From Rubricoccus marinus (lineage in GTDB: Bacteria; Bacteroidota; Rhodothermia; Rhodothermales; Rubricoccaceae): 64,000 nt of DNA. A program made the translations under genes and the position numbers. Position 1 is the first letter of the stretch; each line of letters begins with the position of its first letter. Positions 1-64,000 of the stretch are shown one piece after another. Under the pieces are notes generated by a model that was not told the origin of the DNA, made no database searches, and saw only the letters and a program-made list of their open reading frames with translations. The DNA is taken from contig NZ_MQWB01000001.1 in NCBI RefSeq assembly GCF_002257665.1, forward strand, positions 1,675,870 through 1,739,869, given 5' to 3'.

Positions 1-1173
1 TGCGACGGGCAGGTGTGCCTGGACGACCTCGAAGCCAACCTCAACGATCCGAAGTGGGAGGGGCGCCGCAAGATCGGCTCGTTCTCCGCGGCCTCGAACG
101 TGACGGGCGTCGTCGCGCCCGTCCACGAGATCGCGCGCGTGCTGCGCCGGAATGACGCCCTCGCGCTGTTCGACTACGCCGCCGCCGGGCCCTACGTGGA
201 CATCGACATGTCCGCCTCTGGCGATGATGACGCGCGCCTGGATGCCGTTTTCCTCTCGCCGCACAAGTACCTCGGAGGTCCTGGCTCTTGCGGCATCCTC
301 GTCTTTGACGAGGCGCTGTACCGCTCCGACCTCGCGCCCACGGTCGGGGGCGGCGGCACGGTGGACTACGTGAGCGGCCACGGACACGACTTTACGGACG
401 ACATCGAAGCGCGCGAGACCGCCGGCACCCCCGGCTTTTTCCAGACCCTGCGTGCCGCCTACGCGATGGAGGTCAAGGACGCCGTGGGCGTGGACGCCAT
501 CCACGCGCGCGAGCACGCCTTTGCCAAGCGCGCACTGGACGCATGGCGCGAGATCGACGGCATCCAGATCCTCGGCCCAGACGACCCGGACGTGCGCCTC
601 GGGATCATCTCGTTCAACGTCTCAGACGCCTCTGGCGCTCTTCTGCACCCACGGCTGGTGACAGTTCTGCTGGACGACCTGTTCGGCATCCAGAGCCGCG
701 CCGGGTGCTCGTGCGCCGGGCCGTACGGCCACCGGCTGCTCGGCATCGACTCCGAGACGAGCGAGCGCTACCGCGCCTGCACGCTCAGCGGCGTCCACGG
801 CCTCAAGCCCGGCTGGGCGCGCATCGGCTTCCACTACACAATGGACGACGCCGAGGCCGATTACCTCATCGAGGCCGTCCGATTCCTGGCCGAGTCCGGC
901 ACGTCGTTCCTGCCGTTCTACACCTTCGACGTGGACTCCGGCGCCTGGACGCATCGCGATGGCCGCGCCGAGCCTCTGGCGTTCGGCATCGGCGCGCTGC
1001 TCGCGCCCCGTCCGGAGGCCGCCACGCCTCTCGCGCCAGAGGCCCGGCGCGTGCGCTACGCCGAGGCGCTGGCCTATGCTCGCGCCCTCGCCGAAGACCT
1101 GGGCACCTCGTCCTGCGAGGGCAAGCTCGAGGGCGACTTTGCAGACCTCCAGTTTTTCGCCCTCGCCTCGTGA
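1..1173 (+). CDS. Class V aminotransferase / cysteine desulfurase-like enzyme (5' truncated)
   Basis: A PLP-dependent fold-type I enzyme that enters from the left edge, so the N-terminus is missing; 390 residues are visible in an open frame from base 1. The PLP-lysine context SPHKYLGG is at about visible residue 89. The upstream FDYAAAGP holds the Asp expected to contact the PLP ring nitrogen. GCSCAGPYG further on carries the cysteines typical of the desulfurase/selenocysteine-lyase branch. In related enzymes the reaction is removal of sulfur from cysteine, but the substrate cannot be fixed from sequence. The stop overlaps the next gene's GTG (GTGA), so the two are probably cotranscribed. Confident about family, unsure of substrate. 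Confidence 0.85.
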   Translation, partial: CDGQVCLDDLEANLNDPKWEGRRKIGSFSAASNVTGVVAPVHEIARVLRRNDALALFDYAAAGPYVDIDMSASGDDDARLDAVFLSPHKYLGGPGSCGILVFDEALYRSDLAPTVGGGGTVDYVSGHGHDFTDDIEARETAGTPGFFQTLRAAYAMEVKDAVGVDAIHAREHAFAKRALDAWREIDGIQILGPDDPDVRLGIISFNVSDASGALLHPRLVTVLLDDLFGIQSRAGCSCAGPYGHRLLGIDSETSERYRACTLSGVHGLKPGWARIGFHYTMDDAEADYLIEAVRFLAESGTSFLPFYTFDVDSGAWTHRDGRAEPLAFGIGALLAPRPEAATPLAPEARRVRYAEALAYARALAEDLGTSSCEGKLEGDFADLQFFALAS

Positions 1174-2168
1174 GCAGCCCGGTATCCGAAGGGCCGTCCA
1201 AACTCGCGATCCTCATCACAGGTCTCGCCGGTCTGGTCGTCGCCATCGTTCTCGTGATCGCGTTGACCCGGTCTGATCCTCCCGCGCCAGAGGCCCGGCC
1301 CTCGTTCGATGGGGACCGCGCGCTCGCGCTCGCCGCCGAGCAGGTCGCCTTCGGCCCGCGCATTCCCGGCATGCCCGCGCACGACTCCACACGTGCCTGG
1401 ATCGTCGCGCAGCTGCGCGCCAGAGGCGCCCGCGTGGCCGAACTCCCGGTCTCGGTCCCGCACCCCCGAGAGGCAGGCCGCACGATGGAGGGGACCAACA
1501 TCTTCGCGTCGTTCGACACGACCGCACAGCGCCGCGTGCTGCTCGCCGCGCACTGGGACACCCGCGCCGTCGCCGACAACGACCCGGACCCCACGAAACG
1601 TTTCGAGCCCGTCCTCGGTGCCAACGACGGCGCCTCTGGCGTAGCCGTGCTCCTCGAAATGGCGCGGCTTCTGTCGGAGAACCCCGCCCCGGTCGGCGTG
1701 GACCTTGTGTTCTTCGACCTCGAAGACATGGGCGAGCCCGGTTTTGGTGAGGACTCGTCGGCGGTCGCCTACGCGCTCGGCTCAGCGGCGTTTGTGCGTC
1801 AACACCCAGGCTACCGGCCTGCGTACGGGATTCTGCTGGACATGATCGGGGATCGGTCGCTGCGCATTCCGAAGGAAGGCTACTCCATGCAGGCCGCGCC
1901 CGCTGTCGTCGAGATGGTGTGGAGCGCCGCTGCGCGCGTCGGCGCCACCGCCTTCGCGCCGGAAACGGGAGCGCCGATCTACGACGACCACATCGCGTTT
2001 CTGCAGAACGGCATCCCGATGATCGACCTCATCCAAACGCCGTTCCCCGACTCGTGGCACACCACGTCCGACACGATGGACCGGCTGTCCGCTGCGTCGC
2101 TCGCACAGGTCGGCCGAACGCTTGTTGAAGTCCTCTGGGGCATCGAAGCCGAGCGCGCCACGTCGTAG
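1170..2168 (+). CDS. M28-family zinc peptidase / glutaminyl cyclase-like, membrane-anchored
   Basis: 332 residues from GTG at 1170, chosen because it overlaps the preceding stop and places a transmembrane anchor (about residues 9-30, rich in L/V/I/A) near the N-terminus. The ectodomain shows M28 zinc-site motifs in order: AHWDT, NDGASG, DLEDMGEPG, MIGDRS and DSWHTTSDT. The spacing resembles the M28C / glutaminyl-peptide cyclotransferase group, so it may be an aminopeptidase or may cyclise N-terminal glutamine; sequence alone does not decide. It probably acts in the periplasm, tethered to the inner membrane. The open frame runs much further upstream, but that part is a shadow of the aminotransferase gene. 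Confidence 0.85.
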   Translation: MSSPVSEGPSKLAILITGLAGLVVAIVLVIALTRSDPPAPEARPSFDGDRALALAAEQVAFGPRIPGMPAHDSTRAWIVAQLRARGARVAELPVSVPHPREAGRTMEGTNIFASFDTTAQRRVLLAAHWDTRAVADNDPDPTKRFEPVLGANDGASGVAVLLEMARLLSENPAPVGVDLVFFDLEDMGEPGFGEDSSAVAYALGSAAFVRQHPGYRPAYGILLDMIGDRSLRIPKEGYSMQAAPAVVEMVWSAAARVGATAFAPETGAPIYDDHIAFLQNGIPMIDLIQTPFPDSWHTTSDTMDRLSAASLAQVGRTLVEVLWGIEAERATS

Positions 2169-2186
2169 CGCCAGAGGCCTCTGGCG
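2169..2186. repeat. Decamer inverted pair, 18-bp perfect dyad
   Basis: CGCCAGAGGCCTCTGGCG begins directly after the peptidase stop, in the gap before a convergent gene. It is two copies of the window-wide decamer head to head and can form a 9-bp hairpin stem without a loop, or a cruciform. It may help end transcription, but no T-tract follows. Confidence 0.8.
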
Positions 2187-2209
2187 AGCGCGCCCAGGCT
2201 CGCGCCGGT

Positions 2210-2560
2210 TCAGCCGTGGGGATCGGGGTACAGCCGCTCTTCGATCGCGTCGGCGACGCCCGCGAGTTGGGCCGCGTCCATGCCGTCGAGGATCTTGCGC
2301 ATCGGCCTCTTCATGCCCTTAACCGCGAGGTCCAGCGCGACGCCGAGCGTCTTTCTCGTGATCGCGCCGACGCCGAGGTCCGCCAGAGGCCCGTTGAAGT
2401 GGTGGTCCATCGAGTGCTGAACCGAGGCGTGAATAAACGCGAAGGCCCGGTCCGATTTCTCGGCCTCTGGCGCCGAGCTGCGGAGAACGCGGATGGTCTC
2501 GCGCCCGTCTTCGGAGAGGGAGTCGGGCAGAGGGGTCGCGAGAAACCAGGAGCGGCTCAT
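2210..2560 (-). CDS. Conserved-looking small protein of unknown function
   Basis: 116 residues, start ATG at 2560 overlapping the stop of the upstream lipoprotein gene (ATGA), which fixes the start and implies translational coupling. No signal peptide or membrane segment. Mostly helical composition with HASVQHSMDHHFNGPLADLG (His-rich patch) near residues 44-63 and a basic stretch around KGMKRPMRK. I do not recognise the family. Its partner gene encodes a secreted lipoprotein, so a joint role at the envelope is possible but unproven. Confidence 0.7.
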   Translation of the reverse strand: MSRSWFLATPLPDSLSEDGRETIRVLRSSAPEAEKSDRAFAFIHASVQHSMDHHFNGPLADLGVGAITRKTLGVALDLAVKGMKRPMRKILDGMDAAQLAGVADAIEERLYPDPHG

Positions 2561-3321
2561 TGGAGGATCGGAAGGGGAGAGGTCCACGCGTCGGCTGGCG
2601 CGTCCTCGAAGGCGGTCGTCACGATGGCGGCGCCATCGGCCTTGCTCTTTCGCGTCATGAACGTCAACGTTCCGCTGGGCGACGCCAGAGGCTGCGGGCT
2701 GCCCCAGTCCCACGTCGTCACGTTCGTGTCGCCTTCGAGCACGTACGTCCATCCGCGTATCGCCCCGTCGGGGCCGACGCGTAGCCAGTAGCGGTCGCCC
2801 GGCGTGAGGCCGACGTCGCCGAACGAGAGCGCGAGAACGCGGTTGTCGCCTCTGGCGGAGTCGGGCGCGAGCGAGCGGTTCACGCCGGGGTCCATGACCT
2901 TGAGCGGCGCCAGAAGCCAGTACGTGTCGTTGATAAAGCGGGTGTAGCCGGCCGCGAGCAGGCTGTCTGCGGGGGGGGAGACCTCGCCGTTGACGTACGC
3001 AGCGCCAGAGGCCTCGCCTGCTGCGGACGCGGCAAGGTCCAGGATGACGACGGCCGTCGAGTCCTCGCCGACGCTCCACTCGACACGCGCCCGGTCTTCC
3101 CGTCGGTCCCAGAGGTGCCGCGCCTTGAACATCTCGACCGAGTCGCGCTCAAACGCCCAGTCGAATCGGAGCAGTGGGAGGTCGCTCCACGCGTCCCACC
3201 CGCCGCTAGCGTCAATGAGCTCCATCGCGAGGGAGTCTGCGGCGGTGGTCACCTCAGGGGTCGAGGGACCCGAGGTGCACCCTGCGAGGGCGAGTACCAA
3301 AATGAGGGCGAGAGAGCGCAT
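2557..3321 (-). CDS. Outer-membrane-type lipoprotein, possibly DUF6503-like
   Basis: 254 residues starting at ATG 3321. A signal peptide MRSLALILVLALAGC ends in a clear lipobox (LAGC), so the mature protein is expected to carry lipid on Cys15. The body has the Trp/Asp-rich beta pattern of LolA-like or DUF6503 lipoproteins of Bacteroidota, for example IDASGGWDAWSDLP near residue 37. It may bind a hydrophobic ligand or lipoprotein, but this is inference. First gene of a two-gene unit overlapping the downstream 116-residue protein by four bases. A polar CCGTTATTGCA motif lies 45 bp upstream of the start. Confidence 0.75.
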   Translation of the reverse strand: MRSLALILVLALAGCTSGPSTPEVTTAADSLAMELIDASGGWDAWSDLPLLRFDWAFERDSVEMFKARHLWDRREDRARVEWSVGEDSTAVVILDLAASAAGEASGAAYVNGEVSPPADSLLAAGYTRFINDTYWLLAPLKVMDPGVNRSLAPDSARGDNRVLALSFGDVGLTPGDRYWLRVGPDGAIRGWTYVLEGDTNVTTWDWGSPQPLASPSGTLTFMTRKSKADGAAIVTTAFEDAPADAWTSPLPILQ

Positions 3322-3365
3322 GGGTTCGGAGAAAGGGGAGAGGGAAGATCGGTCGGCAGCTTGTG

Positions 3366-3377
3366 CCGTTATTGCAA
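3366..3377 (+). repeat. Polar terminus motif CCGTTATTGCAA, copy 1
   Basis: Exact copy on the + strand, reading toward the dif-like site at 45.1 kb. It lies upstream of the divergent lipoprotein gene, outside coding sequence. Confidence 0.75.
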
Positions 3378-3433
3378 CAACCATGTACGAGATGCTTCGG
3401 CGTCTCTGGCTCTGTACGTCCGTTATACGGCTT

Positions 3434-3451
3434 GCCTCTGGCGCCAGAGGC
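3434..3451. repeat. Decamer inverted pair, 18-bp perfect dyad
   Basis: GCCTCTGGCGCCAGAGGC, the tail-to-tail form of the decamer pair. It ends 3 bp before the TAGCTTGG promoter-like box of the probable small RNA. Confidence 0.8.
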
Positions 3452-3454
3452 TTC

Positions 3455-3462
3455 TAGCTTGG
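3455..3462 (+). promoter_or_regulatory. Promoter -7-like box TAGCTTGG
   Basis: Matches the Bacteroidota -7 pattern TAnnTTTG at seven of eight positions. It is the same octamer found upstream of the epimerase gene. It stands just before two hairpins with no gene between, suggesting a start for a non-coding RNA near 3469. Confidence 0.45.
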
Positions 3463-3468
3463 CCGTAC

Positions 3469-3556
3469 CTCATGCTGCCGCTGCGCACAAGGGAGCGATC
3501 CCGTGCGCATCAGTCGCGATCCGAAGAGCCCGGCCCCGGTCGGGCTCTTCCGCGTT
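3469..3556 (+). ncRNA. Probable small RNA with two hairpins, the second terminator-like
   Basis: Hairpin 1 at 3482-3509 pairs TGCGCAC with GTGCGCA and, after a 2-base bulge, GGGA with TCCC around a GCGA loop. Hairpin 2 at 3523-3550 is a perfect 10-bp stem GAAGAGCCCG/CGGGCTCTTC with an 8-base loop; a weakly T-containing tail CGCGTTCT follows. A -7-like box lies just upstream at 3455. Ends are estimates. It does not match tRNA, tmRNA, SRP RNA or RNase P RNA landmarks that I could check by eye. A small basic peptide starting at 3472 is open through it but looks like chance. Confidence 0.45.
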
Positions 3557-4127
3557 CTAGAGGTTGCGTTGTCTCGCACGGGCTAGGGGGAGTTGGCTCA
3601 CGTTGCGCCAGAGGAGGAGGCTGAGCAACTGCGCTGTCTGTGTTAACATCTGGATAAGTTCACCTTGACTGCATCTCGCGTTCGCTGTTTCTTGGTGATG
3701 TGACCGCGACGCAGCCGGTGGCCTAGACAGCCCGACGCCCCGCCGAACGGATCACGTTCCTTGACGCGACTGACTCTCCAGGCAGCATGAGGGCATACTC
3801 GTGCGCCACGACTTGAACCAGCACCTATCGGCGCTCCGCCTCTTGGTCTCTGACCGATCACGGAGTTCCACCGCTGGAGTACGAGACGGGATTCCTCTGC
3901 GCGGATTCGTCCGCATGGAGACGCGCCCGGCTCCTAGAGCGTGACGCATTCCTGACGGGCTTCGGCCCAGAAGGCGAGCATGTTTGCACGTCTGACGACG
4001 GGTTGATTTTGCGTCATTCCGTCACCGCTTGCACGTGCTCTGCACGTTTCGGGCGGGAGAGAGAGCACTGGTCTCTGCGGCGCGAGCCGCCGAGGCGATC
4101 CGGTGTTCTCGCGTCAAGGGCAGTTCC

Positions 4128-4157
4128 GAGGGGCTCGCACAGATGTGCGGGCCCCTC
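4128..4157 (+). terminator. Long hairpin, terminator-like or leader structure
   Basis: GAGGGGC pairs with GCCCCTC and, inside it, CGCAC pairs with GTGCG around an AGAT loop; GTTTG follows. It is very stable, but the T-run is short. It could end an unannotated RNA or form part of the pssA leader region about 170 bp downstream. Confidence 0.4.
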
Positions 4158-4245
4158 GTTTGCGTATGGAACGCTGGGGCATGGTGGGGGTCTATGGAAG
4201 AGGACCTCTACTTCCGCCGTGCTCCGAATACTCCTCCGTGTAGCC

Positions 4246-4253
4246 TACGTTGC
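4246..4253 (+). promoter_or_regulatory. Weak -7-like box TACGTTGC upstream of pssA
   Basis: Resembles TAnnTT(G/C)G with one mismatch and lies 75 bp before the pssA start. It is the only candidate I see for this gene. Confidence 0.25.
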
Positions 4254-4328
4254 CGCATCCGCCGCGATGTTGTTCGTCACCCTGTTCGTGACTGGGCCTC
4301 TGGCGCCAGATTCAACGTGGCTGAAACG

Positions 4329-5159
4329 ATGAGCGAGAAACGAGTACGCAGCCCCATCATCCGAGCCCGCCGGTCGGGCCGAACCGGACGCCAGAGGCAA
4401 CGCGCGCGTGCTGCGGTGCCGAGCTTCTTCACGCTCATGAACCTCCTCGCGGGGTTCTTCTCCATTATCCAGACGTCGAATGGCAACTTGGAGGCGGCCG
4501 CCTGGCTCGTGGTCCTGGGCGCCTTTTTCGACCTCTTCGACGGCATCATGGCCCGATTGGCGGGCGTGTCGAGCGAGTTCGGAGTCGAGTTGGACAGCCT
4601 CTCGGACGTGGTCTCGTTTGGCGTGGCCCCGAGCTTCCTGCTCTACGAGTTCGGGTTGAACCAACTCGGTCCGATGTGGGGCGCGCTCCTGGCGAGCCTG
4701 CCCGCGCTGTTCGGCGCCGTGCGACTCGCGAAGTTCAACACCCTCGCGTCCTCTGGCGAGAAGTCCTCCGAGTTCATCGGACTACCTATCCCGGCGCAGG
4801 CTGGCACCGTAGTGGTGTTCATTCTCACCTTTTACGACGCGCAGTGGTTCAACGTCCTCGCGAGGCCCCAGATCTCGGTGTTGATCACCCTCGTGCTGGT
4901 GTTGTCTGCGCTGATGGTGTCGCCGGTCCGGTTTCCGGCGCTTCCCCAGCCGTCGCCGTCCAACCTCAGGGAGTATCGAGGACGGTTCTTACTGTTCGGG
5001 CTCGCGCTCGTCTTGGGCATCGTATTTCAGGAGGTGGGCCTGTTGATCTCAGCGCTCGTGTACCTCGCCATTGGGCTGGGCAAAACGTTGGGATGGGTCT
5101 ACCGCGTCGCGACCCAGGACCCGGACGCCGAGGCGGTTCCGGTCGAGGCCGAACCGTAG
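4329..5159 (+). CDS. pssA: CDP-diacylglycerol-serine O-phosphatidyltransferase
   Basis: 276 residues. Makes phosphatidylserine, precursor of phosphatidylethanolamine, from CDP-diacylglycerol and serine in the inner membrane. The CDP-alcohol phosphotransferase signature is present at about residues 71-93: DG..AR, then G and D...D in the expected spacing (DGIMAR, FGVELDSLSD). Several hydrophobic segments follow, with a basic N-terminus (residues 5-30). The ATG at 4329 is preferred over a long upstream extension, which has no family resemblance and would read through the hairpin at 4128. Followed 28 bp later by purS; the functions are unrelated. Confidence 0.88.
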   Translation: MSEKRVRSPIIRARRSGRTGRQRQRARAAVPSFFTLMNLLAGFFSIIQTSNGNLEAAAWLVVLGAFFDLFDGIMARLAGVSSEFGVELDSLSDVVSFGVAPSFLLYEFGLNQLGPMWGALLASLPALFGAVRLAKFNTLASSGEKSSEFIGLPIPAQAGTVVVFILTFYDAQWFNVLARPQISVLITLVLVLSALMVSPVRFPALPQPSPSNLREYRGRFLLFGLALVLGIVFQEVGLLISALVYLAIGLGKTLGWVYRVATQDPDAEAVPVEAEP

Positions 5160-5187
5160 TTTCCAGCCCACCCTTTTACGCAGTTCG

Positions 5188-5451
5188 ATGTACCGCGCTA
5201 CCGTCCACGTCACGCTTCGGCCTTCCATTCTCGACCCGCAGGGCAAAGCCATCCAGTCCGCGCTGGACTCGCTGGGGCAGACCGCTATCGAGAGCGTTCG
5301 CACCGGCAAGCGGTTCGTGCTGACGATCAACGCGGACTCCGAGCAGGAAGCGCGCGAGGCGGCCACCAAAGCTTGCGAAACGCTTCTGGCGAACGCGGTA
5401 ATGGAGGACTTTGAGGTCGAAAGCGTCCACGCACTCGAACTGGTAGCGTAG
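5188..5451 (+). CDS. purS: Phosphoribosylformylglycinamidine synthase subunit PurS
   Basis: 87 residues, the usual size for PurS, the small structural subunit of the three-part FGAM synthase in purine synthesis. It has the characteristic pattern VHVTLRPSILDPQGKAI near the start, then a helix with ALDSLG and a C-terminal EDFEVESV strand. It is expected to bridge PurL and PurQ, neither of which is here. The start at 5188 removes an upstream extension that overlaps pssA. clpS follows after 2 bp, so the two are likely cotranscribed. Confidence 0.88.
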   Translation: MYRATVHVTLRPSILDPQGKAIQSALDSLGQTAIESVRTGKRFVLTINADSEQEAREAATKACETLLANAVMEDFEVESVHALELVA

Positions 5452-5453
5452 CA

Positions 5454-5741
5454 ATGCCCCGGTTGGCGACAGACACGGAGGTCCTCGTCGAAGACGCGGT
5501 CGACACGCGGCTTGACAACCCCTGGCGTGTGATCCTCTTCGATGACGACATCCACACGTTCGAGGAGGTCATCGTGCAACTCGTGCTCGCGACGAACTGC
5601 TCCGCGCAAGAGGCCGAGCAGCACGCATGGCGCGTGCACACGGAGGGCAAGAGTAGGGTCTACGAGGGCTCCTTTGAGGAGTGCTTCCGCGTGCAGGGCA
5701 TCCTCCGCGAGATCCAACTCGTGACCGAGATTCAGGGGTGA
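5454..5741 (+). CDS. clpS: ATP-dependent Clp protease adaptor ClpS
   Basis: 95 residues. Delivers proteins bearing N-degrons to ClpAP in the cytosol. The core NPWRVILFDDDIHTFEEVI (residues 22-40) matches the ClpS binding-pocket region: N, DD, H and T positions are recognisable. The helix around NCSAQEAEQHAWRVH and the Gly-rich turn before VYEGSFEEC are also typical. ATG at 5454 lies 2 bp after purS. A decamer dyad with a short T-run follows the stop and probably ends this transcript. Confidence 0.9.
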   Translation: MPRLATDTEVLVEDAVDTRLDNPWRVILFDDDIHTFEEVIVQLVLATNCSAQEAEQHAWRVHTEGKSRVYEGSFEECFRVQGILREIQLVTEIQG

Positions 5742-5763
5742 CGCCAGAGGCCTCTGGCGTTTC
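5741..5763 (+). terminator. Decamer-dyad terminator after clpS
   Basis: ACGCCAGAGGCCTCTGGCGT is a 20-bp palindrome directly after the clpS stop, followed by TTCCCGTTCTGTTT. This is the best case in the window of a decamer pair acting as an intrinsic terminator. It recalls Neisseria, where paired uptake sequences do this. Confidence 0.5.
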
Positions 5764-5779
5764 CCGTTCTGTTTACCAG

Positions 5780-5797
5780 GCCTCTGGCACCAGAGGC
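5780..5797. repeat. Imperfect decamer pair
   Basis: GCCTCTGGCACCAGAGGC: both halves carry the same central change (GCG to GCA, CGC to ACC side), which keeps the ends able to pair. It lies between clpS and the convergent outer-membrane gene. Confidence 0.6.
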
Positions 5798-5840
5798 CTC
5801 GCTCGATGGTCCCAGTGCGTTGATCTCAGCGCTGACGGGC

Positions 5841-8414
5841 TCAGCGCGAGAGGAGGTAGCTCAGCTTGACGAGCACGATGTCGTCCGCGAACCGGCCGAA
5901 AAGGTCGCCGACCTGGCCGAGCGCGTCGCGCTCGAATGGTGAGGGACCGGACCCGTCGCGCCGGACCTCTTCGAAGAGGTCGTCGTCCATGCCGCGCTGC
6001 CAGACGACGAACAGGGACGAGCCCGGGCGGTACTCCCAGCGAAAGACGGCGTTGGCATTGAAGGACGCGAAGGAAAAGTCGCGGCGCTTGGGATACGCCC
6101 CGAAGTCCCGCAACTCGTCTTCCGCCGCCAGAAGCTGGAAGTCCCGGTACTGGCCTCTGGCGGCGAACAACTGGCTGTAGAGTTGGAGCGAGATCGTCGG
6201 CCTGAAGATGACGGTCGTACGCAGCGTCAGATCTCCCGAGCGGTAGTCCCGGCGGCCGAACAGGGGCGCGTAGTAGCCGACGGCGTTGGGAATACCGGCC
6301 AGGCCGGGGATCGGAGTAAAGCCGTCTAGCAGGGCCGTCGCGTCTGTAGACGAGAGGCCCGTGTCGAACACGTCTGCAGCGGTGAACGCGGAGGGGTTCG
6401 AGGCCTCATTGCCGATGTACAGGCGTCCGTCGCCGGTGCGCACGAACCCTTCATTGGCCGCCCAGGCGCGGAGGCCTTGCGAGGAGCCGACCTCCGCCGA
6501 AAGCCTGAACTGGACGCGGTCGCTGGCCGTCCAGTCGATGTCGGCCTCGGGGCCGATCGTGTACCCGCCTTCACGATCTACGCGGCCGCTGAGGCCGAAC
6601 TCCGCGACGAGGTTGCGGCGCGTGTCGGTGGAGATGGAGCCGCTGGCGCTGAGGCTCGCGAGGTTCTGGATGGGGCCCAGCCCACGCGTCTCGCGCACGT
6701 CCAGCCCGCCGAGGCCATCGAGGCTGAGGTTGAAGCTGACGTCTCGGAACCCCTTCAGCTCGCCGCTGGAGCTGAGACCGGCATCGGCGCCGCGGAACAC
6801 GCCGTCCGAGTAGGTCCACGCGGCGGACGAGAACAGAAACGTGTTCAGGCGCTGGAAGGGGCCGAACGGGTTGCCTTCGTTCCAGAGCTGGATCAGGGCG
6901 CCGTTTACGGCCACGCGGTCCGTCTCGCGGAAGCGGCCGACATCGTTCAACTGGAAGCCCGGCGAGTACACGCGGAAGCCGGAGCCGAAGCGGCTATAGC
7001 CCTTGACCTGGTCGAAGCCGACGTAGAGCGCGAAGCCGTTCTCGCCAGAGGCCCCATCGTCGCGGAGCGACCCCGCGAGCACGCCCTCGGCCTGGTAGGC
7101 GTCGTCCCGGCCGACGCGGTAGCGCCAGTCCACGGCGCCGACCGCGCTTCGAGCGCCGCCCTGGCCGCGCGTGGCGTCGAAAACGGAGCCGGTGGCCCCG
7201 ACGTAGTTCTGCTCCCCGATCTCCTGGCGCAGACGGGCGACGCCGTAGAAGCGGGTGGGGTCGAAGTCCTCGCCGGTGGCCGCCGCGAGGCCGCCGAATG
7301 AGAGGCCTCTGGCGGTGCGTCCCGTGAGTTTCGTCGCCGCGATAAGTGGCGACGCACCGCCGATCCGGCGGGTGTAGACGAGGGCGCCATCGCGCGAGAA
7401 CCCGTTGTCGAAGATTTGCGTGCCCTCCAGGAAAAACGGGCGGCGCTCGGAAAAGAAGGTCTCGAAGGTGGAGAGGTTGAGTTCGGCCGGATCGGCCTCT
7501 ACCTGCCCGAAGTCCGGGTTGATCGTCGCGTCCAGGATGACGCTCGGCGTCAGGCCGATCTTAAAGTCCGCGCCCGTGTCGAACCCCGCGTCGTAGGCCG
7601 GGCGGCCCAGGCGGGCGGGGTCCTCGCCTCTGGCGCCAGAGGCCAGCGTGTACGGCACGGCCTGCACGAGCCGCCGCGGCCGGACGCCCGCGATGCCGTC
7701 CAGTTGCCCGAAGAACTGCACGATGCCGGAGTCCGCCTGCTCGCGGCTGAACGGCGACCAGTAGGACTCCTCGCCCAGACGCGGGACTTCGCGGACGAAG
7801 TTGATGCCCCACGAGGTCTCGCGGCCCGAGAAGCGAAGCTGCGAGTACGGGATGCGGAGCTCGGCCGTCCACCCGGTCGGTGTGACGCGCACGCCGGATG
7901 CCCAGACGGCATCCCAGGAGTCGTCTTCGTCGTCGCCTTCCAGGATGGCGTCGAACTGCACGCCAGCGGCCGTCACGCCGAACAGCCGCGCCGTGCGCCC
8001 GTCGTTGTAGCTGTCGATGCCGACCGTGAAGGCGTCAGCGTTGCCGCGGTCGTCACGCCGGCTGAGCGTCTGGCGCACGAGGTCCGGGCGGCTGTCCAGC
8101 ATCTCAGCCCCGATGTACAGCGCGTCGGCTGCGTAGAGCACGCGGACGCGCGTCTGCTGAGAGGCCGGCGCTCCCTCGGTTGGCTCGAACTGTACAAAGC
8201 CCGTCGCGGGCGCGGCCGCCTCCCACGCCGCCTCATTCAACGTCCCATCCACGGACATGTCGGCCGCTGGCGCCGCCGCAACGCGCGGCACGTCGGGGCT
8301 AAAAGGGGAGGCCGTAAAAAGGAGAAAACCAAGCAGGAACAGCATGGAGGCCGAGGCAGAAGGCGGCCTAAGAAACACCCGCAGTACGCATCCTCCGCGA
8401 AAGAATGAGTGCAA
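5841..8414 (-). CDS. Large outer-membrane protein: CBM9-like domain plus DUF5916-type barrel
   Basis: Up to 857 residues. An N-terminal basic and hydrophobic stretch (MLFLLGFLLFTASP at residues 24-37) looks like a signal peptide; starts at 8414 or 8345 are both possible. Residues about 50-240 have the family-9 carbohydrate-binding-like pattern common in this family (SVDGTLNEAAWEAA, then ADALYIGAEMLDS). The rest, from about 245, is Gly/Arg/Phe-rich beta sequence with NPDFGQVEADPAELNLS and FFSERRPFFLEG, hallmarks of DUF5916 proteins of Bacteroidota. It ends in aromatic-rich beta strands like an outer-membrane barrel. Ligand unknown; hydrolase activity is doubtful. Confidence 0.82.
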   Translation of the reverse strand: MHSFFRGGCVLRVFLRPPSASASMLFLLGFLLFTASPFSPDVPRVAAAPAADMSVDGTLNEAAWEAAAPATGFVQFEPTEGAPASQQTRVRVLYAADALYIGAEMLDSRPDLVRQTLSRRDDRGNADAFTVGIDSYNDGRTARLFGVTAAGVQFDAILEGDDEDDSWDAVWASGVRVTPTGWTAELRIPYSQLRFSGRETSWGINFVREVPRLGEESYWSPFSREQADSGIVQFFGQLDGIAGVRPRRLVQAVPYTLASGARGEDPARLGRPAYDAGFDTGADFKIGLTPSVILDATINPDFGQVEADPAELNLSTFETFFSERRPFFLEGTQIFDNGFSRDGALVYTRRIGGASPLIAATKLTGRTARGLSFGGLAAATGEDFDPTRFYGVARLRQEIGEQNYVGATGSVFDATRGQGGARSAVGAVDWRYRVGRDDAYQAEGVLAGSLRDDGASGENGFALYVGFDQVKGYSRFGSGFRVYSPGFQLNDVGRFRETDRVAVNGALIQLWNEGNPFGPFQRLNTFLFSSAAWTYSDGVFRGADAGLSSSGELKGFRDVSFNLSLDGLGGLDVRETRGLGPIQNLASLSASGSISTDTRRNLVAEFGLSGRVDREGGYTIGPEADIDWTASDRVQFRLSAEVGSSQGLRAWAANEGFVRTGDGRLYIGNEASNPSAFTAADVFDTGLSSTDATALLDGFTPIPGLAGIPNAVGYYAPLFGRRDYRSGDLTLRTTVIFRPTISLQLYSQLFAARGQYRDFQLLAAEDELRDFGAYPKRRDFSFASFNANAVFRWEYRPGSSLFVVWQRGMDDDLFEEVRRDGSGPSPFERDALGQVGDLFGRFADDIVLVKLSYLLSR

Positions 8415-8428
8415 ACCGCCGCCGTGGC

Positions 8429-8446
8429 GCCAGAGGCCTCTGGCGG
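8429..8446. repeat. Decamer inverted pair, 18-bp dyad between divergent genes
   Basis: CGCCAGAGGCCTCTGGCG in the short gap between two divergently transcribed genes, so it cannot be acting only as a terminator. Confidence 0.8.
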
Positions 8447-8482
8447 TCTCGCGCCGCCCCTGATGCGTGCCGACCTTAGGCC

Positions 8483-9103
8483 ATGGCCGACACGTACCGC
8501 ACGCTCCGATCCGCTACCGAGGCCGAGCCTCCCAAGTCCAAGGGCTCGCGCTTTATCGGGTACGCCGCGCCAGCGGCCTCGGAGGAGGAGGCACTGGCAG
8601 CCGTGGAGACGATGCGGAAGCGCGAGCACGCCGCGCGGCACTGGTGTTGGGCATACCGACTGGGCGAAGCGGGGGAGACGTGGCGGGCAAACGACGACGG
8701 CGAGCCCAACGGGACGGGCGGCCGTCCGATTCTACAAGAGATCGAGGGGCGCGGCCTGACGAATACGGTCGTCGTGGTGACGCGCTACTACGGCGGGACT
8801 AAGCTGGGAGCGGGAGGCCTCGCGCGGGCCTACGGCGAGGCGGCGGCGCTCGCGCTGGAGACGGCAGCAGCGGAGCGTCTCATCCGCAGAGTCACCATCC
8901 GCGTGCCGGTCACGCTCCACTTCGCGTTCGACGACACCTCGGCGGCCATGCGTACGGCTCAGGCGTTCGACGCCGAGATCGCGGACCAGGTCTATTCCGC
9001 CAGCGGCGGCGCGCTGGTCCTCGCGGTGCGCCGCTCCGAGGCGGGGCCTCTGGCGGCGCAGTTCATCGAGGCGACGGCCGGGCGGGGGCGGGTAGAGCGG
9101 TAG
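8483..9103 (+). CDS. YigZ / IMPACT-family protein (UPF0029)
   Basis: 206 residues. The N-terminal domain carries the UPF0029 signature region with KSKGSRFIGYAAP, then ANDDGEPNGTGGRPIL and the TRYYGGTKLGAGGLARAYG segment (about residues 98-120). The C-terminal part is the smaller DUF1949-like ferredoxin fold. Family members have been linked to translation or ribosome quality control and to proline dipeptidase copurification; the true function is unsettled. Start at 8483. The gene stands alone, flanked by decamer dyads on both sides. Confidence 0.85.
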   Translation: MADTYRTLRSATEAEPPKSKGSRFIGYAAPAASEEEALAAVETMRKREHAARHWCWAYRLGEAGETWRANDDGEPNGTGGRPILQEIEGRGLTNTVVVVTRYYGGTKLGAGGLARAYGEAAALALETAAAERLIRRVTIRVPVTLHFAFDDTSAAMRTAQAFDAEIADQVYSASGGALVLAVRRSEAGPLAAQFIEATAGRGRVER

Positions 9104-9110
9104 GCGCTGG

Positions 9111-9128
9111 CGCCAGAGGCCTCTGGCG
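9111..9128. repeat. Decamer inverted pair, 18-bp perfect dyad
   Basis: CGCCAGAGGCCTCTGGCG, 8 bp after the YigZ-family stop; GGCG just before it extends the pairing slightly. Possible transcript end without a T-tract. Confidence 0.8.
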
Positions 9129-9215
9129 GCGAAGGCGGTGAGGCCTCGCAAGCCGAGCGCGGTCCCTGTTCGCTGAGGCCTGCTGCGGTGGGTTCTGCGG
9201 CCCACGTGCACAACC

Positions 9216-9941
9216 CTAGTTGAGTAGGTCTGGAGTCATTTTGCTCTTCAGCCAAGCCATGAACCGCGCGTCGGTTGTCGGCTCGAACGGAACGACCAAC
9301 TTGTCCGTGAAGCCTACCAGGGGCCAAGAGTCAGGGATCGAGTGGCTTCGCCTTGAAGTGACGAAGAGCCACTGATATCCGAACGCTGGGAAGAAGACCA
9401 CATGCTGCCCATTCAGCTTGAGGTTCACAGGGACGTGGATCGTATGCTGAGCGGCCTCCGAGCCGACAAAGCGGGCGGCAGTGAAGGGGCACATCCTAGC
9501 GGAGCCGGGATCGTCAGCAAGGAGCATCCGGCGCATGTCCTCCGCCAGCGGGCCGACTGAGAAGCGCTGATAATCGTGCAACCGAGATACGTGTGAGCGC
9601 CACAGTAGCGAGAGGCCGAACAGCTTGAAGCGATGATAGTCGTATTCCACCTCGGCCCCCTTCTGGCCTTGGTACGGAATTGCGTCGATTGATCTGAGCA
9701 GGTCTGCGGAGTAGGCCTCGTAAACGCTGAGCCGTCCTTCGCATTCAGAGCACAACATGTGCTCCCTGGCGCCGACTTGAAACGGGCGAGGTTTGCGCTG
9801 CGGGTGGCTCGAAAGCGAGATGAACGTCCCGTTCTCGTCGTACGACTTGGCGTACATGAACTCTGGCAGGACGTGAGACCGACAGAGCTTGCGCTCGTGC
9901 TGACACAAAGCGCACGGCCCAATCACTTTCCGTTTTGCCAT
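9216..9941 (-). CDS. Unknown protein with HNH-like zinc motif
   Basis: 241 residues. Opens with CALCQ, then LCRSHVLPEFMY, and has MLCSEC about 45 residues later. The CxxC, SHxxPxF, CxxC arrangement resembles zinc-bound HNH/treble-clef proteins common in accessory genes, but no complete His-Asn-His catalytic set is certain. The remainder is soluble mixed alpha/beta ending in KSKMTPDLLN. No signal peptide or membrane segment. Neither strand of this gene holds an exact decamer copy (about two expected). This hints at later arrival but is weak evidence. Function unknown. Confidence 0.7.
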   Translation of the reverse strand: MAKRKVIGPCALCQHERKLCRSHVLPEFMYAKSYDENGTFISLSSHPQRKPRPFQVGAREHMLCSECEGRLSVYEAYSADLLRSIDAIPYQGQKGAEVEYDYHRFKLFGLSLLWRSHVSRLHDYQRFSVGPLAEDMRRMLLADDPGSARMCPFTAARFVGSEAAQHTIHVPVNLKLNGQHVVFFPAFGYQWLFVTSRRSHSIPDSWPLVGFTDKLVVPFEPTTDARFMAWLKSKMTPDLLN

Positions 9942-10124
9942 TCTCTACAGAGGTAACGAGGCCGCAGAACAGGTTGCGCTTCAGCCGCAGCACGCAGCGA
10001 GCGCAAGTGGTAAGACGCGCAACGTACGGCCGCCGCGCCAAAGGCCTCTGGCGAGACCGCCGAGGCCGGGGCGTGCTGTCGGCCTGCAAGCGCGGGTTAT
10101 GCCGCTGGCGCGGCCAGGCGGAGT
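9942..10124. other. Spacer between two leftward genes
   Basis: 183 bp with one exact decamer at 10038-10047 beside a mutated partner (CGCCAAAGGC). No other element seen. Confidence 0.5.
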
Positions 10125-10487
10125 TCAGAGCAGAGAGAGAAAGCGGAGTGCCACAGAGATCACGATGCAAGCCCCGAACTGCACGGCGGCGATTCTTCGG
10201 ACAGTGGAGCGTGGCGCTGTGCTGATGTTCGATAGCAGCAGAGTGACTCCCGCGATCAGCGCTGAGTACACGAGCACGGAGGGGAGCCGTCCGAACAGGA
10301 AGCTGAGCAGCGCGCCAGAGGCTGTCACGCTCTCGTACGTCGCAGATCCCTCGGCGTGGGATATGGTGAACAGACTCACGACAGCGAGCCCGTAGAGTCC
10401 GACGACGTTGATGGCACCCACGACGACAGCAAGCGTCACGTACGCGGACCGCGCTCCGTCTCTCTCGCATGTCGTGTGAAGCGGCAT
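10125..10487 (-). CDS. Small membrane protein of unknown function
   Basis: 120 residues from ATG 10487. Three hydrophobic segments are visible: about residues 16-42 (VTLAVVVGAINVVGLYGLAV), 59-86 (from LLSFLFG) and 102-119. The N-terminus is short and cytosolic-looking (HTTCERDGARS). A longer frame upstream is a shadow of holB. No family recognised. It faces the 90-residue protein on the other strand with only 39 bp between starts. Confidence 0.6.
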   Translation of the reverse strand: MPLHTTCERDGARSAYVTLAVVVGAINVVGLYGLAVVSLFTISHAEGSATYESVTASGALLSFLFGRLPSVLVYSALIAGVTLLLSNISTAPRSTVRRIAAVQFGACIVISVALRFLSLL

Positions 10488-10526
10488 AACAAGTATTGGG
10501 CAGAACTGCCACCGAACCCTTTCACA

Positions 10527-10799
10527 ATGGCACGGCCGTTCAACCGGGGTGAGATCGCACGATACGACGCGGTGCGCCACCGCATTCAACACGATATGCG
10601 CGCCTCTGGCGACGACGCGCGCATCACCCTCCGCGATCTCGTCCTCGCCCTGAGCGCTGCCGGCTACGATCGTTCCCACCGCGACCTCCGCGCCGTGCTC
10701 AGTGGCGAGAAGCGGAGCCGTCCCGCGCTTCGCGAGTGCAGCGCCGCCGTCGCCGCGATCCGTCGCCAGAGGCGAAGCGCGCTCCCCAGTTGGCTCTAG
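10527..10799 (+). CDS. Small basic protein of unknown function
   Basis: 90 residues from ATG 10527. Very rich in Arg and Ala, mostly helical, with ITLRDLVLALSAAGYDRSHR in the middle and a strongly basic C-terminus (AAIRRQRRSA). The composition suggests a nucleic-acid-binding or ribosome-associated protein. The C-terminal RQRR arises from a decamer read in the RQR frame. A decamer dyad overlaps its stop. Coding status is likely but not certain. Confidence 0.55.
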   Translation: MARPFNRGEIARYDAVRHRIQHDMRASGDDARITLRDLVLALSAAGYDRSHRDLRAVLSGEKRSRPALRECSAAVAAIRRQRRSALPSWL

Positions 10800-10816
10800 C
10801 CTCTGGCGCCAGAGGC
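10799..10816. repeat. Decamer inverted pair, 18-bp dyad overlapping a stop codon
   Basis: GCCTCTGGCGCCAGAGGC begins on the last base of the upstream TAG stop and lies in the gap before holB. Confidence 0.8.
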
Positions 10817-10901
10817 CGGCCGCGCGTTCGGCCCCGTCACGGAGCCCGGCGGTAGTTTCCGCCCCCGCCAGAGGCCACCTGCCTCCTCCGGTGGAGAGCC
10901 T

Positions 10902-12098
10902 ATGCCCTGGAGCCAGATCATCGACCAAGACCGCGCGACCGACGCGCTCCAGCGCGCGCTCGCGAGTGAGCGGATCCCCCACGCTGTGCTCTTCCACGGC
11001 CCGGCCGGGACGGGAAAACTCGCGACCGCAATGGCCTTCGCGCAGGCGCTCCAGTGCGAGCGGCGCGGCACGCCCGGAGGCCCCGTCGGTGATGCCTGTG
11101 GCACGTGTCTGCCTTGCACCAAAGTGGCGCGGATGCTCCATCCGGACGTGCGGCTCTACCTGCCGTTCCCGCGCACCAGCAAAGCTCCCAAGGACGACCG
11201 CCCGACCGACTACGCCGAGCGCGTCCGGCTTGTCGGCACCGACCCGCACGGGGCGTACGACTACCGCAGCCGTGCCAAGCTGGACGGCGACGCGCCGAGC
11301 AACAAACAGGTCGAGCACCGCCGGTTGCCCATCGAACAGGTGTTCCGGCCCGACATGACCAAGCACCCCGTCGAGGGGCGCCACGTCGTAGGTATCCTCA
11401 CCGACGCGGACCGCATCCGAAAGGAAGCCGCCAACTCCATCCTCAAGCTGCTGGAGGAGCCCGCGCCGCGCGTCGTGCTCGTGCTCGTCGCCGAGCGGCT
11501 GGATACCGTCCTGCCCACCATCGTCTCACGGTGCCAGCGCGTGCGCTTTGATCCTCTGGCGCCAGAGGCCATCGAGAGGGCGCTGCAAACGCGCGAGGGC
11601 GTCTCCGCGTCCGCCTCTGGCGTGGCGGCGCGCATGGCCAACGGGTCCTACACGCGAGCGCGTCAGCTTGTCGGCAGCGAGGAACTGGGCGAGCTCCGCG
11701 GGCTCGCCGTCGATTTTGTGCGGCAGTCGTACCTCGGGCGGGCGGGCGGCTTGATGCCCATCGTGGACAAGGTTTCCGGGCTGGGGCGCGAGGGCGCGAA
11801 AGCCTGGCTGGGACTCGTCCACAGCTGGATCCGAGACCTCGTCCTCGCCCGCGCCTCTGGCGACGCCGCGCCGCTCGTCAACGTGGACCAGACCGAGGCG
11901 ATCCGCAAGTTCGTGGCGCACGTGCCTGACGCGGACCTCGCCGCGATGGCCTCCCAGGTGGAAGACGCGATAGGGCTCGTGACTGGCAACGCGCCGCTGG
12001 CGCTTGTCGCCATCACGCTCGCCTACGGTCTTCGCGACGCCATGCACGGCCGTGGCCGTCCGCACCTCGTCGTCCCCCTGGATCAGGTCTCCGTGTAG
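10902..12098 (+). CDS. holB: DNA polymerase III delta' subunit-like clamp-loader ATPase
   Basis: 398 residues. Part of the clamp loader that places the sliding clamp on DNA. Walker A GPAGTGKL is at residues 33-40. A zinc module of cysteines (CER, then CGTCLPC) occupies about residues 49-72. The sensor region reads ANSILKLLEEP, then PTIVSRCQRVRF, all typical of HolB/DnaX-family proteins. An insert of about 50 residues (RTSKAPKDDRPTDYAE onward) follows the zinc part. LRGLAVDF and helical C-terminal domain match delta'. SRCQ matches the SRC motif. ATG 10902 sits 8 residues before the first family-like helix. Confidence 0.85.
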   Translation: MPWSQIIDQDRATDALQRALASERIPHAVLFHGPAGTGKLATAMAFAQALQCERRGTPGGPVGDACGTCLPCTKVARMLHPDVRLYLPFPRTSKAPKDDRPTDYAERVRLVGTDPHGAYDYRSRAKLDGDAPSNKQVEHRRLPIEQVFRPDMTKHPVEGRHVVGILTDADRIRKEAANSILKLLEEPAPRVVLVLVAERLDTVLPTIVSRCQRVRFDPLAPEAIERALQTREGVSASASGVAARMANGSYTRARQLVGSEELGELRGLAVDFVRQSYLGRAGGLMPIVDKVSGLGREGAKAWLGLVHSWIRDLVLARASGDAAPLVNVDQTEAIRKFVAHVPDADLAAMASQVEDAIGLVTGNAPLALVAITLAYGLRDAMHGRGRPHLVVPLDQVSV

Positions 12099-12153
12099 GC
12101 GAGTTTGGTGGCACATGACGGGGTAACCTCGCGCTGAGCTGTGCGCAGTTCGC

Positions 12154-12161
12154 TACCTTGG
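12154..12161 (+). promoter_or_regulatory. Promoter -7-like box TACCTTGG
   Basis: A TAnnTTGG box in the gap after holB. The expected start near 12168 lies downstream of the first open GTG (12163), which favours the ATG at 12208 for the next gene. Confidence 0.45.
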
Positions 12162-12207
12162 AGTGTCTCCCCGTACCGCAGGCATTCCGATAGGTCCTGC
12201 TACTTGC

Positions 12208-14022
12208 ATGACCTTCAAAGAGTTGGGCCAAATCGCCCTTGTGATCGCCGCGCTCCTTCTCGCCGGGCCTCTGGCGGCGCAAGACGTCGCGTACACCGAG
12301 CGGCGCACGTTCGTGTTCGGTGAGAGTCCAGAGAACGTGACGGAACGCGCTGAGGTAGAGGTGCGCTACCTCTCGCCTCGATCCACGGGCTGGAGGGAGT
12401 TCGGCGCCTTCGAGCAGTACTTCGGCCCCATCCAGGGACTCCGAGCCGAGCTGAACGGCTCGCGCCTGCGTGGCGACGCGATCCAGAAGATCCGACCGGA
12501 GAGCGCGGACGTGTTCCTCTCCAGCGGCACGTACCACCAGATCTCGCTGCCCGAGGCGCCCAAGCCGGGAGACGTGATGGCGTACTCATACCGGCGCACG
12601 TACCTCTCCGCCGCCTACGTCCCCATCCTTCGCGTCCCGAGCATCGACCGGCTCGCGGAGTACGTGATCGACGTGGAGCACCCGAGCACGGTTCAGGTGG
12701 AGTTCCGCATCGAGGCGCCCCGCGGAGAGGTCCCGCACGAGATCTCGACCACCGCCAGAGGCACCCGCCTCACGTTCCGGGACCTGAAGCCACTGGACGA
12801 CCTCCCGCTCTTCGCGCACAACGGCGTCCACGCCTTCGTCATGCTCGACGTGCGCAAGGGGCCTCTGGCGCTGACCCCGACGGCGCCGGACGAGTTCGCG
12901 GCGTGGTACGCGACGCTGACCCAGCACCCGGTCCCGGCTACGATCCTGCCCGTCGCGAAAGGCATGGAAAGCCAGAGCGATTCGGCCACGGTCGCCTCAT
13001 TCCACGACTACGTCCGCCGGTCCATCCGCTACATCGCCGACGAGCGCGACGCGGGCGCGTTCGTGCCCCGCGCGCCGGATCTGGTCATGGAGCGCTCCTA
13101 CGGCGACTGCAAGGACCGCGCGTTTCTGATCTCCGCACTCGCCAAATCGCTCGGCCTCCAGGTCGATCCCGTCCTGATCTCGACCGAGCCCGAGCCGGAG
13201 TTCGAGGACGTGCACCTCACGCTGTATAACCACGTCATTTGCTCCTTCGAGCACGACGACGGCACGCGGACCTACTTCGACCCGACCAACCCGTACCTCT
13301 CATTCGGGGACCTGCCCGAGAGCGACATCGACGGCCTCGCGCTCCGCATGGGCCCCGACGGCGCCGAACGCTTGTTCGTCGAGAGCCCCAGCACGGACCC
13401 CACGCTGGACCTCCGCCTGAGCGTGGACCTGGACGCGCCAGAGGCCTCTGGCGCCGAACTGACCGTCCGGGGCACGCTGCTCGAAATGGTCCGTGCGATC
13501 GAGGCGCGGAGCACCGAGACCGACGCGCGCAACGCGCTCTCGGCCGTCGCGGGCGACCTGCTGACCAAGATCCGCTTGAGCGGCCTGGAGTTCGTCTCCG
13601 AGTCGCCGCGCTCCCGCGAGTACCGCTCCCGCGCCGACCTCTCGCAGTTCGTCATCGCGTCCCCCACCAAGCGCTACCTCCCGCTGACGCCCTTCCGCGC
13701 CATCGATCCCGACGTGACCGAGCGGCGCGAGGACGCGCTCCAGATCCGCACCGCGGACCGCCCCAACGTCCGCCTCCGCCTCGATGTCTCCGGCGCGTGG
13801 CAGCCCGACAGCACCGACACCACGTTCGGCGACGCCAGAGGCCCCGTGTGGTTCGAGGCGCGCGCCGAGCCTCTGGCGGAGGGCTCCGTCGTGGAGTACA
13901 GCTTCGGGCAGCGCACCAAGCGGTTCAACGGGGAGGACCGCGCCGCCTACCTCTCACTCGCCGATGCCTACCTGGGGGCCCGGAGAGATGTCATCACCTT
14001 CCGGTCACCCTCCGACGAATGA
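12208..14022 (+). CDS. Secreted DUF3857 / transglutaminase-like protein, catalytic triad present
   Basis: 604 residues. A signal peptide (MTFKELGQIALVIAALLLAG, cleavage near PLAAQ) sends it to the periplasm or outer membrane. DUF3857 covers about residues 40-230. The transglutaminase-like core around 270-380 has Cys in ERSYGDCKDRA, His in YNHVIC and Asp in YFDPTNPYL, the normal triad order. The C-terminal third is beta-rich. Its substrate is unknown; the family is frequent in Bacteroidota and is often encoded as pairs. The next gene overlaps by four bases and encodes a related protein with no triad. Start chosen from the promoter box and signal peptide. Confidence 0.82.
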   Translation: MTFKELGQIALVIAALLLAGPLAAQDVAYTERRTFVFGESPENVTERAEVEVRYLSPRSTGWREFGAFEQYFGPIQGLRAELNGSRLRGDAIQKIRPESADVFLSSGTYHQISLPEAPKPGDVMAYSYRRTYLSAAYVPILRVPSIDRLAEYVIDVEHPSTVQVEFRIEAPRGEVPHEISTTARGTRLTFRDLKPLDDLPLFAHNGVHAFVMLDVRKGPLALTPTAPDEFAAWYATLTQHPVPATILPVAKGMESQSDSATVASFHDYVRRSIRYIADERDAGAFVPRAPDLVMERSYGDCKDRAFLISALAKSLGLQVDPVLISTEPEPEFEDVHLTLYNHVICSFEHDDGTRTYFDPTNPYLSFGDLPESDIDGLALRMGPDGAERLFVESPSTDPTLDLRLSVDLDAPEASGAELTVRGTLLEMVRAIEARSTETDARNALSAVAGDLLTKIRLSGLEFVSESPRSREYRSRADLSQFVIASPTKRYLPLTPFRAIDPDVTERREDALQIRTADRPNVRLRLDVSGAWQPDSTDTTFGDARGPVWFEARAEPLAEGSVVEYSFGQRTKRFNGEDRAAYLSLADAYLGARRDVITFRSPSDE

Positions 14023-16010
14023 TCCGCCGACTCCTCACCCTCGCGCTCCTGATCAGCCTCTCCGGCTGCACGGGCGTCGATTACCTCTCCTCCTTCCGCA
14101 CCGACCTCACGCAGCGCCCGTTCGATGAGATGCCGGCCATCGCGTCCTTTGACGTCGATGCGCTCTCCGAACAGTACCCGGGCGAGCCGGCGTACTACTT
14201 CGACTTCGAGCAGACCCTGGAGCACGTTTTCCTCATTCCGGAGAGCGACCGCTGGATCTACGTCGAGGACATCCGGCGTCAGTACGTGATTCTGGACGCC
14301 GACGAGGAAACGTTTACGACGTTTCGCGTCAACCTCGCGCCGCGCGAGAGGCTGGACGGCATCATGCTCCGGTCTACGTCGCCCTCTGGCGAGGTGCTGA
14401 CGTACAGCGAGGACGACCTGATTCGCGAAGTCGACGACGGCCGGGTCGTGTACAAGTTTGCCTACCCGGCCGTCGAGCGCGGGACGGTGATCGAGGAGTC
14501 GTTTCGCACCAACCGCGAACTGGCCAAGGACTACACGCCGCCACTCTACATCGACGCGCCGCTGCAGCTCTACGTGCCGGTCAAGAACTTCGCGTTCCAG
14601 TACGTCTTCCCCACGAACTGGGCTCTCAAGATCAAGCAGGTTGGGCCGCGCCAGATTCCGCCCTACGAACTGGACCGCAATAGCTACGACGGACGCACCG
14701 TCGTCACGTTTAAGGGCCGCGATCTCGCCGGCTTCCCAGACGAGCCGTACTCGCCGTTCTTCAAGGAGATCGCCTCGTACCTGGAGATGCAGGTGACGGA
14801 GATCGCGAACCCGTACTTCCCTGGAGACAAGCCTCTGTACGAGACCGAGAAGTCGTGGGAGGAGCTCACGAAGCGGTACGGGGAATACGCGTTCGACCGG
14901 GGCCGCCGCTTCCGCGAGGTGGAAGAGCAGGCACAGTCTCTCGCCAGAGGCCTGGAGTCCGACTCGGCCAAGGTGGCGTCCATCGTGAGCTGGATCCAGA
15001 ACAACATCGAGGTCGGCGGGGACGCCGACGACCTTGCAAGCGTGATGCGCGAACGCAAGGGCAACAGCCTCTTGCAAACGTCTCTCGCCCAGGCCATGCT
15101 CGCCGAGGTGGGCCTGGACGCGGACTTTATCATCATCCACCCCGCGAACGAAGGCTACTTCGATAGAAGCTTTATCTCCGGCACGCAGTTCACGACGCCA
15201 GCGGTGCGTGTGAAAAGCGCCGACCGGCAGTACGTCGTGTTCCCGTTCGTGGAGGGGCTGCCCATCACCTACATCCCCGAGTTCTACCAGGGGGCAGACG
15301 CCATCGTGATTCGGCCCGAAGGCGGCGCCGAGTTCATCCAGGTCCCGACTCAGGACGCCGAGTCCTACGCCGTGGATGAGGATTACGCGGTCGAGATCGA
15401 CGAGGACGGGATCATCCGCGTAGAGGAAACGAAGACGCTTCGCGGCATCGCGGCGTACGAGCTCCGCAAGTCCTTCGAGGACCTCTCCGACGAGGAGAAA
15501 GAGGAGGAAGTCCGTGAGCTGCTGACCTACAACGAAGGCCAGATCGAGGACTTCGAGTACGAGGTCCAGGCGCTGGACGCCTACGGGCAGCCTCTGGCGT
15601 TCGTGCTGCGCTACACGATCCCGGACCTGGTGACGGTGACGCCAGAGGAGGTCATCTTCCGGACCGGCGGCTTGCTCTCGCCCGCGTCACTGAGCGCGTT
15701 CGAGACAAAGGTGACCGAGCGGCAACTCCCAATTCGGATCTACTACGACCGCATCACCAACAAGTCGATCCGCATCTCGTACCCGGAGTCGTGGACGCTG
15801 GCGACGGAGCTGGAGGACACGGCCGAGCAGACGCGCTTCGGCTCCGTCCGCGGCATCTACCTGATGGGGGAAGGCGAGATCACGGCCGAGCAGCAGATCG
15901 TGCTCAAGGAGAGCCGCGCCTCGCCGACGGCCTACGGCGCGCTCCTGCAACTGACGGGCAGCCAGTCCCGGCTGTACGTCCCGACGCTCGTGTTCACGAT
16001 CGACCGGTAA
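14019..16010 (+). CDS. DUF3857-type lipoprotein with degenerate transglutaminase domain
   Basis: 663 residues. A lipoprotein signal peptide ends in LSGC at residue 17. The order of domains matches the preceding gene: DUF3857-like beta domain, transglutaminase-like core (about 280-430), C-terminal beta domain. The core keeps the fold pattern (KVASIVSWIQNNI) but reads RKGNSLLQTSL where Cys should be. I find no matching His or Asp. It is probably a non-catalytic partner or receptor for its neighbour. The ATGA overlap with the upstream gene indicates coupled translation. Confidence 0.8.
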   Translation: MIRRLLTLALLISLSGCTGVDYLSSFRTDLTQRPFDEMPAIASFDVDALSEQYPGEPAYYFDFEQTLEHVFLIPESDRWIYVEDIRRQYVILDADEETFTTFRVNLAPRERLDGIMLRSTSPSGEVLTYSEDDLIREVDDGRVVYKFAYPAVERGTVIEESFRTNRELAKDYTPPLYIDAPLQLYVPVKNFAFQYVFPTNWALKIKQVGPRQIPPYELDRNSYDGRTVVTFKGRDLAGFPDEPYSPFFKEIASYLEMQVTEIANPYFPGDKPLYETEKSWEELTKRYGEYAFDRGRRFREVEEQAQSLARGLESDSAKVASIVSWIQNNIEVGGDADDLASVMRERKGNSLLQTSLAQAMLAEVGLDADFIIIHPANEGYFDRSFISGTQFTTPAVRVKSADRQYVVFPFVEGLPITYIPEFYQGADAIVIRPEGGAEFIQVPTQDAESYAVDEDYAVEIDEDGIIRVEETKTLRGIAAYELRKSFEDLSDEEKEEEVRELLTYNEGQIEDFEYEVQALDAYGQPLAFVLRYTIPDLVTVTPEEVIFRTGGLLSPASLSAFETKVTERQLPIRIYYDRITNKSIRISYPESWTLATELEDTAEQTRFGSVRGIYLMGEGEITAEQQIVLKESRASPTAYGALLQLTGSQSRLYVPTLVFTIDR

Positions 16011-16059
16011 GCCTCTGGCGTGGTCGCCATGCTTCCACACCGCCGCGGGTGGGTGACGC

Positions 16060-17529
<1,470 letters not shown>

Positions 17530-17600
17530 GGAAGCGTTGAGCCAAAGTGAAGAGGGGAGGCGGTAGAGGAGTGTGATGGCTCCCGCGCCAGAGGCTACGG

Positions 17601-17608
17601 TACCTTTG
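17601..17608 (+). promoter_or_regulatory. Promoter -7 box TACCTTTG
   Basis: Exact match to the Bacteroidota TAnnTTTG pattern, only 5 bp before the GTG of the next gene, so the mRNA may be leaderless. A decamer ends 5 bp upstream. Confidence 0.55.
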
Positions 17609-17613
17609 CGCCT

Positions 17614-18090
17614 GTGAACGGCCTCCGATCCCCGTTTCTCCGCCGCCTGATCGCGTGCCTGGCCTTGGCCGGGTTCGTGCTGCCGCTGGCGCCTACCGCC
17701 TCGGCGCGCGGTGCGGCCACGGAGCGGTTGACAAACGCGCTGGGACATCGCGAGGCGGTCGAGATTGCGATGGCGGCGTCGCAACATGCGGCGAACCCCG
17801 AGCAGGCGTTCCTCTCCGCATACTTCGCGGCCACAGGCCAGGACGCCGACGAGGTGCTCGCGCGCTTAGGAGGCGAGGCGCTGTGGCTTCTCGCCGAACC
17901 GCTCTCGCCACTGGCGGTGATGGTCGCCGGCGGTACGTCGTCGGTCTCCCCGGCCGCAGGCGCAGGCTCCGCCGTTCTCCAGGCTCCGGCCTCTGGCGAT
18001 TCGCACGCCGCGAGCGCTGCGATTTTCGACAGCGCGCCAGAGGCGCGGACTGTTGCATCGCCCCGGGCGCTGCAGCCGCGCGGCCCGTAG
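17614..18090 (+). CDS. Secreted protein of unknown function
   Basis: 158 residues from GTG 17614. A clear signal peptide: basic RSPFLRR, hydrophobic LIACLALAGFVLPLA, cleavage near TASA. The mature part is Ala-rich with a helical first half (HREAVEIAMAASQHA). The tail is of low complexity, rich in A, S, G and P, and includes two decamer-encoded peptides (PASGD, APEAR). No known domain. Its own promoter box and position before secD suggest it is real, but it may be poorly conserved. Confidence 0.55.
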   Translation: MNGLRSPFLRRLIACLALAGFVLPLAPTASARGAATERLTNALGHREAVEIAMAASQHAANPEQAFLSAYFAATGQDADEVLARLGGEALWLLAEPLSPLAVMVAGGTSSVSPAAGAGSAVLQAPASGDSHAASAAIFDSAPEARTVASPRALQPRGP

Positions 18091-18197
18091 CCGTCCCGGC
18101 GACTCCCAACGTTTAGATCTCCGCCGCGCGAGTGGTCGCGCGGCTCCCCCCCGACACGATTGTCGCCTCTACGCTTGCGCCAGAGGCGCCCCGAACC

Positions 18198-20108
18198 ATG
18201 CAAGGCAACGGATTCAAAATTGCCGCCGTCGCGGCTTTCATCTTGCTCTCGCTCTTCTACCTGTGGCCCACGGCCCAGAGAGCGCTCAACGCCCGCGAAC
18301 TCGCGGCGATGGACTCCACCCAGCAGGTGGAATACCGCGAGGCCAACTACGACGACCTCCAGAACACGCGCGAGCGCTCGCTGAACCTGGGGCTCGACCT
18401 CCAGGGCGGCATGCACGTCACGCTCGAGGTGGGCGCAGGCGCGCTCATCAAAGAGCTGGCCGAGGGCCGCGAGGACGAGACGTTTACCGCCGCGCTCGCT
18501 GCCGCCAACGCCGCGGCCGTCGAGTCTCGTGACAACTACGTCGACCTCTTTGTAGACGCCGTGGAGGAGGAGCGTCCGGGCACTCGCCTGGCCCGCTACT
18601 TCCGCAACTCCTCGCGCGGCATCACCGCCCGGAGCTCCAACGACGAGGTCGCGGAGTACCTCCGGGTCGAACTCGCCGACGCCATTGTGCGCGCGACCGA
18701 GATCATCCGTCAGCGCGTCGACCGGTTCGGCGTGACGGAGCCGTCCATCCAGCAGCAGGGCTCCAACCGCATCGCGGTTGAGCTTCCTGGCGTTGACGAG
18801 CCTCAGCGCGTCCGTGACCTCCTCCGGGGCACGGCGAAGCTGGAGTTCCGCCTCCTCCCGGATCCCGGCATCGTCGCCAACGCGGCGCAGCAGATCGTCG
18901 CCTACGTCGACCAGGGCACCGCGCCCGCGGCGGACACCACGGCCTCTGGCGCCGCCTCCGATTCGACCGGCGCCGCAGCGGATTCGGCCTCGTCCGAGCT
19001 CGACATCGCGTCCATGACCGGCACAGCCGCGCCAGAGGCGCAGACGGGCGAACGGCTCATGTCGGACCTCGTCGCGCTCGTGCAGAACGACGGCTTCAAC
19101 CCGTACTTCGGCGCCGTCCAGGCTCGCGATACGGCGGCAGTGTCGGCCATCCTGCGTCGTCCCGACGTCGCGCGGTTGATCCCGCCCGGCGTCGACCTGT
19201 TCTACTCGGCGCGCCCCATCGAGGGCCGCGAGAGCGAGGACGAGTACTGGCTCATGGGCGTCAACGAGCGCATCGAGCTGGAAGGTGACGTGGTGACGGA
19301 CGCCGGTCCGGACTTCGACCCGCTGACCAACGCCCCGTTGGTCTCGATCAGCATGAACGGCGAGGGCGCTTCGCGCTGGAGCCAGCTGACGGGCGCCAAC
19401 ATCGGCAAGCCGGTCGCCATCGTTCTGGACGGCCTCGTCTACACGTGGCCGCGTATCAACAGCCGGATCTCCGGCGGACGCACGTCCATCGAGGGCGTGA
19501 CCAAGACCGAGGCGGACGACATCGTGACCGTGCTCAAGAGCGGTGCGCTGCCCGCGCCGGTTCAGATCGTAGAAGAGCGGACCGTCGGCCCGAGCCTCGG
19601 CGCTGAGTCCGTGAACGCGGGCTTGCGGTCGCTGATGATCGGCTTCGCGATCGTCGTCGTGTTCATGATCTTCTACTACCGCACGGCAGGCCTCGTGGCC
19701 GGCGTGACGCTGATCCTGAACGTGCTGTTCATCTTCGGCATCCTCGCGGGCTTCCGCGCCACGCTCACGCTTCCGGGCATGGCGGGCATCGTGCTCACCA
19801 TCGGTATGGCGGTCGATGCCAACGTGCTCATCTTTGAACGCATCCGAGAGGAGATGGCCACAGGCAAAACGCTCAAGGCGGCCGTCCAAGGCGGCTTCGA
19901 AAAAGCGCTCTCGGCCATCGCTGACGCCAACATCACGACGTTCCTGATTGGCGTGATCCTGTACTCGTTCGGCCTCGGGCCGATCCAGGGCTTCGCGGTC
20001 ACGCTCATGGCCGGCATCGTGACGAGCCTCTTCACGGCGCTCGTCGTGACCCGCCTGCTCCTCGACTACCTCGTTCAAAGCCGCGGCGCCAACGTCGCCT
20101 TCGGCTGA
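18198..20108 (+). CDS. secD: Protein translocase subunit SecD
   Basis: 636 residues. With SecF it uses the proton gradient to pull proteins through SecYEG. N-terminal transmembrane helix at residues 8-26. P1 domain begins NLGLDLQGGMHV (about 60-71). A DRFGVTEPSIQQQG segment is typical of SecD. An Ala/Ser-rich insert (about 240-280) is unusually long and carries decamer-encoded ASGA and APEA. Six-helix C-terminal part contains GMAVDANVLIFERIREE, the conserved SecD motif. secF follows 89 bp later. Confidence 0.93.
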   Translation: MQGNGFKIAAVAAFILLSLFYLWPTAQRALNARELAAMDSTQQVEYREANYDDLQNTRERSLNLGLDLQGGMHVTLEVGAGALIKELAEGREDETFTAALAAANAAAVESRDNYVDLFVDAVEEERPGTRLARYFRNSSRGITARSSNDEVAEYLRVELADAIVRATEIIRQRVDRFGVTEPSIQQQGSNRIAVELPGVDEPQRVRDLLRGTAKLEFRLLPDPGIVANAAQQIVAYVDQGTAPAADTTASGAASDSTGAAADSASSELDIASMTGTAAPEAQTGERLMSDLVALVQNDGFNPYFGAVQARDTAAVSAILRRPDVARLIPPGVDLFYSARPIEGRESEDEYWLMGVNERIELEGDVVTDAGPDFDPLTNAPLVSISMNGEGASRWSQLTGANIGKPVAIVLDGLVYTWPRINSRISGGRTSIEGVTKTEADDIVTVLKSGALPAPVQIVEERTVGPSLGAESVNAGLRSLMIGFAIVVVFMIFYYRTAGLVAGVTLILNVLFIFGILAGFRATLTLPGMAGIVLTIGMAVDANVLIFERIREEMATGKTLKAAVQGGFEKALSAIADANITTFLIGVILYSFGLGPIQGFAVTLMAGIVTSLFTALVVTRLLLDYLVQSRGANVAFG

Positions 20109-20120
20109 TCGGTTGACCAC

Positions 20121-20158
20121 CGCCAGAGGCCACGATCCATTCGCCGGGCCTCTGGCGG
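20121..20158. repeat. Spaced inverted decamer pair between secD and secF
   Basis: CGCCAGAGGC and GCCTCTGGCG face each other across 18 bp in the secD-secF gap. This could form a stem that tunes read-through into secF. Confidence 0.55.
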
Positions 20159-20197
20159 GACCGATACCGCAACCGACCAACCGAATCCAACTGAACC

Positions 20198-21133
20198 ATG
20201 CGCATTTTCGAATCCGTCCAATACGACTTCTGGGGCAAGCGTCGCCTCGGCCTCATCATCTCCAGCACGCTGATCGTCATCGCGCTGATCTCGCTCGTCT
20301 ATCCCGGCCTCGAAGCCGGCATCGACTTCAAGGGCGGAACGGAGGTCGTGGTCGAGACCCAGACCGCGATCCCGCCGACCGAGGCCCGTGCCGCTCTGAA
20401 CTCCGTCCTGGGTGAAGGCACCGAGGTCAAGCAGTACGGCGACGCCACCGAGCTCCTGATCCGCACGAGCACGGACACCGGCGACGCCAGCGAGATCACG
20501 AACTCAATCCAGACCACCCTCGCGAGCAGCTTCGCGGGCTCCCAGCCCAACATCATCCGTACGGATGCCGTCGGTCCCCGCTTCGCGGAGGACCTTCAGC
20601 GCGGCGCGATGCTCGCCGTGTTCGGGTCGCTCTTCGTGATCCTCCTGTACATCTTTATCCGCTTCGACTGGCGCTTCGCGCTGGGCGCCGTGGCGGCCCT
20701 CGCGCACGACGTCATCATCGTGCTCGGCCTCTTCGCGCTCGTGCACGACCTCACGCCGGTTACGCTGATGATCGACCAGACCATCATCGCAGCGCTGCTG
20801 ACCATCGTCGGCTACTCGATCAACGATACTGTGGTCGTGTTCGACCGCGTGCGCGAGTTCGCCAACCTGTTCAAGACCGAGCCGTTCGAGTCGGTGGCCA
20901 ACCGCGCGATCAGCAGCACGCTGTCCCGCACGTTCCTGACCAGCTTCACGACGATCCTCGTGGTGTTCGTGCTGTTCATCTTCGGCGGTGAGGTGCTGCG
21001 CGGCTTCTCGCTGTCGCTCATCATCGGCATCCTCGTGGGTACGTACTCCTCGGTCTTCGTCGCCACGCCGCTCGTGGTGCTCCTCCGCGAGCGCTTCGGC
21101 GCGGGCGTTCCGAAGCTCGCCTCGGCCCGCTAG
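20198..21133 (+). CDS. secF: Protein translocase subunit SecF
   Basis: 311 residues. The N-terminal helix follows YDFWGKRRLGLIISS. The P1-like domain has GIDFKGGTEVVV (residues 43-54), the SecF signature. The C-terminal six-helix part contains GYSINDTVVVFDRVRE (about residues 206-221), matching the conserved SecF motif. It partners with SecD encoded just upstream. Complete length for the family. It ends 84 bp before a separate gene with its own promoter box. Confidence 0.93.
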   Translation: MRIFESVQYDFWGKRRLGLIISSTLIVIALISLVYPGLEAGIDFKGGTEVVVETQTAIPPTEARAALNSVLGEGTEVKQYGDATELLIRTSTDTGDASEITNSIQTTLASSFAGSQPNIIRTDAVGPRFAEDLQRGAMLAVFGSLFVILLYIFIRFDWRFALGAVAALAHDVIIVLGLFALVHDLTPVTLMIDQTIIAALLTIVGYSINDTVVVFDRVREFANLFKTEPFESVANRAISSTLSRTFLTSFTTILVVFVLFIFGGEVLRGFSLSLIIGILVGTYSSVFVATPLVVLLRERFGAGVPKLASAR

Positions 21134-21184
21134 CCTCTAGCGGTCAGGCTCCGGCGCCAGAGGCCCGTGTTGCCTCTGGCGCCG

Positions 21185-21192
21185 TAGGTTCG
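21185..21192 (+). promoter_or_regulatory. Promoter -7-like box TAGGTTCG
   Basis: TAnnTTCG box 25 bp before the STAS gene. A decamer ends 3 bp upstream. The same octamer precedes tatD. Confidence 0.45.
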
Positions 21193-21217
21193 GACGCCTT
21201 CCCCCTCTCTCTCCGCC

Positions 21218-21559
21218 ATGCAGATCCAGACCTCCGAACACGACGGCGTCGCCGTCCTCTCTCTCGCCGGCGATGCCATGGGCGGCCCGGACGGGTCCGT
21301 TCTGCACGAGGAACTGCGGACGCTCCGCGCAAGCGGCCAGAAAGACATCGTCGTCGACCTCGAGGGCGTCGAGCGGATGAACTCGTCCGGCCTCGGGATG
21401 CTGATCGGCGCGCTCACCATCGTGCGCAACGCCGGGGGAGACCTCCGGCTCGCGAACGTGCACGAGCGCGTAACGCAGCTCCTCACCGTGACCAAACTGC
21501 TCGGCGTGTTCTCCATCCACGACAGCGTGGCGGACGCCGCCGCCGCTTTTAGCGCTTAG
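21218..21559 (+). CDS. STAS-domain anti-anti-sigma factor
   Basis: 113 residues, a single STAS domain. RMNSSGLGML (about residues 54-63) contains the serine that a partner kinase phosphorylates in the SpoIIAA/RsbV family; phosphorylation releases it from the anti-sigma factor. A candidate kinase of the RsbW type lies at 51431-51823 in this window, although partnership is only a guess. The C-terminal part is an amphipathic helix ending in VADAAAAFSA. It has its own promoter box and is followed by purA after 110 bp. Confidence 0.88.
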   Translation: MQIQTSEHDGVAVLSLAGDAMGGPDGSVLHEELRTLRASGQKDIVVDLEGVERMNSSGLGMLIGALTIVRNAGGDLRLANVHERVTQLLTVTKLLGVFSIHDSVADAAAAFSA

Positions 21560-21571
21560 CGCTGACGCGCT

Positions 21572-22941
<1,370 letters not shown>

Positions 22942-23076
22942 CGCCTCTGGCGCGAGAGGCTCGTCATCACGGCCGGCCGTCTCGCGCGGAAGTAGGCCTC
23001 TGGCGCTGGCATCCCGCCAGAGGCTTGGTGCGGCGACCGGACGCCAGAGGTGCGACCTTGGGCCTTCTCCACCTCA
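22942..23076. other. Spacer with three decamer copies
   Basis: Between purA and the histidine kinase gene. Decamers appear at about 22943, 22997 and 23042, with near-matches. GACCTTGG at 23053 resembles the -7 box with one mismatch. Confidence 0.4.
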
Positions 23077-24456
23077 GTGCACGTGCAGGCGTACCGGACG
23101 GGAACCAAGCTCAAGCTCGGGCTGATCGTGGCGGCGGTCGCCATCGCGGCGGTCTCGCTGCTGTTCACGTGGCGGCTGGCGGATCGGCTGCAGGCGCAGG
23201 ACGAGGCAGCGGTTGAGCTGTGGGCGCGCGCGATCGAGTTCCAGGCGCGGATCTCCTTCCAGGGCAACCCGGTCGCGGAGGAGCTTGCCGCGCTGGACAG
23301 CGCCGTGGCCTCTGGCGCGCTACGCGTGGACCCCGAGCGCGCCGAGGCGTTGCGGCAGGCGCTGGCGTGGGCCGAAGCGCAACCAGGAGGCGAAGGACTG
23401 GACTTCGTGTTCGGCGAGATCATTCAGCCCGGACGGTTCTCCGTGCCGGCGATTATCACCGACTCGTTGCTCGGCGTCGCCACGCTCTCACGCAACGTGG
23501 AGGTCGATTCCTCGCGCGGTCCCGAGGCGGTGCAGGCCGAGCTTCTGGCGCGAGTTGGCGAAATGGACGCGGACCACGAACCCATCCGGTTCGAGTACCT
23601 GCCCGGCCAGGTCCAGTTCGTCCACTACGAGGAAAGCGACCTCGCGCGGCTGATCCGCGCGTTCCCGGCCGTTCAACTCGCGGTCGTAGGCCTGTTCGTG
23701 CTCGTCGGCTACCTGGGGTTCAGCTACGTGCGCCGTAGCGAGCAGTCCATGCTGTGGGTGGGCATGGCAAAGGAGGCCGCGCACCAACTGGGCACGCCGC
23801 TATCGAGCATGATCGGCTGGATTGAACTGCTCAGGCTGGGCGATGCCGCGCCGACCGATACCATCGCGGACGAGTTGGAAGAGGACGTCGACCGCCTGAA
23901 GCGCGTCGCGGACCGGTTCGAGAAAATCGGCTCGATGCCTGCGCTGGATACCGTTGCATTGGGACCCGTTCTGCACCGCGTGGGGGACTACATGCGGAGG
24001 CGCCTGCCGCGCTCTGGCGCCGCCATCGACCTGCGCGTTGAGGTCGATCCAGCCTTAGAGGCGCGGCTCAACCCGGAGCTGTTCGAGTGGGTTGTCGAGA
24101 ACCTCCTCAAGAACGCGCTGGACGCGATGGAAGGCGGCGGTGAGATCGTCGTGACGGCGACGCGCGAGGGGCCTCTTGTCGCGGTTTACGTGCGCGACAC
24201 AGGCAAAGGCATGGACCGCGCGACGGCCCGGCACGTATTCCGTCCAGGGTTCTCTACCAAGAGGCGGGGCTGGGGGCTCGGACTTAGCCTCTCGCGTCGG
24301 ATCGTCGAGGCGTACCACGGAGGTCGGCTGGAAGTCGCCTCCTCGCGTCCGGGCGTGGGGACCACGTTCCGGATCACGATGAACGCCCCCACGGGCACAC
24401 AGCGCTCGCCAGAGGCCTCTGGCGAGCAGGCCGAGGAGTCCGCCTTGCGCGGTTAA
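23077..24456 (+). CDS. Membrane-bound histidine kinase, apparently orphan
   Basis: About 459 residues. The start could be GTG 23050, 23077 or 23083; a -7-like box at 23053 argues against the first. Two transmembrane helices (about residues 10-30 and 205-225) bracket a periplasmic sensing region of some 170 residues. The phosphoacceptor helix reads KEAAHQLGTPLSSM, the N box ENLLKNALDAM and the G boxes DTGKGM and GWGLGLSLSRR, so kinase function looks intact. No response regulator is adjacent. The tail (SPEASGE) is decamer-encoded. Its signal is unknown. Confidence 0.82.
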   Translation: MHVQAYRTGTKLKLGLIVAAVAIAAVSLLFTWRLADRLQAQDEAAVELWARAIEFQARISFQGNPVAEELAALDSAVASGALRVDPERAEALRQALAWAEAQPGGEGLDFVFGEIIQPGRFSVPAIITDSLLGVATLSRNVEVDSSRGPEAVQAELLARVGEMDADHEPIRFEYLPGQVQFVHYEESDLARLIRAFPAVQLAVVGLFVLVGYLGFSYVRRSEQSMLWVGMAKEAAHQLGTPLSSMIGWIELLRLGDAAPTDTIADELEEDVDRLKRVADRFEKIGSMPALDTVALGPVLHRVGDYMRRRLPRSGAAIDLRVEVDPALEARLNPELFEWVVENLLKNALDAMEGGGEIVVTATREGPLVAVYVRDTGKGMDRATARHVFRPGFSTKRRGWGLGLSLSRRIVEAYHGGRLEVASSRPGVGTTFRITMNAPTGTQRSPEASGEQAEESALRG

Positions 24457-25139
24457 AGCTCGGCGCGACGGACGCTCTGCAGCAGTTGCTCGACGGCGGC
24501 TTCACCGGGAGCGACAGCCGAGAAGATGGTGGAGCGGCGGCGCCACGACACGACGTATGAGCCGTCCACGCGCCGGCTATCGACCGGCTCCGGCTCGGCG
24601 AGGCGCGCGTACGCCTCTGGCGCGAGGCGAAGAACGCCTAGCTCGGCGGCCTCGTCCAGCAGGATGTAGTCGTACATGAAGACGACGACGGTTGAGTTGT
24701 TCGCCCCGTCGTAGCGAAACGCCGGGACCTCGACGCCAGAGCCCAGTTCGGCCGGGCCGACGCCGATTAGGTCGAAGCCATCCAGCTCGGGCGGGAACAG
24801 AGACAACCCGAACTGCTCTAGCAGGAAGGTCGACGCCTGGTCCGGGTCGTCCGTGATCTCCATGGGTCGGAACTCCGGCGCTACCTGCACGGCTAAGCGG
24901 TAGAGGTCCGGCTCCTCGGCGGCGGGCTCGCGGTTGACCCAGAACCACACGCTGACAACGCCGAGGATGAGGAACACCAGCCCAGCGAGCCAAGACCACG
25001 AAACGCCTTCGGAAGCCTCTGGCGCGGTGCTCCGCTCCTGAACCCGGTCGAACGCGGAAACGGGTTGGGGTGCAATCGGCTCGTCGGGTGTTGGATCGGT
25101 GTCCACGGGGGGCGTATCGTCGGCAGGGGGGACGTTCAT
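24453..25139 (-). CDS. Single-pass membrane protein of unknown function
   Basis: 228 residues. An acidic, Pro-rich cytosolic N-terminus (DDTPPVDTDPTPDEP) of about 45 residues precedes one transmembrane helix (WLAGLVFLILGVVSVWFWV). A periplasmic domain follows with VAPEFRPMEIT and a DGSYVVSWRRRSTIFSAV strand. The layout recalls anti-sigma or zinc-ribbon-associated membrane proteins, but no such domain is clear. Its start overlaps the upstream SAM hydrolase stop by four bases. Its stop overlaps the convergent kinase stop. Confidence 0.65.
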   Translation of the reverse strand: MNVPPADDTPPVDTDPTPDEPIAPQPVSAFDRVQERSTAPEASEGVSWSWLAGLVFLILGVVSVWFWVNREPAAEEPDLYRLAVQVAPEFRPMEITDDPDQASTFLLEQFGLSLFPPELDGFDLIGVGPAELGSGVEVPAFRYDGANNSTVVVFMYDYILLDEAAELGVLRLAPEAYARLAEPEPVDSRRVDGSYVVSWRRRSTIFSAVAPGEAAVEQLLQSVRRAEL

Positions 25140-25975
25140 CCGATCTCGGTGAGGCGGCGAGCGCGCGTGGGCTGGGAATCAAAGACGAGGCGGACGGCGG
25201 TGCCTCGGTTGAGCGAGAGAAGCGTAGAGGCGTTGCCGCGGTTGACACCCACCTCTAGAGAGCCGCTGCTCCCGAAAACGGCCACGGGCTCGGTATCGGT
25301 CACGTCCCCGTAGGACGCGTTCATGCCGCGGATGATGGTGCTCCCGGCGTAGACGCTCACGTCCCTACCGGCGCGGTGCGCGTCCACCGTCTCGCGAGGG
25401 ATGTTCGTGATGCAGTTGCCGTAGCGGTCCACGTGCACTACCCACCCCTCGACGCCTTGCTCGTCGGCGCGAGGCAGGGCCCACCGCAGCGTGGCGATTT
25501 CCTCCGTCGGCGTGCCCACGTCGCGGAGCGGTACGCCAGAGGCGAGGTGCGAGGCGACAGGCGCAAAGATGTCCCGGCCGTGGAACGTCTCGCTCGCTCG
25601 CGTGCTCCGCCAGCGGTTCGGCTGGTCCAGTACAACGGTTCGCACGGGCGGGTCGTCGGTGATCAGCGAGAGCAAACCGTTGTCTGGCCCTACGAAGATG
25701 TGCTCGCGGTCGGAGCCAGGCGGGTGGAAGCGCGCCGCCAGAGGCCGCCGGGAGCCTCCCGTGCCGGGATCGACCACGCCGAGGTGGATCGTGCCTTCCG
25801 GGAAGTGCCCGATGGCTTGCCGCATCACGAACGCCGCCCCCATCACATCTTGGGGCGGGACCTCGTGCGTCACGTCGACAAACCGGACCTCTGGCGCGAC
25901 GCTGAGCATCGCGCCTTTGATTGCAGCCACGTAGCCGTCCTGAGTGCCGAAATCCGTCGTAAGGGTGACGATCAC
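25136..25975 (-). CDS. SAM hydroxide adenosyltransferase (DUF62 family)
   Basis: 279 residues. Members hydrolyse S-adenosylmethionine to adenosine and methionine; fluorinase and chlorinase are relatives. The family core is recognisable: TLTTDFGTQDGYVAAIKG at the N-terminus with the conserved Asp, VDVTHEVPPQD, HLGVVDPGTG, IFVGPDNGLLS, and in the C-terminal domain VHVDRYGNCITNI. No halogenase-specific loop is evident, so hydrolase is most likely. Start ATG 25975. Coupled to the membrane protein downstream. Physiological role in such operons is unclear. Confidence 0.87.
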   Translation of the reverse strand: MIVTLTTDFGTQDGYVAAIKGAMLSVAPEVRFVDVTHEVPPQDVMGAAFVMRQAIGHFPEGTIHLGVVDPGTGGSRRPLAARFHPPGSDREHIFVGPDNGLLSLITDDPPVRTVVLDQPNRWRSTRASETFHGRDIFAPVASHLASGVPLRDVGTPTEEIATLRWALPRADEQGVEGWVVHVDRYGNCITNIPRETVDAHRAGRDVSVYAGSTIIRGMNASYGDVTDTEPVAVFGSSGSLEVGVNRGNASTLLSLNRGTAVRLVFDSQPTRARRLTEIG

Positions 25976-26034
25976 GTCATGCGAGGTCAGATGTGCGAAG
26001 ATACACGTCTCGGAATCGGCCGACCGGGCAGGAG

Positions 26035-26042
26035 TATCTTGG
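26035..26042 (+). promoter_or_regulatory. Promoter -7-like box TATCTTGG
   Basis: TAnnTTGG box 8 bp before the ATG of the GbsR-type regulator, giving a nearly leaderless message. Confidence 0.45.
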
Positions 26043-26050
26043 TTTCAACC

Positions 26051-26635
26051 ATGAGTGAAACCCCAACGACCGCCGCCAACCCCACCGACTCCCGCCACGC
26101 GGAGGCGGTGGACGAGTTCGTGCGCCTCTGGGGCGAGATGGCCTCTCAGTGGGGAATCAACCGCACGATGGCCCTCATCCACGCGCTTCTCTTCGCCTCC
26201 AGCGATCCGCTGGACACCGACGAGATCATGGAGCGCCTCGGCATCAGCCGCGGCAACGCGAACATGAACCTCCGCGCGCTTCTGGATTGGGAGCTGGTGC
26301 GCAAGACGCACAAGTCCGGCAGCCGGAAGGACTACTACGAGGCCGAGCAGGACGTCTGGAAGTTCACCACCAAGATCATCGAGGAGCGCCAGAGGCGCGA
26401 AATCGCGCCGGTGCAGCGCGCCCTCGCCGACGTCGCCGCCGACCTCCGGGCCTCTGGCGAGGTCTCCGAAGGGGAGTCCTCGTTTGCTGATCGCATCGAC
26501 GGCCTCGTGGACGTGATGGAGGTGTTCGACGGGTTTACTCGCGCCCTGCTCCCCCTTCTCCGCGGCCGACGCGCCGACGAAGTCCAGAAGATCATCAAGT
26601 TCGCCATGCGCCTCCGTAGCTCGAAAGACTCGTGA
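26051..26635 (+). CDS. GbsR/MarR-family transcriptional regulator
   Basis: 194 residues. A winged-helix domain occupies about residues 35-95: TMALIHALLFASSDPLDTDE, then MERLGISRGNANMNLRALLD (recognition helix) and the wing GSRKDYYEAE. The C-terminal half is helical and probably dimerises. GbsR-type repressors control glycine-betaine uptake or synthesis genes, and sense osmolytes. No such genes are adjacent, so the target is unknown. Start ATG 26051 is fixed by the nearby promoter box. The next gene starts inside its stop (GTGA). Confidence 0.8.
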   Translation: MSETPTTAANPTDSRHAEAVDEFVRLWGEMASQWGINRTMALIHALLFASSDPLDTDEIMERLGISRGNANMNLRALLDWELVRKTHKSGSRKDYYEAEQDVWKFTTKIIEERQRREIAPVQRALADVAADLRASGEVSEGESSFADRIDGLVDVMEVFDGFTRALLPLLRGRRADEVQKIIKFAMRLRSSKDS

Positions 26636-27012
26636 CATCCTCAGAACTTGGACGAGAAGGCGAACGCATCGCCGCGGACTTCCTCACCGCTAGAGGCCAT
26701 CGCATCATGGACCAGAACTACCGGTTCGGTCGCGAGGAGATCGACATCGTGAGCTTTGAGCCGACGCCGGCCGACGACGGCGGCGAGATCGTGTTCGTCG
26801 AGGTCAAGGCCCGACGCGGGACCGGCTTCGGGCGTCCGGAGGATGCTGTGGGCGAGGCCAAGCAGAAGGCGATTCGCCGCGTGGCCGAGGCGTGGCTGCA
26901 CGAGCGCAAGCTGTTCCCCTCGCCCGTCCGCTTCGACGTGATCGCGGTGCTCTTCGACAAGGGTGAGCCTACCGTCGAGCACTTCGAGAACGCCTTCGGT
27001 TATTTCGGCTGA
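26632..27012 (+). CDS. YraN-family nuclease-fold protein (UPF0102)
   Basis: 126 residues from GTG 26632. Restriction-endonuclease-like fold with LGREGERIAADFL, YRFGREEIDIV and VFVEVKARRGTGFG (about residues 58-71), the usual D-(E/V)xK arrangement. The biochemical role is not established; the family is often beside DNA-processing genes. Overlaps the regulator upstream and the peptidase downstream (TGATG), so the three form one unit. Confidence 0.85.
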   Translation: MTSSELGREGERIAADFLTARGHRIMDQNYRFGREEIDIVSFEPTPADDGGEIVFVEVKARRGTGFGRPEDAVGEAKQKAIRRVAEAWLHERKLFPSPVRFDVIAVLFDKGEPTVEHFENAFGYFG

Positions 27013-28034
27013 TGGACTGGGGCGACGCGCACCTTCCGGTCTGCTCGGGTTCGACGCCTCTGGCGGGACCGTCTCTCCTCATCCACGGAGGCGCGTGGGC
27101 CATTCCCGATGACGAGATTCCGGCGCACCTCGACGGACTGAACCGCGCGCTCGCCAGAGGCCGTCAGTTGTTGGAGCGCGGCGAATCGGCATTGCGTGTG
27201 GTGGTGGGTGTCGTGACCGTCTTGGAATCGCACCCCGCGTTCGATGCGGGGGTGGGCGCCGTGCTGGACCGCGACGGACGGCCGCAGCTGGACGCTGGGG
27301 TAATGGACGGCAGTTCGCTCGCGTGGGGCGCCGTAGCGGGCGTTCGGACCGTCGCAAACCCGGTTCAGCTCGCTTCCCATCTGGTCCACTCCAGCGGCCA
27401 GGCGCGGTTCATGGTGGGCGAAGGCGCCGAGCGGTTCGCGGCTGAGGCCGGGATGCCGCACGTCGAGCCTGAGCGACTCATCGTGGCGCGGGAGCGCGAG
27501 CGATTCGAAGCGCTCCGCGCGAGCAATTCCTTCCACACCAGCGATGCGTTTTCGGGCGCTTCGGGCGGTCGTTCGGCCTCTGGCGCGAGTGGTGTGGATT
27601 CCGCACCGCGCGGAACGGTCGGCTGTGTTGCGCTCGACGCTAGAGGCCAGTTGGCCGCTGCAACGTCGACGGGCGGAGCGCCCTACACGCGCCCAGGCCG
27701 CGTGGGAGACAGCCCCATCGTAGGCTCGGGGTTCTGGGCCGACACCTCGGCTGCGCTGTCGGCCACAGGCTGGGGCGAGGCCATCTCGACGGTCCAACTG
27801 TGTGCCCGAACGGCCGACGCCATCGCAAGCGGCGCTGCACCGGCGGAGGCCTCTGGCGCGCGCCTCACTCAGATGCGGGAGCAGATCCGGTGGCCTGGCG
27901 CGTCGCCCGCTACAGGCGGACTGATCTCGCTAAGCGCCTCTGGCGTGGGCGGGTGGGCGTTTACGACCCCGCGCATGGCTCGCGGCGGCTGGACGCCCGA
28001 AGGCGGTGCGTGGGCATGTGTCGAGCGCGAGTAG
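27012..28034 (+). CDS. Isoaspartyl peptidase / L-asparaginase (Ntn hydrolase)
   Basis: 340 residues. Made as a precursor that cuts itself before a Thr nucleophile, here in PRGTVGCVALDARG (about residues 198-211). LLIHGGAWAIPDDE is the N-terminal family motif, followed by VTVLESHPAFDAGVGAVL. SATSTGG-like ATSTGGAPYTRPGRVGDSPI forms the substrate-binding turn. It removes isoaspartyl residues or hydrolyses asparagine. A low-complexity linker rich in S, G and A (about 178-196) just before the cleavage site contains a decamer-encoded ASGA. Confidence 0.88.
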   Translation: MDWGDAHLPVCSGSTPLAGPSLLIHGGAWAIPDDEIPAHLDGLNRALARGRQLLERGESALRVVVGVVTVLESHPAFDAGVGAVLDRDGRPQLDAGVMDGSSLAWGAVAGVRTVANPVQLASHLVHSSGQARFMVGEGAERFAAEAGMPHVEPERLIVARERERFEALRASNSFHTSDAFSGASGGRSASGASGVDSAPRGTVGCVALDARGQLAAATSTGGAPYTRPGRVGDSPIVGSGFWADTSAALSATGWGEAISTVQLCARTADAIASGAAPAEASGARLTQMREQIRWPGASPATGGLISLSASGVGGWAFTTPRMARGGWTPEGGAWACVERE

Positions 28035-28072
28035 CAGGTACCTGAGTCGACGCGACTCTGTCGGACCGTCGC

Positions 28073-29476
28073 TTACCAGCCCGTTCGGACCGTGGAGTCC
28101 GGTGATGCCTCCTGACGGGCCTGGGCGCGAGGCGTCGGGCGCGAGCGAACGCGGGAGCCGTTGGGTAGCGCGTCCCGGACGACCCACGCGGGACGCGTGT
28201 CGACCTCGCGCGGAACCGTAACCGGCGTCGGCGCCGGAGGAAGCTGGGGCTCGATGCGGGTTTCTGCCTCGGACGTTTCGAGCCCCCACGCGACGGCACG
28301 GCGGGTCGGCATCCGACGAAGATCGTCCGGGCGCGACGCCAAAGGCCCGCTGATTGCGCCCTCCTGGGTTTCGAGGTGCGTGCCGACGAAGTAGAACGCA
28401 AGGATGTCCTGGTAGCTCGCGCCCGCCCGGGAGTGGCCTCTGGCGCCGTACTGGCTCATCCCCACACCGTGCCCGAAGCCGCGTCCTGTAAACGTGTAGC
28501 GTCCACCCGAGAGCTGGATGTCCAGATGCGTGCTCTTGATCGTTCTCCAGCCCAGCGACGCGTTTACCGCGGCGCGGAACTGCGAGCCCGTAATGGTGCG
28601 GCCGGAGGGGCGAAGCTCCACCTGTACGGCCCGGCCGGATGGCGAGCGCTCCACGACGGTGATGCCGGTTGTGCCTCTGGCGTAGCGCGAGAGCGCGCCG
28701 TGGACGCGAGAGGCGTCGGCGGTGGCGGTCCAGCGGTGGTCGGGCGCGTCGGCGTCGTACGGGTCGGGGCGCCCGCGGAGATAGGGGACGGGGGCGGTGT
28801 TCCACACCGCCTCGTTGTTGGCGGTGTGTCCGCCAGAGGACGAACTGTAGACCGCTTCGACGACTTCGGTACCGTACTTGAGGATCTGGCCTGCCGTCTC
28901 CTCGGCCGCGCGGCGCGAGACGTCGGTGACGGATTGGGTCCCGCGGTACACCTGCGAGCGCTGGCTGTCTTCGACGTCGTACCCGGCGTGGTCTCCCTTG
29001 TGGCGGATGGCGTAAGTCCGAGCTAAAACGGCCTGGGCCTTGGCGCCCTCAATCTCAGAGAACGGGTACTCCACCGCGACGACGCTCGCGACGTACGGCT
29101 CCATCGGGGCCGCGTTGACGATGCGTAACGATTGGCCGGAGGCCGTGACCGTAAAGCCGCCCAGGTACGTCCGGTCGTTGCTGCCGGCTCGAACGCGCGT
29201 CTCGCCAGAGGACGCGAGTTCGACCGTTGAGCCCCGCTCGCGGATGTTTTCGGCTGCCACCTTCACGCCAGAGGCGTCGCGCTCCACGTGGACCACATCG
29301 CCGGGATAGGCCTGCGCGATCTCGCGCCCGTCTAGCCGTACAGAAAGGGGCGCGTCAACCGCCGTAAAGCGAGCCGAGGAGCCGTTGCGCCCTTCAAAGA
29401 GTCGAACGCGGACCTCTTGCGCCGTCGCCACCGAGGCGGTCGAGAAGAGCAGGAGGGCGAGGCAGAGACGCGTCAT
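28073..29476 (-). CDS. SpoIID/LytB-domain secreted protein
   Basis: 467 residues. Signal peptide MTRLCLALLLFSTASVATAQ; ATG 29476 preferred over 29509. The SpoIID domain (about residues 110-345) shows PMEPYVASVVAVEYPF, KAQAVLARTYAIRHK, VYRGTQSVT, and GRGFGHGVGMSQYGA. In spore formers SpoIID is a lytic glycan-cleaving enzyme; in non-sporing bacteria the family probably acts on septal peptidoglycan. The last 120 residues are Pro/Arg-rich and unstructured (TPVTVPREVDTRP). Confidence 0.85.
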   Translation of the reverse strand: MTRLCLALLLFSTASVATAQEVRVRLFEGRNGSSARFTAVDAPLSVRLDGREIAQAYPGDVVHVERDASGVKVAAENIRERGSTVELASSGETRVRAGSNDRTYLGGFTVTASGQSLRIVNAAPMEPYVASVVAVEYPFSEIEGAKAQAVLARTYAIRHKGDHAGYDVEDSQRSQVYRGTQSVTDVSRRAAEETAGQILKYGTEVVEAVYSSSSGGHTANNEAVWNTAPVPYLRGRPDPYDADAPDHRWTATADASRVHGALSRYARGTTGITVVERSPSGRAVQVELRPSGRTITGSQFRAAVNASLGWRTIKSTHLDIQLSGGRYTFTGRGFGHGVGMSQYGARGHSRAGASYQDILAFYFVGTHLETQEGAISGPLASRPDDLRRMPTRRAVAWGLETSEAETRIEPQLPPAPTPVTVPREVDTRPAWVVRDALPNGSRVRSRPTPRAQARQEASPDSTVRTGW

Positions 29477-29569
29477 CGGGGTAGAAGGGAGTCCGTACGG
29501 CATCGGCATCGCGCGCGAGGCCCACAGGTGGTGCCCGACATTGTCGCACCCATGTTACATCCCAAATCC

Positions 29570-30367
29570 CTATAGGGCGAGACGCTCTTTGAGTTCGCGC
29601 GACCGGGCCCGGCTGGCGATGACTTCCTGGCCGCCGTCCAGCACCAATTTGTAACGCCCGGAGAACCACGGAATCATCTCCCGGATCCGATCGATCTGCA
29701 CGATCGCGCTCCGGTGGATGCGCATAAAGTGGCGCCGATCCAGTCGGCTTTCGAGCGCGTCCAACGTGAACGGCACGATGTGGCGGTCGGTGACCGTCTC
29801 GCCAGAGGCCCGGACGTAGAGGTTCGTGATCCCGTCGTTGACCTCGGCCGCGAGAATGGACTCGGCCGAGACCACGATAAGGCGATCACGCGCGGGGACG
29901 GAAAGCTGGCGGATGGGCTCCGTTGGGGGCAGGGGCGCCGCACCTCTTGCGTCGCCATCGAGCGTGTCGAGAAGGGTCGCGAGCCGTTCGTCGGCGTCGT
30001 CCGTCGCGCGCTCGGCGCGGCCGATGGCGCCTTCGAGGCGTTCGGCGCCGATGGGCTTGAGGAGGTAGTCGATCGCGTTGGCCTCGAACGCTCGGATGGC
30101 GTACTCGTCGTAGGCGGTCGTGAACACGATGGCCGGGCGGGCCTCTGGCGTGAGGCGGTCGATCACGTCGAACCCGTCCAAGCCCGGCATCCGCACGTCG
30201 AGAAACGCGAGGTCGAACGCGCCGGTCTGAAGCGTCTCAAGGGCTGCCACGCCGTCCTCGGCCTCTTCGATGGGCCCGATGCGCCCGCTCTCCGCCAGAG
30301 GCTCCAGCATGCGACGGAGGCGGGATCGAGCGGGGGCTTCGTCGTCGGCGATGAGTACGCGGAGCAT
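29570..30367 (-). CDS. LytTR-family response regulator
   Basis: 265 residues. The receiver domain occupies 1-120, with the acidic pair DDE at 8-10, phosphoacceptor Asp in LAFLDVRMPG, Thr in FTTAYDEYA and Lys in YLLKP. A linker (about 125-160) leads to a LytTR DNA-binding domain: LYVRASGETVTDRHIVPF and HFMRIHRSAIVQIDRI. The partner kinase overlaps it directly upstream (TAATG). Such pairs control envelope or secretion genes; the target here is unknown. Confidence 0.92.
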   Translation of the reverse strand: MLRVLIADDEAPARSRLRRMLEPLAESGRIGPIEEAEDGVAALETLQTGAFDLAFLDVRMPGLDGFDVIDRLTPEARPAIVFTTAYDEYAIRAFEANAIDYLLKPIGAERLEGAIGRAERATDDADERLATLLDTLDGDARGAAPLPPTEPIRQLSVPARDRLIVVSAESILAAEVNDGITNLYVRASGETVTDRHIVPFTLDALESRLDRRHFMRIHRSAIVQIDRIREMIPWFSGRYKLVLDGGQEVIASRARSRELKERLAL

Positions 30368-32859
30368 TAGTCGAGAGGGGAAGAGGGGAGGTGCAGCGAG
30401 GCCGAGGTTCCATCCGGACCGCTCCGGATGACAAGGCGATCCGACGTGCCGTAGATCTGGAGCAGACGGTCGGCCACGTTGGTCAGACCCACACCGTAGA
30501 ACGGCTCGCGGTCTGCTTTCTCGGGTCCGAACAACGCGGGGATGCCGACGCCCGTATCTGCGACGGTGATCTCGGTCTGCCCCTGCCTCTGGCGAGCGTG
30601 CAAGCGTACCGTCCCGCCGCCGCGCTTGGACTCGATGCCGTGCTTGACCGCGTTCTCGACGAGGGTCTGCACCGCGAAGGCTGGGACAGGGGTGTCCAGC
30701 GTCGCATCGTCGATGTCGACCTGAACCTCCAGCCGGTCGCCGAACCGCGCCTGCTCGATGGAGAGGTACCGCTCAACGAGCCGCAGTTCGGTCGCCAGAG
30801 GCACAAAGCGTTTGCCCGAAGAGGTGAGCACGTCGCGGAACAAGCCGGCGAGCGTCTCGACGGTGGACTCGGCCTGGTCTGGGGATTCAGCGATCAGTGC
30901 GGCGATGGTGTTGAGCGCGTTGAAGAGAAAGTGCGGGTTGATCTGCGCGCGGAGGGCCGCCAACTCGGCTTCGGCCGTACGGCGGACGAGCGCGCGTTCG
31001 CGCTCCAACAGCGCCAACCGCTCGGATGCTAGCGCGAGCTGTGCTCCCAACGATTTGAGAGCTTCTACCTCTTCTATGTTGTACACGGAAAACCGTCTCT
31101 CCTTGCGCCCCAACGCGATAAGTCCTACGGGCTCACCCGCGCTTCCGACGATCGGCACCGCAAGTGCGACGCCGATCTGACGGAGGCGTCCCGCCAGAGG
31201 CTCCGGGAGTTGGGTTTCGTCCAACTCCTCGTTTCGCGCCCACACGCCTCTGGCGTCGCGGAAATCCGCCCACGCGCGGTCCAACTCCACAACAGTGAAG
31301 TGGGGCGGCTCAGGCCGGAACGCCGAACGCACCCACCTCTCGCCATCGGTCTCACGGAGAAAGACCACAGCCGACCGCGCGAGCAGCGCGGGGCCGACGG
31401 TTTCAGCCGTGGCCGTCGCCATCGATTCCACGTCGGGCAGCCGCCGCACGCGTTCGCCGAGCCGGTCCAGGAGAAGCCGTCCTCGCTGTCGTTCCGACCT
31501 CACCACGCGTCCGATCAGCCTGCGGACCGGTGGAGCCAGCCAGTCCGCCAGGAGCAGCAGGACGACGGTCCAGAGCCCGAGAGAGACCGGTCCGGCGCCG
31601 CGCACGTCGAGGCCGAGCGTGCGCACGAGGACCGAGCCGACCACGACCAGCACGAACACAGCAGAGAGCGCCACGCCGGTTGTGACGCTGCGCGTGAGGA
31701 GAGTCCGAAACCGGCCGTACTGAAGTGTGCCGGCCGAGACTAGCAGGACCGGAAGCAGCGAGAACAGCTGAAGCGCCACCACAAACCACCCGACCGCGAC
31801 TTCGTCTTGAAAGGCTGGCAGCGTGTTGTACACCAGCAGCGCGCCAACAAGAGCGAGCGTCATCACGAACGCGGTCGCAACGCGAATCCACATCGGCGCG
31901 GTTGTCACCTCGCCTGAGGCCACGCGCCACTGCCGCCACAGAGAAAACGCGGTCGACGTGGCGACGTACACGCACACGTAGAACAGGATGGGGCCGACAA
32001 ACGCGTCTGGAGGAAGAGGACCGATGTGGCCCGCGAGGGTGGCGGTAAGCACGCCGGCGCTCAAAACCGCCGGCGGCACCCAGACGAGCCAGCGGACGCC
32101 GCGGCTGGCCAAAGACGAAAACCGATCGTCGAGGAGCGTCCGGCGAAAGAGCAGAGCCGGGAAAGCGATCCAGCCGGCGAGCGCGAGGAGGGTGAGCGCG
32201 TCAAAAGCGCCAGAGGCCAGGCTTCCTGAGAGGGAGGGGGGGCCGAAAAGCGTCACCCAGAGGTGCCGCGCGAGGTTGCCGCCCACCCAAACGATGGCGG
32301 CGCTGATCAGCGTGGCCGCGCCTCTGGCGCGTTGCGCGCGCCTCGCCAGCGGCAGGACGCTGAGGAGGGCGAGAACGTGGAGAAGGGTGGCGAGGGCGAA
32401 GCCCCAGCCCGTGGCGCTCCAAAGCGCGGGGCTGAGCGCGTAGAGGAACGTGGGGTCTCTGGCGACGGGAATCTCCAAGAGGAGCGTCTCATTCTCACGA
32501 AGTGCCGTTATTGCAAGTACAACTCCTGTCGCTCGTTCGATCGATCTCTCAACGTCGACGGCCTGGAAATAGGTCTGGAAATCGAGTTCGATCAGCCGGT
32601 CGCCGTCGCGCAACCCCGCTGCGTAAGCCGATCCCGAGGGGAACACGTAAGCCGAGACGATCCCTTCCTCCGTATCCACCCACCGCACGCCTACCGAGCC
32701 ACGCGGCGGCGTTTCGTCCAGCTGGATGCCCAACGTTCGGGAGTACTCCCACCACGACGCTCCAAGCTGCGCCAGAGGCAGCAGGGCGAGAACGGACGCC
32801 ACGGCTACCAGGAGCCGGACGCGCCATCGCGGCCGAAGGGGTGGGTCTTTTCGCGTCAC
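30367..32859 (-). CDS. LytS-type sensor kinase: PDZ-like domain, multi-helix membrane region, GAF, kinase
   Basis: About 830 residues. First helix at LLVAVASVLALLPLAQLG. A periplasmic PDZ-like segment follows (FPSGSAYAAGLRDGDRLIEL). Then come about eight hydrophobic helices, a GAF-like domain (AVVFLRETDGERWVRSAF to VGLIALGRKERRF), and a His_kinase domain with AQINPHFLFNALNTIAALIA. HATPase has VENAVKHG and DTGVGIP. The GTG start at 32859 is preferred, because TACCTTGG (32863-32870) lies inside the longer frame. Overlaps its response regulator by one base. Confidence 0.87.
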   Translation of the reverse strand: MTRKDPPLRPRWRVRLLVAVASVLALLPLAQLGASWWEYSRTLGIQLDETPPRGSVGVRWVDTEEGIVSAYVFPSGSAYAAGLRDGDRLIELDFQTYFQAVDVERSIERATGVVLAITALRENETLLLEIPVARDPTFLYALSPALWSATGWGFALATLLHVLALLSVLPLARRAQRARGAATLISAAIVWVGGNLARHLWVTLFGPPSLSGSLASGAFDALTLLALAGWIAFPALLFRRTLLDDRFSSLASRGVRWLVWVPPAVLSAGVLTATLAGHIGPLPPDAFVGPILFYVCVYVATSTAFSLWRQWRVASGEVTTAPMWIRVATAFVMTLALVGALLVYNTLPAFQDEVAVGWFVVALQLFSLLPVLLVSAGTLQYGRFRTLLTRSVTTGVALSAVFVLVVVGSVLVRTLGLDVRGAGPVSLGLWTVVLLLLADWLAPPVRRLIGRVVRSERQRGRLLLDRLGERVRRLPDVESMATATAETVGPALLARSAVVFLRETDGERWVRSAFRPEPPHFTVVELDRAWADFRDARGVWARNEELDETQLPEPLAGRLRQIGVALAVPIVGSAGEPVGLIALGRKERRFSVYNIEEVEALKSLGAQLALASERLALLERERALVRRTAEAELAALRAQINPHFLFNALNTIAALIAESPDQAESTVETLAGLFRDVLTSSGKRFVPLATELRLVERYLSIEQARFGDRLEVQVDIDDATLDTPVPAFAVQTLVENAVKHGIESKRGGGTVRLHARQRQGQTEITVADTGVGIPALFGPEKADREPFYGVGLTNVADRLLQIYGTSDRLVIRSGPDGTSASLHLPSSPLD
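32505..32516 (+). repeat. Polar terminus motif CCGTTATTGCAA, copy 3
   Basis: Exact copy within the sensor kinase gene. The gene reads it as CTT GCA ATA ACG GCA, with the rare ATA codon. Confidence 0.8.
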
Positions 32860-32862
32860 CAC

Positions 32863-32870
32863 CCAAGGTA
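32863..32870 (-). promoter_or_regulatory. Promoter -7-like box TACCTTGG for the two-component operon
   Basis: Reads TACCTTGG on the - strand immediately before tandem GTG codons. It is identical to the box at 12154. Confidence 0.45.
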
Positions 32871-32918
32871 GAACCACTTGCGCCTGCCTCGTGCTCGCCG
32901 CTGGCGCCAGAGGCGCGG

Positions 32919-32926
32919 TAGGTTCG
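32919..32926 (+). promoter_or_regulatory. Promoter -7-like box TAGGTTCG for tatD
   Basis: TAnnTTCG box 4 bp before the tatD ATG (nearly leaderless). A decamer ends 4 bp upstream of the box. It diverges from the kinase promoter about 50 bp away. Confidence 0.5.
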
Positions 32927-32930
32927 GGCT

Positions 32931-33746
32931 ATGCTGATCGATACCCACGCTCACCTCTACCTGTCCCAGTTCGACGCCGACCGTGACGACGTGCTCGACC
33001 GCGCCGAGAAACTCGGCGTCGGCTTGGTCTTGATGCCAGCGGTTGATGCGGCATCCTCGCGTGAGGCGTTGGCACTCGCCAGAGGCGACCGCCGGTTGCG
33101 CGCGATGGCTGGCGTCCACCCGAGCTACGTGCACGAGATGGCCTCTGGCGATCTCGAGGCTATCCAAAGCCTCGCGCACGAAGACGAGATCATTGCCGTA
33201 GGCGAGACCGGACTGGACTACTACTGGTCGCGCGATCACGTCGATGCGCAGCACGCCAGCCTCCGGGAGCACGCGCTCATCGCGATGGAGACAGGCAAAC
33301 CCCTCGTGCTCCACAACCGCGACAAGCAAGGATCGGACGACTGCTCCAGAGACTTGCTCCACATCCTCCGACAGGCAAAGGGCGAAAATGAGGGGACGCT
33401 CCGCGGCGTGTTCCACTGCTTCTCCGGCCCGGCGTGGTTGGCGCCAGAGGTCCTCGACCTCGGCTTCCACATCGGTCTGGGCGGAACGCTCACGTTCAAA
33501 AACGGCGGCGTCCCGGAGTCCATCGCAGACGTGCCGCTCGACTGGATCGTGCTCGAAACCGATGCGCCCTACCTCGCGCCTTCGCCCAACCGGGGCAAGC
33601 GGAACGAGCCTGCATGGACGCGTTGGGTCGCTGAAAAGCTCGCGGACCTACGCGGTTTGCCTCTTGCGGAGATCGAGGCCATCACGACGCAGAACGCCAT
33701 CGAACTGTTCGGGCTCAGCGGCGCGCCTCTGGCGTCAGAGTCCTAG
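32931..33746 (+). CDS. tatD: TatD-family metal-dependent DNase
   Basis: 271 residues. A TIM-barrel hydrolase. MLIDTHAHLYL has the first metal-binding HxH; GETGLDYYW carries the Glu, and LVLHNRD, FHCFSG and LETDAPYLAP supply the remaining histidines and Asp in the expected order. The family shows 3'-5' exonuclease activity and acts in DNA repair or turnover. Its last bases overlap the stop of a convergent small gene. Confidence 0.93.
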   Translation: MLIDTHAHLYLSQFDADRDDVLDRAEKLGVGLVLMPAVDAASSREALALARGDRRLRAMAGVHPSYVHEMASGDLEAIQSLAHEDEIIAVGETGLDYYWSRDHVDAQHASLREHALIAMETGKPLVLHNRDKQGSDDCSRDLLHILRQAKGENEGTLRGVFHCFSGPAWLAPEVLDLGFHIGLGGTLTFKNGGVPESIADVPLDWIVLETDAPYLAPSPNRGKRNEPAWTRWVAEKLADLRGLPLAEIEAITTQNAIELFGLSGAPLASES

Positions 33747-33964
33747 TCGAAGTCCGAGCAGGACATGAAGTAGTGGCACCGCGAGCACCGCCGTTTGCAG
33801 CGTTCGTTGTGTAACGTGCCCCCACAGTTGGGACAGTGGTCCCACGGATTCGCTGTCCCCGCCGCCGGTGTGGGCTCGGGCGGTGCGCCAGAGGCCTCTG
33901 GCGTGGGATCGGGAAACTCCAGCGGGAGCGTGGCGAGGTCGGCGGGGCGGGAGCGTGGGTTCAT
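33743..33964 (-). CDS. Small zinc-ribbon protein
   Basis: 73 residues. A Pro/Ala-rich N-terminal tail is followed by HCPNCGGTLHN and CKRRCSRCHYFMSCSDFD, two CxxC pairs likely to bind one zinc. The tail includes a decamer dyad read as PEASGA. ATGA overlap with the upstream membrane-protein gene, and a 4-bp overlap with convergent tatD. Function unknown. Confidence 0.7.
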   Translation of the reverse strand: MNPRSRPADLATLPLEFPDPTPEASGAPPEPTPAAGTANPWDHCPNCGGTLHNERCKRRCSRCHYFMSCSDFD

Positions 33965-34431
33965 GCCCAGGAGATGGTCTGCCCCTCAATCTCGGCGATG
34001 CGCGCGGCGTCTGCCAGCGCGCGGTGGACGTGCTCGAAGTCCGGCCAGTCCTCCGGGCGCAACGTGGTCACGTCGTCCCCGATGCCGACGACGAGGCCTT
34101 CGCGCCGCGGGAGAACGGAATGCACCGGCATGAGGACAACGGGGCCGTCGCCAGAGGCCTCCCAGACCGAGGGCAGCGCGGCACGGCCGCCCTCGATGAT
34201 GGCTTCGGCGGGGCGCTTTTGAACCGTGTACAGCCCGGCCGACGCAGCCACCGCGTAGACGACCGGCACGATGATGAGCAGCGGGCGCAGCACGCTCACG
34301 CCCTGCAGAACAGCCGAGAGCGACGCCACCATCAGGATCAGGAATCCGATGGCGACCGGCCCAGATTGCGCTCGGGCCGCGACGAGCGCGCGTGACGCGT
34401 CGCCGGGATGATGGATGCTCCGATACGTCAC
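33961..34431 (-). CDS. Small inner-membrane protein of unknown function
   Basis: 156 residues. Two adjacent transmembrane helices, IGFLILMVASLSAVL and LLIIVPVVYAVAASAGLY, within residues 27-69, then a soluble C-terminal domain of 85 residues (VVLMPVHSVLPRREGLV). It probably has both ends in the cytosol. Translationally coupled to the zinc-ribbon gene, so the two may act together. No family recognised. Confidence 0.65.
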   Translation of the reverse strand: MTYRSIHHPGDASRALVAARAQSGPVAIGFLILMVASLSAVLQGVSVLRPLLIIVPVVYAVAASAGLYTVQKRPAEAIIEGGRAALPSVWEASGDGPVVLMPVHSVLPRREGLVVGIGDDVTTLRPEDWPDFEHVHRALADAARIAEIEGQTISWA

Positions 34432-34476
34432 GTAGGGTGCGCCTCTGGCGAGTCGTCCCCGCCAGAGGCGGAGAGG

Positions 34477-36117
34477 TTAGGCCTCGTCGTTCTGATGGAA
34501 CGGGTAGGCAAAGTGCTTCGGCGAGACGAAGTTCTCCTTGATCGAGCGCAGGCTGGTCCACCGGAGCAGGTTCAACATGCTTCCGGCCTTGTCGTTCGTG
34601 CCGGAGCCTCTGGCGCCACCAAACGGCTGCTGGCCCACGACCGCGCCGGTCGGCTTGTCGTTGATGTAGAAGTTGCCGGCGGCTTCTGCGAGCTTGTCGG
34701 CGGCGTGCGCGATCACGCGGCGATCCTGGGCGAAGACGGCGCCCGTGAGCGCGTACGGGCTCGTGCTATCCACGAGCTCCAGCACCTCGTCAAAGGACTG
34801 GCTCTTGGGAGCGACGTAGACCGAGGCGACGGGGCCGAAGATCTCTTCCTCCATCGTCTGGTAACGCGGGTCCTCGGCCACAAGAACGGTCGGGTCCACG
34901 AAGTAGCCCGTTTCGTCGCTGTACGTGCCGCCTGCGATGACGTCGACGCCAGAGGCCTTCTGGGCGCGGTCGATGTAACCGGTGATCTTGGCGAAGGCCC
35001 GATCGTCGATCACGGCGTTGACGAAGTTGGAGAAGTCCTGCGGCGCACCAACCGTGATCTCATCCAATTGCGACAGCAGCGACTCCTTGACGGCCGGCCA
35101 CAGGCTTTCCGGCAGGTACACGCGGCTGGCCGCTGAGCACTTCTGGCCCTGGTACTCGAACGACCCGCGCACGATGGCCGTCGCGACGGCGTCCGCGTTC
35201 GCGCTCTCGTGCGCCACGATAAAGTCCTTGCCGCCGGTTTCGCCCACGATGCGCGGGTACGTGCGGTAGTGATCGAGATTGGAGCCGACCGTGTGCCAGA
35301 GGTGCTGAAACGTCTTCGTCGAGCCCGTGAAGTGGAGCCCCGCGAGGTGCTCGCTCGCTATCACCGGATCGCCCACGTCGGCGCCCTCACCGGGAAGCAT
35401 CTGGATCACGCCTGGCGGCAACCCGGCCTCTTCGAACAACTCGACGATCACCTGCGCCGAGAGCATCTGGGTCGGCGCGGGCTTCCACACGACCGTGTTG
35501 CCCATCATCGCGGGAGCCGCGCACAGGTTGGCCGCGATGGAGGTGAAGTTGAACGGCGAGACCGCGAACACGAAGCCTTCCAGGCCGCGGTACTCGGTGC
35601 GGTTCCAAATTCCGGGGTCGCTTACGGGCTGGTCCTCATAGAGCCCACGCATGAAGTGGACGTTGAAGCGGAAAAAGTCCACCATCTCCGCCGCGGCGTC
35701 GATCTCCGCCTGGAAGACGTTTTTGGACTGGCCCAGCATCGTGGACGCGTTCATGCGGTCGCGGAAGGGACCGGCCAAGAGTTCGGCCGCCTTGAGGAAA
35801 ACCGCGGCGCGGTCGGTCCATGCCATTCGGCTCCAATCGTGCCGGGCGTCCAGAGCGCCCTGGATGGCGGCTTCGACGTCCTCCTTGCGCGCGTTGTGGA
35901 CCGTTGCGAGCTCGTGCTGGTGATCGTGCGGCTCCACGACCGAGACGGTCCGGCCGGTCTCCACGGTTTTGCCGTTGATGTACGGCAGGATCTCCCGGTG
36001 CTCGGCGCCCATGCGCGCCACCTCGGCGCGGAGCGACGCGCGCTCGGGAGAGCCGGGCGCGTAGGACTTGACGGGCTCGTTGACGGGGGCGGGCGGCCTG
36101 GCGATGGCGTTGTTCAT
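34477..36117 (-). CDS. pruA: 1-pyrroline-5-carboxylate dehydrogenase
   Basis: 546 residues, the group-1 PruA size. Oxidises glutamate semialdehyde/P5C to glutamate with NAD+, the second step of proline catabolism. It has the aldehyde dehydrogenase motifs AVSPFNFTSIAANL, FTGSTKTF, VGETGGKDF and the nucleophile in GQKCSAASR, then EEEIFGPVASVY and FGGARGSGTND. No proline dehydrogenase gene is adjacent. ATG 36117; a TATCTTGC box is 33 bp upstream. Confidence 0.93.
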   Translation of the reverse strand: MNNAIARPPAPVNEPVKSYAPGSPERASLRAEVARMGAEHREILPYINGKTVETGRTVSVVEPHDHQHELATVHNARKEDVEAAIQGALDARHDWSRMAWTDRAAVFLKAAELLAGPFRDRMNASTMLGQSKNVFQAEIDAAAEMVDFFRFNVHFMRGLYEDQPVSDPGIWNRTEYRGLEGFVFAVSPFNFTSIAANLCAAPAMMGNTVVWKPAPTQMLSAQVIVELFEEAGLPPGVIQMLPGEGADVGDPVIASEHLAGLHFTGSTKTFQHLWHTVGSNLDHYRTYPRIVGETGGKDFIVAHESANADAVATAIVRGSFEYQGQKCSAASRVYLPESLWPAVKESLLSQLDEITVGAPQDFSNFVNAVIDDRAFAKITGYIDRAQKASGVDVIAGGTYSDETGYFVDPTVLVAEDPRYQTMEEEIFGPVASVYVAPKSQSFDEVLELVDSTSPYALTGAVFAQDRRVIAHAADKLAEAAGNFYINDKPTGAVVGQQPFGGARGSGTNDKAGSMLNLLRWTSLRSIKENFVSPKHFAYPFHQNDEA

Positions 36118-36150
36118 CGGGCGGGAGTGCAGGTTCAGAAAGGGCTTCCG

Positions 36151-36158
36151 GCAAGATA
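36151..36158 (-). promoter_or_regulatory. Promoter -7-like box TATCTTGC for pruA
   Basis: TAnnTTGC on the - strand with a decamer 8 bp further upstream, in the divergent gap between pruA and the permease gene. Confidence 0.35.
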
Positions 36159-36227
36159 CCAGGCTCGCCTCTGGCGGCGGCTGCGATCGCGATTCTGGAC
36201 CCCGAGTTCGTCGGAGTCTGTTCGTGC

Positions 36228-36245
36228 GCCTCTGGCGCCAGAGGC
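36228..36245. repeat. Decamer inverted pair, 18-bp dyad in divergent gap
   Basis: GCCTCTGGCGCCAGAGGC between pruA and the LolE-like gene. Single decamers flank it at 36167 and 36282. It lies between divergent genes, so it is not a terminator. Confidence 0.8.
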
Positions 36246-36326
36246 CGTCCTGGGCCGGATCGGGCGGCGCTCACACGCCGGGCCTCTGGCGGGGCGATCT
36301 TGCGCCCTCGCCCACACCACGCTGCA

Positions 36327-37604
36327 TTGATCGGCCCTTTCGAGCGCACCCTCGCCTTCCGCTACTTCCGTGGCGCCAGAGGCCGCAACGAGCGGCGCGC
36401 GTTTTTGCGCTTCGTGACCATCGCGGCGGTCGGCGGCGTGGCCGTTGGCGTAGGGGCGCTCCTGCTCGCGATGATGATCGTGCGGGGGTTCGAGCGTGAG
36501 ATCGAGTCCAAGATCGTGGGGTTCGGGCAGCACGTGCAGGTGGACAGCTACCTGGGAGAGCCGCTGGAGGACTCCGAGACGCTCCAGGCCCGTTTGGGCG
36601 AGATGGAGGGCGTGGAACGGGTCACGCCGGTGGTCCTGGACTTCTCGTTGCTTCGCGCCAAGCCGGCACAAGTGGACGGCCAGACGACCAAGCCCGCCAT
36701 TGAGGGCGTACTACTGTGGGGGACGCCGCCCGACGGACAGCCGTTTATCGCGGACAAGATGGAGCGCGGCGCGTTCGACTTCTCGCTCGACGCCAGAGGC
36801 CGTGAGGGGGTCGTGATCGGGATGCGCCTTTCTGAACTCCTGGGTGTCCAGGTCGGTGACGGCGTGACGGTGTTTGCGACGCGGACGGCGCGGCAAACGG
36901 GAGCGTTCGGCTCGCGCCCCAAGGTGAAGAGCTTCTACGTCGCAGGCATCTACGAGACGGGCCTGGCGGACTTCGACGAGCGGTTCGTCTACACAGACAT
37001 CGACCGCGCACGGGACCTCCTGGGGTACACCCGCGATCAGGTCACGCGGATCGACGTGACACTGGACGACCTGGAGAGCAGCCCGGAGATGGCGAACCGT
37101 ATTGCGGCCGAGATCGGCCCACCCGTGTATGCCCGTTCGGTGTACGACGTGTACCGGGGCCTTTTCGCGTGGGTGGACCTCCAGGCGAGCATCGTGCCGC
37201 TAGTGATCTCGACGCTGGTGATCGTGGCCGCGTTCAACATCATCGGCACGCTGCTGATGGTGGTGTTGGAGAAGACGCGGGAGATCGGGACCGTTCTCGC
37301 GATGGGCGCCAGCCGAGCCTCCGTGCGACGGCTGTTCCTCATCCTAGGCGCGCTTGTCGGCGCCTCCGGCGCGTTCATAGGCGCCGGACTGGCGCTCTTG
37401 TTCGGCCTCGCCGAGAAGCGGTGGGAGTTCATCCCGCTCCCGCAAGAGGCCTACTACCTCAGCGCGGCGCCCATCGAGCTCCGCGTGTTCGACTTCGTGT
37501 GGGTTACCGTTGCCGCCATCGTTCTGTGCACGCTCGCGGCGTACCTCCCGGCGCGCGCGGCCTCGCGCATCGAGCCCATCCGCACCATCCGGTTCGGCGG
37601 ATAG
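36327..37604 (+). CDS. LolC/LolE-family ABC transporter permease
   Basis: About 425 residues. FtsX/MacB-fold permease with one helix near the N-terminus (FVTIAAVGGVAVGVGALLLAMMIV), a large periplasmic domain (about 60-260), and three C-terminal helices (IVPLVISTLVIVAAFNIIGT, LFLILGALVGASGAFIG, FVWVTVAAIVLCTLAAY). The EKTREIGTVLAMGAS coupling loop is typical of lipoprotein-releasing LolCE. No ATG in frame at the right place; TTG at 36327 or 36300 must be used. The ATPase LolD is not adjacent. Confidence 0.82.
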   Translation: MIGPFERTLAFRYFRGARGRNERRAFLRFVTIAAVGGVAVGVGALLLAMMIVRGFEREIESKIVGFGQHVQVDSYLGEPLEDSETLQARLGEMEGVERVTPVVLDFSLLRAKPAQVDGQTTKPAIEGVLLWGTPPDGQPFIADKMERGAFDFSLDARGREGVVIGMRLSELLGVQVGDGVTVFATRTARQTGAFGSRPKVKSFYVAGIYETGLADFDERFVYTDIDRARDLLGYTRDQVTRIDVTLDDLESSPEMANRIAAEIGPPVYARSVYDVYRGLFAWVDLQASIVPLVISTLVIVAAFNIIGTLLMVVLEKTREIGTVLAMGASRASVRRLFLILGALVGASGAFIGAGLALLFGLAEKRWEFIPLPQEAYYLSAAPIELRVFDFVWVTVAAIVLCTLAAYLPARAASRIEPIRTIRFGG

Positions 37605-37709
37605 GCCTCTGGCGCTGGAGAGAGGTGGAGGGTCAGCGCGCGGCGCGTGGTCGAGGGCGAACCCGTGCGAGGGCGGGGCGTACCGAGCGCTCATCCCCAT
37701 CCCAACCCG

Positions 37710-38186
37710 ATGCCTCTCTCTTCTGGCGATACCGCCCCCGACTTCACGCTCTACGACAGCGACACCCAGCCGTTCAACCTGAGCGACGAACTCTCCGACG
37801 GCCCTGTAGTGCTGCTCTTCTTCCCCGGAGCGTTCACCAGCGTGTGCACCAACGAACTCGACACGGTCGGCAACGACCTCGGGGAGTACGCAGGCGCCCA
37901 GGTGGTCGGCGTCTCGACGGACTCGCCGTTCGCGCTCGCGGAGTTCAAAAAGGTCCACGACTTCCCCTTCCGCCTTCTTTCGGACCACGACGGCAGCGTC
38001 TCGGCGGACTACGGCACGAAGTACGACAACGACTTCACGCCGATGAAGCTGGACCGCATCGCCAAGCGCTCCGCGTTCGTGATCGATCGGGATCAGAACA
38101 TCCGCTACGCCGAGGTCTTGGACAACGCGGGTGAGATGCCCAACCTCGACGCGGTCAAGAAAACCGTCGGCGAGGTCGCTGCATGA
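37710..38186 (+). CDS. Peroxiredoxin (AhpC/TSA superfamily)
   Basis: 158 residues from ATG 37710. Thiol peroxidase that reduces hydroperoxides in the cytosol. GAFTSVCTNEL holds the peroxidatic Cys with the upstream Thr; a conserved Arg-type position lies in RIAKRSAFVID. No second cysteine is evident, suggesting a 1-Cys mechanism or an external thiol, like the AhpE type. The gene overlaps moaE by four bases. Confidence 0.88.
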   Translation: MPLSSGDTAPDFTLYDSDTQPFNLSDELSDGPVVLLFFPGAFTSVCTNELDTVGNDLGEYAGAQVVGVSTDSPFALAEFKKVHDFPFRLLSDHDGSVSADYGTKYDNDFTPMKLDRIAKRSAFVIDRDQNIRYAEVLDNAGEMPNLDAVKKTVGEVAA

Positions 38187-38671
38187 CACCGCCGACAGAC
38201 ACGCCCATCTGGACGGGTCTGATCACGCCAGAGGCCGACGGACTGGCCTCTGGCGTGTTGCCCGTTCAACGCGCCCTAGACTTCCTCGTCCCTGCGGGCG
38301 GGGCGCCAGAAGCCGGAACGGTTGGCGGCACGTGCCTCTTCCTGGGCACGACCCGTCGGTGGACGGGCAACGTTGAAACTCCGCTCCTGAGCTATCAGGC
38401 GTACACCGAGATGGCCGCGCGCGAACTCGACCGCCTGGCTTTGCGCGCGATGGACCAGTGGGCCTTGGCGCGAGTCGTCGTTCTCCACCGCTTAGGAGAC
38501 GTGCCCTCGCCAGAGGCCAGCGTTCTCTGCGCGGCCTCCGCCGCTCACCGCGACGCCGCATTCGCAGCCTGCCGGTGGCTGATCGACACGCTCAAGGAGG
38601 ACGTCCCCATCTGGAAACAAGAATCCGACGCCAGCGGCTCGACCGCTTGGGTCAACCCATTAGAGACATGA
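38183..38671 (+). CDS. moaE: Molybdopterin synthase catalytic subunit MoaE
   Basis: 162 residues. Converts precursor Z to molybdopterin using sulfur from MoaD. GGTCLFLGTTRRWTGN, then LSYQAYTEMAARELD, VVVLHRLGDVPSPEASVLCA and CRWLIDTLKEDVPIWKQE with the catalytic Lys match MoaE. The N-terminus has an extension of about 20 residues with two decamers. MoaD is not next to it; a MoeB-like activating enzyme is at 48464. Overlaps the genes on both sides (ATGA), so prx-moaE-pta is one operon. Confidence 0.88.
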   Translation: MTPPTDTPIWTGLITPEADGLASGVLPVQRALDFLVPAGGAPEAGTVGGTCLFLGTTRRWTGNVETPLLSYQAYTEMAARELDRLALRAMDQWALARVVVLHRLGDVPSPEASVLCAASAAHRDAAFAACRWLIDTLKEDVPIWKQESDASGSTAWVNPLET

Positions 38672-39657
38672 TCCCGTTTATCGCCGACCTCCGCGCCCGC
38701 GCTGCAAAGCTGAACACTAAGATTGCGCTCCCTGAGGGCCACGATGTCCGCACCATCCGCGCTGCGGCGGAAATGGTCAACACGGGCCTGTGCCGTCCTG
38801 TCGTTCTCGGGAAGAGGGGGGAGGTCGAAGCCGCTGCGCAAGAGGCGGGTGTGCCTTTGGCGACGTTCGCGACGCTCGATCCGTCTGACAGCCCCAACGT
38901 GCAAGCGTATGCGCAGATGTGGTTTCAGCGCCGCAAGCACAAAGGGCTCACGTACGAGCAAGCGCGCGAGGACGTACTCGATCCTCTGCTCTGGGGCGAC
39001 CTCATGGTGCTCGCGGGGGACGCGGATGGCTGCGTTGCAGGTGCGGACACGTCTTCCGCTGACGTAGTGCGTACGGCGATTCAGGCGCTCGGAGTGGCCG
39101 AAGGGTCTGCGCTGGTGTCGTCTCTGTTTTTGATGGTGCTGCCCGACGGGCGCCCCCTCACGTATGCGGATTGTGGCGTCGTCCCGCAACCCGACGCGGC
39201 CCAACTCGCCGGAATCGGCGTCGACGCTGCTCGCAACCACCGCTTCCTGACGGGGCAAGAGCCGAGAGTCGCGTTCCTCTCGTTCTCGACCAAGGGGTCG
39301 GCGGACCACCCAGACGTGGACAAGGTGAGGGAGGCGGTGTCTATCGCCAGAGGCCTCGCGCCAGACATTGCGATGGACGGGGAGTTCCAGTTCGACGCAG
39401 CGTTCGTCCCGAGTGTGGCACAACGGAAGGCGCCCGACAGCTCGATACAGGGAGATGCCAACGTGTTTGTGTTTCCCGACCTTGACGCAGGCAACATCGC
39501 GTACAAGATCACGCAACGGTTGGGAGGGGCTGAGGCCTTTGGGCCGATCCTACAGGGCGTCGCGAAGGCAGCGAACGACTTGTCGAGAGGGGCTGACGCG
39601 GACGACATCGTCAACGTCGCGGCGATTACAGCGCTCCAGGCTCAGTCCAATCAATAA
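38668..39657 (+). CDS. pta: Phosphate acetyltransferase
   Basis: 329 residues, the short single-domain form. Exchanges acetyl-CoA and acetyl phosphate. ALPEGHDVRTIRAA opens the protein. Further motifs include GDADGCVAGADTSSADVVRTA, LADCGVVPQPDA-like YADCGVVPQPDA, LSFSTKGSADHPDVDKV and GDANVFVFPDLDAGNIAYKI, ending QRLGGAEAFGPILQG. No ackA adjacent. ATG 38668 overlaps the moaE stop. Downstream follows a polar motif copy rather than a hairpin. Confidence 0.93.
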   Translation: MIPFIADLRARAAKLNTKIALPEGHDVRTIRAAAEMVNTGLCRPVVLGKRGEVEAAAQEAGVPLATFATLDPSDSPNVQAYAQMWFQRRKHKGLTYEQAREDVLDPLLWGDLMVLAGDADGCVAGADTSSADVVRTAIQALGVAEGSALVSSLFLMVLPDGRPLTYADCGVVPQPDAAQLAGIGVDAARNHRFLTGQEPRVAFLSFSTKGSADHPDVDKVREAVSIARGLAPDIAMDGEFQFDAAFVPSVAQRKAPDSSIQGDANVFVFPDLDAGNIAYKITQRLGGAEAFGPILQGVAKAANDLSRGADADDIVNVAAITALQAQSNQ

Positions 39658-39658
39658 G

Positions 39659-39670
39659 CCGTTATTGCAA
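39659..39670 (+). repeat. Polar terminus motif CCGTTATTGCAA, copy 4
   Basis: Exact copy in the 42-bp gap between pta and the amidase gene, starting two bases after the stop. Confidence 0.8.
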
Positions 39671-39699
39671 TTTGTCAATTACCGAGACTAAAAGCTGCA

Positions 39700-40512
39700 A
39701 TGATCCCAACTCAAATCGCCGTTCTCCAGTTCGCCCCTGAGAAGGGTGAGGTTCAGTCTAATCTCGACCGAGTAGGGGAGATGCTCGATGGACTCAACGC
39801 GGACCTTGTCGTGCTTCCAGAGCTGTTTGCATCGGGCTACTTTTTTAACTCCACCGAGCAAGCCCACAACTTGTCGGAGTCCGCGACGGACGGCCCCACC
39901 GTGTCACGCATGTGCGAGTGGGCTGCTGCGACTGGCGCCACGATCGTAGGAGGACTTCCCGAGCGAGACGGCGACCTGTTCTACAACAGCGCTGTGGTGG
40001 TGACGCCACGCGGGTGGCTGGGCACGTACCGGAAGACGCACCTCTTCTACGAGGAAACGCTTCACTTCACACCCGGTGATACAGGGTTCCAGGTGTGGAC
40101 CGTCACGGATCGGAACAACAGGAGCTACCGATTGGGCGCGATGGTATGCTTCGATTGGTTCTTCCCAGAATCGGCTCGTGCGCTTGCGCTGAAGGGAGCT
40201 GACGTGATCGCGCACCCTTCGAATCTGGTACTCGCGCACTGCCCGCGCTCAATGCCCATTCGAGCGCTCGAAAACCACGTGTTCACTGCGACGGCGAACC
40301 GAACGGGCCGAGAGTCCAACGGACGCGAAACGTTGGAGTTTATCGGCCAGAGCCTAATCTGCTCTCCCAGTGCTGAAACACTCGCGTCCGCCAGCGGCCA
40401 GGAAGAAGGCGTCTTTACTGTTCGTATCGATCCCCGCCAGGCTCGCCAGAGGCAGATCAACCCATACAATGACCTCCACGTGGACCGGAGGCCAGAGCTT
40501 TACGCCAGCTGA
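39700..40512 (+). CDS. Carbon-nitrogen hydrolase (nitrilase superfamily amidase)
   Basis: 270 residues. The Glu-Lys-Cys triad is present: VVLPELFASGY, TYRKTHLFYEE and MVCFDWFFPE. It hydrolyses amides or carbamoyl groups in the cytosol; omega-amidase or N-carbamoyl-type activity is possible, the substrate unknown. ATG 39700. It ends by overlapping convergent purC by 13 bases. Local codon use is a little more A+T-rich than most of the window. Confidence 0.87.
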   Translation: MIPTQIAVLQFAPEKGEVQSNLDRVGEMLDGLNADLVVLPELFASGYFFNSTEQAHNLSESATDGPTVSRMCEWAAATGATIVGGLPERDGDLFYNSAVVVTPRGWLGTYRKTHLFYEETLHFTPGDTGFQVWTVTDRNNRSYRLGAMVCFDWFFPESARALALKGADVIAHPSNLVLAHCPRSMPIRALENHVFTATANRTGRESNGRETLEFIGQSLICSPSAETLASASGQEEGVFTVRIDPRQARQRQINPYNDLHVDRRPELYAS

Positions 40513-41447
40513 GAGACCGCGGCTGCAATGCGGGCCTCTGGCGTCGGACTGGTGTCCGGCTCGAACGGACGACCTGTAACGGTCTCGTACAGCTCGATGT
40601 ATCGGCCCGTCACGTCGCGCACAAACTCCGGCGTCATGTCGGGCAGCGTTTGTCCGTCTTTGCCCTGGAAGCCGTTGGACATTAGCCACTCGCGCACAAA
40701 CTCTTTCGAGAGCTGGCGCTGCGGCTCGCCAGAGGCCAAACGGTCCTCGTAGCCGTCGGCGTAGTAGTAGCGGGATGAGTCCGGCGTGTGGATCTCGTCG
40801 ATGACGAGGAGCCGACCGTCTGGGGCTCGGCCAAACTCGTACTTCGTGTCGACGAGCAACAGGCCGCGTTCGGCGGCCATCTCCGTACCGCGGTCGAAAA
40901 GTGCCAGCGCGAGGTCAGCCGCGTGCTGAAGCGTGTCCGTATCCAGGAGGCCTCTGGCGACGATGTCGTGCCGCGAGATGTCTTCGTCGTGGCCTTCTTC
41001 CGCTTTGGTCGCCGGAGTCAGGATCGGCGTAGGCAACCGCTCGCTCTCACGGAGCCCTTCTGGTAGTCGTTCTCCGCAGAGCACCCGTTCGCCAGAGGCG
41101 TACACCCGGGCCGCGTGCCCCGCGAGGTAGCCGCGGACCACGAACTCAATCGGGAGCGGCTCGCAGGCGATTGCGACGGTGACGTTGGGGTCTGGTACGG
41201 AGAGCAGCGCATTGGGAGCTACATCAGACGTGCGCTCAAAGAAATAAGCCGCGAGACCGTTGAGCACCTGTCCCTTGAGAGGGATCGCCTGGCGCAGCAC
41301 GTGATCGAACGCCGAGATGCGATCCGTCGTGACGAGAATCATCCGTCCATCGCTCAGGCGATAGGTGTCGCGGACTTTGCCCTGGCGCCGCGTTCCGATG
41401 GAGAGGTGCGTTTCCGCCAGAGGCGGAGGTAGCGGGATCTCGGTCAC
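40500..41447 (-). CDS. purC: SAICAR synthetase
   Basis: 315 residues, the longer PurC type. Joins CAIR and aspartate in purine synthesis. RRQGKVRDTYRLSDGRMILV is the N-terminal motif, followed by TTDRISAFDHVL, IEFVVRGYLAGHA, LVDTKYEFG and IDEIHTPDSSRYY. The start ATG 41447 overlaps the stop of the LacI-type regulator, so the regulator and purC are transcribed together. Confidence 0.94.
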   Translation of the reverse strand: MTEIPLPPPLAETHLSIGTRRQGKVRDTYRLSDGRMILVTTDRISAFDHVLRQAIPLKGQVLNGLAAYFFERTSDVAPNALLSVPDPNVTVAIACEPLPIEFVVRGYLAGHAARVYASGERVLCGERLPEGLRESERLPTPILTPATKAEEGHDEDISRHDIVARGLLDTDTLQHAADLALALFDRGTEMAAERGLLLVDTKYEFGRAPDGRLLVIDEIHTPDSSRYYYADGYEDRLASGEPQRQLSKEFVREWLMSNGFQGKDGQTLPDMTPEFVRDVTGRYIELYETVTGRPFEPDTSPTPEARIAAAVSQLA

Positions 41448-42472
41448 GGGGCTTTCGTCGTGGAGCGGCGGGAGACAAGTTCGAGTTCGATCTCGGTGTT
41501 CAGCTTCTCGCCCGAGCCAGACGAGGCCATCCGCGCGACGAGGCGCTCGGCTGCGCGGCGACCGGTGTCCTGCATCTTCTGATCGACCGTGGTCAAGTCA
41601 AGAAAGCGGCTCAGCTTGAGGTTGTCGTAGCCCATGATGGATACCTCTCGCGGGACGCGGATGCCGTTGTCTCGCGCGTAGGACCACGCGCCAAAGGCCT
41701 GCACGTCTGATGCCGCGAAGACGGCGGTTGGCCGGTTGTCCAGCGCCATCAGCTTGGCCATCGCCTCAGCGCCGGCCTCTTCCGAGAACCCGGCGTGCTT
41801 GAGCGTCGCCCCCCGTACGACAAGCGAGGGGTCGAACGGGATGCCAGCAGCCTCAAGGGCCGCCGTGTATCCGGACAGCCTGGGTTCTGCGGCCTGGCTC
41901 CAAGGGTGAGCTGAGATCAGCGCGATGCGCGTGTGACCGAGCCCGATCAAGTGCTCAACCGCTAAGCGTGCGCCTCTGGCGTCGTCCCACCAGATCGAGT
42001 CGAAGGCGGGGTCTTTCGCGCCCAACAGGACTACGGGACCCTGCATCCTCTGGAGCGACGTGCGGACCTCAGTGCTTGGAGGCAACGACGTCAGCAGGAG
42101 GCCGCCTACGGCACCCCGGCTAAGAAAGCGCTCCAGTGACGCCTCCGGATCTACCGATCCGAGGTTGCAAAGCATGAGGTCCGTATCTCCGACCTCGCGC
42201 AGCACGTCCTTGATACCCTTCAGGATCTCGACGAAAAACAGCGAGGTAAACGAGGGCATCGCGACGGCAATGCCTGGCGACTCCTTCGATGCCAGCGAGC
42301 GCGCCATGCGTTGCGGCTGGAACTGGAGCCGGTCGATCGCATCGCGAACACGTTGCCGCGTCGTGTCAGAGACCTCGCTGGAGTTGTTGAGGACACGAGA
42401 GACGGTCGAGATGGCGACGCCAGCGGCGTCCGCAACGTCGTAGATCGTCGTCCGGGAAGAGGAGGGGGACAT
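41444..42472 (-). CDS. LacI-family transcriptional regulator
   Basis: 342 residues. Helix-turn-helix at the N-terminus: TIYDVADAAGVAISTVSRVL (about residues 8-27), with the hinge helix QRMARSLAS. The periplasmic-binding-like effector domain (60-335) shows LTSLPPS, GHTRIALISAHP and VFAASDVQAFGAWSYARDNG. Such proteins sense sugars. A LacI-type operator is found at 43373-43386 in front of a sugar ABC ATPase, a plausible target. Coupled to purC, an unusual partner. Confidence 0.9.
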   Translation of the reverse strand: MSPSSSRTTIYDVADAAGVAISTVSRVLNNSSEVSDTTRQRVRDAIDRLQFQPQRMARSLASKESPGIAVAMPSFTSLFFVEILKGIKDVLREVGDTDLMLCNLGSVDPEASLERFLSRGAVGGLLLTSLPPSTEVRTSLQRMQGPVVLLGAKDPAFDSIWWDDARGARLAVEHLIGLGHTRIALISAHPWSQAAEPRLSGYTAALEAAGIPFDPSLVVRGATLKHAGFSEEAGAEAMAKLMALDNRPTAVFAASDVQAFGAWSYARDNGIRVPREVSIMGYDNLKLSRFLDLTTVDQKMQDTGRRAAERLVARMASSGSGEKLNTEIELELVSRRSTTKAP

Positions 42473-42494
42473 GCCGGGCGTCGGAACGTGAGAC

Positions 42495-42502
42495 CGAAGC
42501 TA
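42495..42502 (-). promoter_or_regulatory. Promoter -7-like box TAGCTTCG for lacI-type gene and purC
   Basis: TAnnTTCG on the - strand, 22 bp before the regulator ATG. It overlaps the last codons of the upstream kinase gene. Confidence 0.45.
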
Positions 42503-43351
42503 CGTACCCGAGGTGCCCTCGCGGAGACGCCAGGCGTAGTTGAGCGCGGGTTCGCCTCCAGCGATCGGTGTGGCGTGCCTTGTGGCCTCCACCGTTTCCC
42601 GAACCGCGGCCTGAAGCGCCACTTCGATTGAGTCTCCTTGAGACAACCGCGTTACAGCTGTTATTGCAAACAACGACTCCCTACCAATCGGTGCAGCCTG
42701 CGAAGGGACCTCAAAGAGAGCGAAGTCCTCTCCGTCGAAGTAGAGGTACGACGCCAGAGGCGAAGCCGCAGAGTCGCCGCCTGGGTCGTCGGCGGCATCG
42801 TAGAAACGGGCAGGGAGGACGCCACAGTCGATCAGGACGCCTTTCGCACCACGGTTCGAAAACCGCTGAGCGGCCACTTGCGCATCATCCAATGAGGTGA
42901 TCTCGCCGCCTGTCACCAGTTCCGCGTCCTGACGAGACACGAGAACCAGATCCGCGACCGCGAGATGCTCCGCCACAACGTCGATGCCACGAGCAGGCAG
43001 CACGGTCTCGCCACTGGGGCCAGACGCCACCAGCTCCAACACAACGGGCACATCGACGCCAGAGGCCCATTCGAGAACGGCTTTGGCATTCCGGTCGGAG
43101 CCCAGGATCCCGATTCGGACTCCTGCGATGTCAACCGCCTGGTGGACGTGTTCAAGCTGGGAGTACACCGTATCCACCGGGACCTCGGTCAGATCGGTCA
43201 CGGCATCGTGCGAGGCGACGACAATCGCGGTGCAGATCGTCACGGGCGTAAAGCCTCTGGCGCGAGAGGCCAGGATGTCGGACGCGAGGCCGCGCTCAGA
43301 ACCGGTGTAGAGGGCGCCGATGCACAGGATCGGCTGGAGGGAGTCTGTCAT
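42500..43351 (-). CDS. ThiD-like / PfkB-superfamily kinase
   Basis: 283 residues from ATG 43351. Ribokinase-fold protein of the hydroxymethylpyrimidine/pyridoxal kinase group: CIGALYTGSERGLASDILAS near the start, GVRIGILGSDRNAKAVLEW, VVLELVASGPSGE and a C-terminal SLFAITAVTRLSQGDS. The canonical GxGD-type catalytic end is changed: the expected Gly-Thr-Gly-Asp region reads ESLFAITAVT. Activity is therefore uncertain. A polar motif copy lies exactly in that segment. Confidence 0.72.
   Translation of the reverse strand: MTDSLQPILCIGALYTGSERGLASDILASRARGFTPVTICTAIVVASHDAVTDLTEVPVDTVYSQLEHVHQAVDIAGVRIGILGSDRNAKAVLEWASGVDVPVVLELVASGPSGETVLPARGIDVVAEHLAVADLVLVSRQDAELVTGGEITSLDDAQVAAQRFSNRGAKGVLIDCGVLPARFYDAADDPGGDSAASPLASYLYFDGEDFALFEVPSQAAPIGRESLFAITAVTRLSQGDSIEVALQAAVRETVEATRHATPIAGGEPALNYAWRLREGTSGT
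42658..42669 (+). repeat. Polar terminus motif, copy 5 (one mismatch)
   Basis: CTGTTATTGCAA, differing from the consensus only at base 2. Inside the ThiD-like gene, read as TTT GCA ATA ACA GCT. Confidence 0.7.
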
Positions 43352-43372
43352 TCGTCGGGGTAATGGGGAAAA

Positions 43373-43386
43373 TGTAAGCGCTTCCC
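43373..43386. promoter_or_regulatory. LacI-type operator between divergent genes
   Basis: TGTAAGCGCTTCCC, with a perfect AAGCGCTT palindromic core (43376-43383), fits the TGnAAnCGnTTnCA pattern of LacI-family operators. It lies between the ThiD-like gene (leftward) and the sugar ABC ATPase gene (rightward), about 19 bp upstream of the latter's -7 box. A LacI-family gene is about 0.9 kb away. Confidence 0.6.
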
Positions 43387-43404
43387 GCCAGAGGCTGTCG
43401 CCTC

Positions 43405-43412
43405 TATCTTCG
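43405..43412 (+). promoter_or_regulatory. Promoter -7-like box TATCTTCG
   Basis: TAnnTTCG box 22 bp before the ABC ATPase start; a decamer ends 9 bp upstream. Confidence 0.45.
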
Positions 43413-43434
43413 CGCATCTGCACCTGCTCACCCC

Positions 43435-44535
43435 ATGGCTACTGTCACCCTCGATCACGTCAAAAAGGAGTACGACAATGGGTTTGTCGCGGTCCACGAC
43501 GCAACGTTTCAGATCGAGCACGGGGAGTTCATCGTGCTCGTCGGTCCGTCGGGATGCGGCAAGAGTACCACGCTTCGCATGATCGCGGGGCTGGAGGATA
43601 TATCGGGTGGCACGCTCTCTATTGGGGGGCGCGTCGTTAACGAGGTGGCGCCCAAGGACCGCGACATCGCGATGGTGTTTCAGAACTACGCGCTCTATCC
43701 TCACCTCGACGTTTACGAGAACATGGCGTTCGGGCTCCGGCTTCGCAAAACGCCGAAGGCCGAGATCGATCAGCGTGTTCGGAACGCGGCGGAAAAGCTG
43801 GGGCTTGTCGATGAGCTCGAACGCAAGCCGAAGGCTCTTTCCGGAGGGCAGCGTCAGCGTGTGGCGCTTGGGCGCGCCATCGTGCGAAACCCGGCCGTTT
43901 TCCTGTTTGATGAGCCCCTTTCTAACCTCGACGCCAAGCTCCGCGTTCAAACCCGGACGCAGATCTCCAAGCTGCACCGAGAGCTGGATGCGACGATGAT
44001 CTACGTCACGCACGACCAAGTGGAAGCCATGACGATGGGCGACCGCATCGTAGTGCTGGACGCCGGGCACGTGCAACAGATCGCGCCGCCACTAGAGCTG
44101 TACAACCGCCCCGCGAACATCTTCGTCGCAGGCTTTATCGGCAGCCCGTCCATGAATTTCATCGAGGGTGCTGTGGAAGTCTCGGCCTCTGGCGCCGTTT
44201 TCGTGTCTCCCGGTTTGGAGCCTCTGGCGCTGAGGGGAGCGCCTACCGCGTCGTCCGGCATCACGTTAGGGTGCCGCCCAGAGGACCTTTACGTGCATGG
44301 CGTCGCGCCAGAGGCCAAGTCACTCGTTGATCTCGGGGCGTTTACAGTGGACGTGCTGGAGCCGATGGGGAATGAGATCGTCCTGTACGCGAGCCGCGGA
44401 GGAACCAGCCTTGTGGCGCGCGTGGAGCCTCAGGAGCTACCCGAGCCCGGTGCGAGCGTGTCCCTGAGCGCAGACGCGACGAAGCTGCACCTGTTCGATA
44501 CCGCCAGCGGCGTCTCGCTCGCGCACGGTATCTGA
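43435..44535 (+). CDS. Sugar ABC transporter ATPase (MalK/UgpC/MsmK type)
   Basis: 366 residues. Powers carbohydrate uptake. Walker A GPSGCGKST (about residues 37-45), Q-loop FQNYALYPHLDV, signature LSGGQRQRVALGRA, Walker B VFLFDEPLSNLD and switch His in YVTHDQVEAMT are all intact. Residues 240-360 form the TOBE/OB regulatory part, with PSMNFIEGAV and LGCRPEDLYV. No permease or binding protein is adjacent, so it may serve several transporters, as MsmK does. Likely regulated through the LacI-type operator just upstream. Confidence 0.93.
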   Translation: MATVTLDHVKKEYDNGFVAVHDATFQIEHGEFIVLVGPSGCGKSTTLRMIAGLEDISGGTLSIGGRVVNEVAPKDRDIAMVFQNYALYPHLDVYENMAFGLRLRKTPKAEIDQRVRNAAEKLGLVDELERKPKALSGGQRQRVALGRAIVRNPAVFLFDEPLSNLDAKLRVQTRTQISKLHRELDATMIYVTHDQVEAMTMGDRIVVLDAGHVQQIAPPLELYNRPANIFVAGFIGSPSMNFIEGAVEVSASGAVFVSPGLEPLALRGAPTASSGITLGCRPEDLYVHGVAPEAKSLVDLGAFTVDVLEPMGNEIVLYASRGGTSLVARVEPQELPEPGASVSLSADATKLHLFDTASGVSLAHGI

Positions 44536-44628
44536 ATTTTTTCCGCTCGCATACGCGAAGCGAGTTGTGGTAGTTAGAACGCCGCCCGGTCGCTCGGGCA
44601 ACATTGTTCAACCCACACCCAAGGTCCC

Positions 44629-44913
44629 ATGACCAAACTGTTCACCCGCGCGCTCGTCGCGCTCGCTTTCACGTTCGCACTGACTGGCTGCGAGGACGAC
44701 ACCGGCGTCGATCTCGAAACGCCAGCGGCCATCGAGTCTGACGCTGCCGACATCGGCAACGAGGTCGAGGCCGACATGCAGGACGCCGCTGCCGAAACCG
44801 ACGCTGCCCTCGAAGAGGCCGGCGACAACATGCAGGAGGCCGGTGCCGACGCGGCCAACGCCGTCGAGGAGGCTGGCGCTGAGGCGGAGGCTGAAATCGA
44901 AGGCGTCGAGTAA
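44629..44913 (+). CDS. Small Ala/Glu-rich lipoprotein
   Basis: 94 residues. Lipoprotein signal peptide with lipobox LTGC (Cys21). The mature 73 residues are almost wholly Ala, Glu, Asp and Gly with a heptad-like run (NMQEAGADAANAVEEAG), so probably one long amphipathic helix, perhaps a coiled coil. It resembles small Ala-rich lipoproteins that span the envelope, but no family is firm. A strong terminator follows at once, so it is probably expressed well and alone. Confidence 0.75.
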   Translation: MTKLFTRALVALAFTFALTGCEDDTGVDLETPAAIESDAADIGNEVEADMQDAAAETDAALEEAGDNMQEAGADAANAVEEAGAEAEAEIEGVE

Positions 44914-44935
44914 CCGACTCACTCCGGTTTACCCG

Positions 44936-44986
44936 TGGCCCTACGGCTGGCTCTCACGAGCCCGGCTGTAGGGCCATTTCCTTTTT
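44936..44986 (+). terminator. Rho-independent terminator
   Basis: TGGCCCTAC pairs with GTAGGGCCA (9 bp), with an inner GGCTC/GAGCC stem, followed by TTTCCTTTTT. The clearest intrinsic terminator in the window; it does not use the decamer. Confidence 0.85.
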
Positions 44987-45128
44987 AGCGCCAGAGGCCC
45001 GTCGAGTCCAGAGCCATGGCGCATGGCCGGCGTCACATAGCGCAGCACGGGGACCTGGGCCTCTGCGGGTTCAGAATTTCACGCTGACCGTCCCGAACCT
45101 CCGACATAGAGGCCGCCGGGTTGACCCT

Positions 45129-45156
45129 ACTTGCGATAACAGTTATTATCGCGATG
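45129..45156. other. dif-like Xer recombination site
   Basis: 28 bp in the 11-6-11 layout of dif sites: left arm ACTTGCGATAA, centre CAGTTA, right arm TTATCGCGATG. The arms are inverted repeats at 8 of 11 positions, meeting the centre as ATAA and TTAT, as in known dif sites; the left arm shares TGCG and ATAA with the E. coli XerC arm. It lies 40 bp before the Xer-type recombinase gene. It is A+T-rich in a G+C-rich surround and sits where the polar motif changes strand. It could instead be an operator for the recombinase gene. Confidence 0.7.
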
Positions 45157-45196
45157 GAGTATATCAGCCCTTCGAAGCTACTCGTCTCGTCGCCCC

Positions 45197-46162
45197 ATGG
45201 ACTCTGATGTAACGATCTTTGCTGGCGCATCCCCGCCTGAGTATGACCTGGCCTCTGGCGATTCTGATCTCATCCGGCTTTTCCTGCTGCGCTACGATCG
45301 GCCCAACACTCGCCGCTCCTATGAACGGGACTTACAGTCTTTCTTTGGCACAGAGGTCGTAACGCTTAATCAGGCCAGGCAGGTCACGTTTGTTCAGGTA
45401 AACGGATACATCCAGGCGCTTGAAGATGCGGACTACGCACCTGCAACACTCCGAAGGCGTATAGCCTCATTACGGGGATTCTTTGCATGGCTGATTGCAT
45501 TAGGCGCGCTCGACACGAACCCCGCTGACCGGCACGTGATACGGCGTGTAAAACGCTCTGGTGGCTCTGATCGCGCTATAACGGTTTTATCCAAGGAGCA
45601 GTCCCGGCAACTCATCGAGGCCGTAGATATGGACCATGCCTCTGGCGTGCGGAATCGGGCGCTTCTCTATACGCTCTTGCATTGCGTACTTAGAAGGTCT
45701 GAGGCTGCCGCAATGAACTTCGAACACGTCCGCCCGGTCGGGAGACATTGGGTCCTAGACTTACCCAGCACAAAAGGCGGCGCCGATCAATTCGTCAAGC
45801 TTCCTGATTTGGTTCGCAATCAGCTGGACGACTTGTCGTCTTACTACGGTGCCACGTCTGGCCCTGTCTGGAGATCATTGAGCCCGAACAGCTATGGGAG
45901 GAGGCTGTCTACAACGTCCATTTATGACATCGTAAACAAGACGGCTCGGAAAGCTGGTATCCAGGCTACCGTTGGAGCTCACACGCTCCGCCATACGGGG
46001 TGCACGCTCGCGATCGAAGCGGGTGCGACAGTCCAACAGGTTCAGACACACGCGCGGCATAAAAACCTGGAGACCACGATGATCTACGTGCACCAGCGGG
46101 ACAAGCTTGCGGACAGCGCAGCAGACTTCATCGACCTTGGTGAGAACGGCGGGAACGAGTAG
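45197..46162 (+). CDS. Xer-type tyrosine recombinase
   Basis: 321 residues. N-terminal SAM-like core-binding domain (about 22-110: [17 protein letters not shown]). The catalytic domain has the full set: Arg166 in LRRSEA, Lys193 in STKGG, His262 and Arg265 in HTLRH, His288 in ARHKN and Tyr297 in IYVH. Size and layout match XerC/XerD rather than phage integrases. The usual GLR is VLR and LGH is ARH, so it is a divergent member. The dif-like site just upstream recalls the single-recombinase systems XerS/difSL and XerH/difH. Probably resolves chromosome dimers at division. Confidence 0.85.
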
Positions 46163-46203
46163 CGCCGCCAGAGGCTACGCCGTGTGACCAACCAGCCTCT
46201 GGC

Positions 46204-47745
46204 GTGCCCCTCTCCTCCCGACCGGATTACGACCTCATTGTCATTGGTGCTGGGCATAACGCCCTCATCAGCGCAGCGTACGTCGCGCAAGCGGGCTACC
46301 GCGTGGCCGTGTTCGAGCGCCGCGACATCGTCGGTGGAGCGGTTTCCACCCGCGAAATCGTCCCAGGATATCAGTTCGACCTGGGGGGCTCCGCTCACAT
46401 CCTCATTCGTCTAACGCCGATCATCGAGGAGTTGGGACTTGAACAGTACGGACTGGACTACATCGAGCTAGACCCGCTGTTTTCCGCGCCATTCGAGGAC
46501 GGGGACCACCTGTTTATCTGGAGAGACGTGGACAAGACGGCCGACGACCTTGAGCGGCGATTTCCAGGAGAAGGAGACGCGTACAAGCGTTTTATCGACG
46601 AGTGGACGCCTTTCGCCAACACGGTAAAGGAGACGTTCCTGCGTTCGCCGAGCCCGTTCGAGATCGGAAAAACGTTTGCGCTTGGTGACTCGGCGAAAAT
46701 CGACTGGCAGCGAGCGATGCAAGCCATCCTTCAGCCCTATGGTGACGTCGTAGATCAGTACTTCACCGAGGAGAAGGTCAAGGCCCCCTTGGTCTGGATG
46801 GCGGCTCAGTCGGGGCCTCCGCCCACCGAACCGCTTACCGCTCCGTTCCTGCTCTGGCACCCTCTCTATCACCAGGGTGGAGTCGCGCGGCCACGAGGAG
46901 GCTCGGGGATGCTCACACAGGCACTTCGCCGCCACATCGAGGCCCACGGCGGTGACGTGTTCACGAGCAGCGCTGTCGACGAGATCCTTGTCGAGGACGG
47001 CCGGGCCTCTGGCGTCCGCGTAGGCACCGACATCAGTACCGCCAGAGGCGTACTCGCGGGCACGCACATCTTGGAGAGCGTCGGTCGCCTGCTGCCGTCG
47101 GAATACCGCCCAGAGTCGTTGAAGGGCGTCCGCGTAGGGAACGGGTTTGGCGCCATCCTGCGGCTCGCGCTGTCCGAACCCGTGCGATACAGCTCACATC
47201 CCGGAGACGACGCCCGGATCGGGCTTGGACTCGTGTGTCGAGACCGGCAGCAGATTATGGACGCGTATGCCGACTACCTCCGCGGCGAACCGGCAAAGGA
47301 CCCGCCCATCGTGGCGATGAGCTTTTCAGCCGTCGACGATTCCCTCGCGCCTGCAGGAGGCGAAGCACTGTGGTTGTGGGGACAGTACTTCCCATACGAG
47401 CTCTCAGGAGGCCGCTCATGGGCCGACATTGAGGAGGGGGTCGCCGATTCCATCTTGACGGCCTTCGAAAAGGTGGCACCTGGCACGCGCGAGAACATCA
47501 TGGGCCAGTTGTTTCAGCACCCGGAGTGGCTAGAGCGCGAGCTCGGATTGCGCCGCGGAAACGTGATGCACGTTGAGATGTCGATCGACCAGATGTTCTC
47601 GCTTCGTCCCACGATGGACCTCTCCCAGTACAAAGGCCCCGTCGATGGTCTCTTCCTGACGGGCGCGAGCACGCACCCCGGCGGCGGGATTATGGGCGCC
47701 AGCGGCCGAAACGCGGCTCGTGTCGTCCTGAAAGCTCTCTCATGA
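46204..47745 (+). CDS. Phytoene-desaturase-like FAD oxidoreductase
   Basis: 513 residues from GTG 46204 (no ATG in a suitable place). FAD-binding Rossmann motif [19 protein letters not shown] (about residues 13-31) with the following [10 protein letters not shown]. The C-terminal FAD motif reads [20 protein letters not shown] (about 483-502). This is the CrtI/PDS-like superfamily, in the branch closest to carotenoid ketolases and oxidoreductase PYROXD2-like proteins. With a lycopene cyclase overlapping downstream, carotenoid desaturation or oxidation is the best guess. Confidence 0.8.
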
Positions 47746-48467
47746 CCTACCTCACCTTTCACCTGGTGTTTGTCCTGCCGCCGATCGCGCTTCTCGCGAT
47801 TGCCCAGAAGAAGCCTCTGGCGGGAGTCGGCGCGCCAGAGGCCCTGAAGTGGATGGGCGCCGTACTCGCGCTCGCGTTCGTCTACACGACGCCCTGGGAC
47901 AATTACCTGGTGGCAAACGAAGTCTGGACGTATCCCCCGGGGCGCGTGTTGGCGACGATCGGGTACGTGCCCGTTGAGGAGTACGCGTTTTTCCTCCTGC
48001 AGCCTGTCTTAACGGGCCTGTTCTACTTCTTGCTTCGTGGCCGTGGGATTACCGACTCCGCTCCAAAGGCAAGCCCGAAGGGTTTTAGAGCTGCGCTCGT
48101 GGCTGCGTTTGTGACGCTCACAGCCGCCGGTGCAGTGTGCTTGATCACTGGGGGGCATACGCTGTACCTCGGACTCGTGCTCGCGTGGGCGGCCCCTGTG
48201 ATCGCGGGTTTGAGCTGGGTCGGGGCCCATAAGATCTGGGAGGAGCGCGCTCGTGTAGCGATCTCCATTGCCATCCCATCCCTGTACCTCTGGGCTGCGG
48301 ACCGTTTCGCGATCCTAGACGGGATCTGGAACATCACGGACGCGACGAGGACAGGCATCGAGATATTCAGCCTTCCCATAGAGGAAGCCATCTTCTTCGT
48401 GGTCACCAACGTCCTCTGTGTGTTTGGCCTCGTGCTGTTCCTGCCTTCACCCCGTACCACGCGATGA
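47742..48467 (+). CDS. Lycopene cyclase, CrtYcd-type membrane protein
   Basis: 241 residues with six or seven hydrophobic helices, in the size range of fused c and d halves of the heterodimeric cyclase. Each half shows its motif: [15 protein letters not shown] and [12 protein letters not shown] in the first; [12 protein letters not shown] in the second, where the acidic pairs are thought to form the active site. Makes beta-carotene-type rings from lycopene in the inner membrane. ATGA overlaps join it to the desaturase upstream and moeB-like gene downstream. Confidence 0.85.
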
Positions 48468-49597
48468 GTACGTTCAGCGCCCGCGAGCTAGAGCGATATA
48501 GCCGGCAAACCCGGTTGCCTCAGATTGGTCTCAGCGGCCAGCAAACGCTGCGCGAGGCGTCCGTTCTGATCGTTGGAGCCGGCGGGTTGGGTTCGCCAGC
48601 GGCCTTGTACCTGGCGGCCTCTGGCGTGGGCCGGCTGGGACTGGTGGACGATGATGCAGTAGACCGGAGCAACCTCCACCGGCAGGTGCTCTATGGCGAG
48701 TCTGACGTGGGCGTCGGGAAGGCGGAGGCCGCAGCTCGCCGCTTGCGCGACATGAACCCCGAAGTGGACATCGTGGTGCATGCGGAGCGCTTTGATGCCT
48801 CCAATGCGGATCACCTGGTGAGCGGATACGATGTCGTCCTCGATGGGACGGATACGTTCGCCACGCGCTACCTGATCAACGACGCGTGCGTGCTTAACGA
48901 GACGGTCAACGTGTCTGCATCGGTCTCATCGTTCAGTGGTCAGTTGTTCATACGAACCAATAACGGACCCTGCTACCGCTGCTTGTATCCGGAACCCCCG
49001 CCAGAGGCCCTCGCCCCCTCGTGTGCTGAGGCTGGCGTCCTCGGCGTCGTTCCGGGTGTTCTGGGGATGCTCCAGGCGACCGAGGCGACCAAGTGGATTC
49101 TCGGCGTCGGAGATCCGCTTGAAGGTCGACTTCTCATTGCCGACCTCCTGACCATGCGATTTCGGGACATCCTCGTGGATCGCGATCCGGACTGCCCTGT
49201 CTGTGGGCACTCTCCAACGATTCGATCGCTGGACGACGCTTCGACCCTCGACACGGCCGCGTGCACACCCCAGATGCCGACTCCCACACTGACCGTTCAA
49301 GACCTTAAAACTCGACTCGACGCGGGAGAGGACGTCTTTCTGCTTGATGTGCGCAGCCGGGACGAACACGCGTTTGCAGACATCGGGGGCGCGATTATTC
49401 CCCTCCCCGAGCTTTCCAACCGATGGGACGAACTGGATCCCTACGCTGATCGAGCCCTCGTGGTCTACTGCAAAAGCGGAGGCCGTTCAGGCGTCGCGGT
49501 CTCGATGCTTCAGTCGAGGGGCTTTGATGCTTTGAGCCTAGAGGGTGGGATCGACGCGTGGAGCGAGGAGATAGACCCGTCTGTCCCGAGGTATTGA
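48464..49597 (+). CDS. moeB: MoeB/ThiF-type adenylyltransferase with rhodanese domain
   Basis: 377 residues. The E1-like domain (about 1-245) activates the C-terminus of MoaD or ThiS: VLIVGAGGLGSPAALYLAASG (ATP loop), RSNLHRQVLY, LDGTDTFATRYLIND, and zinc cysteines CYRCLYP and CPVCGHS. A rhodanese domain (about 280-372) ends in VYCKSGGRSGVAV with the active Cys. This fusion moves sulfur for molybdopterin or thiamin synthesis; moaE at 38183 may use it. Coupled to the lycopene cyclase gene, with which it shares no function. Confidence 0.9.
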   Translation: MSTFSARELERYSRQTRLPQIGLSGQQTLREASVLIVGAGGLGSPAALYLAASGVGRLGLVDDDAVDRSNLHRQVLYGESDVGVGKAEAAARRLRDMNPEVDIVVHAERFDASNADHLVSGYDVVLDGTDTFATRYLINDACVLNETVNVSASVSSFSGQLFIRTNNGPCYRCLYPEPPPEALAPSCAEAGVLGVVPGVLGMLQATEATKWILGVGDPLEGRLLIADLLTMRFRDILVDRDPDCPVCGHSPTIRSLDDASTLDTAACTPQMPTPTLTVQDLKTRLDAGEDVFLLDVRSRDEHAFADIGGAIIPLPELSNRWDELDPYADRALVVYCKSGGRSGVAVSMLQSRGFDALSLEGGIDAWSEEIDPSVPRY

Positions 49598-49604
49598 TCC
49601 GACA

Positions 49605-51434
49605 TCAGCCTCTGGCGAACGACGCGCCGCGAGAATTCAGTTCAGATGTCAGCAGCCAGAACGTTTGGGGATGGAGCACTCCCCAATCGGTTCGCATGGA
49701 GACTTGGAGTTGATGCCGCTCGAACATGGATTCCCACTCAAGTGGGGTTCTCAGTTTCGCGGATGGGAACGCGTGTCCTGTTGGTCTCAGACTGTTAGTG
49801 ATCCGATCAACAAGATGCAATAACGGCTTTGGATACCAGCGCCTCGGTGTTGTTTCCCACACGATGATCCTCCCGCGCGTTACGCGCCGAGCCTCATCCA
49901 ATACAGCACCGGGACGATCAGCATGGTGCAACACGAAGACGAGACAAGAGTCCTCAAAAGCGCCTGGCGAAGCCTCTACCCGATCCGCCACGACACGCAA
50001 GAAGGGGATCTCTACGCGTCGCACGTCCTCGATGTCCGCGATGACGGCTTCACGACCTGCTGCCTGAGCCGCTGCCGCGACGAACCCTTCAGCGCCTCCA
50101 AAGTCCAGCAAGCGGCTTCTGGCGCCCGAGCCCAGGGCACGCTGTATGCGAGTCCACTTGCGACGCCCACGCTGCTCAAGGATATGTGGGATCAAGCTGA
50201 GAGAGGCGAGCAGGACAGCACCCGTCCACCCGATGACTATCGCAGCCGTGTAGAGCGACGGTAGGCCGACATACACCAGGTACGTAGCTGGGCTCCAGGC
50301 AACGAGCCACAGAACTGGCTTTAGGACCCTCCCCTCCCCTATGAGGACGGCAAACCAAAGGAGGGGAAGCAGATGCCAGGGATGTAGAGTCGGAGATGTC
50401 AGGATCAATGGAAAGATGAACCATCCTGTAAGCTGTGTCGTACCCAACTCTCTATGAGAACGTATTGCAATAACGGCACTAGCTACGAGTGCCGTCAATC
50501 CGAGTGCTAGGGAGGCCAACAGCCCGGAGCGTTCCGCCGCAAGAGGCCACAGCGCGGACTTGAGCACGGCGTAGGGTGCGGAGTAGAAATCGAATGTGCC
50601 CGCGTACAGGCCGAGCGACGTGATCGCCCCGCTGGTCTGCGCGAGGATGGGCGCAATGAGCGCTACTGAAATCAACAGCGCGCTGACGAGTACCCGGCGT
50701 TGCGCGCGCGCCCAGATCGCGAGGAGGGCAAACGGCCACAGCTTAGACCATCCCGCAAGTGCCAACCATCCGCCAGAGGCCAGAGCATTGCGTCGCACAA
50801 GCGCGGCAAGACCAATAGACAAGAACCCGATCGCGAGTCCCTCTGAATGCCCCTGACCTGCGATCTCGAGTACGGCGAGCGGATGCCACGCGTACAGCGC
50901 AACCATCATACGGGGTAGCGCTTTAGCGAGCGCCCACACCCCAGCGAGTTCGACCGCGACCAGCAGAATCTTGAACCCCCACCATGCCCGCCGGGGGTCC
51001 TCCCCCCCGCCCCACGCAGCAATGGCAAAAAAGGCCTGCGAGGTCGGCGGGTACACAGAGTGGTAATCCGGTGAGTTCAGGTCTCGCAATCGGACCGGGA
51101 CATCTACGCCTCTGGCGACCTGCTCGCGCGGCGTGTCCGTGTACGGGCTGATTCCCTGAAGGGTGAGGTACCCATCGAAGAGGTACCGATGCCCATCGTC
51201 CGAGAGGCTCGGCGCCAGAGGCAAAGCGAGCAGACGTAGGAGCAGGGCTACACCCAGAACGGTCCGAAACCGAGGTCGCACCTCGTGGATCGCCCAGAGC
51301 ATAGCCGGAACAGCCAACAGCGCGCACACGACAAAGGCAACACGCCACGTAACCCCGGCCTCTGGCGTCCGGGCCGTCCACGCCATCGCAGCCGTGAGTG
51401 CGACCAGCGCGCCTACCGATATATGCCGCATCAC
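49605..51434 (-). CDS. Membrane glycosyltransferase (GT87/mannosyltransferase-like) fused to a methyltransferase
   Basis: 609 residues. Residues 1-405 hold about eleven hydrophobic helices with SLSDDGHRYLFDGYLT near the first loop, like polyprenol-phosphate-dependent GT-C transferases with an acidic loop. From about 425 the protein is soluble: SRLLDFGGAEGFVAAAA resembles a SAM-binding motif I, followed by CLVFVLHHADRPG and LDEARRVTRGRIIVWE, as in class I methyltransferases. One uninterrupted frame joins the two. It probably adds a sugar to a lipid carrier and methylates something in the same pathway. Two polar motif copies lie in it. Confidence 0.75.
   Translation of the reverse strand: MMRHISVGALVALTAAMAWTARTPEAGVTWRVAFVVCALLAVPAMLWAIHEVRPRFRTVLGVALLLRLLALPLAPSLSDDGHRYLFDGYLTLQGISPYTDTPREQVARGVDVPVRLRDLNSPDYHSVYPPTSQAFFAIAAWGGGEDPRRAWWGFKILLVAVELAGVWALAKALPRMMVALYAWHPLAVLEIAGQGHSEGLAIGFLSIGLAALVRRNALASGGWLALAGWSKLWPFALLAIWARAQRRVLVSALLISVALIAPILAQTSGAITSLGLYAGTFDFYSAPYAVLKSALWPLAAERSGLLASLALGLTALVASAVIAIRSHRELGTTQLTGWFIFPLILTSPTLHPWHLLPLLWFAVLIGEGRVLKPVLWLVAWSPATYLVYVGLPSLYTAAIVIGWTGAVLLASLSLIPHILEQRGRRKWTRIQRALGSGARSRLLDFGGAEGFVAAAAQAAGREAVIADIEDVRRVEIPFLRVVADRVEASPGAFEDSCLVFVLHHADRPGAVLDEARRVTRGRIIVWETTPRRWYPKPLLHLVDRITNSLRPTGHAFPSAKLRTPLEWESMFERHQLQVSMRTDWGVLHPQTFWLLTSELNSRGASFARG
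49816..49826 (-). repeat. Polar terminus motif CCGTTATTGCA, copy 6
   Basis: First copy right of the dif-like site and the first on the - strand. Within the fusion gene, read CCG TTA TTG CAT, with the rare TTA codon. Confidence 0.75.
50465..50476 (-). repeat. Polar terminus motif CCGTTATTGCAA, copy 7
   Basis: Exact 12-bp copy on the - strand within the same gene, in a different reading frame from copy 6 (GTT ATT GCA ATA). Confidence 0.8.
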
Positions 51435-51823
51435 GAACGATCCGAGAACCAGAGGCTCAGGCGGGTGCCCGCAGCCTCGGCGCGGTCCGAGAGTTCGCGA
51501 ATCAGGAACAGGCCCCTCCCTCCGGTCTGCAACGGGTCGTCCGGCAGGGACGCCTCACGCAGTTGCTCGGAGTCCACACCGTGGCCCTCGTCTTGGATCG
51601 TGACGTGGAGCACGCGGGCCTCTGGCGCCAAGTGGACCCGGACCTCAGAGGACTCGATCCCCCGGTTGCCGTGCTCGATCGCGTTGGCAACGGCCTCGGC
51701 CACCGCAAGGCCGACCCGCGACGTGGTCTCCTCGGAGAGCCCGATCTGGACGCTCAGGCCTTCGGCGGCCTCAACGGCGCGCGTCACGGACTCGGGCGTG
51801 CTAGGAAGTGCGAGGGTGACCAT
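51431..51823 (-). CDS. RsbW-like anti-sigma serine kinase
   Basis: 130 residues, a single HATPase_c domain of the anti-sigma type: VGLAVAEAVANAIEHGN (N box), IQDEGHGVD (G1 box) and GGRGLFLIRELSD (G2 box). Such proteins bind a sigma factor and phosphorylate a STAS partner; a STAS protein is encoded at 21218. It overlaps genes on both sides within a glycosyltransferase operon, suggesting that operon's output is tied to a stress-type sigma switch. No sigma factor gene is near. Confidence 0.85.
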   Translation of the reverse strand: MVTLALPSTPESVTRAVEAAEGLSVQIGLSEETTSRVGLAVAEAVANAIEHGNRGIESSEVRVHLAPEARVLHVTIQDEGHGVDSEQLREASLPDDPLQTGGRGLFLIRELSDRAEAAGTRLSLWFSDRS

Positions 51824-52709
51824 CCAGGCGGGCGTTCGCGACCAAAGTGTGGCCCAGAAGGTATCGCACCGCCAGAGGCTGAATGCTCCCGGGTAGGCTG
51901 TGGATTGCGGCGGTGCACAGCGTTGCGGGGAGTTGCCATGCAGCAGCCTTGAGCGCTAGACGGTTGAAGACCGACGGGTTCGCGAGGCGCTCCAAACCGG
52001 CAACGGTCAGGGCATCTGGACAGACGTCCAGTACGGCTCCCAAATCGCAAGCGAACGCGGCAAGCTTGGTGCGAGCCGTCTCCAGCGTGCCCACATCGTA
52101 GAGGTCGGCCGTGGCCTCTGGCGCGTGCGCGAGCCCCTGCGGATGGTCTCGGGCGAGCAGGCACGCGAGGGCGAGATCCTCCCCATACCGGATCGATTCG
52201 GGGAAGCCTCCTGCGCGGTGGAGCGCAGCCGCCTCCACGGCAGCGATCCCGGCCAAGAAGTACCGCCACGAGACAGACCCGTCATCGCGCACGGGCGCTG
52301 CCGCGACCCCGCGCCGGGATGATGCGAGATAGCGGTGGTAAGGATCCGAGCCCTCGCGGGCAGGGAAGCGGAGTGAGCCCACAGCGGCGATCACGCAGTC
52401 GCTCTCGACAGCCGCAGCCATCGACTCGGCATAGCCTGAGCCGGGCGAGACGTCGGCATCCAGGAACAGCAGGAGGCCTCTGGCGCCAGAGGCCCCGGCG
52501 TTGCGCGCCGCGGCACGGCCTCTGTTCGACGGGAACGTGATGACCTCGACGCGGGAATCCAGCGCCGCGAGATCGCGCAAGAGCGCCGGAGTCCGATCTG
52601 TGGAGCCATCGTCGACGTACACGATGCGCTCGATGGGTTGCCGCAACACAGCGTCCGTCGTGAGCGGTAATACGTGCTCGCCGTTGAGGACCGGTACAAC
52701 GATTGTCAT
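51801..52709 (-). CDS. Family 2 glycosyltransferase
   Basis: 302 residues. GT-A fold: TIVVPVLNGEHVLP at the N-terminus, IVYVDDGSTDRTPALL with the nucleotide-binding Asp, and LLLFLDADVSPG with the DxD metal site (about residues 80-91). ESIRYGEDLALA carries the usual ED catalytic pair. No membrane helix evident. Start ATG 52709 overlaps the upstream transferase stop; its 3' end overlaps the kinase gene by 23 bases. Confidence 0.87.
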   Translation of the reverse strand: MTIVVPVLNGEHVLPLTTDAVLRQPIERIVYVDDGSTDRTPALLRDLAALDSRVEVITFPSNRGRAAARNAGASGARGLLLFLDADVSPGSGYAESMAAAVESDCVIAAVGSLRFPAREGSDPYHRYLASSRRGVAAAPVRDDGSVSWRYFLAGIAAVEAAALHRAGGFPESIRYGEDLALACLLARDHPQGLAHAPEATADLYDVGTLETARTKLAAFACDLGAVLDVCPDALTVAGLERLANPSVFNRLALKAAAWQLPATLCTAAIHSLPGSIQPLAVRYLLGHTLVANARLDGHPRTS

Positions 52710-53758
52710 CCCAGGTCCTGCAGCACGGCTTCCAGGCGATCCGTGCTCTCGCGCCACAAGTAGTTGGCTACCGCTTGCTGTCCTGCCTGGGAAAGCCGGG
52801 ACCGGAGGGTCGGGTTGGACATCACGTTCAAGGCAGCCTCGCCCAGTCCCTCTCCGTCTCCGATCCCTGCTGTCAGCATCGACTCGCCAGAGGCCAGGTA
52901 CTCGCCCACTCCTGGATTCGCCGAGGCGACCACGACGCATCCGCACGCTGCAGCCTCCATCGGCACCAACGGCCACCCCTCGCTGCGGCTCGGGTGGAGG
53001 AGAACGGGCGCGCCGTTGTACAGAGCGCGCAGCAGACGCGGCGCGGGCCGGACGTGAACGGAGACCCAGTCAGGAAGCGCGTGCGAGGGAGGGCGGGCGC
53101 AAAACACGTCGGCGCCCACATCGGACCTCTGGCGCCGAATGGTCTCCAACGCACCGATCAGCACGTCGGGGCCCTTAACCGGATGGCGATGGTAGAGCGC
53201 GATGATCTGCGCCGGGCGTGCGTGGAGCGGAACGTCGACGCTGAACTCAGAGGGGTCGATGGCGTTGGGAATGACCGCGAGAGGCTCCAGGCCCACCGCT
53301 TCCATTTCGCGCGCGAGCCACGACGCACACGTGATCAGCGGCATCCCTAGATGCCAGGATTCGCGGGCGTCTGGGCGTACAAACGTCTCGTCCCCCTGCA
53401 CGAAGTAAAGGGAGCGACCGGCCTCTGGCGGCAGTCGCGCCACCCAAGGAGCCGTCTGGACGCCCGTCGCAATCGTCACGTCGGCCTTTGGGAACGACGC
53501 GCCGGAAGGGTTTGGGAGATCAATCGTCTCGACGCCTGAGGCGCTGTACGCGTGCTCGCCGGCGACGCCGTGGATCCGGTCCCGAACCGCGACGGCTGCA
53601 CGCCGCGCTAGCGCGATGGGCGACCTCGTCTCCTGCTTTGGCGCCACCACCTTGACCACGTGGCCTCTTGCGGCGAGGCCCCGAGCATGTTCGTACACCA
53701 CCTTAGCCCCTCCCATTGGGATGCGGATCGGGGTGGGCAGGACAAACGTGATGCGCAT
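52706..53758 (-). CDS. Family 4-like glycosyltransferase
   Basis: 350 residues from ATG 53758. GT-B fold. N-terminal domain begins MRITFVLPTPIRIPMGGAKV, with GGAKVVYEHARGLAARGH typical of GT4. The C-terminal domain has LHPSRSEGWPLVPMEAAACG (about residues 258-277), with the E-x7-E motif contacting the sugar nucleotide. First gene of a four-gene glycan operon reading leftward. Confidence 0.87.
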   Translation of the reverse strand: MRITFVLPTPIRIPMGGAKVVYEHARGLAARGHVVKVVAPKQETRSPIALARRAAVAVRDRIHGVAGEHAYSASGVETIDLPNPSGASFPKADVTIATGVQTAPWVARLPPEAGRSLYFVQGDETFVRPDARESWHLGMPLITCASWLAREMEAVGLEPLAVIPNAIDPSEFSVDVPLHARPAQIIALYHRHPVKGPDVLIGALETIRRQRSDVGADVFCARPPSHALPDWVSVHVRPAPRLLRALYNGAPVLLHPSRSEGWPLVPMEAAACGCVVVASANPGVGEYLASGESMLTAGIGDGEGLGEAALNVMSNPTLRSRLSQAGQQAVANYLWRESTDRLEAVLQDLG

Positions 53759-53850
53759 GCTGGCCGTTGGCGGTCGCCGGAGACTACTCACATGGAAGGC
53801 GTGGCGGGACGTAACCCCGCCCCCGCTCCCTACCTCGCGCTATGTGAGTT

Positions 53851-56444
<2,594 letters not shown>

Positions 56445-57284
56445 CTAGAACACGATGGCTTTCAGTTTGACGGAGCGGCGGAGCATGTTGACCTCGTGGG
56501 CCTGGAGACGGCGCCAGCGGCCTCGGCGGAGACCGCTGAGGTCCAGCCCGGCGTAGCCCACACGTTCGAGGGCGTTGACCTCGTGCCCGAGGTGCTCCAG
56601 CATTCGGCGGACCTGGCGGTTGCGCCCTTCGTGGAGCGCGAGGGCGACTTTACGCTTGTCCTCGTCTACGTAGCCGACCTGGTCGGCTTTGGCGAGGCCG
56701 TCTTCGAGCTCGACGCCGGCGCGGAGCGCTTCGATCTCGGGCGCCGTGACGGGGCGCTCAGTTGTGGCGAGGTACAGCTTGTTCGCGCCGTAACGCGGGT
56801 GCATAAGCCGGTGCGCGAGGTCGCCGTCGGTCGTGAGCAGCAGCGCGCCCGTCGTGTTGCGGTCCAGACGGCCGACGGGGAACAGCGCGTCCCCCTCTCC
56901 CCCTTCGAGGTCCACGAGATCGAGCACCGTTTTGCGGCCCTTCTCGTCGTCCGCCGTCGTGATGGTGTCGGTCGGCTTGTTGAGCAGGATGTAGACCAGA
57001 CCGGCGGGCGTGATGGGCCGGCCGTCGACCTCCACACGGTCCGTTGGGCTCACCTTGGAGCCCATCTCGGTCACGATCTCGCCGTTGACGCGCACGCGGC
57101 GCTCGGCGATGATGTCGTCCGCCCCGCGGCGGCTGGCGACGCCCGCACGGGCGAGGAAGCGGTTGAGCCGGACCTCCTCGGTGATGGAGGCCGGGGCCTG
57201 CGGCTCGGGCCTCTGGCGGTTGGCGCGTGAGGCGCGCTTGCGTCCCTTCGTGTGCTGGGCGGGGGTGCGTCGGCGTTCAGCCAT
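56445..57284 (-). CDS. rluB: Pseudouridine synthase, RluB/RsuA type
   Basis: 279 residues from ATG 57284. A basic N-terminal tail of 45 residues precedes an S4 RNA-binding domain (VRLNRFLARAGVASRRGADD). The catalytic domain has FPVGRLDRNTTGALLLTTDG (Asp nucleophile in GRLD). It also contains LHEGRNRQVRRMLEHLGHEV. It modifies large- or small-subunit rRNA; RluB is most likely from length and the S4 plus GRLDRNTTG pattern. The start overlaps the end of scpB by eight bases. Confidence 0.87.
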   Translation of the reverse strand: MAERRRTPAQHTKGRKRASRANRQRPEPQAPASITEEVRLNRFLARAGVASRRGADDIIAERRVRVNGEIVTEMGSKVSPTDRVEVDGRPITPAGLVYILLNKPTDTITTADDEKGRKTVLDLVDLEGGEGDALFPVGRLDRNTTGALLLTTDGDLAHRLMHPRYGANKLYLATTERPVTAPEIEALRAGVELEDGLAKADQVGYVDEDKRKVALALHEGRNRQVRRMLEHLGHEVNALERVGYAGLDLSGLRRGRWRRLQAHEVNMLRRSVKLKAIVF

Positions 57285-58131
57285 CGGAGGGGGCGTCGGG
57301 AGTGTCTTCGGAAGAAACGACGGCGCGGGCGGGCGCGCTGATCGGTTCGGATGAAACCGCCTCTGGGCTCGGCTCCGGAGCCTGGAGGGCATCGGCTACC
57401 TCAGCGCCAGAGGCCTCTGGCGCTGACGGACCTCCTTCTTCCCTTCCGCCAGACCCGTCGTCATCGCCAGAGGCGCCGGGCGCGCCGTCCGCTTGGGCGT
57501 CGGCCGCCCACTCGGCGAGGAGTTGGGCGCGTTCGCGCGAAAACCGTGGGTCGCTCAAGATCTCCTCCACTTCGCGTGGGCTCGGGAGGTCCTCTAGCGT
57601 CGCGAGGCCGAACTGGTCCAGGAAGCGGTCCGTCGTGCCGTAGAGAAGCGGCCGGCCGATGGAGTCCGCGCGACCCACGACATCTACAAACCCGCGCTCC
57701 AAGAGTTGACGGAGCGCGTAATCCGACGATACGCCGCGTACGTGCTCGACTTCGGGTTTGGTGGCTGGTTGTTTATATGCAATAACGGCTAACGTCTCTA
57801 GCAGTGATCGCGAGAGCCGCCGCTCTTCCTCGCGCTCGAACAGCGAGCGCACGAACGGCGCCAGTTCCGGGACCGTCGCCAGCCGGTAGCCGCCGCCGAA
57901 CGCCTCCACGCGGAAGGCCCGGCCACCCGCGCGGTAGTCCGCGTTTAACCTCTCCACGGCCCGCGAGATGTCCTCTGGCGTCACGTCGGACCCGGTCACA
58001 TCGGAGTAGGCCCGCGCGAGGTCGTCGTTGCGCAGCGGCACGTCGGACGCGAACACGAGCGCTTCGACGGCTTGCGTGATGCGGGCGTCGTGATCGTCAG
58101 AGACGCGGTCGGCGGGAACGGTGGGCTCCAT
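57277..58131 (-). CDS. scpB: Condensin subunit ScpB with decamer-bearing tail
   Basis: 284 residues. Winged-helix kleisin partner in the SMC-ScpAB complex that organises and separates chromosomes. The core (about 15-190) has ITQAVEALVFASDVPL, LLETLAVIAYKQPATKPEVE and VRGVSSDYALRQLLERGFVD. The last 85 residues are acidic, Gly/Pro/Ala-rich and disordered-looking, including decamer-encoded APEASGAE and GASGDD; typical ScpB lacks so long a tail. One polar motif copy falls in the VIAYK segment. Follows scpA with a 1-base overlap. Confidence 0.92.
   Translation of the reverse strand: MEPTVPADRVSDDHDARITQAVEALVFASDVPLRNDDLARAYSDVTGSDVTPEDISRAVERLNADYRAGGRAFRVEAFGGGYRLATVPELAPFVRSLFEREEERRLSRSLLETLAVIAYKQPATKPEVEHVRGVSSDYALRQLLERGFVDVVGRADSIGRPLLYGTTDRFLDQFGLATLEDLPSPREVEEILSDPRFSRERAQLLAEWAADAQADGAPGASGDDDGSGGREEGGPSAPEASGAEVADALQAPEPSPEAVSSEPISAPARAVVSSEDTPDAPSDG
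57778..57788 (-). repeat. Polar terminus motif CCGTTATTGCA, copy 9
   Basis: 11-bp core on the - strand inside scpB, read GCC GTT ATT GCA (Ala-Val-Ile-Ala), part of a conserved helix. Confidence 0.75.
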
Positions 58132-58922
58132 CAGGCGGCGAGGGGGTCTGCGGTCGCGCCAGAGGCCTCTGGCGTGGGGGTGACGGAACCGTCGGGCGGC
58201 TCCGGGACGGCGACGAGCGCGAAGTCCTCGGCACCGACGCCGAGCGTGAGGCGGAGCCTCTGGCGCTGGAGCAGGTCGAGAACCGCGAGAAAGGTGGCGA
58301 TGATGAACGCCTTGCTGCGCGATTCCATCAGGTCGGCAAAGCGAACGCGCTCGCCAGAGGCCAGGCGGTCAAGCAGCCACTCCTTTTGCTCGTCCACGGC
58401 CACGCTCTCGCGGAGGACCGCGTGGCGGTACGGGTCGGCGAGGTCGGCACTGCGTTCCAGTGCTTTGGCGAGCGCGCCGAGCAGATCGAACAGGCTCGCG
58501 CGGTACGTGACCTCTTCGGCCTCTGGCGCGTGCCGCAGCCGCTCGTCGGACGCCGCGCCGCGCGTAAAGCGCCGCTGGCGATCCTCGAACGCCTGGCCCA
58601 TCTTTTCGCCGGCCTCGCGGAACTGGACGTATTCGAGCAGGCGCTCGACGAGTTCCTTGCGCGGGTCTTCGGGCTCCTCGCCATCGACGGCAGGCGGACG
58701 CGGGAGCAGCATCCGCGCCTTGATCTGGATCAAGAGGGCCGCCGTGTAGACGAACTCGGCCGCGTCGTCCAGGTCCAGGTGGCTCAGCGTGCGGACCGTC
58801 TCCAGGTACTCGTCCGCGATCCGGGAGATCGGGATGTCGTGGATGTCCAGCTCATCCCGCCGGATGAAGAAGAGCAACAGGTCCAGCGGCCCTTCGAACT
58901 CGCTGAGGTGGACGCGGTGCAA
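58131..58922 (-). CDS. scpA: Condensin subunit ScpA (kleisin)
   Basis: 263 residues, start TTG at 58922. The N-terminal kleisin motif VHLSEFEGPLDLLLFFIRRDELDIHDIPI is split as HLSEFEGPLDLLLF and RRDELDIHDIPI. Then come EFVYTAALLIQIKARMLLPR and a C-terminal winged-helix region. It bridges the SMC heads with ScpB. The last residues (PTPEASGATADPLAA) come from a decamer dyad. Placed about 13 kb from the dif-like site, a fitting neighbourhood for chromosome segregation genes although possibly by chance. Confidence 0.92.
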   Translation of the reverse strand: MHRVHLSEFEGPLDLLLFFIRRDELDIHDIPISRIADEYLETVRTLSHLDLDDAAEFVYTAALLIQIKARMLLPRPPAVDGEEPEDPRKELVERLLEYVQFREAGEKMGQAFEDRQRRFTRGAASDERLRHAPEAEEVTYRASLFDLLGALAKALERSADLADPYRHAVLRESVAVDEQKEWLLDRLASGERVRFADLMESRSKAFIIATFLAVLDLLQRQRLRLTLGVGAEDFALVAVPEPPDGSVTPTPEASGATADPLAA

Positions 58923-58992
58923 CGGTATGGCGGGGGATGGCGGACGCCAGAGGCGGCCGGATCACGCCAGAGGCTGGCCTCTGGCGGCGGGG

Positions 58993-59955
58993 CTAGGCGG
59001 CCTCCTTCTGCTTGAACCACTCGACGGTTTCCTCCAGGCCGCTGGCGAGGTCCGTCTCGGGGCTCCAGCCGAAAGCGCTGTGGATCTTCGACGTGTCGAG
59101 CACGCTGCGCTGCTGCTCGCCGGGCTTGGCCTCGCCGTGCTTCTCCGGGGCCTCGGCGCCGGTAAAGGTGTTGAGGTGGCCAAACAGCTGGTTCACGTCG
59201 GTCTCGATGCCCGTGCCGACGTTGAAGATGTCGGAGCCCTCGTGCTCCATCGCGCCCATGATGGCGCGGACGACATCCTTGACGAACACGTAATCCCGCG
59301 TCTGCTTGCCGGGACCGTTGATGGTCGGCTGCTGGCCGCGAAGGAGCATCTGGGTAAAGATGGCGACCACGCCGGCCTCACCGTGCGGGTTCTGACGCGG
59401 ACCGTAAACGTTCGCGAAGCGGAGCGCGACGGAATCGATGCCGTAGGTCTCGTTGTAGAACCGGAGGTAGTGCTCGCTGACCAGCTTGGTGATGCCGTAG
59501 GGCGACATCGGGAGCTGCGGGTGCGTCTCCGGCTGCGGGCCGGCGTCGTTCACGTCCGGGTGTGGCTCGCCGTAGATGGCGCCACCGGTGGAGGCGAATA
59601 CGACCTTTTCGAGCCCGTGCTGACGCCCGGCTTCGAGCAGGTTGAGCAGACCGAGGACATTGACGCTGGCGTCGAAGACGGGGTCGCTCACGCTGCGGCG
59701 CACGTCCATCTGCGCCGCGAGGTGCGCGACGGCCGCGAACTTGTGCTCGGCGAAGAGATCGCGCACGGCGTCATCGCGGAGGTCCATCTCATGGAAGGAG
59801 GCCTCAGCGGGCACGTTGGAACGGACGCCTCCCGAGAGGTCGTCCAGGACGTGGACTTGAGCGCCTCTGGCGACGAGCGCGTCGGCGACGTGGGAGCCGA
59901 TGAATCCGGCACCGCCGGTGACGAGGACGGGACGATTGGCGAACGGGAACGACAT
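58993..59955 (-). CDS. NAD-dependent sugar-nucleotide epimerase (UDP-glucose 4-epimerase-like)
   Basis: 320 residues. Extended short-chain dehydrogenase: VLVTGGAGFIGSHVADAL (NAD loop, about residues 9-26), VAHLAAQMDVRRS, ASTGGAIYG with catalytic Ser/Thr, and YGITKLVSEHYL with the YxxxK pair. C-terminal VKDVVRAIMGAME and NVGTGIETDVN are typical of GalE/WbpP-like enzymes. The product feeds glycan synthesis, perhaps for the operon at 49605-53758. It has a clear promoter box at 59975. Confidence 0.88.
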   Translation of the reverse strand: MSFPFANRPVLVTGGAGFIGSHVADALVARGAQVHVLDDLSGGVRSNVPAEASFHEMDLRDDAVRDLFAEHKFAAVAHLAAQMDVRRSVSDPVFDASVNVLGLLNLLEAGRQHGLEKVVFASTGGAIYGEPHPDVNDAGPQPETHPQLPMSPYGITKLVSEHYLRFYNETYGIDSVALRFANVYGPRQNPHGEAGVVAIFTQMLLRGQQPTINGPGKQTRDYVFVKDVVRAIMGAMEHEGSDIFNVGTGIETDVNQLFGHLNTFTGAEAPEKHGEAKPGEQQRSVLDTSKIHSAFGWSPETDLASGLEETVEWFKQKEAA

Positions 59956-59974
59956 AGCAGGAGAGAAGCGTGAC

Positions 59975-59982
59975 CCAAGCTA
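59975..59982 (-). promoter_or_regulatory. Promoter -7-like box TAGCTTGG for the epimerase gene
   Basis: TAGCTTGG on the - strand, 19 bp before the ATG; a decamer lies 4 bp upstream. Identical to the box of the candidate small RNA at 3455. Confidence 0.5.
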
Positions 59983-60047
59983 CGGGCGCCAGAGGCGCGC
60001 GGTCACACTGCGGCGCCTCTGGCGGGCGGGAATCGCTAGACTTCGGC

Positions 60048-61091
60048 ATGGCTTCTCCCCTCTCCCGCCGCCGCTTTCTCGCCGCCGGCTCCGCTCTCGC
60101 TGCCGCGCCCCTACTCGCGCGCCCCGCTCTCGCCGCGCCAGAGGCTCGCTCTGGCGCCCCCGCGCCGCTCCACCCTCCGCGTCTGAACCCCGGCGATACC
60201 GTCGCCCTTATCGCGCCCGCTGGTGCCGTGCGCCCGAGGCTTCTGGACGAGGCGAAGCGCTCGATGGAGATGCTGGGACTGAAGTACACGGTGGGCCGTC
60301 ATGTTCTGGATCGGCACGGGTACCTCGCCGGGACCGATGCGGCGCGGGCGGAAGACTTCAATCGTGCAATAACGGACCCGAACGTGGACGCCCTTTTCGC
60401 CATCCGTGGCGGCTGGGGCTGCGCCCGCATGCTCCCATTCGTGGACTGGACGGCGCTCCGCGAGAACCCGAAAGCGGTAATCGGCTACAGCGATCTCACG
60501 TCGCTCCTCATGGCGGCCTACGCCCGCTCGGGCGTGGTCGGCTTTCACGGGCCTGTGGCAACGTCCACGTTTAGCCCGTTCACGCTCGCGAGCCTGCGTG
60601 CGCTCGTGTTCGACGCCGAGGCCGGGCCTCTGGCGCCGCTGGCTCAAGACGACCCCGAGCCCATCGTGACGCTGACCGCCGGCACCGCCAGAGGCCGACT
60701 CGTCGGTGGCAACCTGACCGTGCTCTGCGCGATGGTGGGCACGCCGTACATGCCCAGCTTCGAAGGCGAGATCCTCTTTCTGGAAGACATCGGCGAAAGC
60801 GTCTACCGCATCGACCGGATGCTGACGCAACTGGGGCAGGCGGGCTTGCTGGGCGGCCTCGCGGGCGTCGCGTTCGGCAGCTGTCGCGGGTGCCTGCCGG
60901 AAGTCGACGCCGTGGGCCAGTTCACGCTGGAGGAGGTCATGCGGCGCCACTTCGAGCCTCTGGCGGTGCCGACCTACCTCGGCGCGCCGATCGGGCACAT
61001 CACGGACAAGGTGACCGTCCCGGTCGGCGCGCTCGCGGAGATCGACGCGGACCGGGGCACGCTCTCGCTCTTGGAGCCCGCGGTGCGCTAG
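60048..61091 (+). CDS. LD-carboxypeptidase (peptidase family S66), Tat-exported
   Basis: 347 residues from ATG 60048. A twin-arginine signal peptide: SRRRFLAAGSALAAAPLLA, cleaved near ALA. Catalytic region: RGGWGCARML, then GYSDLTSLLMA with the Ser nucleophile, and FLEDIGESVYRIDRML with Glu; a His in IGHITDK completes the S66 triad. Cleaves the L,D bond that releases D-alanine from recycled muropeptides. Periplasmic placement differs from the usual cytosolic LdcA. A polar motif copy is at 60365. Confidence 0.88.
   Translation: MASPLSRRRFLAAGSALAAAPLLARPALAAPEARSGAPAPLHPPRLNPGDTVALIAPAGAVRPRLLDEAKRSMEMLGLKYTVGRHVLDRHGYLAGTDAARAEDFNRAITDPNVDALFAIRGGWGCARMLPFVDWTALRENPKAVIGYSDLTSLLMAAYARSGVVGFHGPVATSTFSPFTLASLRALVFDAEAGPLAPLAQDDPEPIVTLTAGTARGRLVGGNLTVLCAMVGTPYMPSFEGEILFLEDIGESVYRIDRMLTQLGQAGLLGGLAGVAFGSCRGCLPEVDAVGQFTLEEVMRRHFEPLAVPTYLGAPIGHITDKVTVPVGALAEIDADRGTLSLLEPAVR
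60365..60375 (-). repeat. Polar terminus motif CCGTTATTGCA, copy 10
   Basis: 11-bp core on the - strand. The + strand gene reads it GCA ATA ACG (Ala-Ile-Thr), again using ATA. Confidence 0.75.
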
Positions 61092-61108
61092 CCTCTGGCG
61101 CCAGAGGC
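61091..61108. repeat. Decamer inverted pair, 18-bp dyad
   Basis: GCCTCTGGCGCCAGAGGC starting on the last base of the carboxypeptidase stop. It lies in the 33-bp gap before the next gene on the same strand. Confidence 0.8.
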
Positions 61109-61124
61109 CTATTCCCCTCCTCCC

Positions 61125-61778
61125 ATGATCGTCCTCGACCTTCCTAGCCCCCACGCACTGCGCGGCGGCTGGGCCGCTCTCGCCGCCGTCTACGCCGGCA
61201 GAGGCTGGACCGACGTCCGCGCGCTGCCCGACCGCTGGCTCTACCACGACGGCGGGGGCAACTGGGCGACGTTGCGCTTCCACGACGCCTCTCGCGCTGT
61301 GCTCTTCGGGCACGACCACGAGTATTCCGAAACCTACTTCGGTGCCGCCGCGGAGTATTTCGGCGAGGAGGAGACCGACTTGCTCGCAGGCGCCCCCGAC
61401 TGGTGGAGTGCAGACTTGGACCCCTCGCCAAGCGGCGAGTGGATCGGGTTCATCTACGGCTGGGACGGTTCCACGTGGAGGCGCGCGCCGTACGCCAAGC
61501 CCGACGGGTTCGACTCGGTCGGCTTGATCCGTGCGTGCAGCCTGGAAGGCACGGGCTTCCTAGCGGAGTTCGCGCAAGAGGCCCTGGGGCTAGTCGGCGA
61601 CCCGGACCCAGAAGCACTCGCCGCCCTCGTCGCGGCTGATGCCGACATTACGCCGGCCCTACTGGAAGCTGTTGTGCCGGGATGGGACATCGCGGCGGGT
61701 GTGGCAGCCGGACGGGCATTTCTCGCACACGGCGGGGCTTCTGGCGCCAGAGGCCCGAATCAGCCCGCTAGAGGCTAG
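61125..61778 (+). CDS. Protein of unknown function
   Basis: 217 residues. No signal peptide or membrane helix. It is rich in Trp, Tyr, Asp and Gly: LPDRWLYHDGGGNWATLRFH, GHDHEYSETYFGAAA, and FIYGWDGSTWRRAPYAKPDG. The pattern suggests a compact alpha/beta cytosolic protein, with the helical end TPALLEAVVPGWDIAAGVAAG. The last 12 residues come largely from decamers (GASGARGPN). I do not recognise the family. It ends by overlapping a convergent gene by four bases. Confidence 0.7.
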   Translation: MIVLDLPSPHALRGGWAALAAVYAGRGWTDVRALPDRWLYHDGGGNWATLRFHDASRAVLFGHDHEYSETYFGAAAEYFGEEETDLLAGAPDWWSADLDPSPSGEWIGFIYGWDGSTWRRAPYAKPDGFDSVGLIRACSLEGTGFLAEFAQEALGLVGDPDPEALAALVAADADITPALLEAVVPGWDIAAGVAAGRAFLAHGGASGARGPNQPARG

Positions 61779-62977
61779 AAGCACTCCTCGCGCGCGACCA
61801 CGCCATCCACCACGACCGCGCACACGTGCGTGATCGTCTCGAGCGGATCGCCGTCGAAGATCACCAGGTCGGCGTCCTTGCCGGGCTCCAGCGAGCCCAC
61901 GCGGTCGGCGATGCCGAGGATGCGAGCGGCATCGATGCTGACGGCTTCGAGCGCGTGGACGCGGTCCAGGCCGTAGGCTGCGGCGACAGCGGCTTCGAAC
62001 AGCACGACGCGTGTTTTAGGCACGTAGGCTTCGTAACCGCTCTGGAACGCGAACGGGATCCCGGCGGCGCGGAGCTTGGAGGCGGTATCGAAGGCGAGGC
62101 TCTCGGTCTCCCCGCCGGTCCGGTACATGGTGGGGTGCAGGACCACGGAGACGCCTGACTCGCGGATGTCCTTCAGCACGAGCGGGGCCTCCGAGGCGCC
62201 GTCCAGAATCACGTTCATCTGCGGAAACTCGCGGGCGAGACGGAGGACCGCCTGGATGTCGTTGGCGCGGTGCGCCGTGATCAGCGCAGGCATCTGGCCT
62301 GTGGCCACGGCCGCAAGCGCCTCGTTGTCGAGGTCACGCGAGGGCGCGTCGCCAGAGGCGTCCATCTTCTCCGCGTGGGCGAGGCCTTTGTACAGCGCGG
62401 CGCGGATCTGCGCGATCACACGGGCACGCGTACCAGGCGAGTCGAAGCGGACGCCGCGGCCGACGGTCATTGCCATCATGGTCGTGGAGTCCACGAGCGC
62501 CTCATCGATGGTGTCGTAGGCCGTTTTGATGATCGTCGTCTGTCCCGCAGCGAGCGCGCCGGGGGAATGCCCCGTGTGGACGGTCGTGATGCCGAGCGAC
62601 AGCAGCCAGCCGACGAGCTCGTCGCGGGCGTTGTAGGCGTCCATCGCGCGAAGCGACGGCTGGAGCGGACCGCCCATATCGAGCGCGTCCTGGTCCTGCG
62701 GCTGGTTAAGCAAGCCCGAGAGCCCGACCGTGCTGCGCACGTCTACCAGGCCAGGCGTCACGACGGAGCCGCGAAGCTCGCGCGCACCGGCAGGCACGCG
62801 GACGCCTCTGGCGGGACCGGCGGACACGATCGTGCCGTCCTGGATCACGACCGCGCCGTCCACAATCGCGGGACCCGCCATCGTGTACAGCGTGTCGGCG
62901 TAGACGACGAGCGACTGGCCTCTGGCGCCGGAGGCGGCGAACAAAAGGGAGGCGAGGAGTAGAAAACGGGTCATCAT
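61775..62977 (-). CDS. Secreted amidohydrolase, imidazolonepropionase-like
   Basis: 400 residues. Signal peptide MTRFLLLASLLFAASGARG after a first Met. Amidohydrolase-superfamily layout: beta-sandwich (VVIQDGTIVSAGP), VVTPGLVDVRSTVGLSG where the usual metal HxH reads DVRST, then ITAHRANDIQAVLRLA and a C-terminal GSLEPGKDADLVIFDGDPL. The first metal-binding histidines appear lost, so it may be inactive or use fewer metals. ATG 62977 gives an overlap with the upstream lipoprotein stop. Confidence 0.82.
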   Translation of the reverse strand: MMTRFLLLASLLFAASGARGQSLVVYADTLYTMAGPAIVDGAVVIQDGTIVSAGPARGVRVPAGARELRGSVVTPGLVDVRSTVGLSGLLNQPQDQDALDMGGPLQPSLRAMDAYNARDELVGWLLSLGITTVHTGHSPGALAAGQTTIIKTAYDTIDEALVDSTTMMAMTVGRGVRFDSPGTRARVIAQIRAALYKGLAHAEKMDASGDAPSRDLDNEALAAVATGQMPALITAHRANDIQAVLRLAREFPQMNVILDGASEAPLVLKDIRESGVSVVLHPTMYRTGGETESLAFDTASKLRAAGIPFAFQSGYEAYVPKTRVVLFEAAVAAAYGLDRVHALEAVSIDAARILGIADRVGSLEPGKDADLVIFDGDPLETITHVCAVVVDGVVAREECF

Positions 62978-63546
62978 CCGAGGGGGACCTGAATTACGTA
63001 GTTGCCGTCGCGGGTGACGAGCGTGAACCGGAGCGGGAGGGTCTCGCCAGAGGCGGTCCGCACGTCCCCGTCGATGGTGTAGGACGGCTCGCCGCCGACG
63101 ATGCCGGGCGTGTTGGAGGTCACGCTGCGGAGCGTGATGACCTCGATGGTGTTGAGGGTTTTCCACGGCCGCCCGCCGGTGTAGTCCACCAGCGCGCCGA
63201 GCCCGAGCGTTTCGCCGATCACCTGCGCCGCAGCGCCATCGGCGCGTTCCGTCTCGATCATCTCGCGCTGCTCAGCGAAGCCGCTGGGCTCCATCGCGCG
63301 GGCCACCGCGTACCAGTCGTGCCGGTCCACCGAGGCGGCGAAGTCCGCGAGGAAGCTGTCCAGCCGGTCGTCGCCGGTTGGGGCGACGGGGTTCGCCTCG
63401 GCGGTCATGCCATCGCCACCGGCCGCGGGAATCCCGGCGTACGGGCCGCTGGCGTCTGGCACGAGCGGCTGCGGAGAGCCCGCGCACGCGGCGAGCGCGA
63501 TGGCCGAGATGGCGACAAGCGTCAGAAGCAGAGAGAGGCTGTTCAT
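62974..63546 (-). CDS. Lipoprotein of unknown function
   Basis: 190 residues. Lipoprotein signal peptide with lipobox-like ALAACAG (Cys21). A Gly/Pro-rich linker with one mutated decamer is followed by a helical and beta domain, DDRLDSFLADFAASVDRHDWYAVARAM, reminiscent of SnoaL/NTF2-like folds. It sits between two amidohydrolase genes and overlaps both, so the three probably form one periplasmic unit. Function unknown. Confidence 0.72.
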   Translation of the reverse strand: MNSLSLLLTLVAISAIALAACAGSPQPLVPDASGPYAGIPAAGGDGMTAEANPVAPTGDDRLDSFLADFAASVDRHDWYAVARAMEPSGFAEQREMIETERADGAAAQVIGETLGLGALVDYTGGRPWKTLNTIEVITLRSVTSNTPGIVGGEPSYTIDGDVRTASGETLPLRFTLVTRDGNYVIQVPLG

Positions 63547-64000
63547 TCGTGGTCGTGCTGAGAGAAGGCGCGGTAGACGTCGTAGCCGCCGACGGAGTAG
63601 GCCGCGTCCTCGGGTATGGCGAGGTCGAAGACTTTGGTGCCGTCCACCCAGGTCTGCTCGATGCGGGTGTAGATGGAGAGCGGATCGCCGGAGAGCACGA
63701 TGAGGTCCGCGCTCTTGCCCGCTTCGAGCGAGCCGACCTCGTCGGCGATGCCGAGCATGCGGGCGCCGGCCAGCGTCATGGCCTCCAGGGCCTTTTCGCG
63801 GCTCATGCCGGCGCGCACGCCGAGGGCGGCGGAGCGGAGGAACAGGCGGCTGTCCGTGATGCCGTCGTCGGTGTGGTAGGCCACGTCAACGCCGGCGTCT
63901 TCCATCACGCGGCCGGTGCGGAAGTAGAGGCCGCGCGCCTCCATCTTGCCGCCCGGCGAATCCAGCACGATGATGGAGGCCGGGGCGCCAGCGGCGGCGA
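63543..64000 (-). CDS. Amidohydrolase, C-terminal part (runs off the window)
   Basis: About 152 residues are visible; the gene enters from the right edge and its start is outside. DVAYHTDDGITDSRLFLRSAALGVRAGM contains the late metal-binding Asp region, followed by EALEAMTLAGARMLGIADEVGSLEAGKSADLIVLSGDPL, the end of the amidohydrolase barrel and second sandwich strand. It resembles the gene at 61775 and is probably a paralogue. Coupled to the lipoprotein gene by an ATGA overlap. Confidence 0.85.
   Translation of the reverse strand, partial: AAAGAPASIIVLDSPGGKMEARGLYFRTGRVMEDAGVDVAYHTDDGITDSRLFLRSAALGVRAGMSREKALEAMTLAGARMLGIADEVGSLEAGKSADLIVLSGDPLSIYTRIEQTWVDGTKVFDLAIPEDAAYSVGGYDVYRAFSQHDHE

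Follow-up and report, generated by a model that had tools for sequence, protein, structure and literature searches.

A putative chromosomal dif site beside a candidate single Xer recombinase at the replication terminus of Rubricoccus marinus

We analyzed a stretch of 64,000 nucleotides from Rubricoccus marinus (Rhodothermales), hereafter the window, which covers positions 1,675,870 to 1,739,869 of a 3.95-Mb contig (NZ_MQWB01000001.1) of the genome denoted G000. On the forward strand at 45129-45156, the window sequence contains a 28-bp inverted repeat of 11-6-11 architecture, which consists of the left arm ACTTGCGATAA (45129..45139), a 6-bp central spacer, CAGTTA (45140..45145), and the right arm TTATCGCGATG (45146..45156). 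The inner 7 bp of both arms are perfect (GCGATAA/TTATCGC), and altogether 8 of the 11 arm positions pair, the right outer arm being only partly symmetric. The ATG of a gene encoding a tyrosine recombinase of 321 aa, a putative single Xer recombinase designated O (45197..46162, forward strand), lies 40 bp past the end of this putative dif-like site, exactly as the initial annotation had reported. The conserved neighbors are a MalK-like ABC-transporter ATPase gene on the site side (43435..44535, forward) and a phytoene-desaturase/crtI-like FAD oxidoreductase gene downstream of O (46204..47745, forward). The outer syntenic block comprises the genes for a LacI-type regulator (41444-42472, reverse), a hydroxymethylpyrimidine-kinase-like protein (42500-43423, reverse), a lycopene-cyclase-like protein (47742-48467, forward) and a ThiF/rhodanese protein (48464-49597, forward). 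A further inverted repeat, CGCCAGAGGCT...AGCCTCTGGCG, is located between the stop of O and the crtI-like start (46166-46204), and the words GCCAGAGGC/GCCTCTGGC are repeated around and within the O gene.

The 20-bp core of the site, GCGATAA-N6-TTATCGC, occurred once in the 4.43-Mb genome with up to one mismatch allowed, in agreement with the earlier expectation of a single copy. The shorter pattern GATAA-N6-TTATC had two copies, the second of which, on contig C14, has poor arms (6/11) and overlaps an open frame.

Recombinase O matched the integrase catalytic domain (PF00589, E 1.1e-22) and the SAM-like N-domain (PF02899). Alignment with its relatives revealed a complete R-K-H-R-H-Y set (R166, K193, H262, R265, H288 and Y297), verifying the six catalytic residues noticed previously. 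Against the curated profiles, O scored below the cut-offs for the XerS equivalog NF003462 (48.2 bits, cut-off 267), the XerA equivalog NF040815 (107.8 bits, cut-off 220), XerC TIGR02224 (116.2, cut-off 335) and XerD TIGR02225 (121.6, cut-off 330), suggesting from sequence that O falls outside these four Xer families. The comparison with XerH used the sequences of structure chains in place of a profile and gave a weak match of 26.8 bits, below those to XerA and IntI4. In the phylogenetic tree, O formed a single firm clade essentially limited to Rhodothermales, and two other groups described below, the recombinase X and the Xer homologue D, were each firm clades as well; the deep joins were weak. 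In a public genome scan, close homologues of O were confined to Rhodothermales. O is best read as a putative new Xer subfamily.

We collected the O homologues from the 80 relatives and the public genome scan, and used as a test set the 53 for which 150 bp or more of upstream sequence was available. An exact GATAA-N6-TTATC was present within 1 kb upstream of 33 of the 53, while the reversed control pattern was found upstream of 0/53, and the motif itself in an equal-length downstream stretch of 0/53. The 29 distinct sites share the rough consensus A-Y-N-Y-N-Y-GATAA-N6-TTATC-R-N-R-N-N-T, with spacer letters that differ between relatives and a spacer length of 6 that was built into the search pattern. 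Over these sites, the arms co-vary symmetrically. Mirroring of the outer six positions was 0.632 within a site versus 0.405 ± 0.033 after re-pairing of arms from different sites, and 0/5000 permutations reached the observed value, a count that is not a strict probability because the sequences are related. In some sites, such as ACTTCCGATAA-cagttc-TTATCGGAAGT and ATGTTTGATAA-gtatta-TTATCAAACAT, all 11 bp pair perfectly although the arm letters differ. Mirrored arms with varying letters are the selection that would be expected if one protein binds both arms. The earlier proposal that the arms should be conserved upstream of homologous genes was thus upheld by both the core and the outer positions, and the 29 symmetric, co-varying sites, matched with their recombinases, provide material for work on specificity.

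Several O homologues had no recognizable site within 1 kb upstream, including those of Rhodothermus and extra copies in G047, G059, G053, G006 and G014. The extra O-like copies at G047:C1:97113, G047:C22:13643, G059:C59:1015, G059:C404:310, G053:C11:1238, G006:C3:2091676 and G014:C230:1029 have complete catalytic residues, and are possibly carried by mobile elements.

A palindrome that precedes the gene in most relatives could also be an operator, by which O or another protein regulates the O gene, instead of a recombination site. Salinibacter-type genomes retain GATAA-N6-TTATC before a catalytically decayed O, which fits a role in DNA binding only. However, the site and O are separated by an endonuclease gene of about 180-230 codons in at least five relatives, in which the site is 600-810 bp upstream. 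Moreover, the Rhodothermus genes (46-48% identity to O) have no palindrome next to them in their upstream regions, and a genome pattern search placed the Rhodothermus TTGCGATAA-N6-TTATC sites 4.8 kb (G024), 24 kb (G035) and 75 kb (G010) from O, yet still near the terminus (0.478 of the chromosome in G024 and 0.489 in G010). The 11-6-11 architecture is also the same as that of dif. The unlinking in Rhodothermus and the intervening endonuclease genes indicate that the site is more than an operator for the O gene. We therefore consider the operator explanation very unlikely as an alternative to dif, but the two roles may coexist in the same palindrome. As for the adjacency of site and gene emphasized in the initial annotation, it applies to the 33 homologues mentioned above, but not to the three Rhodothermus genomes.

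The intervening endonucleases are of the HNH_3/NUMOD4 type (identified with Pfam in four cases and by eye in L286) and occur in both orientations (L142 7304-8002, L141 7322-7982, L274 about 2346-3010, L286 2291-2935 and L290 2189-2903). In L353, O and X are separated by a similar ORF (5038-5412), and homing-type endonucleases seem to be drawn to the dif/O locus. We also found a near-copy of the chromosomal dif-like site, AGTTGCGATAA atccac TTATCATAAGT, on the 125-kb second replicon of G024 (contig C2 114641, L347), which suggests that the host recombinase may also resolve multimers of this replicon.

We examined the position of the locus in G000 and nine other complete or nearly complete genomes. 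In G000, dnaA is located at 3553137 and O at 1721066 of the contig, a distance of 0.537 of its length. The corresponding distances were 0.468 (G010), 0.531 (G015), 0.476 (G019), 0.528 (G020), 0.476 (G024), 0.499 (G031), 0.458 (G041), 0.605 (G032) and 0.572 (G004). Six family representatives (G000, G010, G015, G019, G020 and G041) were within 4.2% of the point exactly opposite dnaA, for which the chance probability is 0.084^6, or about 3.5e-7. The GC skew of G019 changed from +0.067 to -0.090 between 0.472 and 0.486, a sign flip spanning 1.4% of the chromosome, with the site inside this interval at 0.476. For G000, sampled as 63 pieces of 20 kb, the skew was weak (R2 0.11, p 0.015). When a step was fitted with dnaA taken as the origin, the best fit gave a terminus at 1.74 Mb; the site, at 1.721 Mb, is 20 kb away. 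No usable terminus was obtained from the AT skew. These data show that the O locus sits at the replication terminus, with a skew switch that is clear in G019 and weak in G000. The XerCD-type canonical dif, TAACATAA-N6-TTATGTTA, was tried as a candidate in G000 and rejected, as up to three mismatches gave matches at the control level only. A better dif elsewhere, which the initial annotation had named among the findings that would refute its reading, did not emerge from this search, and it is the O locus opposite dnaA that coincides with the skew switch.

A genome profile search detected 16 PF00589 proteins in G000, including O. The 15 others are mostly of mobile-element or integron types, together with a catalytically dead Xer homologue. 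When six of the non-O proteins were scored against NCBIfam, one exceeded the integron-integrase cut-off and none exceeded those for XerC/XerD. No protein in the 80 genomes searched was above the XerD cut-off; most control genomes likewise have nothing that reaches the XerC/XerD cut-offs, and a XerC/XerD could thus escape through divergence alone. The check for further Xer genes suggested earlier revealed no XerC/XerD at cut-off among the proteins scored, and the other PF00589 proteins refine the original picture. The FtsK-gamma domain (PF09397) was found in G000 (E 4.6e-28) and in 10 of 11 other genomes, that is, in 11/12 tested.

The dead homologue, D, is encoded at C1:2871257-2872225 of G000 (L011/L108), directly after a 2-oxo-acid dehydrogenase E2-like gene, and its family occurs in 76/80 genomes (orthologues at loci L109-L137 and L169-L174). 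In all inspected members outside family f15 in which the region is intact, the first catalytic Arg is replaced by Ser or Ala and the second by Thr. The Tyr is replaced by Ser as well in five members of family f1 (G000, G004, G006, G007 and G008), and most catalytic positions have drifted in f15. D is otherwise well conserved across the order. Judging from these sequences, D is presumably a conserved Xer homologue without catalytic activity; because it persists although both catalytic arginines are lost, a non-catalytic function is probable. This wide distribution raises the alternative of a two-recombinase system, in which O would pair with a second Xer protein such as D as a structural partner. 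However, the inner half-site is identical on both arms and the mirroring often extends over 11 bp, which fits a single protein; nothing connects D with the site, and D would be unable to catalyze the second strand exchange. We regard such a pairing as very improbable indeed.

Another explanation is that the gene and site form a mobile element, an integrase with its attachment site, sitting at the terminus like the phages and elements that use dif. The patchy presence of O in the order and the siteless extra copies in some genomes are compatible with this, as are near-perfect ACTTCCGATAA-N6-TTATCGGAA palindromes on some viral contigs. However, the core site is present in one copy, so there is no flanking att pair around a cargo, as an IMEX-like element should have. 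Nor is there any cargo, a conserved chromosomal gene starting about 40 bp after O. The same neighbor genes are found in several families, and the tree groups the O family's own members. Searches of viral and plasmid sequences revealed no mobile home for O: the one viral relative has 39% identity, and the plasmid relatives listed have at most 34%. The mobile-element explanation therefore appears extremely unlikely. Among 21 viral contigs matching ACTTSCGATAA-N6-TTATCG, five (L365, L367, L369, L379 and L381) have arms that pair at 10/11 positions, above chance for the free positions; these viral palindromes may mimic dif and serve in integration.

Chromosome dimer resolution is near-universal, and the known single-recombinase Xer systems are, to our knowledge, a handful, XerS, XerH, XerA and XerL. 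We found no description of Xer or dif in Rhodothermota in the literature searched. Taken together, the site and its single copy, its conservation and co-variation, the catalytic residues, the terminus position, the lack of XerC/XerD equivalogs at cut-off and the FtsK-gamma domain make it highly probable that the 28-bp site is the chromosomal dif and that the adjacent O is the only recombinase acting there, as a homotetramer assisted by FtsK. The earlier suggestion of another single-recombinase system is supported by these data. The conserved gene order and the single O clade also favor this reading; points against it are the weak skew of G000, the O homologues that have no recognizable site within 1 kb, the seven genomes of 90% or more completeness with neither O nor X, and the incomplete symmetry of the right outer arm. 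From them we infer the binding, the homotetramer, the cleavage positions and the FtsK control at the site. A chromosome dimer trapped at the division septum would bring two copies of dif together, and four identical O subunits would bind the near-symmetric arms of the two copies. Using Tyr297, O would then cleave where the 6-bp spacer meets the arms, and both strand pairs would be exchanged in turn to convert the dimer to monomers. FtsK most likely drives DNA toward the site and sets off the exchange.

O/dif would work as a gene-plus-site module at the terminus like XerS/difSL and XerH/difH (PMC5357621, PMC2731167), but belongs to none of the families tested by profile. In streptococci and lactococci, the single recombinase gene xerS lies beside dif at the terminus and is linked to FtsK (PMC5357621, PMC2958812). 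O is likewise beside its site at the terminus, in a genome with FtsK-gamma, but difSL has 31 bp with an 11-bp center, in contrast to the 28 bp and 6-bp center in R. marinus, and the XerS profile score of O is far below cut-off. XerH of epsilonproteobacteria is a single recombinase that is usually linked to dif and depends on FtsK (PMC2731167, PMC5357621). O shares the linkage of a single recombinase to its site, but XerH has 354-362 aa, compared with the 321 aa of O, and the difH arms, AGTTATGAAAA and AAAAGTTTGA, differ from the R. marinus half-sites. The XerL/dif system of Legionellales is lineage-specific and divergent, is missed by XerCD homology searches and has its dif at the terminus (PMC9765430). 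The O system is similarly a lineage-specific, divergent single recombinase with a terminus site; compared by description, the active Tyr is at 387-389 in XerL and at 297 in O. In archaea, the single recombinase XerA acts with a dif-like site at the terminus, near xerA in some Euryarchaeota (PMC2958812), but archaea lack FtsK, unlike R. marinus, and O scores about half the XerA cut-off. With XerC/XerD-dif, the O system shares the 11-6-11 site, the inner TAA/TTA, the catalytic residues, the terminus position and FtsK-gamma; it differs in having one recombinase, near-symmetric arms, the inner half-site GATAA/TTATC instead of CATAA/TTATG, and scores of 116-122 versus cut-offs of 330-335. With O/dif, the single-recombinase systems gain a deep bacterial lineage whose site and enzyme form a compact module.

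Several families preserve, completely or partially, the gene order LacI, kinase, ABC ATPase, recombinase, crtI-like, cyclase and ThiF around O. In many relatives without O, another recombinase, X, is present, and the tree does not place it near O. A canonical dif-type palindrome with the core CATAA-N6-TTATG, for example ATGTAACATAA-ttatcc-TTATGTTACAT, directly precedes X in many of them, and X in G070 is located 0.507 from dnaA. Seven f15 loci have this ABC gene next to X, and in Salinibacter-type genomes the crtI-like gene is near O plus X; these shared neighbors indicate that O and X occupy one locus. In a census of 67 genomes of at least 90% completeness, with O counted at 39% identity or more, O was present in 33 and X in 26, both occurred together in G057 only, where Arg replaces the catalytic Lys of O, and seven genomes had neither. 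In G005 (88% complete), both are present and intact. A divergent O (33-36% identity) lies next to X in six Salinibacter-type genomes, and two more have the divergent O with no X detected. In the five inspected (G020, G031, G052, G063 and G069), X is intact, but catalytic Lys, His or Tyr positions of the divergent O are lost. Switches between O and X were also seen inside family f5 and genus g32 (O in G051 and G065, X in G062). The initial proposal of a single-recombinase system in the Rhodothermota is supported for O, with the refinement that part of the order has another recombinase/dif pair in the same slot.

One hypothesis, which we judge to have an even chance of being correct, is that the Rhodothermales terminus is a replaceable slot, in which complete recombinase-plus-dif modules of the unrelated O and X, and possibly a third type, T, are swapped between the same neighbors, sometimes inside one genus, the old recombinase can decay in place, and D keeps a non-catalytic role. 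Natural module swaps with decay of the replaced enzyme would make the change of an important recombination system directly testable. Type T is only a lead as a third terminus type, with two genomes and a 7-bp spacer. This recombinase, unrelated to O and X, is encoded in G046 (L348, C1 855500-858000) and G018 (L349, C72), both of which lack O and X. It adjoins the crtI-like gene in G018; in G046 it lies 0.503 from dnaA and has ACTTCCGATAA-gatgcaa-TTACCGGAAGT, with O-like arms, at its start.
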